From: Antedon mediterranea
Lineage: Eukaryota > Echinodermata > Crinoidea > Comatulida > Antedonidae
Direction of reading: 5' to 3'
DNA: 64,000 nt
NCBI RefSeq assembly: GCF_964355755.1
Contig: NC_092674.1
Location: 21,106,001 to 21,170,000, forward strand
Shown here: one piece after another, positions 1-64,000 of the stretch
Numbering within the stretch: the stretch's first letter is position 1
Layout: each line of letters begins with the position of its first letter
Made by a program: the position numbers and the translations under genes
Notes under the pieces: model-generated
What the model was told of the DNA's origin: nothing
What the model saw: the letters and a program-made list of their open reading frames with translations, nothing else
The model's database searches: none

Positions 1-850
1 TTCGTGTAGGCCTAATTTTACGTATCTCGAAGCCGAATTGATGAATTGTACGTGCTGCTCACATTTGGCACACTGATGTTTATTGAGGGGACGCACACGA
101 TAGGCTACCGTATGTCACATTCCTGAATTTTAAGGATAAACACTAAAAAAAGGCAAAAAATAACAGTAATTTGACATGTTTCATGAGTTGTTACGTCACG
201 CAACAGAAATTTATAATTCCCAGCAATGTTTTAACTGTATATATGAACTGTTTTATAAGTTGTTTTGTGACTGTGTAATTTGGCAGTAGTCACTCTCATA
301 CTGTAGGCCTACATTTAAAAGTAACACATCCAAATGCCAACTTCAAGTCAATGGCTACCAGATGTCTCTGTGAGACGGTTATTTGAACCAGTACCAGTAC
401 CAGTACCATCAACTACGCATCAACCTGATACCACTTAAAACAGTTTAAATTAGAGAATAAGAGTGACTATAAGGAATGGTATGATAAAGCAAAATCAAAG
501 TCATCCCTAAGTGATTGTGCATTATCTATTTTCGAGTTGTGCACTTTTTGTGTTTAAAAGTCCGTACATTTCTGATGCGCACCCAAGATTAATAATATTC
601 ACACAGCACAAAGTCCCGTATTCAATATTGCGCTTTTATTAATAACTTAATCATCCTATACGAATTATTATTAAGGCAGGCAAGTGGTGCGGAGCACGGG
701 TTACTGCTATCCCACAACATTTAATTAAACAAGTTACAGCTAACAAATATCCCACACTCAGATGCATGACTACCGTACTGAAAGTGATTCTTGATAACGT
801 AGTAGAGGTGCAAATAGACCAACAATTCTAATTTTATATCACAAATGTGT

Positions 851-958
851 TCCCCAGTGGCTCAGTCGGTTAGCGCGCCGTACTTATAAACAGTACATGG
901 TTTCATCCTTACTGGTTTGGTAATGCGGAGGTCGAGAGTTCGATCCTCTCCTGGGGAA
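851..958 (+). tRNA. tRNA-Ile (UAU anticodon), with intron
   Basis: A 7-bp acceptor stem (TCCCCAG with CTGGGGA, discriminator A) closes the gene. The A box (TGGCTCAGTCGG) and B box (GTTCGATCCTC) are intact. The anticodon stem CCGTA pairs with TGCGG across a CTTATAA loop, so the anticodon is UAU. An intron of about 33 nt sits after position 37, as in animal tRNA-Ile(UAU), which are characteristically intron-bearing. It decodes AUA. First of two tandem copies. Confidence 0.93.
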
Positions 959-2130
959 ACTGAATTTTTACCAACAAAATATCGACTATCATATTATAAT
1001 AATACATATTACTTATACATTTATGCTAGTATACCAAGTTAAAAGAAGTTGTATATATTGTTTTTGAACATTCTGCCTTTAACCACCAAATTCGTTTTGA
1101 GCTAAACATAGGTATACGGGTACCAATCGAACGTCAGAAGTTGTATTGTATTGTATAAGTGGACGTAGTTAAGGCGATAAATTTGAATTTAGGAGTTTCC
1201 CCGCGGATGTTCGGGTGCTGCCATGCCGACTACGAATTAAACATTTATCACAATCTAATATTTATTACTGCTACTACAATACATTTTTCGTGTAGGCCTA
1301 ATTTTACGTATCTCGAAGCCGAATTGATGAATTGTACGTGCTGCTCACATTTGGCACACTGATGTTTATTGAGGGGACGCACACAATAGGCTACCGTATG
1401 TCACATTCCTGAATTTTAAGGATAAACACTAAAAAAAGGCAAAAAATAACAGTAATTTGACATGTTTCGTGAGTTGTTACGTCACGCAACAGAAATTTAT
1501 AATTCCCAGCAATGTTTTAACTGTATATATGAACTGTTTTATAAGTTGTTTTGTGACTGTGTAATTTGGTAGTAGTCACTCTCATACTGTAGGCCTACAT
1601 TTAAAAGTAACACATCCAAATGCCAACTTCAAGTCAATGGCTACCAGATGTCTCTGTGAGACGGTTATTTGAACCAGTACCAGTACCATCAACTACGCAT
1701 CAACCTGATACCACTTAAAACAGTTTAAATTAGAGAATAAGAGTGACTATAAGGAATGGTATGATAAAGCAAAATCAAAGTCATCCCTAAGTGATTGTGC
1801 ATTATCTATTTTCGAGTTGTGCACTTTTTGTGTTTAAAAGTCCGTACATTTCTGATGCGCACCCAAGATTAATAATATTCACACAGCACAAAGTCCCGTA
1901 TTCAATATTGCGCTTTTATTAATAACTTAATCATCCTATACGAATTATTATTAAGGCAGGCAAGTGGTGCGGAGCACGGGTTACTGCTATCCCACAACAT
2001 TTAATTAAACAAGTTACAGCTAACAAATATCCCACACTCAGATGCATGACTACCGTACTGAAAGTGATTCTTGATAACGTAGTAGAGGTGCAAATAGACC
2101 AACAATTCTAATTTTATATCACAAATGTGT

Positions 2131-2238
2131 TCCCCAGTGGCTCAGCCGGTTAGCGCGCCGTACTTATAAACAGTACATGGCTTCGCCGTTACTGGTTAGG
2201 TAATGCGGAGGTCGAGAGTTCGATCCTCTCCTGGGGAA
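2131..2238 (+). tRNA. tRNA-Ile (UAU anticodon), with intron, second copy
   Basis: Same structure as the upstream copy with one change in the mature region (GTCGG to GCCGG in the D arm). The intron carries five substitutions. Two of them swap a T-A pair for a C-G pair in a possible GGY-TTC-RYC hairpin. All stems and both internal promoter boxes are intact, so it should be functional. Confidence 0.93.
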
Positions 2239-2915
2239 ACTACATTTTTACCAACATATAATAATACATACTACTTATACAATTATGCTAGTGTACCAAT
2301 TTACAAGAATTACCTTATTGTATAAATGTTCTGCCTTTAACTGCACCAAATCCCAGTTTAGCTTCGTTTTGAGCTGAACATATTATTTTATACAACACGC
2401 TAAATCACCACGCATCGACGTTGGCGTGTTGTATAAACAGAAATGAAAAAACACCCAAAATAATACAGTTTAGCATTTTATACTTTCGTTAGTGCTTGCG
2501 CGCATCATCTAATTCACACAGCACAGTTTTCCTTAGCGCCATGAGTGTAAAGTCTGAACAGTCAAAAGTGAACTTAAAAATCTATATCCAGTATTGCTTT
2601 CAATTCTTTAAGTGAAGGGATAGTGCAAAATCAATGGCCGTAATTAGTTCCGAAATATAATTATTCTTACTACAATTTGTTTTTATTTTAATAATTTGTC
2701 AAAGTACTTTTATCAGAGTGCGCTTTTATTATACTTGCCCATGCAAAGTATATAACCACATATAAAGCAGAAAAAGACCGTGCGGAGAACGGGGGTTACT
2801 GATAGTTGTACATTATTTAATTTTAATTAGGGCTTCGATATCAATTAATATCATAGGGTACCACGAACATCACCAATTAGGCATATACTTCAAACAAATA
2901 TACTACATTATTAAG

Positions 2916-2978
2916 GTAGTCGTGGTCGAGTGAGCAAGGCGATATAATATACGAATCTATAGGTTGGAGTCCTCCGAC
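2916..2978 (+). pseudogene. tRNA-Ser-like remnant
   Basis: The opening GTAGTCGTGGTCGAGTG and the following AAGGCGAT match the 5' half of eukaryotic tRNA-Ser, and a weak TTGGAGTCCTCCGAC resembles a T arm. The variable arm and the 3' acceptor strand do not pair properly, so it looks like a decayed tRNA or the head of a SINE. Confidence 0.4.
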
Positions 2979-3079
2979 GAATTAATCTTTTTTTATGCAT
3001 TTAATTTTGGGCTTGGATGCTAATTAAACAGAGTCGTATTTGGAGCCATAGTCCTTTGACATATAGAAATATAATGTTT

Positions 3080-3122
3080 AACCAGGGAGTTGTTATTATA
3101 ATATAATAACAACTCCCTGGTT
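3080..3122. repeat. Perfect short hairpin
   Basis: A 20-bp arm beginning AACCAGGGAGTTG is followed after 3 bases by its exact reverse complement. It may be a tiny foldback transposon or a recently formed palindrome. No flanking gene feature explains it. Confidence 0.85.
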
Positions 3123-3293
3123 TAACAATATGGGCCTTTGCGACTATTCGTTTTGAAAAAAACAACCACGAAAAAAGAAAAATGCCAAACTTAGTTGTTG
3201 AAATATTTTTAAAATCCGATTACGATTAGCAAATGTTCATACATAACTAAAACAGGCGCATAAACCCCAGGAGGAGGTCGTCAACCGGGCTCC

Positions 3294-3308
3294 TATTGGT
3301 AGACCAAT
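3294..3308 (+). promoter_or_regulatory. Paired CCAAT boxes (tentative)
   Basis: ATTGG and CCAAT lie 10 bases apart about 85-95 bases upstream of the start codon of the EDA-like gene, a usual position for NF-Y sites. Short motifs, so weak evidence. Confidence 0.25.
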
Positions 3309-3390
3309 TGACAAACATCCTCATTCGTGCTCAGAGGGCAGCCAAGTTAGCAAACATTTTTGACAAGAAATTATCAAATAGCCAGCTAAC

Positions 3391-6300
3391 ATGGTGTCTA
3401 ACGTCAACCACAAACATTCTACTGAAAAATCAACTTTGGCTGTTGGTGGAGGAATAAGTATTGGTGTTCTGTTAGTTTTGATATTGACAACGGGGACACT
3501 GATTATGAGAACTATTATTTTCCGACAAGAAATCAGTGAGCAGAAACATACACTGGAAACCATCTCAGAGCGTCTGGCTGATCTAGAAAACAACGGGGTA
3601 AAACCCGAAATTGCACAGGTATTATTACGTTATGTTCACATGACAGAGAGTTATCTTAACATATTATTTTTTTGTACTAAGCCGACGTATGGATTTGACC
3701 AATAATCAGCGAATAATAGGCCTACTCTAGTAGTAGGCCTACATACTTTATCTGTATCTTTCCTATTATTTTACCACAAAACTAACTTTACTACTAGTTC
3801 TTAAGATTTTGTTTTGTTTGTTTTTTTTAATATTTTTTATCAAAGTATCGGTCAACAGCCTTGTGAGTTTATAATAACCAGCTTGAAAATCAAGAAAGCC
3901 CAGCGGCATGCCTACTAAAAAAAAACTGCATTTAATGATAAATCCAAATGTAACCGGCCTTTCATGTATCGTCCGATGATGGAACTTCCGTTCGAATGTA
4001 TATTATACCTTTATGTTATATAGGCCTACACGATACAGACTATATATATATTATGTAAAGTGGAAAAAAAACATATTATTAATTAGACAATGTATTGATA
4101 TTGTGACGTCGATGCATCAATGGTGAGAACAATGACGTTTACGAACATTAATTATGACGACAACGCAGCGATTTGGACAATTAAGACATTGCATAACCAC
4201 AAAAACAGTACGAAAATGATGAACAACAGACGACGACCTTTGTGAATATAAATGACGACGAACATGACGAAACCGGATAGGCCTACTGATGAAAACCGTA
4301 ATGACGATTATGACGAAAATAAGGATACGAAAGCAAGACAACGATAACACACAAATTACGATAGGATTAAAATTATTATTAGGCCCAAAGGCATATAACT
4401 TCACAATGTTAATAGTGATTACGTCTATTGTGCCTTGATAATATTTTATTAAATTTCAAATCACAGACATCAGTTGGCCGCAAATTGCTAGCTGTTGATG
4501 GACAACAGTGTACCTGTCCTCCAGGTAAGTTTTAACAGAGTATGTACACATAACAAGTATGGCGTTTTCTTCCTGTTTTGTAATTGTTTTACCTTTTGTA
4601 TTGTTTGTTACATATATTTATATATTTGTAAAACGAGCATTGTATTTCCGAAATCATTAATAAAAGATAATTTGAATTTGAAGTAATTGAACATTGTGTA
4701 TATGTACTGTATATCTTGCTATCCTGCTATCTTGTTTTCAAATCAAAATCATGCAGGCGATGTGTTAATAGTTCGGGGAAAAGTCTCAATGGTCTCGTTG
4801 CAAAATTGATTAACAACTTGACAATTAACATTATATATTTTTTATCATTTTAGGTCCAAAAGGAAATCAAGGTGAAAGAGGTGAACGAGGACGGAGCGGT
4901 AGGACAGGCAAGGCAGGTAAGTTGTAACACCTGCTGTGTCTTTGATTTAATTACCGCTTGATGTTTACGGAAATGGATTAGGTAAAATTGGCTTCTTATG
5001 TGCAGGATTTATCTATTCAGTGGTATACACCATTGCCGATAGCTTATACCTAGTCTATCAAATTAGAAAATCCGGGCTCTAATTTGGTAATCAAAAGTAG
5101 ATGGAAATAGGCTATCAATGCCAAGATTTTCTGAATTTTAAATTAAATAACTTCAGTTAGAAATAAATTCGAAGAAATCAATAAAATATTAATAAATCTG
5201 TTAGAGTAGAACTAGAAGAACCATAATTAGTAGGTTGTAGATATCAAAACGTGTTATTTAAAGCTACAATATCAATATTATTATGACCAAAATAAATTTA
5301 CAGTTTTATTTGAGGAAAGAAAACTTGGAAGCTTCAGCATATTCTCACACTTGTTTTTCTTATTCTAACATAGGAAATGTTGGGACTCCTGGTCCCCCAG
5401 GACTAGATGGCAGTAAGGGGGATAAGGGTTTGAAGGGAGATAAGGGAGACACGGGGCAAAGAGGTGAAGTAGGTAAGGCTGAGCCTATTTTAATATACAT
5501 TTTGATTTCTAACTTTCCGCACAACAAGCAAATTAACCTGCTGCGGTGGTAGTAGGCCTACGGGACGACGTCAAACACATCAATTTTCTCCGAACAAGGA
5601 GCCGTTCTAATGCCATTGCCATCATCATACATAATTAAGATCGTCCCATGAACACAGAATATAGCATATGCCTAAACGATGGAAATGTAGAAGAATAACT
5701 CATACACATCTAAAATATGATAAATATTGTTATTACTATAGGCTTGGAAGGTGCTCACGGAGCAAAAGGTGAACTTGGAGAGAGGGGTCAGCCAGGAAGA
5801 CAGGGCGTCAAGGGTTCACGGGGAATCAAAGGAAACCCTGGTCCACTTGGCCCAAATGGACCACCAGGTCCTAAAGGTAACATTGGAAGAACAGGACCAC
5901 CTGGTCCACAGGGTAAGTCGAATTACAATAGGCCTACTGTTTAATCGTTTAATCATCGACCATAAATATAATTTTCAAATAAACCTCCAACGAATGGTAG
6001 AATTAACTAAAATAGTTTCTTATTATCGGACCATAAAGAGACAAATTTAAATCCAGGATTTACGGGGTAGTTTGATACGAATTTATACCAATATTATTTT
6101 ATTAAAAAAATAATAATAATAATACTTCTACATCGTGGTAAATTTTGATGAGAGTCTACACAATACCAAACAATAGTATCAACGTTATTAAGGAGACAAC
6201 TTCGGAACGCCAAAGTGGCCCTTAATAATGATGTCCTCTGAATAGGGGTTGGACGTGTGTAAAACTCAGATTTCCCCATGGTATATTCCTTAATTGGGGT

Positions 6301-8155
6301 CTCCCAAATGAGAGGTATATACTGTAGGCCTACATTTATGATTATCCATGTGTGTTGTCTTTAGGTATGACAGGAAACTTAACGTTACTTGAGGAAGAGG
6401 GCCGGTTGATATCTGGAGGTACGCTGAGAGCAATACATTTACGCGGGTCTGGGGCAGAAAATAAACTAACGGGAAAAACAAATCTTGGTGAGTAGGCCTA
6501 TAACAAGAATACGTACTATTTTAAAATCCAATATTGTTTGGTAGAGCTCTCCTATAAATATTTAAACAACCACGATAGTGATCACTAGGCCTGATTTTCG
6601 TTTTCTAAGTGTTTTTAGTTTAAAAGGTCATGTCTTTTTCTGAAATGTTGCAGTTTGTTGTGGTACCGACGATTAATATTTTGGCAATACATTACTTTAA
6701 TAAATAAAAACAACTGTTTGTAATAGGTGCATCTGGTTGCATGAAGAAATGGGAAATTGCGACGGATACAGGTGGTTTTAAACTTCAATCTAATGGAAAC
6801 GTTACTGTAATTGAGAAGGGCCAGTACTTCATATATAGTACGGTACGTAATATGTTAATCTTTGGCAGTTTGGTGCATGTCACTTCTAAATGTTAATATG
6901 ATATTCGATATCAGGTCCTTTACCTGGCAGTCACGAGTTACGATCCGCTTGTGTATTTGTGTATTACATTTATTTACAATACGGAACAAGTTCTTTTGCG
7001 TCCCATCCATAGAACGAGGTAATACACGTAATGCAACTTGATTAGAAATGTCACAATGTAATGTATTTACGTCTAAATATCGCTCTCATGTTTGCTTAAT
7101 GGTGAGTAAAAGACGATGGTGGCAAAACGTTCGGGTATCCAACCTAAACAATCTTGATTCCGATCCACTACGTCAACAACCAACCGGTCAAATAAATAGT
7201 GTTGAACTTTCTACCTATTATTACTGTGAAATTGGAAATGCATTATTTGTAATTGACCAATCAATTTCGTTCCACTGACAGATATCTTAACATGAATCAG
7301 CAAAATAACTTGATACTGATAACTTCATAGTCGATTTCCATATTATTTGTCTCTATAATTTAATATAAAAGATACGGTAGGATAAATAAATATGTTTGAT
7401 TGATATGGTTTTTATAATTTTTTTTATTATATATATATTTCAAATTCAATACTACCTACCTTGTTTAAGTAGTACCTTATTAATTTATATTTTGTAATTG
7501 TTTATGAAAGATGAAAGAAAGAAAATAAATGTTTATGTTGAATTGAATTGAAATGTTTACAATTGGTTTTTGGAGTTTTCAGCAGCCCCAAATCGTTATT
7601 ATCGTTCACGCAAAGGACTAGGTTAGCATAAATTAACGATTTCAAATGTAACCGTCAAAGTTGTCCTCAAGAACGTGAAACATAATTTACATAGAAGGTT
7701 AGCTTACACTAGTAATATCAATTTAGTCGATAATATTTATAGCTCTATAGTTACAAGGAAACTTTAAAAAAATTATAAATAATCGAACTAGCCTATACAT
7801 TTTCGAGGTAAGATTTGCTTTGCCTTCAAACTTATGAACTGTAAATCGTTACTTTTTCTTTCTGAAATTAATTGCTTGCAAAAGAAATTTAGTACAAAAT
7901 GTTATTCTTCTTTTTTAGATATTATTCTACGATAAAAAAGCGTTCTTCGCAGCTGACACCAGGATAAATGGAGTTCCTTACATAAGGTGCAGTGGGCAAC
8001 GCGCTTCTGCAGCTCAGAAGTTTGGTTCTTGCACAGCGAATGGAGTTGCTAATCTGGAAGATGGAGATGAAGTCGGAATCAAATCTGTATACCCGTACAG
8101 TTTTGTCGATATTAGGAATGATGCTAGCTATTTCGGGCTGATTAAACTCAACTAA
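3391..8155 (+). CDS. EDA: EDA-like TNF-superfamily ligand with collagenous stalk
   Basis: Eight exons: 3391-3618, 4467-4524, 4854-4916, 5374-5472, 5742-5912, 6365-6487, 6727-6842, 7919-8155; 364 codons, all phases consistent (human EDA is 391). Residues 1-15 are a short cytoplasmic tail, 16-39 a hydrophobic signal anchor (type II topology), 44-67 a probable coiled coil. From Gly96 come 38 uninterrupted Gly-X-Y triplets. Residues about 212-364 are a TNF homology domain with the GQYFIYS strand, two cysteines in an IRC...GSC arrangement like the EDA disulfide, a [13 protein letters not shown] strand pair and the closing YFGLIKLN. By family, such proteins trimerise, are shed and signal through TNF receptors (EDAR type). 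I see no RXXR-RR furin cluster between membrane and collagen, unlike vertebrate EDA. Orthology to EDA rather than to a sister TNF ligand is inferred from domain order. Confidence 0.9.
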
Positions 8156-8175
8156 ACTCAATGTGTCGTGTCTTT

Positions 8176-8181
8176 AATAAA
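8176..8181 (+). promoter_or_regulatory. Polyadenylation signal of the EDA-like gene
   Basis: AATAAA lies 20 bases past the stop codon, the first such hexamer downstream. Later AATAAA copies in the duplicated 3' flank could give longer transcripts. Confidence 0.55.
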
Positions 8182-8351
8182 CATTGCCTGAAAAACACGG
8201 CAAAAATGTGGAATATGCCTCTTTGCCAAGTGCTTGGTATGTGTTGAGTTCTAATTGTTGAAGTACTTTTGATAAATGTTTTCTTTGGTTTATGTTTGTG
8301 ATAAAACAACATTTTGAAGGAATTTTATGTACATATTATTTTACAATTGTC

Positions 8352-9108
8352 TAGTAAACGTTGCCCGAAAACATGGTGATAATTTAGAAAGGTTCTTTGC
8401 TAATTATGCGTTTGGCAGACGTTTAAATATAGTTGTTAAGGTTTAATTTGTAATAAGTTTGTGATGGACAAATGTGATTTGCTATACAAATACTATAATA
8501 CAAGTAGTTTAAGTGCTTCAAGGAACAGTATTTAATATATTGATTATATGCTATAGTAAACTAATAATCTCTAATAATAAACATGTGTACATAACTGTCA
8601 ATAAACCATGATTAGATATCTCAATTTTAGTACTGAATTTTCAAAATACAACTTGAATACTGCTTTATTGCATATACTATTGATAACATAATTCACATTG
8701 TAAACAAAAAGTAAATTTAACTACGAAAATATAATAAACGTAGTAAATAGTAAACGTTGCCCGAAAACATGGTGATAGTTTAGAAAGGTTCTTTGCTAAT
8801 TATGCGTTTGGCAAACGTTTAAATATAGTTGTTAAGGTTTTATTTGTAATACGTTTGTGATGGACAAATGTGATTTGCTATACAATACTATAACACAAGT
8901 AGTTTAAGTGCTTCAAGGAACAGTATTTAATATATTGATTATATGCTATAGTAAACTAATAATCTCTAATAATAAACATGTGTACATAACTGTCAATAAA
9001 CCATGATTAGATATCTCAATTTTAGTACTGAATTTTCAAAATACAACTTGAATACTGCTCTATTGCATATACTATTGATAACATAATTCACATTGTAAAC
9101 AAAAAGTT
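8352..9108. repeat. 396-bp tandem duplication in the EDA-like 3' flank
   Basis: A segment starting TAGTAAACGTTGCCCGAAAA at 8352 recurs at 8748 with few changes and stays matched to about 9105. The sequence around the poly(A) site (8172-8240, TAAACATTGCCTGAAAAA) resembles the start of the unit, so an older third copy probably exists there. Confidence 0.9.
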
Positions 9109-9235
9109 AATAAAATATAATGTTCATTTAAAATATTAAGTCTGTATGTCAAACCATCAGTTCTCAATGTTAGTACTGTTTTTTCAAACACAACTTCATA
9201 GTAAAGTGTTCCCTTTATATGGGTGTTTAAAGGTG

Positions 9236-9317
9236 TATTCTAGGGGTGTTCTAGAGAGTATTCTAGGGGTGTTCTAGAGAGTATTCTAGGGGTGTTCTAG
9301 AGAGTATTCTAGGGGTT
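9236..9317. repeat. 23-bp minisatellite
   Basis: About 3.5 near-perfect copies of TATTCTAGGGGTGTTCTAGA plus GAG. Confidence 0.92.
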
Positions 9318-9394
9318 TTATAGATTCTAGGGTACTTTAAGGTAGTAAACTTTTTCCAAACATAATTTTGAAGTTGACATCGCTTTATACATAT

Positions 9395-11167
9395 TCAAAA
9401 TGGAGTTCCATCACGTTTACTTGTTTTTTCAACTTTTATGCAGCCTTGGGAATCTTCAACAAGCTCAAGTGATTCTGAAAATGAACTAAACTCATCTACA
9501 TTTAGGGCCAAATTATCATTATCGTTCTGAGACTCTGACATAAAAAACTCTGATTTAGTAGTAAAGTTTTCATTAGGAATTTGACAGTCTTCAAAATATA
9601 TTTCATTTTTTATTTTAAATTCATGTTTCTGATTGGCATCTGATTTCAGGTAATTAGTCTTTGATGTTTTATTTTTATCAGTACTCATTTCTTCTTTTTG
9701 TAAATTGTTGATACTATTTTGTAGACAAGAATCGCGTAACTTTAAAACATGTTCTTCAGAATCTATAGTAAACCTAAGACTCTTAAGAGAAAACTCATCA
9801 ATTGGTAATACTTCAACCATAGAGGGCTCACTTTCAAACATAGAAGGCTCACTCTTTTCAAAATCCAATTTTCCATCTTGTGAAATAATCCCCACATCTG
9901 ATTTTACATCATGTTCGTTGAACTTAATTTCAGAATGTGTGCTTGTACTGCTGTGACCTGTTCCTTCAACTTCCTCTAATGTATGAAGATAAACGTCACA
10001 AGAATTCTGATTGGATGTTTGTCTGCAGAAATCATCACTATAGTCCAAATATGGAGAATATGTGCTATCTTCACATTCAGTGTTATGCGATTGCAATTCA
10101 TTGTTCAATAATGAAATATCATCACTATTAGAATTAGTTCTTGATGTGTAATAATTACTTTTATCTTGTAAATTGTCAGCATTACTGTTGACGACAAGAT
10201 CGCCCTCTACAGTGTCTTTTGTACTTGTATCTTCTATTCTGTTAGTACATGTATTTCCATAAGAAGATTGACCATGAAACCTATTTGTCCATAGTTCATC
10301 AATTGTGGTCACTTGGTCTGTTATCATCTTATAATTGTTGTGGACTGTGATGGCACCTGTAATTTACAATATATTCATCAGAGAGATGCGTTTTCAGTTA
10401 TAGTTTTATACTGAAGTAAAATACTCAATCATACTTAGCTTGGTTTCATCAAATCAACCGAGGAGCTGGTTAGATTGACTAAGTATAAAGAAATCACATT
10501 CGCATACTTGCTACAGTTTCCTTACCAAGCACTGTCTGATGTCAGTAGGACTTACACAAATGTGTGGCTCATTTAAACTTCCCACGTTTGTGCGACTATA
10601 GTTCATTCAATTTTATTAAAAAAACTAATTCTTATTGTTTAAAAAGGAAAAAATGGTGGTACTATGGCAATAATAGACATCCTTTAGCATCATTGGCCTT
10701 TTGTTATGATGCACCACAAGTTTTTGCACTTTCAAAAAATTGTATGAGCATTTACAGAATGACTGTTAGACTCAAGAGCTGTATACAATAGAAAAGGAAA
10801 GGTCACAATTATGCAGAAATAAACACATTCATGTTTATGTATGATACCCAACGTTCCATAATATAAATTTGGGTAAGCTGAATAATATCAATGATGATAA
10901 TAAACTTTAATAAGACAATTGAAGAAATTCATGAAAATGATGATGTAAAATTTATATTTTAATAAAAATTATAAACTTACAATTTTGGTTGCAATTGTTT
11001 TCTTTCCCAGGATTAATATTTTGGAAGAAATCAGAAAGTTTGGTCTGTTTGGTAATATTAGTAACATTTCCAACTGGTTGCATTTTGGTAAGATTGTGCA
11101 TTCTCAGTCGTTGCTGTGACAACCGCTGCAGAGTAGATTCATATTCTTTCAAATCCTTTATGTACAT
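9395..11167 (-). CDS. Unrecognised acidic protein with PCNA-interacting (PIP-box) motif
   Basis: Two exons on the minus strand, 11167-10981 and 10356-9395, with good donor (GTAAGT) and acceptor (TTACAG). The phases join exactly to give 382 codons from the Met at 11167. That Met may not be the true start: an alternative acceptor at 11156-11157 would make the first piece an internal exon of a longer gene, but I found no convincing upstream exon. Residues 5-30 look helical or coiled-coil. Residues 41-48 read QTKLSDFF, a canonical PIP box (Q-x-x-L-x-x-F-F), as in replication and repair proteins that bind PCNA. The rest is acidic, rich in Ser, Asn, Asp and Glu, and likely disordered. No catalytic domain is visible. 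Nuclear role in replication or repair is inferred from the motif alone. Convergent with the EDA-like gene. Confidence 0.7.
10357..10980 (-). other. Intron of the PIP-box gene
   Basis: Bounded by GTAAGT and TTACAG on the minus strand. A + strand open frame inside (10564-10791) has no recognisable features. Confidence 0.6.
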
Positions 11168-12770
11168 AAAAAAATAAAATGGTTTAAAGTTAATCTCATA
11201 TCAGTTTAAGCCACAGGTTCAAGAATGTATGAAAGGATGGCCAGACAAGAGAGGTTGCTATAACAATCTTAGGCATCAGATCTATAGTACAGCAGTAACA
11301 AATGGCTATTCCAGGCACTTTCCAGACAAAATTTACAGTCCTCTCTATTTCATATATAATTGTTTTCATCACCGTTATCATATAAACTTTATTTTTATTT
11401 ATTATATTCCATAATAAACACTGCTGATCCTAGTGGTTTCTGATTTTAAATATCAAACTAGGCCTATGTATTATGACCTACCACAAACTATCTATGGGCC
11501 ACGGAAACTATGGGACGCAGCACAAATTTTGGGCGCAAAACAGAAAAAAGAAATCAATCAACGTACAACAAAAGGAGTTGTTAAACATGCGTTACTAGTC
11601 ACAATTCCGATAATATTTATTATATAAAATCCAACAGTGGACTGGCACATCACAGTGTGACATGATGTCATGTGCATTATATTAAAAGGGAAACATTGGG
11701 CTGTGTTGAATTTGCTTGACATTAGCTGATAGATTGCTCTAAAAAAGTGCAATTGCAGGCTCATATTTCCAAAATTTACTTACTCAGCCCCACTATGGTT
11801 GGGGCTGGGGGTAGTGAACTTTCTTCTATTGGCTACATTACATGGGTCACTAAAACAGCAAGGGGCATGGGCCAAAGCTTCTTCCCTTCCAGGAACTGTA
11901 TTTTAGGCTGTGAAAGGTTTGCGGAATGCTTGTGTATTATACCTGTTTTTTATTTCTTGTTGTCAGCCATGTGTTACAGGTTGTTTCCATTTCATCTGCT
12001 TTTCGTTTATTCATAGTAAATTGATCATCCTGTGAAAACATAATATATGTCAAAGGTTAACTCAGTTTTCAATAATATACAGCAATCAGAAAGCCACCTT
12101 TTCATGAAAATGTTTTCAGCAAGCACAAACAAAGATTTTTTTTTTGTCTTGTGTGAGTTCATCTGACGTTTATTTAAATTCTCATTGGTGAATATATTAT
12201 ATACATATAAGTACATTTGTGACAATTAAAAGTAAGTGTTTTATTTTTTCAGTATTAACCATATTTGTTTTCATTTAAAATTTTAGATACGATGTTAATT
12301 AAAATGTAAAAATGAAAAATGGCGGTAAAATACATGATTAAAATTTTCTTGTTAAACTATCTTATTTGTGATTTTATTTGTGTTCGAGTAGAGAGGCTAT
12401 AAACTCAGGGGAGGAAAATATAGTATCCTCCCTTTTCACCAAGATAAAAAGGATGAAATGAAAAAAGAGGAATGCAAAAGTTAGATAGAATGATAGCATG
12501 CAATGATATATTTAATGAAAATTGTAAGGTTAGAGTCCATACACTGTGCAAGTCCAAGATGCGATTTTGGCTCTGTGCGTATGTGAGACGCTTCATACCC
12601 GATGTCACCTTAGTACAACTACTACTTACAATTTGTATTTACGATATAAAATATTGCAAATATAGACAAATAATATTGGACAAATGCAAATACATGCAGA
12701 TAACATTGACATGTATACAATATAAATATTGCAAAATAGATCGATCGAGTTAAAGAACAATACCATGAAA
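11168..12770. other. Intergenic, no gene seen
   Basis: Several short open frames on both strands lack codon structure, motifs or consistent splice sites. If the PIP-box gene has further 5' exons they would lie here or beyond, but none could be joined in phase. Confidence 0.5.
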
Positions 12771-12980
12771 GCCCCAGTGGTCTAATGGTTAGGGCAACTG
12801 CATATCAAGCAGACGGTCCGAGTTCGAGTTTCGGTTGGGGCGACATTTTCTCATTCTCACAGATTTCCTCATCTTTATCGTTTAAAAAATTAATTAAATA
12901 ATTTTCAGTGTATCACCGGGCGGTTTGGAATTTATTTCTATGCCTGTTGTGTTTATAGAAAAATATATATATATATATTT
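12771..12980 (+). mobile_element. tRNA-derived SINE, family A
   Basis: The first 72 bases fold as a tRNA: acceptor GCCCCAG with TTGGGGC, D arm, 7-base loop ATATCAA giving anticodon AUC, and T arm CCGAG-TTCGAGT-TTCGG. The closest normal tRNAs are Asp and Glu. A tail of about 130 bases containing TCACCGGGCGGTTTGGAATT and ending in a TA run follows. Head and tail recur together on the minus strand at 49536-49747, which marks this as a SINE and not a plain tRNA gene. Confidence 0.82.
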
Positions 12981-13019
12981 TTAAAAAAGAGTTTATATTG
13001 TATTGTATATAATTATTTG

Positions 13020-13140
13020 AATTTCATTCATTCATTCATACACGGTTATTCATTTACAACAATAATAACAGGGGCCCACACTAAAAGCAAAAGCTTGTCT
13101 CATGAGGGCCCCTACAATACAAATATGTATAATACATGAA
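13020..13140 (-). mobile_element. LINE 3' end, truncated
   Basis: Read on the minus strand the segment ends with TTGTAAATGAATAA and a run of TGAA units, the usual tail of L2/CR1-type LINEs. Upstream there is a GGGGCCC-flanked hairpin. No coding part remains. Confidence 0.45.
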
Positions 13141-13919
13141 AAGAAATATAAAACAATAAAATAAGTTTAAAAAGAGATAAAATATTGAGCATAACAAAAG
13201 TTATGTTGTTTAAATGGCTAATTAGCATTTTACAGATTTAAAAAAAAGTGATTGGCTAGTGAAACAAAAAATTGATTTCTATCTAGTTAATCTTGTAAGT
13301 TGTAAAAGTTGTTGTTGTAACCAATTATCATTTTTTATGCAATATTTTCATTAAAGTTAAAAGTATATAGTTTGACAGTGCATCATTTTTAAAAATCTTT
13401 AAAGATGTCATCATAGTAAAACATTATAATTCATTGCGGTATGTAATAATCTATCTGCACCAAAGTGGTTACTGCATAGTAAATACACGGAGGAATTTTT
13501 CTACAACTTTTAGTCAGTTGTGTATGGCTCGGTGTTCTGTGCTCGTGTCTATGGCACTCAAGGTACCGAGATCGAGTCTCACCTTGGGAAACGAAATAAG
13601 ATTTTTTTTTTATTATCCGTATTGTTTGTTCAAATTTATTTCTTAGTGTATATATTATACACATGATTTATAATGAAATCTAGATAAAAAGTAACTTATC
13701 TTTATTGTTATGTAACAACAAATGTGGTTTATGACATTATACGCAGAGGGATCTTTGATCGGATTGTGATACCGGCTATGGTGGTCGCGTTAGCAAGGTC
13801 CTATCATATATTATAAATAATTAAAGAATCTGAGAAAATCAATCAATCAAAATATCTTTTAAAAATCAATTATCTTTATTTAAATCAATGCATATAACCT
13901 ATAATTCGTCATAGTGACG
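13141..13919. other. Intergenic, no gene seen
   Basis: AT-rich sequence. A stretch at 13520-13595 has a B-box-like GATCGAGTCTC but does not fold as a tRNA. Confidence 0.4.
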
Positions 13920-13924
13920 AATTA

Positions 13925-14208
13925 AATCTAGTTTATTTATTTGTTCTTTCTTTAAACTGAAATACACTTTCAATACAAATGTACTGATTTCCAAAGTGGT
14001 TCAGTAAACATATTTACAACAAAAATAAAATATAAAAGAAAAACAAAAAGAAAGAAAACCGATATAAAACTATTTACAATTGTGAAGGCAAAAGGTTAAT
14101 ACATATATGTTTTCTATAGTGAAGATTTAAAAGTTGCCAAAGACATATTATGGAGTTCTGATTTTATGTTATTTGGTAGAGAATTCCATAGTTTAGTTGA
14201 TCTTATCT
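13925..14208 (-). mobile_element. CR1/L2-type LINE remnant: ORF2 C-terminus and 3' UTR
   Basis: On the minus strand 14208-14114 translates to a peptide with KLWNSLPNNIK followed by SLATFKSSL and a stop, the characteristic C-terminal end of LINE reverse-transcriptase ORFs. About 190 bases of AT-rich 3' UTR follow. The element is truncated on its 5' side. Confidence 0.75.
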
Positions 14209-14215
14209 ATAAACA

Positions 14216-15194
14216 AAACTTCTTTTAGCCTGAGAGTTATTCCATGAAGTCATTATTACACATATACCCAAGCACATTATCTATGTATTTTCCACTCTGT
14301 CTGATCTAATTAATACCCCTTTTTTTTACACTGCCAAGCTATGTGAAAGTGTTCTCTTCCTTTTATTATTGTATAGTTTTGCAGTTTTAATTTTTGTTTT
14401 AGTCATAGTCAATTGACTATGTTTTAGTGTAATGTATTAAGTATATGAGGTTCTACAGCTAATTAAATATGCAAGGTCTTGTACTCAAGTCACACCTCAT
14501 AAATATTGGGCATAGGTATGTAAACAAAGACAGATATCATGTATCAAGTTATCTTAATCTCTACAATTCACTTCTATTATAACATCAGTGCTGTGAACAT
14601 CATATTCTTTTCTGCAGAGTTTCTTTAAAATTAACATTACCAAAACTCAATTTTGTAATTTGTTAACTGTAGTGTAAGTAAAAATCAATATTACAATTTT
14701 CTTGTTATACAATTATGATTTAACCATGTAGGTTTATGTAATGATTTAGTTTGTATTATTAACATACAGAACAGCATGTACAGTGTCACAATGTAATGGT
14801 GTGGCCAATCAGATTATAAGGGACATAAATTATTTTGGACTAGTAGTAGGTTAGGACTAGTAGTTGAACCTGAATGAATGACATACTGTTACAGTGTTTT
14901 GTTTATAATTATTTTAGTAGGGAGTATCGGTACCTGATTAACAGTCGATGTATAAGGGTTGCAGTGTTGCGTATGTCTTTATACTTTCCGTTAATAATAA
15001 TTAAACAATTATTAATCAAACTTCGTAATCTAGTAATATAATAAAGCTCAATATAAAGTAACAAATGAGAATAAGTAAACGACAGAAAATAAATATTCCT
15101 TTGCTTTATAATTAATCAGTGCATAAGTTCACAATACGCAAGTACATAACTTCGTTCCAGGTTGACTTGATGCGGAATACATTGCGCATCACTT
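14216..15194. other. Intergenic, no gene seen
   Basis: AT-rich sequence without coding frames, RNA folds or repeats that I could recognise. Confidence 0.4.
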
Positions 15195-16037
15195 AGGGGC
15201 CTTTCACACCTGTTCTGGCATGGTTCTGGTTCGGCGAATCGAACGGCAATGTTTCGTTTTCACATGCTCCACATGGCTATGCGCCCCGGGGGGGTCACTC
15301 TTAAATATTTCCATACGGGGAGGTGCCGCATTTACGACGGGTATATTTTCGAGGGCCTGGTAGCACAAGTGTGGGAAATTATGGAGAGTTGGTAGCACAA
15401 GTGTGGGGAATGACAGGGTGAAATTAGTAGTTTAAGTGCCTGGCCCGCCCACCCGTGTCAAAATGTCACGATTTATCGCCAAATTTTGCAGGTATTTTAG
15501 CATAATGGATGCTATAAGCCCAGCTATAAGCCCATCGCTAAACACCTTTGAATAGGCCTAGAGTTTTCGCATCAGCAGAAGAACACGAAACATAGCCTAC
15601 GACAAAATCATTCAACTGTGACCACTCTTGACTCTTGATCATCGTCGTCATGCACCGCGGACGAGCGAAAACACGTTCATGATTTTGCCATGAACGGTCT
15701 CTTTGGCCATGCGCAGATCATGCCGGGAACCAGTACAAATATTGCGCCCTCTCTGGCGTGGCCTTGTTTCTGCCGTCTTTTTAGAGAACACTGGATTTTT
15801 ATTTGGTAAATGGTAGTTCAAGTCCGTAGTATTTTTCAGTAAAACAGCTGGTAGCACAAGTGCCTCATGTCTTGAAGTGGCTGCTGCACCCCCCCCCCCC
15901 CCCGTTTGGTTTATATACAAGTGACCCCCTACGGGCTATGCGCCAATCGATATGCGCATGGCCGCGTAAAAATGAAACATTGGCTTTGCCAGCGCCAGAC
16001 TGGAACCGTGCAGACGGGCCCTTTACCCGTGTGGTTC
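15195..16037. mobile_element. Outer MITE of the CTTTCACAC family, interrupted
   Basis: The left end starts GGGGCCTTTCACACCTG and continues into a segment similar, in inverted orientation, to the right end (CAATGTTTC...GCGCC against its reverse complement at about 15950-16035). Related ends occur at 21904 and 32476. The element is split by a second insertion at 15285-15935. Confidence 0.55.
15285..15935. mobile_element. Nested MITE with 8-bp target duplication
   Basis: Terminal inverted repeats CCCGGGGGGGTCACT and AGTGACCCCCTACGGG are flanked directly by CTATGCGC at 15277-15284 and 15936-15943. An 8-bp duplication fits hAT- or P-type transposition. Inside are two or three copies of a GGTAGCACAAGTGTGGG motif and a C homopolymer at about 15888-15903. 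No transposase is encoded. Confidence 0.78.
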
Positions 16038-16353
16038 AGCGACCGGGTTGACTTTTTACCTTGTTTAAACCGGCCTGAATTTCTGCGTCCCAGGTACAAT
16101 TCGGGTTACTTAATTCTGGATCAACTTGATTTGAGTTGTTATTTGTCCTAGACTCCTACTGTAAATTCAAACTATACTTTCAAATGATGTTTTTATTTAC
16201 AATATAAATTTGTACACAATTTTAATTTCAGTGATTTTTTTTATGAATGGTAGGTAATTTCTTTTTTTCAGTGACTTCTTGAGAGTGTACCAATACCCAG
16301 CGGTGGACAGCCGGGGCAAGTCAGGCTTACAGTACTTATGCCATCTGTGAATA

Positions 16354-19776
<3,423 letters not shown>

Positions 19777-20713
19777 AGTAGATCCTATTAGTAAGGTGTA
19801 GGCCTAAACAGGCTAGCAGGCCGTCTGTGACACAGTCACAACAGAGAGTGTGGAGCGGGAGTAGAGTCTGGAGTTGTGTGGAGCAAGTGGCTAGCCTCTA
19901 GGCCTATACCTAGTACTAGTAGTAGTACTAGTAGTAGTAGGGCCTAGTACTAGTAGCCTAGCTAGCTAGTTAGGAGGCCTAACTAGCCTCTAGCCTATCT
20001 TATCTAGTAGGCCTATTCTGTTGAACAATCAATAATGTCGTCTGCTTGTGTTGTACGTGTTGGTTGCGTTCGTTAATTTTCCAAACAGTTCTCATGCTTA
20101 GTTGGCCTAGGCTAGGCCCTATACATTAATAATTATCATAATGAATTTCTAAATAATTTAACAAAGACTATTATTATACCGTACCTACCCTTCTCAAAAC
20201 ATTGGCTTAACTTTGGATACTTTTGTCCTAGCCTAGCCTTTTTAAAGTTTCGCGCGAAATATCGTCAGTTGTGTTCCGCTTGATCAATTTTTCAACATAC
20301 ACACTCCCCCCAAATCCACCAATAGCAGCCTCCGAAGTCTGACGGTGGTGGTGTGTGTCAGGAAGGAGGTCAAGCGTGTCATCCAGATCCACCAAACACA
20401 AGATTATTTACCTGTAAATCCACATTGTGTTTCTAATCAGTCAAGGGAACTTACACAATAGTCGGAGATGGTATCTGTATTAATTAGTAGCACAACTTTA
20501 TCAATGTTATTGTGTTCAAAGACCAAATTCCAAGTCCAGGCGGATCAGGTTGATCTAAATCGTAGGCCACACTCTGTCACGTCTGTGGTGTGATACGAAA
20601 CAGAGCACACACGTACATATAGGTAGGCCTACTCTCTGTCTGTGACGACCATCTTGGCCGTGAATGATACAGGATAAGAACTATTTTATAGCCTACAATT
20701 ACAAACATTCATC
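19777..20713 (+). promoter_or_regulatory. 5' flank of GK5 with CTAG/GGCCTA-rich tract
   Basis: Positions 19880-20010 are packed with TAG, CTAG and AGGCCTA words. The more balanced sequence from about 20230 to 20680, with CpGs and an E2F-like palindrome, is the likely promoter and 5' UTR of GK5. No coding frame is seen. Confidence 0.45.
20248..20259. promoter_or_regulatory. E2F-like palindrome
   Basis: TTTCGCGCGAAA, a perfect 12-base palindrome matching the E2F consensus, 455 bases upstream of the GK5 start codon. Function not testable from sequence. Confidence 0.4.
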
Positions 20714-49041
<28,328 letters not shown>

Positions 49042-49531
49042 ACATATGATCAGTATAAGCATATTGTGTGTAAAGCAAAACAATGCAATATTAAACAATT
49101 ATAATTAATATTAAATATAATTGATAAATATTAAACTTATAAAGCAGACGCTACTTTAAAGGGTAGTTCCGGGTTTTGAAATGTAATGTACAGTAGCATC
49201 ACAAAGAACATGTTTAAGCCGAAGGCAGATGTGCAGGTCGACTACAAGCCAATATTCAAACAATGGGGCAAGGCAGTCAAGAGGTCAATGAACTGGAATG
49301 AATCTGTATAAACATATGATCAGTATAAGCATATTGTGTGTAAAGCAAAACAATGCAATATTAAACAATTATAATTAATATTAAATATAATTGATAACTA
49401 TTAAACTTATAAAGCAGACGCTACTTTAAAGGGTAGTTCCGGGTTTTGAAATGTAATGTACAGTAGCATCACTTTTGAAATCAGTTTAAAAGTGAAAGTT
49501 ATTATCAATGTTGTTACAAATAAGAAACATT

Positions 49532-49535
<4 letters not shown>

Positions 49536-49568
<33 letters not shown>

Positions 49569-49747
49569 ACATCAGGCAATGAACATTAATTCTAAACCGC
49601 CCGGTGATATACTGAAATTTAATTAATTAATTTGAAACGATAAAGATGAGGAAATCTGTGAGAATGAGAAAAAGTCGCCCCAACCGAGACTCGAACTCGG
49701 ACCGCCTGCTTGATATGCAGATGTCCTAACCATTAGACCACTGGGGC
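49536..49747 (-). mobile_element. tRNA-derived SINE, family A, second copy
   Basis: The minus-strand tRNA head (GCCCCAGTGG at 49747, anticodon loop ATATCAA, T arm CCGAG-TTCGAGT-CTCGG) is followed by the same tail as the 12771 copy and a TA run. Its head folds slightly better than the other copy. TA runs occur on both sides. Confidence 0.85.
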
Positions 49748-51155
49748 GTTTATATATATATATATATATATATATAATAATATTATTAATATTAACACAT
49801 TATTGTTTTATAAGAAACAATAGACATTTTAAACCTGGCACTACCTGTTAAAAGAAATTGTTCTTATTAAATGCCTCGCTATAGTCATCTTAACAATACA
49901 GTAGTTTGGTAATGTACAATTTATGGTGTTTTTGCTTTGAAGAGCTAATCTTAAAATAGTTTCTTAAGATCTAGTTTGAAAACCTTGGTTACATTTTTCA
50001 ACAACCAACAACATGATTAATTTACTACACATTTCTCTACATTCCTGTGCATATATAATATAACTTGAATCTTAATAGAATTGTAGACACAAATTCATTG
50101 TACTTTATATGCATCTCTCTCTATATATTCTATGCAATAAAGTAGGTGCACAAATGTATTCATTTGTTGTATTTCAAAGTATGGTGGCCCATAAGTTCAT
50201 GGCAATATTATATTTTGAGAAAAATAATATTGCTGTAAACAAATTGTTATCAATTTAAGGGCCACCGTAAAGAGCACAGCTAACACAATTTTTTACCGGT
50301 AATTTTTTAACATTTTGCTGAATGATAAAAAACATATAATATATATAATATATACATTCCTTGTACAGAAACATAAAAAATAAAAAGTATTACCGCCTCA
50401 ATGTAAATGAAAATAATAGAATAAATCCCACATGTCTTTTGCAAGTTTATATTAGCTGGTTCTGTAATGAACCTTAAATATAATAGATTTAACTATAAAG
50501 TAATTTTTAAAGAAAATTACATCCAGTCTTAAAATTCCTTTTTTTATTTAAGCAATATTCATTAAAAGCATTGGGTAAATATAGTAGAAATTGTATTTTC
50601 CCAAATAAATTGTACAGCTAATTTGATTTATACAGTACTTTTTTTCTACATGAATGAGTTTGCTAGTTATTTTGCTAGACTACAACAATGCCCTGTAACG
50701 TCCACTTTTTGTTACTGCCTACTGTATCTTTTCAATTCTGAATAAAATGAATAAATGATGTAACATTTTTTATTAATAAGATTGCAAATCCTTTCATAGT
50801 TTGTTTCAATTGTAAAACTGGAATTACCCTCTTTCTCAGCTTGACTTCCACCTACATACCCATTGCTCAGCAATACTTTTTAATCTGTTAAATGTTTATA
50901 GTTCAATAATTGTTAACATGCTTTGTGAGAAGCAATATTCGTATTTAAATTCAGCCACCTGTATACAAAATATGCAAATAATATAAATATAAATTAAATA
51001 TTTGAATATATAATCCATTAAATGTATGAAATCACCATTTTTTTCGGTCTACTTCAAGAAACTTTTGTTTTAATGTAGTACACGATGTTACGTAATATTT
51101 TTTAGGTGATCCGCAATTCTGCAGATCACCTGATGTGTTATAATGCAAGAAATGC

Positions 51156-51495
51156 AAATGTTAAACATTGTTTTTGTACAAATTGCTGTACATTCAAACT
51201 TATTTAGTTTCATTGTGTTTAAATTGAATGTTAGAATATAATTAGAATATATTAAATATTTTGTTTTTATTTTGTATATTTTGCACAAAAATTGCTTTGC
51301 TTTCTTCATAACTTGTAATTTTGAAAAATGTTAAACATTGTTTTTGTACAAGTTGCTGTACATTCAAACTTTTATTAGTTTCATTGTGTTTCAATTTGAA
51401 TGTTATTGTTAGAATTTAATTAGAATATATTAAATATTTTATGTTTTTATTTTGTATATTTAGCACAAAAAATGCTTTGCTTTCTTCAAAACATG
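51156..51495. repeat. 170-bp tandem duplicate
   Basis: AAATGTTAAACATTGTTTTT starts at 51156 and at 51326; the copies differ by a few substitutions and short indels. Confidence 0.9.
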
Positions 51496-51888
51496 TAATT
51501 ATTTTTGGTTACAATGTTAGAGTATGTTTTTGTGATTAAGCGCTACAACAGTTTACAAGGGAAAATTCCACAAATTAGCAGCTATTCTTACCTTAAATAA
51601 TCACCTTAACTCTACCATGTTTAAGTATACATGCTGAAAACATTTTCATCATTGGCTGAAGATACTTAATGCACTTTGTCTGATGCGTTTTCATTAAAAA
51701 AAAAAGTTTCAACATGTTGTATCTTTGGTTAAAACTGATTTCCATTAGGCCTACCGCTTTTTTTTAACACATTATTGTAATTTGTTTTTTTTATTGAAAT
51801 ATATGGTTACGTTTATCAGGTTTATGTATAATATTCCGTATTTTGTATATAAAAAAAAATAAAAGGTGTGCGAAATTGGGAAAATATT

Positions 51889-52003
51889 ATCCAATGAGGC
51901 TGGTGTACACATAGAGATGGTGGTCATAAATGTATCTATATTTATCCAATAGGGCTGGTGTACACATAGAGATGGCAGGTGGTCATAAATGTATCTATGT
52001 TTA
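51889..52003. repeat. 55-bp tandem duplicate
   Basis: ATCCAATRRGGCTGGTGTAC begins each unit; the second carries a small GGCA insertion. Confidence 0.85.
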
Positions 52004-52191
52004 TGAATCGTATAAGTCAATTTATGAATATCTTATTTATGAGAAAATATATTTAAACTATTGTTTATGATCGTCAGTAATAGATTTCTTTTTTTCACCT
52101 AAATACTAATACTAAATTCTACTGTATGAGTTGATGCATACCTAATGTTTGAATAATAACAAATAAAATAAATAATTAAAATTACATCTTT

Positions 52192-52335
52192 AAAGCTTGG
52201 TTTTCACTCGACTGCAACGACGTAGGTTGACCAATTATAACATTTTGGATGGTCCATCTGGTCGTTATTGGTCAAATTACTTGCGGTGCGGTTACGTCCT
52301 TGCGTTATGTCCGAGTGGGAAAGTTAACGAAATTG
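52192..52335. mobile_element. Short MITE-like element
   Basis: Left AAGCTTGGTTTTCACTCG and right CCGAGTGGGAAAGTT are imperfect inverted ends around GC-richer sequence. The GGTTTYCACT type of end is like that of the element at the right edge of the window. Confidence 0.45.
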
Positions 52336-54316
52336 GTTTGCACCATTGTTGTTAATGTAGTGTGTGATTGGGTAGGTTTACACTGAATGTGCATTTTACA
52401 GTAATGTTATTACTTCTAATGTAAGTAACCATTTTAGAGAAAGAATATTATAGTATTGCAAAATGTATAATATAATAATTTAAAATTATTTATGATTTTA
52501 AAATTCGTATTTATAAATGTGTATTTATTTAAGAATTGTCCATCATTTGAGTACTGGCATAGATTGCTTAAATCGATAGGATTAATTGAAACGTATTGTA
52601 TAATGGTACCATATACGCTATATTATTATACAAACCTTCGTTTATAGAACACTATATTCCTCCATCCATGATCCATCAGTTCATAGGCAATCCGCTAATG
52701 TATCGGTAATGATGTTCTTAATTTATTTGGGAACTGATTTTATCATCACAATTCTGTCAGGATTTTCTTAGAATCCTGGATTTTATGGTTGCGGCATTGG
52801 GAATTGTATTGTCGAGATGTCTCTGAAATCCCACTAGATTTTATGGTAGCAGCATTGGAATTTCATTTTCTAGATATACCTGAAATCCTGCTGAATTGTA
52901 TACTTACAGCATTGTAATTTGTATTGTTGAGATATACTTGCAATCGATAAATATGCATATTAATTTGATTATAATAGAGAGGGTGTGTTTGTTTATCAGT
53001 CAAAGAAAATATTGGGAGTTGAAAAATGATTTATCTATGAAGTATTCTTTAACTTAATTCATGAGGTATATCTACGAGGCCTATTCATAAAGGACCAATC
53101 ATCAAATGTTTATGGTCATTTTGTGAATGCATACTATTGAACAATAGAATAAATGATGGCTGAACAGTGACTGTACAGTACTATACTCAAATAATTGTAC
53201 AGTAGTAATACATGACTAGTTATGTTATTTCAGAAGTGTTTAAAAATCTTGTTTAACTGTATTGTAAGGAGTATTTTTGTATACTAATAAAATTACACCA
53301 CCTGCTAAAATTGTTTATTTCATTATTGTCCCCTTGAATAATGTTGTTGAATCAATAGGCCATTTTAATTTCACACAATAGTTATTCACATTCGGATATA
53401 TTTGAGAGAAGGATTTGTTATCAATCTTACATTAAATCGTAAAATGACCTTTGTCGTAACAATTCCTGTAGTACTGAAATTTGCGAAGATCTCATTATGT
53501 TTTCGAAAAATGAGCAGAATATCGACTTTTCCAAATATTATATTGAGGTAACATGAGCAGAACACATGTGCATCTTTGCATGCCAAACAAAAATAATATT
53601 TATTGAGGTAATATGCCATTTTTTTTTATATAACTTCCATAAAGGAATTTCAACCCTTTTATTTTTTGACATAACTGGTTACTATATCATAATCTGGGAT
53701 GCATATAATATTTGGAAAAGTTGATATTCTGCCCATTTAAAAAAAACAAGTGACTTTGGGGTTGGATCAACAGGCTTAGCTAGAGTGATTAAGTTCACTT
53801 AGGTTGACCCTGTTCTCCCCAATTTTTAGTTTCTTTTTTAATGTATACTGAAATAGACCGAATAAATAATGAAATGATTGAATGAATTCATTCATATTTA
53901 TTTAGTTATCGTTTATAATACAATTTCGGTACATAATTAAGAAGTTTACAATTCTGTTTTTGCAAGACCTTTTTATATAAAACAAAGATAATACACAACA
54001 TAATATAATAAAAGTAAAAAAGAAACGTCATTTCCTATATATACAATTCAGTGTTGTTCATCAGCATAAAGCGATACATTTTTCAACATGTTTATGTATA
54101 CATTTATTTAAAAATATAGAATTCAGCGAATATTCCAGAAGTTGCAAGTGTTTTAATCTTGGATTTCTATTGTACACTTATTAAACAATACAATCCAATT
54201 AAAACAAAGCAGTGTGATGACAGATGAACGAGTACCGTTTGGTGGCAGCACTCACCCTGGAGTGAGAGGCTAGCAGCATTGGTAGCTGAAGTATTTCTGT
54301 ATATTATTACTATCTC

Positions 54317-57300
54317 TCAACTACCCTTTTTGTCTGTGCTAAACATTTTTTCCTTTTTTAGATTGCTCATCTGCTTCTGACTTAAAGACCTACAAACAAA
54401 AATTTAAAAATACAAATACAACATTAACCATTTCTACTGCAGCCTTGTCTAGACTATCAAATAAAAATAAAGACAGCATTCTTGAGTTATGATTGTTTGC
54501 AAATTTTTCCATGTCACAAATATTTGATGATAATAGTATTACACATGTGAATTAGTAAACACTTTTGATTCACACAAATAAATTCGGCTAGTAGAAAAAT
54601 GGCTTAAAGATGTATTGTCCCCCAAAATTATGAAAAATAAAGATTTTTAAAATCGGACTTTGAATAGGCCTTGCAGTTTTAATGAAGTTGTTCACTTCCA
54701 TAAGAAAAAAAACAGGGGAAACAAATTATTTCACCTATAAAAAGACAAAATAAACAGTTTAATTACCCAAAAACTCATTGTCTTCCAGACAATTTGACCA
54801 TTTTTTGCTTTAAATTACATTTTTCTCAGGTAAATTAATTTTTTTCAGACCCAATTTTTTGTGAGAGTGAATAACTATTATGTGACATTAAAATAACATA
54901 TTCAACAAAAAAATTAAAAAAAAATATTTTTTTAGGGGGACAATATATCTTTAAGGGTCCCTTCATGTCGTATAGCTGGCAACAAACGGCGCTGATTCGT
55001 CTGTGTGACCCTTTGTTGTTATGTGTGCTGAATGTAAGTACTGTACTGTAAGTAAACAATCTTTCCACTCACCTAATTGCGTACTGTGGTACATTAGATG
55101 CAAACAAAACAAATAGCTGATATGGCTTATCATCAATAGCATATGCTTTGTAGTCCGGTCCACATATATATGTTTCTTTAGGCGTGTGTGTGAAAGGTAT
55201 GCTGACTTCTGAGTCTGCAATAAATAATATTACCAATGCCATGCCAATGCTTTTTATAGTGAACTCTGACTTTTAACATTTGACCTACTAAATTATCAAT
55301 TCTTTTCAATTAATTAATTTTAATAATTAAAATTATTGTTCATTTTGGTATAGATATGTACATGTTTTTATCCACGAAAACTACTATTAAGGGGACAATT
55401 TTTTTTTTTTTTATTAGTGTCCCAAAAGTGTCTCCATAAGCTACTGTATTTGATAACCATTTATTATTTAAAAATTACCCAAAACAAAGCAATGTCATAC
55501 CTTGTTCAACATCTTGTTTTACTAGTGGAAATATTGTACCAACAGTATTTCTATAAAAACATGACAACAGTTCAAGTCGTCGTTCATAACTAGGTAATTT
55601 ACTTGCTGGAATTGCTGCTGTTGGTGGAAACTGGACCGTTGATAAGCATTTCTTCTGAACGTAGTTGATAAATAAAAAGCTGGAAAATATAAAAAAAATA
55701 TAATGTAATGATAAAATGTCAAGCCCACAGCCTGGGGTTCATAGTGTTCAAATGTCAAGCCCACAGCCTGGGGTTCATAGTGTTCAAATGTCAAGCCCAC
55801 AGCCTGGGGTTCATAGTGTTCAAATGTCAAGCCCACAGCCTGGGGTTAATAGTGTTCAAATGTCAAGCCCACGGCCTGGGGTTCATAGTGTTCAAATGTC
55901 AAGCCCACATACTGGGGTTGGATTCATAGTGTTCAAATGTCAAGCCCACAGCCTGGGGTTCATAGTGTTCAAATGAAAACCGTGTTCTTTCTAGTAAATT
56001 GGCATAGCTCATGACAATTTTTTTGGCCAATCCTAACTAGCCAGTAAATAAGTATCTCTTCTTCAGTAGTTTCCTTTTTGGCCCTACATGTGCAGTAGTG
56101 CTTGTACTCCATAGCTTTTGGAGGTGTGTTTTCATAACTATGTCTTGTGTATGTTAACATCTTTGATTGGCTGATTTATTTTATTATGTAATTTTGTGAC
56201 TACTATGTTATCCTTTGTTACAATTCTCTTCACCTGATGATGGGCTAACATGCCCGAAACATGCAAAATGGCCAATTGTATAGCTAGGCCAAAATGTCTT
56301 TGTGCCCTTAATTTTAAGGACTTTCATGATTTTTTTTTAAGCATATCAATCAAAACTTATTCCTTTTTGGAAACCCTTTGTTTACTGCAAACCTAACTTC
56401 ACTAGCCCTGCAGTATTTCACTATCCCTGCAGTATTTCACTAGCCCTGCAGTATTCCACAAGCCCTGCAGTATTTCACTAGCCCTGCAGTATTTCAGTTA
56501 AAATTATGCAACAAAAACATGCATACCACATGTATTATTCTTACCCTATAACACCTTGTTCTATTGCAAAACTTGACGAAATACTCTTTGTTCCCATATT
56601 TAAACATGCTCTCATTGGCTCCATGTGAGGCAACCAACATGCCTCTACTAACTGTGATTTGACCGCATCTAATGACGGCGATGGCCCGCATAGTACACTC
56701 ACGACCAATCCACTAAGAAGATGTATACTTAATAAACGGTGTGGAATCTATAAGAAAAAATACACATAATAAGAAAAAAAGCAAAGTAATCTAATTAATA
56801 ACATTAGTATATATATATATTAGTATATAGGGCATTGTGGTCGACGTTGGATTACTGATCGCGAGTTTGAATCCAATTTTCACTGCACTGCTTGTATCCT
56901 TAGGGAAGACACTTTACTTACAATGGCCTCTCTCCACCCAGGTGTATACAATGGGTAACCCGGTTAGATCAAGACACAAAATTGCGCTGATTACTAGCTG
57001 CATTATAGGAGAATTTTTCCATGTGATTGAAAAAATATCCGGGGTAATAAGGTGAAGCACTTATAGAAGCATTGTGAGAATAAGCGCTACAGTATATAAG
57101 AAAAAATGTTATCTTATTATTACCATAAGTATTTTTTGTGTACAATATAAATTCCATTTATATATTATATTATTTATATATTTTCCTAAATCCTGAATTT
57201 AACAAGAGCGTCAGGTTTATGCTTAACAAAAACAAATCATCTCACATTTGTTTGAAGTCAATTTTTTGTCCTATTTCTTTCTTAAATCGTGCATTCCATT

Positions 57301-60300
57301 AGATAAAAAGAACTTTGATAAAAAGCCCAGTTTTTTTACCTAAGCACTCCTTAGCAATCTTTTTTCAAACACAAACATTGGTGTGTACTGCAATCTCACT
57401 CTTTCCTGATGTACTTGAATAAAACTGTATAACCTCTATTTTAGGGGTCCACCCATTTATTTTGACACTTTCATATAAAACAAATGAGGGGCTTATTATT
57501 ATTTTAACAATATGGCCAACAACTATATATACACATATAAAGAGAAGACTCCTACAGTAGTGAGGAGACACTTTGTTGGGTCCTAAAGGTGTCCCCTTAA
57601 TAGGGTTCTATTGCACCGTATGGAAGTACCTTAGGACTTGCATCTGGAAGATAAATTGGCACATCCGACGCCGTGTTCTCAGGAAGAGTTCTTATAAATG
57701 TAGCCAAAAGGTTAAGTTCAAATCCAGTGAGGGTCCACCATTTATTAGTTGCACATACAAGTAACCCATTTGAGTGAACACAGCCATGTGTACTGCCTGC
57801 TGAATTCACAAACACTTCCAACGGATCCTAAATAGTGAATAAAATGTGTCTTATATTACATGAAGGGAAACTCTATTATAATAAATATAATTACTGTCGT
57901 TCGACAGAGGTCTTTCATCATTAAAAATATTCATAAAATTGAGGTAATTTACAATTAATATACAAGTTATAAGCACATTTTTAAATATTTTTTCTTTTAT
58001 TTGTTAAAATACTTTAAAAAAATAACTTCACTATGAATAAAATTACATACATTTTCTGTCATGATGTTTGAAAATTTGTAAAAATTTAAATTCATAATTT
58101 TTTACTGTGTATTAAATTTGATATTTCAATAAATTTGTATAAAATTAATATTTGTTTATAATACAAGATGTCAACAATATAAATACTTACCTGAAGTAAA
58201 TTACTGTCTGGAAAGAGGCTAACATCAACAGAGTTTGTAAGACCACCAAGGAATTCACAGTCATTCAAAAGTGAATCAACAACCGCATAACAACACTAAA
58301 AAGTTTGACAGAGAATCAATTTTATTTATTTATTTCTTCATTACTGGGTGAATTCTTCAGTAAGACAATTGAGTGGGCCCATTACACAACTTCTATAACA
58401 ATACCAGATTCCCAGTGATCCACATACGACAATATTTGCCCAGTATGAAATACAGCATCTCATATTAATGTAAGATGCTTACCAAATTTTTCTATGATAC
58501 TGGGGAAATGTAGAGTATTGACAGTCAGATGCAATTAATTACAACCTGCCATTAAATCAAAGTTCAGTACTTGATAAAGTAAACTGCTCTGTGGCTGACA
58601 TAGGAAATGAATAAATGAAAGCAACCACTGTCATGAAATACTATACTACTGTACTACCAGTACAACTAGTCCCTAGCGGTCGTAGGGCTGCTTCGCAATG
58701 CATAGAATGTCCTGGACATATATACCTGATGGAGCCCATCTTTCTCAAGCCTGTGTGCCAGTGGCTGTGGTAAATAGTACACCAAGGCAATACTTTAAAG
58801 TGCACACAAGCATTTTTGTGTACCTACTGTCTATAGTCCTTATCTAAGAAAACTTGTTCTTCCACCAGAACCATGGAGTGAGCCTTTGGTTTAAGTTTTA
58901 CAGTTCCACTGTCTTAACCAGTCACTCACTATACTCTACAGCATACCAAAGTATATGTTTTTTTAATATAATTTCCCTTTATTGTTTGTAAAAATTTTAT
59001 GAATCCTAATATTTAATTTTTTTTTATGGGACCTCTGGCATCATCACAGTTCACCATTTCTATAGAAATTTTTATAGAATTTTACCTTTAAGTCTTTACG
59101 CAGACGTTCAACATTCTTTATATTTTCTAAACTATCCAAACCAACAAAAAACACCTGAAAAAAAAAAAAAAAACTGTTAGGCCGTACAGCTACAATATGT
59201 CAAAACTACAGGATGGATCTTTATCATGATTCTTTATGGCGGGGTTGTAACTCTTGCTCTTATTGATATGTAAAAACTACAGGATGGATCTTTATCAGGA
59301 TTCTTTATGGCGGGGTTGTAACTCTTGTTCTTATTGATTTTACCTACAGTATAATTATTCTATATTCTTAGTTACTAAAACTTCCATTAAAATGATATTG
59401 TTTTTTAGGTTCAGTCTTGATCTAAGACATATTTTCGACATTTTGCATGCATTCCATGTTTTCACCAATACACTCACTGCATTGTAAACAGGAAACAGTC
59501 TGTACATGATAATGAAAGTGTATAGTCACCATTGCATTGAAGATGTTCTGTAGTAAATTCAAGTAATGACAATCCTCGCTATCATCATCATCCACAACAA
59601 CAATCAGGGTAATACTGGAAAAATAAAAAATGATTATATAATTTGGTGCAATAACTTGTCAGGAGATTCATCAAATACAATTTGAATTTGGTGAATCCTA
59701 ATTATGGTTAGTGACGTTTAATAAAAAGAGTTTCGGTAGAACACGGTTAACTAGAAAGCTTCACAAAACACTTTTTTTTATTGCCTGTAAAGATTAAAAT
59801 TTAGCTACTAATATTAAAAAGGTTGAGTAGTTTAATTTATTATAATCATTCTTGATATAATAATTATAATGTTACAGATGTATTCATATTAGTATCACAT
59901 CGTGGAATCACTGACAATCTGTATTTTGCTTAAAGATATGATTCTTTTGTGTAATGAAGTATATATGTAGCTTGGTGGTTAACATGCTTGCCTTCCAATT
60001 CCAAGAGTCTAATCCTCATCTATTGCCAGGGTTGTAAATTCACAACTATTATAATTATAATCCAGTCCTCGAGACTTGCTTTAGTAGTAGTACTTTAAGT
60101 TGTTGTATGGATGCTGGTACCTTTAGTTAAATGGCTTACCTGTCCGAGAAAACTTTCCATAGGACGCGCGAGTCAGTGGTTGTACTTTGTAACTCAACAT
60201 CATGATTCTGTGCAAACATCTGTACGCCATATAACATGCCAATTTCAGCAAAAGCCAGCTGAAAATGAAACCAAATAATTAAAAGCCTTCTTTGTATGGT

Positions 60301-62368
60301 GATTCCATTTGCAGGAAGTGACTACCAACACAACACAAGTCTTACTCTTATTCGCCTTATTCAACATACAAATTCAATATAATTAAGAAAATATTGTAAA
60401 CATATAGGCCTATTTCATATTTTATATTGTTTAATGTAATATGGTAAATGAATGTTTATTTAGGCATATAGGCCTAATAAATTATACATAAACTCTGTTT
60501 TCATTTTAAGGATTTATTTGGAAGTCTCTAAAAAGATATCAATCAGTCAGTGTATTTAAAGCATCAAAAATGTATTTTAATATTTTATAATTAGGCCTTA
60601 TCTATATATAAATTTACGTAAAGGGCAAAAATCGGTAAATCGTGCGTTATTTCTAGAATGTTTACTCGATGGTATATAAAGTTGGTTCGTACTTTCGGTA
60701 CTAATTTTAACCACCTGATGTAACCCTGTCTACTAATTAAATTGAGTTCGATAATTAGTTATTGACGATTGGAACGAATTTAGGTTCAACGATTTGCCCC
60801 AAATAGGGGTGTTTTCCGATCGTGGTATACACTGTCTTATGGATGTCAATTTGAAAAATACCCGCACACAATAATACGAGGACACTTCGCATTTTCCTAT
60901 CTCCTCCTACGATAATTGTATTTAATAGCTGAAAACCGGTTGAACAGTTCGAGTACAGCATCATAATGTTGAAGACAGGCCGATTTTCTTTAAAAAATGC
61001 TATTTTGATACATGTAATATCAATTTTTACACATGTATTGATTTGTGATGAATGGAACATTCCAAATTATTTGGTTTAACCATAGAGGTATAGATTTAGA
61101 TTTATGGGCCCCCTTGGAGAATAAACATAAATAGTATTGCAATGCACTTTTGATCGCAATTTGAATCGCAAATATCTTACTGTGAGTGTTGGTACTGTTA
61201 GATATAATATAAACAAATATACAAATAAACTTTATTACTGTGAGTGTGGGTAGGCCCTACTGTTAGATTATAAACATATAATATACAAATAAATAAACGT
61301 TATTACTGACAGTTGCTTCTCAACGTTTGTATTAATTAATAATTTAAAAATATATAAACGTACGTACGTAGTGGTGTATCGTTACATGTACTTTACTATT
61401 TCAATCGACTATGACAGTGAGAGTTTTAACAAAGTATTAAATCGTAAATGTTTTACTGTATTTAGTGGTATATTATTTATAGGCCTATAAAACATTAAAA
61501 ACAATATTTCGTTACTGAGTGGATAAGAATATATTTTAAAATGTTTCCTCTTTGTACCTATCTTCTTCCCCCATCCCTCAACCCTTAATGTTACATACAA
61601 AACACAAATTGGGTTTGTTTAAATGAGTCCAAATAAAAAAATTTGACTCATTTTGTTTCTCTCTCGGAAGTACTTCCCAGGGTGCTAATTTTAGCTGACT
61701 ACATAAATATACGTCGTTTCTGTAAACGACAATGTATTATAGTCCTGCAGTACGTACATTTGAAATCTCCATTTTTTTCTCGCTGGAAAATACTGTGTAT
61801 TCGAGAACCATCTGTGGGCACGACCTAGCCTAGATGGTACGCGAGCGAAGCGAGCGTGCCATCTAGTAATTTATAATGATACACTGTAGACTGTATTGAA
61901 TTAAGTGTTGTCAATAATTAGGAAACCAGCTCATTTTCATTCTTGCTGTTAAAGTGGAATTACAGTAGTAGGCCTAGGCCTAGCTAGGCCTACTTTAATG
62001 CTTTACCTACCTATTATATAGGCCTAACTAGGCCTAGCCTAGTACTACTACAGTACTACTACTAGGGCCTAGAGTAGAGCCTAAAATAGGGCTCTGAGCT
62101 TATTATTAGCTACTATGGGTCCAGGCTAGTATATGGCTCGGCCTAGCTAGGGCCAGGGGGGCTATTTATTTATTTATTAGGCTCTAGGCCTAGGCCCTAA
62201 ATTAATTATTATAGTATAGGCCTAGGCCTAGGCCTAGCCTAGGCTAGTAGCCTAGGATTATTTTATTCTTACTTGCTTGACTATTCCTTTAGACCTTGTA
62301 AATAGTGGAACTCCTCCAGCTGTAGTTAAGCACATGAGATATATGGATCTAGGAAGAGAATCTTCCAT
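54317..62368 (-). CDS. FUZ: Fuzzy planar cell polarity protein (CPLANE complex)
   Basis: Ten exons on the minus strand: 62368-62273, 60258-60140, 59614-59530, 59154-59086, 58295-58191, 57827-57630, 56747-56545, 55679-55501, 55214-55073, 54389-54317; 422 residues with closed phases (human FUZ is 418). Matches run from the N-terminal YLMCLTTAGGVPLFTRS through SITLIVVV, FVGLDSLENIKNVERLRKDL, ATNKWW (184-189), PIYLPDASPK then IPHRLL, and LCGPSPSL (243-250) to a lysine-rich tail. By family Fuz works with Inturned and Wdpcp in the CPLANE complex at the ciliary base, recruiting intraflagellar transport proteins and shaping planar polarity, and is built of longin-type domains. No breaks are seen. Intron 7 holds two minisatellites. 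Confidence 0.95.
54608..54950. mobile_element. MITE with TTAA target duplication (piggyBac-like)
   Basis: Ends AGATGTATTGTCCCCC and GGGGGACAATATATCT are flanked by TTAA on both sides (54604-54607 and 54951-54954). TTAA duplication is the mark of piggyBac-type integration. It is non-coding, 343 bp, in FUZ intron 9. Older relatives lie at 25010, 30180 and 30730. Confidence 0.85.
55714..55976. repeat. 36-bp minisatellite open on both strands
   Basis: Seven units of TGTCAAGCCCACAGCCTGGG plus GTTCATAGTGTTCAAA in FUZ intron 7; one unit has a short insertion. The unit length is a multiple of three and lacks stops in several frames, so repetitive open frames appear on both strands. Confidence 0.95.
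56400..56496. repeat. 19-bp minisatellite
   Basis: Five units of CACTAGCCCTGCAGTATTT immediately downstream of FUZ exon 7 on the minus strand. Confidence 0.95.
56825..57095 (+). mobile_element. tRNA-derived SINE, family B
   Basis: Second copy of the 34965 family, with GAGTTTGAATCC box, CCTTAGGGAAGACACTTTAC, CTCTCCACCCAGGTGTA and a 3' end GTGAAGCACTT...AAGCGCTACAG. Antisense in FUZ intron 6. Confidence 0.7.
59202..59338. repeat. 71-bp tandem duplicate
   Basis: Two near-identical units starting AAAACTACAGGATGGATC in FUZ intron 3. Confidence 0.92.
59955..60120 (+). mobile_element. SINE-like element, family C
   Basis: TGTAGCTTGGTGGTTAACAT, CTTGCCTTCCAATTCC, GAGTCTAATCCTC and TTGCCAGGGTTGTAAATTC: a tRNA-like head and short body shared with the copies at 30505 and 47103. 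In FUZ intron 2. Confidence 0.55.
61965..62262. repeat. TAGGCCTA/CTAG-rich tract beside FUZ exon 1
   Basis: Dense run of AGGCCTAGGCCT, CTAGCTAG and TAGTAC words, directly inside FUZ intron 1 next to exon 1. A very similar tract lies upstream of GK5 at 19880-20010. Confidence 0.85.
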
Positions 62369-63593
62369 TTTCGTATAATAGAAGTACAGCAAGATTCCGA
62401 AGTTAGGCTTGCTAGGCCGTCAAACAGCCTCTCTCTCCTCCCCCTACGGTGTTGTCCTCTCCGTGTTTGGTTGGTGGTGGTGGTGGCGTAGAGGTAGCGC
62501 AGATTAGGACTACGCCCTCTGTAGATAATTAAAAAATCAAACTACTCTCAGACATTCTAATCACAAAAAAAAATTTTTTAATTTCAAATATAACATCATA
62601 CCTCCATACAATACAAACAATACACTTTTCCTCAACGTAAAAAAAACATCAATTTCGACACAACAGTCTACTGTAATTGTTTAGAAAATTAGCCAGCGAC
62701 TCCAAAGAACCTTGGCGCTCGCAATTTCTTGTTTCTGAAAACAATACTATGCGGGGAGGTTCTGGAATTATGTATTCGACACCACCAACTACTAATCCCA
62801 TTCTTAAACTCACTGAAACAAACACGATACCCCATATACTATATAAACTAAATAAATAAATTATAGCAAAGAACTGATTGAACTTTTTTCAATTGTTTAT
62901 AACAAAAATTGTTTTGTCGAAGTTGATAAGCTATTCACATTAAATTAATAGGATAGTTTTATGTTTGTTAACATTATTGCGAAAATATCATTTTAAGAAA
63001 CTAAAACAACAGTAATTTGTTGCTGAATGCAACCGGCAAAAATAAATCGGGAAAAGTGGTCCTTTAAAATTGTACAGACGCGGCTCTGCTCATTCTGAAT
63101 GAATCAGTGTGTTTATCATATTCCCTGTTGCCATTGCTGTCATAAAGAAAAAACAATATCTGCTGATCCTCGAATAATTATAACACTCACTGTCTCCGAT
63201 ATGTATGGTAAACCAATCCGTGGTAAAAGCATAAACTGGTCATCTCGACTGAAAGTTAATGTCCAGACGGCTCTAATGTAAATAAGAATCCTCAAATTCT
63301 CGCCACATGCTGTAAGTCGTTATTGAAAAACTTTGCAACTTCAGCAAGACATCCATCCATCGGCGGTGTTTTCCCACTTTCCGAATCGCACACAACGCAC
63401 TGTGACACGCGCACACACTTTCGTTTCCGCCGCCGATTTGTGTTGGTACGCGCGCGTTTTATTAGTGAATGCGGGTCAAATTGTACTATGGAAACGGCAA
63501 TAATAAACATTCAATTGAATAGCTAAAACGAAGAAGATCGTTTTAACTGACCACATCTGATATTATTAACTAGAAATCTAAGAGAATTAATAA
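62369..63593. other. FUZ 5' flank
   Basis: Pyrimidine-rich sequence and a GGTGGT run lie just upstream of the FUZ start. Farther up (63050-63500) the sequence is CpG-richer, with GCGCGC words and a near X-box (TGTACTATGGAAAC, 12 of 14 consensus positions) at about 63480. No confident coding frame. Confidence 0.35.
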
Positions 63594-63712
63594 ATGGATA
63601 TGCCAAATGGTAAGATCATTTACTTATGTAATATTTTTGTTATATAATACTTTAATTGCATTGATAATTAAATTGATTTAGGCCTTACAACAATTCATCT
63701 TCATTTTTTTTA

Positions 63713-63829
63713 GAAGACCTAGGCCTAGGCCTAAACAAGTTCGAGTAAATTCAAAAAATGATTGTGATGCTGGAACAATCAGAAACTTGCTAGCAAGTGC
63801 CCGTTCTGAGATTCAACGGTTAAGCCTGG
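63713..63829 (+). CDS. Possible exon of a further gene, partial
   Basis: After a TTTTTTTTAG acceptor an open frame encodes RPRPRPKQVRVNSKN, then NLLASARSEIQRL, basic then helical, before running into a repeat. An upstream ATG with a GTAAGA donor lies at 63594-63616, but its phase does not match this frame, so the join is unproven. Product unknown. Confidence 0.3.
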
Positions 63830-64000
63830 TTTCCATTAAAATCGCTACAGCGTTTCCATTAAAATCGCTACACGCGCAGATGTCGCCGACGCAATCGGGA
63901 AGGCTCCCCGATTCATCGCAGTCAAATCGGCAAAGTTCAAACATGTTCAACTTTGCCGATTTTGTCGTCGGCGATGAATCGTATACGCGTACCAAAGAAT
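63826..64000. mobile_element. Left part of a MITE-like repeat, cut by window end
   Basis: GCCTGGTTTCCATTAAAATC, with TTTCCATTAAAATCGCTACA repeated once, then GC-rich sequence with imperfect palindromes (AATCGGCAAAGTTC against GAACTTTGCCGATT type). The right end is outside the window. Confidence 0.5.

Follow-up and report, generated by a model that had tools for sequence, protein, structure and literature searches.

A predicted gene in a 64,000-nucleotide stretch of the genome of the crinoid Antedon mediterranea (hereafter the window; contig NC_092674.1, positions 21,106,001 to 21,170,000) probably codes for a TNF ligand that belongs to the EDA/BAFF/APRIL/TWEAK group, has type II membrane topology and bears a collagen stalk, the length of which is most simply read as an old, ordinary state of the gene, the single collagen exon of human EDA being a shorter version of it.

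Eight exons on the forward strand (window 3391-8155; Table 1), predicted from the DNA and separated by GT-AG introns, form a single open frame of 364 amino acids. Hydropathy reaches its maximum (2.27) at residues 21-39, encoded by exon 1; this is the only hydrophobic helix ahead of the TNF domain, and the protein is predicted to have a type II membrane topology, with a putative start codon and a putative juxtamembrane coiled coil in exon 1. The Pfam domains for collagen (E = 2.5e-19) and TNF (PF00229, residues 262-363; E = 7.3e-9, 36.1 bits compared to a cut-off of 23) are found in the same protein, and two cysteines of exon 8 align with a conserved pair of EDA. The CTC motif that precedes the collagen occupies residues 91-93. 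A search of NCBIfam with the protein returned no match.

Table 1. Predicted exons of the window gene (window positions) and candidate exons of the second EDA-like gene (positions on C5).
Feature	Position	Strand	Length and phase	Content
Window gene, exon 1	3391..3618	+		ATG open frame with GT donor; short cytoplasmic tail, transmembrane helix at about residues 16-39, juxtamembrane segment
Window gene, exon 2	4467..4524	+		Linker ending in CTCPPG; CxC motif immediately N-terminal to the triple helix
Window gene, exon 3	4854..4916	+	63 nt, phase 1-1	Collagen, 7 triplets
Window gene, exon 4	5374..5472	+	99 nt, phase 1-1	Collagen, 11 triplets
Window gene, exon 5	5742..5912	+	171 nt, phase 1-1	Collagen, 19 triplets
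Window gene, exon 6	6365..6487	+		Final two triplets (GMT GNL), then linker, then start of TNF domain
Window gene, exon 7	6727..6842	+	phase 1 in, phase 0 out	TNF domain to ...YFIYST
Window gene, exon 8	7919..8155	+		C-terminal half of TNF domain; stop codon at 8153-8155
Second gene, shared TNF exon	C5:24883406-24883530		125 nt, phase 0 out	Ends in ...YFIYSQ
Second gene, candidate last exon a	C5:24884976-24885218			Own acceptor and stop
Second gene, candidate last exon b	C5:24885492-24885725			Own acceptor and stop
Second gene, micro-exon candidates	C5:24881457, 24881632, 24882429		30-33 nt each, phase 1-1	

Elsewhere in the window, a unit of about 1.28 kb is duplicated in tandem at positions 1-2310, with long stretches at 99-100% identity. 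Each copy contains a tRNA-like sequence, apparently split by an intron, which was not reported by ARAGORN with its intron search off. Just downstream of the EDA-like gene a second unit, of about 395 bp, is duplicated in tandem (8352-9111; copies 97-99% identical), with a 23-bp tandem repeat beyond it (9215-9329). A long open frame for C2H2 zinc fingers, which are numerous and nearly identical, occupies positions 16351-19552 and is interrupted by stop codons near its 3' end.

The Gly-X-Y run of the window protein extends without a break over 39 triplets (residues 96-212), 37 of them encoded by exons 3-5 (7+11+19) and two by exon 6. The first-pass annotation had described 38 uninterrupted triplets over four exons; the continuity and the four exons (3-6) were borne out, but the count is one higher. 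It also held that each intron splits a Gly codon in phase 1, and this is true of all four introns that touch the run. As 200 rounds of mononucleotide shuffling of the window gave runs of 4 triplets at most, and given the Pfam Collagen match, the run is not a product of chance. No further Gly-X-Y run of at least 3 triplets was hidden in the introns of the gene. The collagen region of human EDA carries a single interruption and its repeats are Pro-rich and mostly uncharged, whereas the stalk of the window protein is charged (19 K/R, 10 D/E and 14 Pro among 78 X and Y positions). With 19 triplets (PMC8468066, PMC7010634) against 39, the human region is about half as long, as had been claimed; it spans residues 180-235, all within exon 4, with the TNF domain in exons 6-8 (PMC8468066). 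Exon 5 of the window gene, also of 19 triplets, is likely the counterpart of human exon 4, a putative one-to-one correspondence. That the stalk is longer follows from the sequence, provided that all collagen exons are used in one mRNA; it may also be stiffer.

Among TNF ligands with solved structures in the PDB, and taking single-domain entries, the TNF domain matched EDA best (EDA-A2, 1RJ8: 3.2e-10, 43.5 bits; EDA-A1: 2.5e-9), with weaker matches to BAFF (7.5e-6) and TWEAK (1.6e-5). Entry 4ZCH, nominally the top match, was set aside because it fuses three TNF domains, and adding up their scores inflates the total. The introns of the domain agree with those of EDA: that between exons 6 and 7 is in phase 1 and lies at most one residue from EDA Asp265, where human EDA exon 6 ends (c.793), and that between exons 7 and 8 is in phase 0 after YFIYST, which aligns with YFIYSQ306 of EDA, directly before Val307-Glu308. 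These two residues separate EDA-A1 from EDA-A2; the window gene is A2-like in length, the shorter of the two, and its sequence shows no second donor 6 nt beyond exon 7 from which an EDA-A1-like form could be made. Vertebrate EDA carries a furin motif (R-X-K/R-R) between membrane and collagen; none was found in the window protein or in introns 1 and 2 of its gene, the only similar strings in the protein being RGER and RSGR, both within the collagen run. The absence of this motif counts against identity with EDA, as does a TNF domain further from EDA than that of a second gene in the genome (43.5 vs 59 bits, both against EDA-A2).

The latter gene was found in a genome search with the window TNF domain, as a second EDA-like locus at C5:24.88 Mb (within C5:24.866-24.886 Mb). 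Its shared TNF exon is followed by two candidate last exons (Table 1), tandem and intact, which are 56% identical (43/77) with saturated synonymous sites and a dN of about 0.41, and each of which matches EDA best by single domain; neither AATAAA nor ATTAAA occurs between them. From the DNA, this looks like a gene with two alternative C-terminal TNF halves, predicted to be picked at the junction of the vertebrate EDA A1/A2 receptor switch; the alternative readings are that one of the two is a relic exon, or that it belongs to an unseen second gene. The shared exon is preceded by three tandem micro-exon candidates that resemble one another (DDEKNPDMASV, DPMNPKMRIV, DRPINEDMVEV) and correspond to the first part of the TNF domain. 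Two open frames lie upstream on the same strand, at about C5:24.866-24.874 Mb (L030/L029): one encodes a type II-like membrane helix, the other a K/R-rich block and a furin-like KIKR; judging from their order, both would belong to this gene. Thus, the second gene shares with the window gene a TNF domain of the same group and the same phase-1 and phase-0 introns, and differs from it in its two candidate last exons, in the furin-like site and basic block upstream, and in having no collagen (no run of at least 4 triplets in the 30 kb read). As it has the EDA intron positions too, these are not specific to a collagen-bearing EDA. Other TNF loci on C5, read in 10 kb pieces, likewise contained no Gly-X-Y run of at least 4 triplets, and no other gene joining collagen to TNF was detected in the genome.

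The stalk had been taken as a product of growth by exon duplication. The specific form of this proposal, in which this lineage duplicated a lone ancestral collagen exon and so lengthened its stalk, could explain why the window gene has three collagen exons, all symmetrical (phase 1-1), against the one of human EDA. However, the triplet-register likeness of exon pairs 3/4, 3/5 and 4/5 was no better than that of shuffled triplet orders (P = 0.23, 0.62 and 0.89), the internal periodicity of exon 5 was not significant (0.51), the introns flanking exons 3-5 showed no sequence likeness (their long matches were overlapping flanks only), and the exons are of unequal size. A non-fibrillar collagen locus of the same genome (L015) also has phase-1 exons that split Gly codons, so that phase 1 alone does not point to recent growth; in a fibrillar collagen (L016) the exons are of the classical kind, in phase 0 and 54, 108 and 162 nt long. 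In its predicted exons, then, the stalk has the phase pattern of ordinary non-fibrillar collagen exons, and exons 3-5 are ordinary symmetrical collagen cassettes. Growth by duplication was not sustained by these comparisons and we regard lineage-specific growth as improbable; any duplication among the collagen exons, if old, would have been erased without trace. The same exons allow for a stalk of variable length. Because exons 3, 4 and 5 are all symmetrical and multiples of 9 nt, the skipping of any of them preserves both the frame and the Gly-X-Y register, every subset is translatable, and the animal could produce ligands of differing reach. This property is, however, common to all collagen exons of such type, and the splice sites look strong and constitutive; we regard a variable stalk as improbable too.

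Slightly better placed, yet still unlikely in our view, is an independent gain, in which a collagen cassette joined a TNF ligand by exon shuffling apart from vertebrate EDA and the architecture is convergent. Symmetrical phase 1-1 exons shuffle readily, the charge of the stalk is unlike that of the human EDA repeats, and it is the second gene, with no collagen within 30 kb, that has the closer EDA-like TNF domain and the furin-like site upstream. Against this, the collagen occupies the position that it has in EDA with respect to the TNF domain and ends in a phase-1 intron that is followed by EDA-compatible introns, and collagen adjoining a TNF domain is, to our knowledge, otherwise a hallmark of EDA. 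We favor the reading of the long stalk as an old state: the window gene looks like an ordinary EDA-family member with a longer stalk.

Compared to vertebrate EDA, the window gene shares the type II membrane layout with collagen directly before the TNF domain and has matching intron phases, both near Asp265 and where A1 and A2 diverge. It differs in having 39 triplets spread over three main exons rather than 19 in one, a CxC before the helix and a charged stalk, and in lacking both the furin motif and the two-residue A1 insert. The C1q-domain collagens, present as tandem arrays on C3 and C5, also combine a collagen stem with a trimeric jelly-roll head of related fold, but they are secreted, their stalk lies in one open exon, and the head is C1q-like and not TNF. 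Gene clusters in which the collagen occupies a single open exon (about 260-440 codons) were observed at 3.38-4.08 Mb, 28.5 Mb and 35.1 Mb of C3 and at 25.6 Mb of C5; the one cluster gene that was read (L011) combines a collagen stem with a C1q-like end.

By analogy with EDA, three chains of the window protein would trimerise through the C-terminal TNF domain, and the cysteines of the CxC motif just ahead of the helix may cross-link them. At 0.86 nm per collagen triplet the EDA stalk measures about 16 nm, and a triple helix of 39 triplets would form a rod of about 33 nm that keeps the TNF head off the membrane; this head would engage a TNF receptor on adjacent cells. As the protein has no furin site, the ligand more likely acts tethered. 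A pair of TNF-receptor exons was found at C5:29.68 Mb (L021, C5:29679072 region; CGPG...CGYGDGGSVICDLC); it resembles the EDAR/XEDAR/TROY group by eye, and comparison with PDB entries gave no decisive assignment. In EDA, the collagen domain is held to bring TNF trimers together in higher-order assemblies (PMC8468066). Human EDA that has lost four triplets in frame causes milder disease (PMC6892193), so stalk length appears to be tolerated within limits, and by itself it would matter little.

In the sea urchin, EDA-like ligands account for two of four TNF genes, according to the passage of PMC6001812 that cites Hibino 2006. Like A. mediterranea, an echinoderm with two EDA-like TNF genes is thus already on record in that passage, and such a pair is not new. 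Within the literature collection searched, no paper gave collagen counts in invertebrate EDA-like genes. We tentatively consider it possible that in A. mediterranea the hallmarks of EDA are split between the two genes, the window gene carrying the long stalk without a furin site, for contact signalling by a membrane-tethered ligand, and the second gene carrying the furin-like site and basic block without collagen and making two ligands through its duplicated last exons at the A1/A2 junction. A TNF ligand with a collagen stalk outside the vertebrates helps to date the gain of collagen by EDA, and the two EDA-like genes taken together bear on the question of which features of EDA are old: the stalk, the release by furin, or the receptor switch at exons 7/8.
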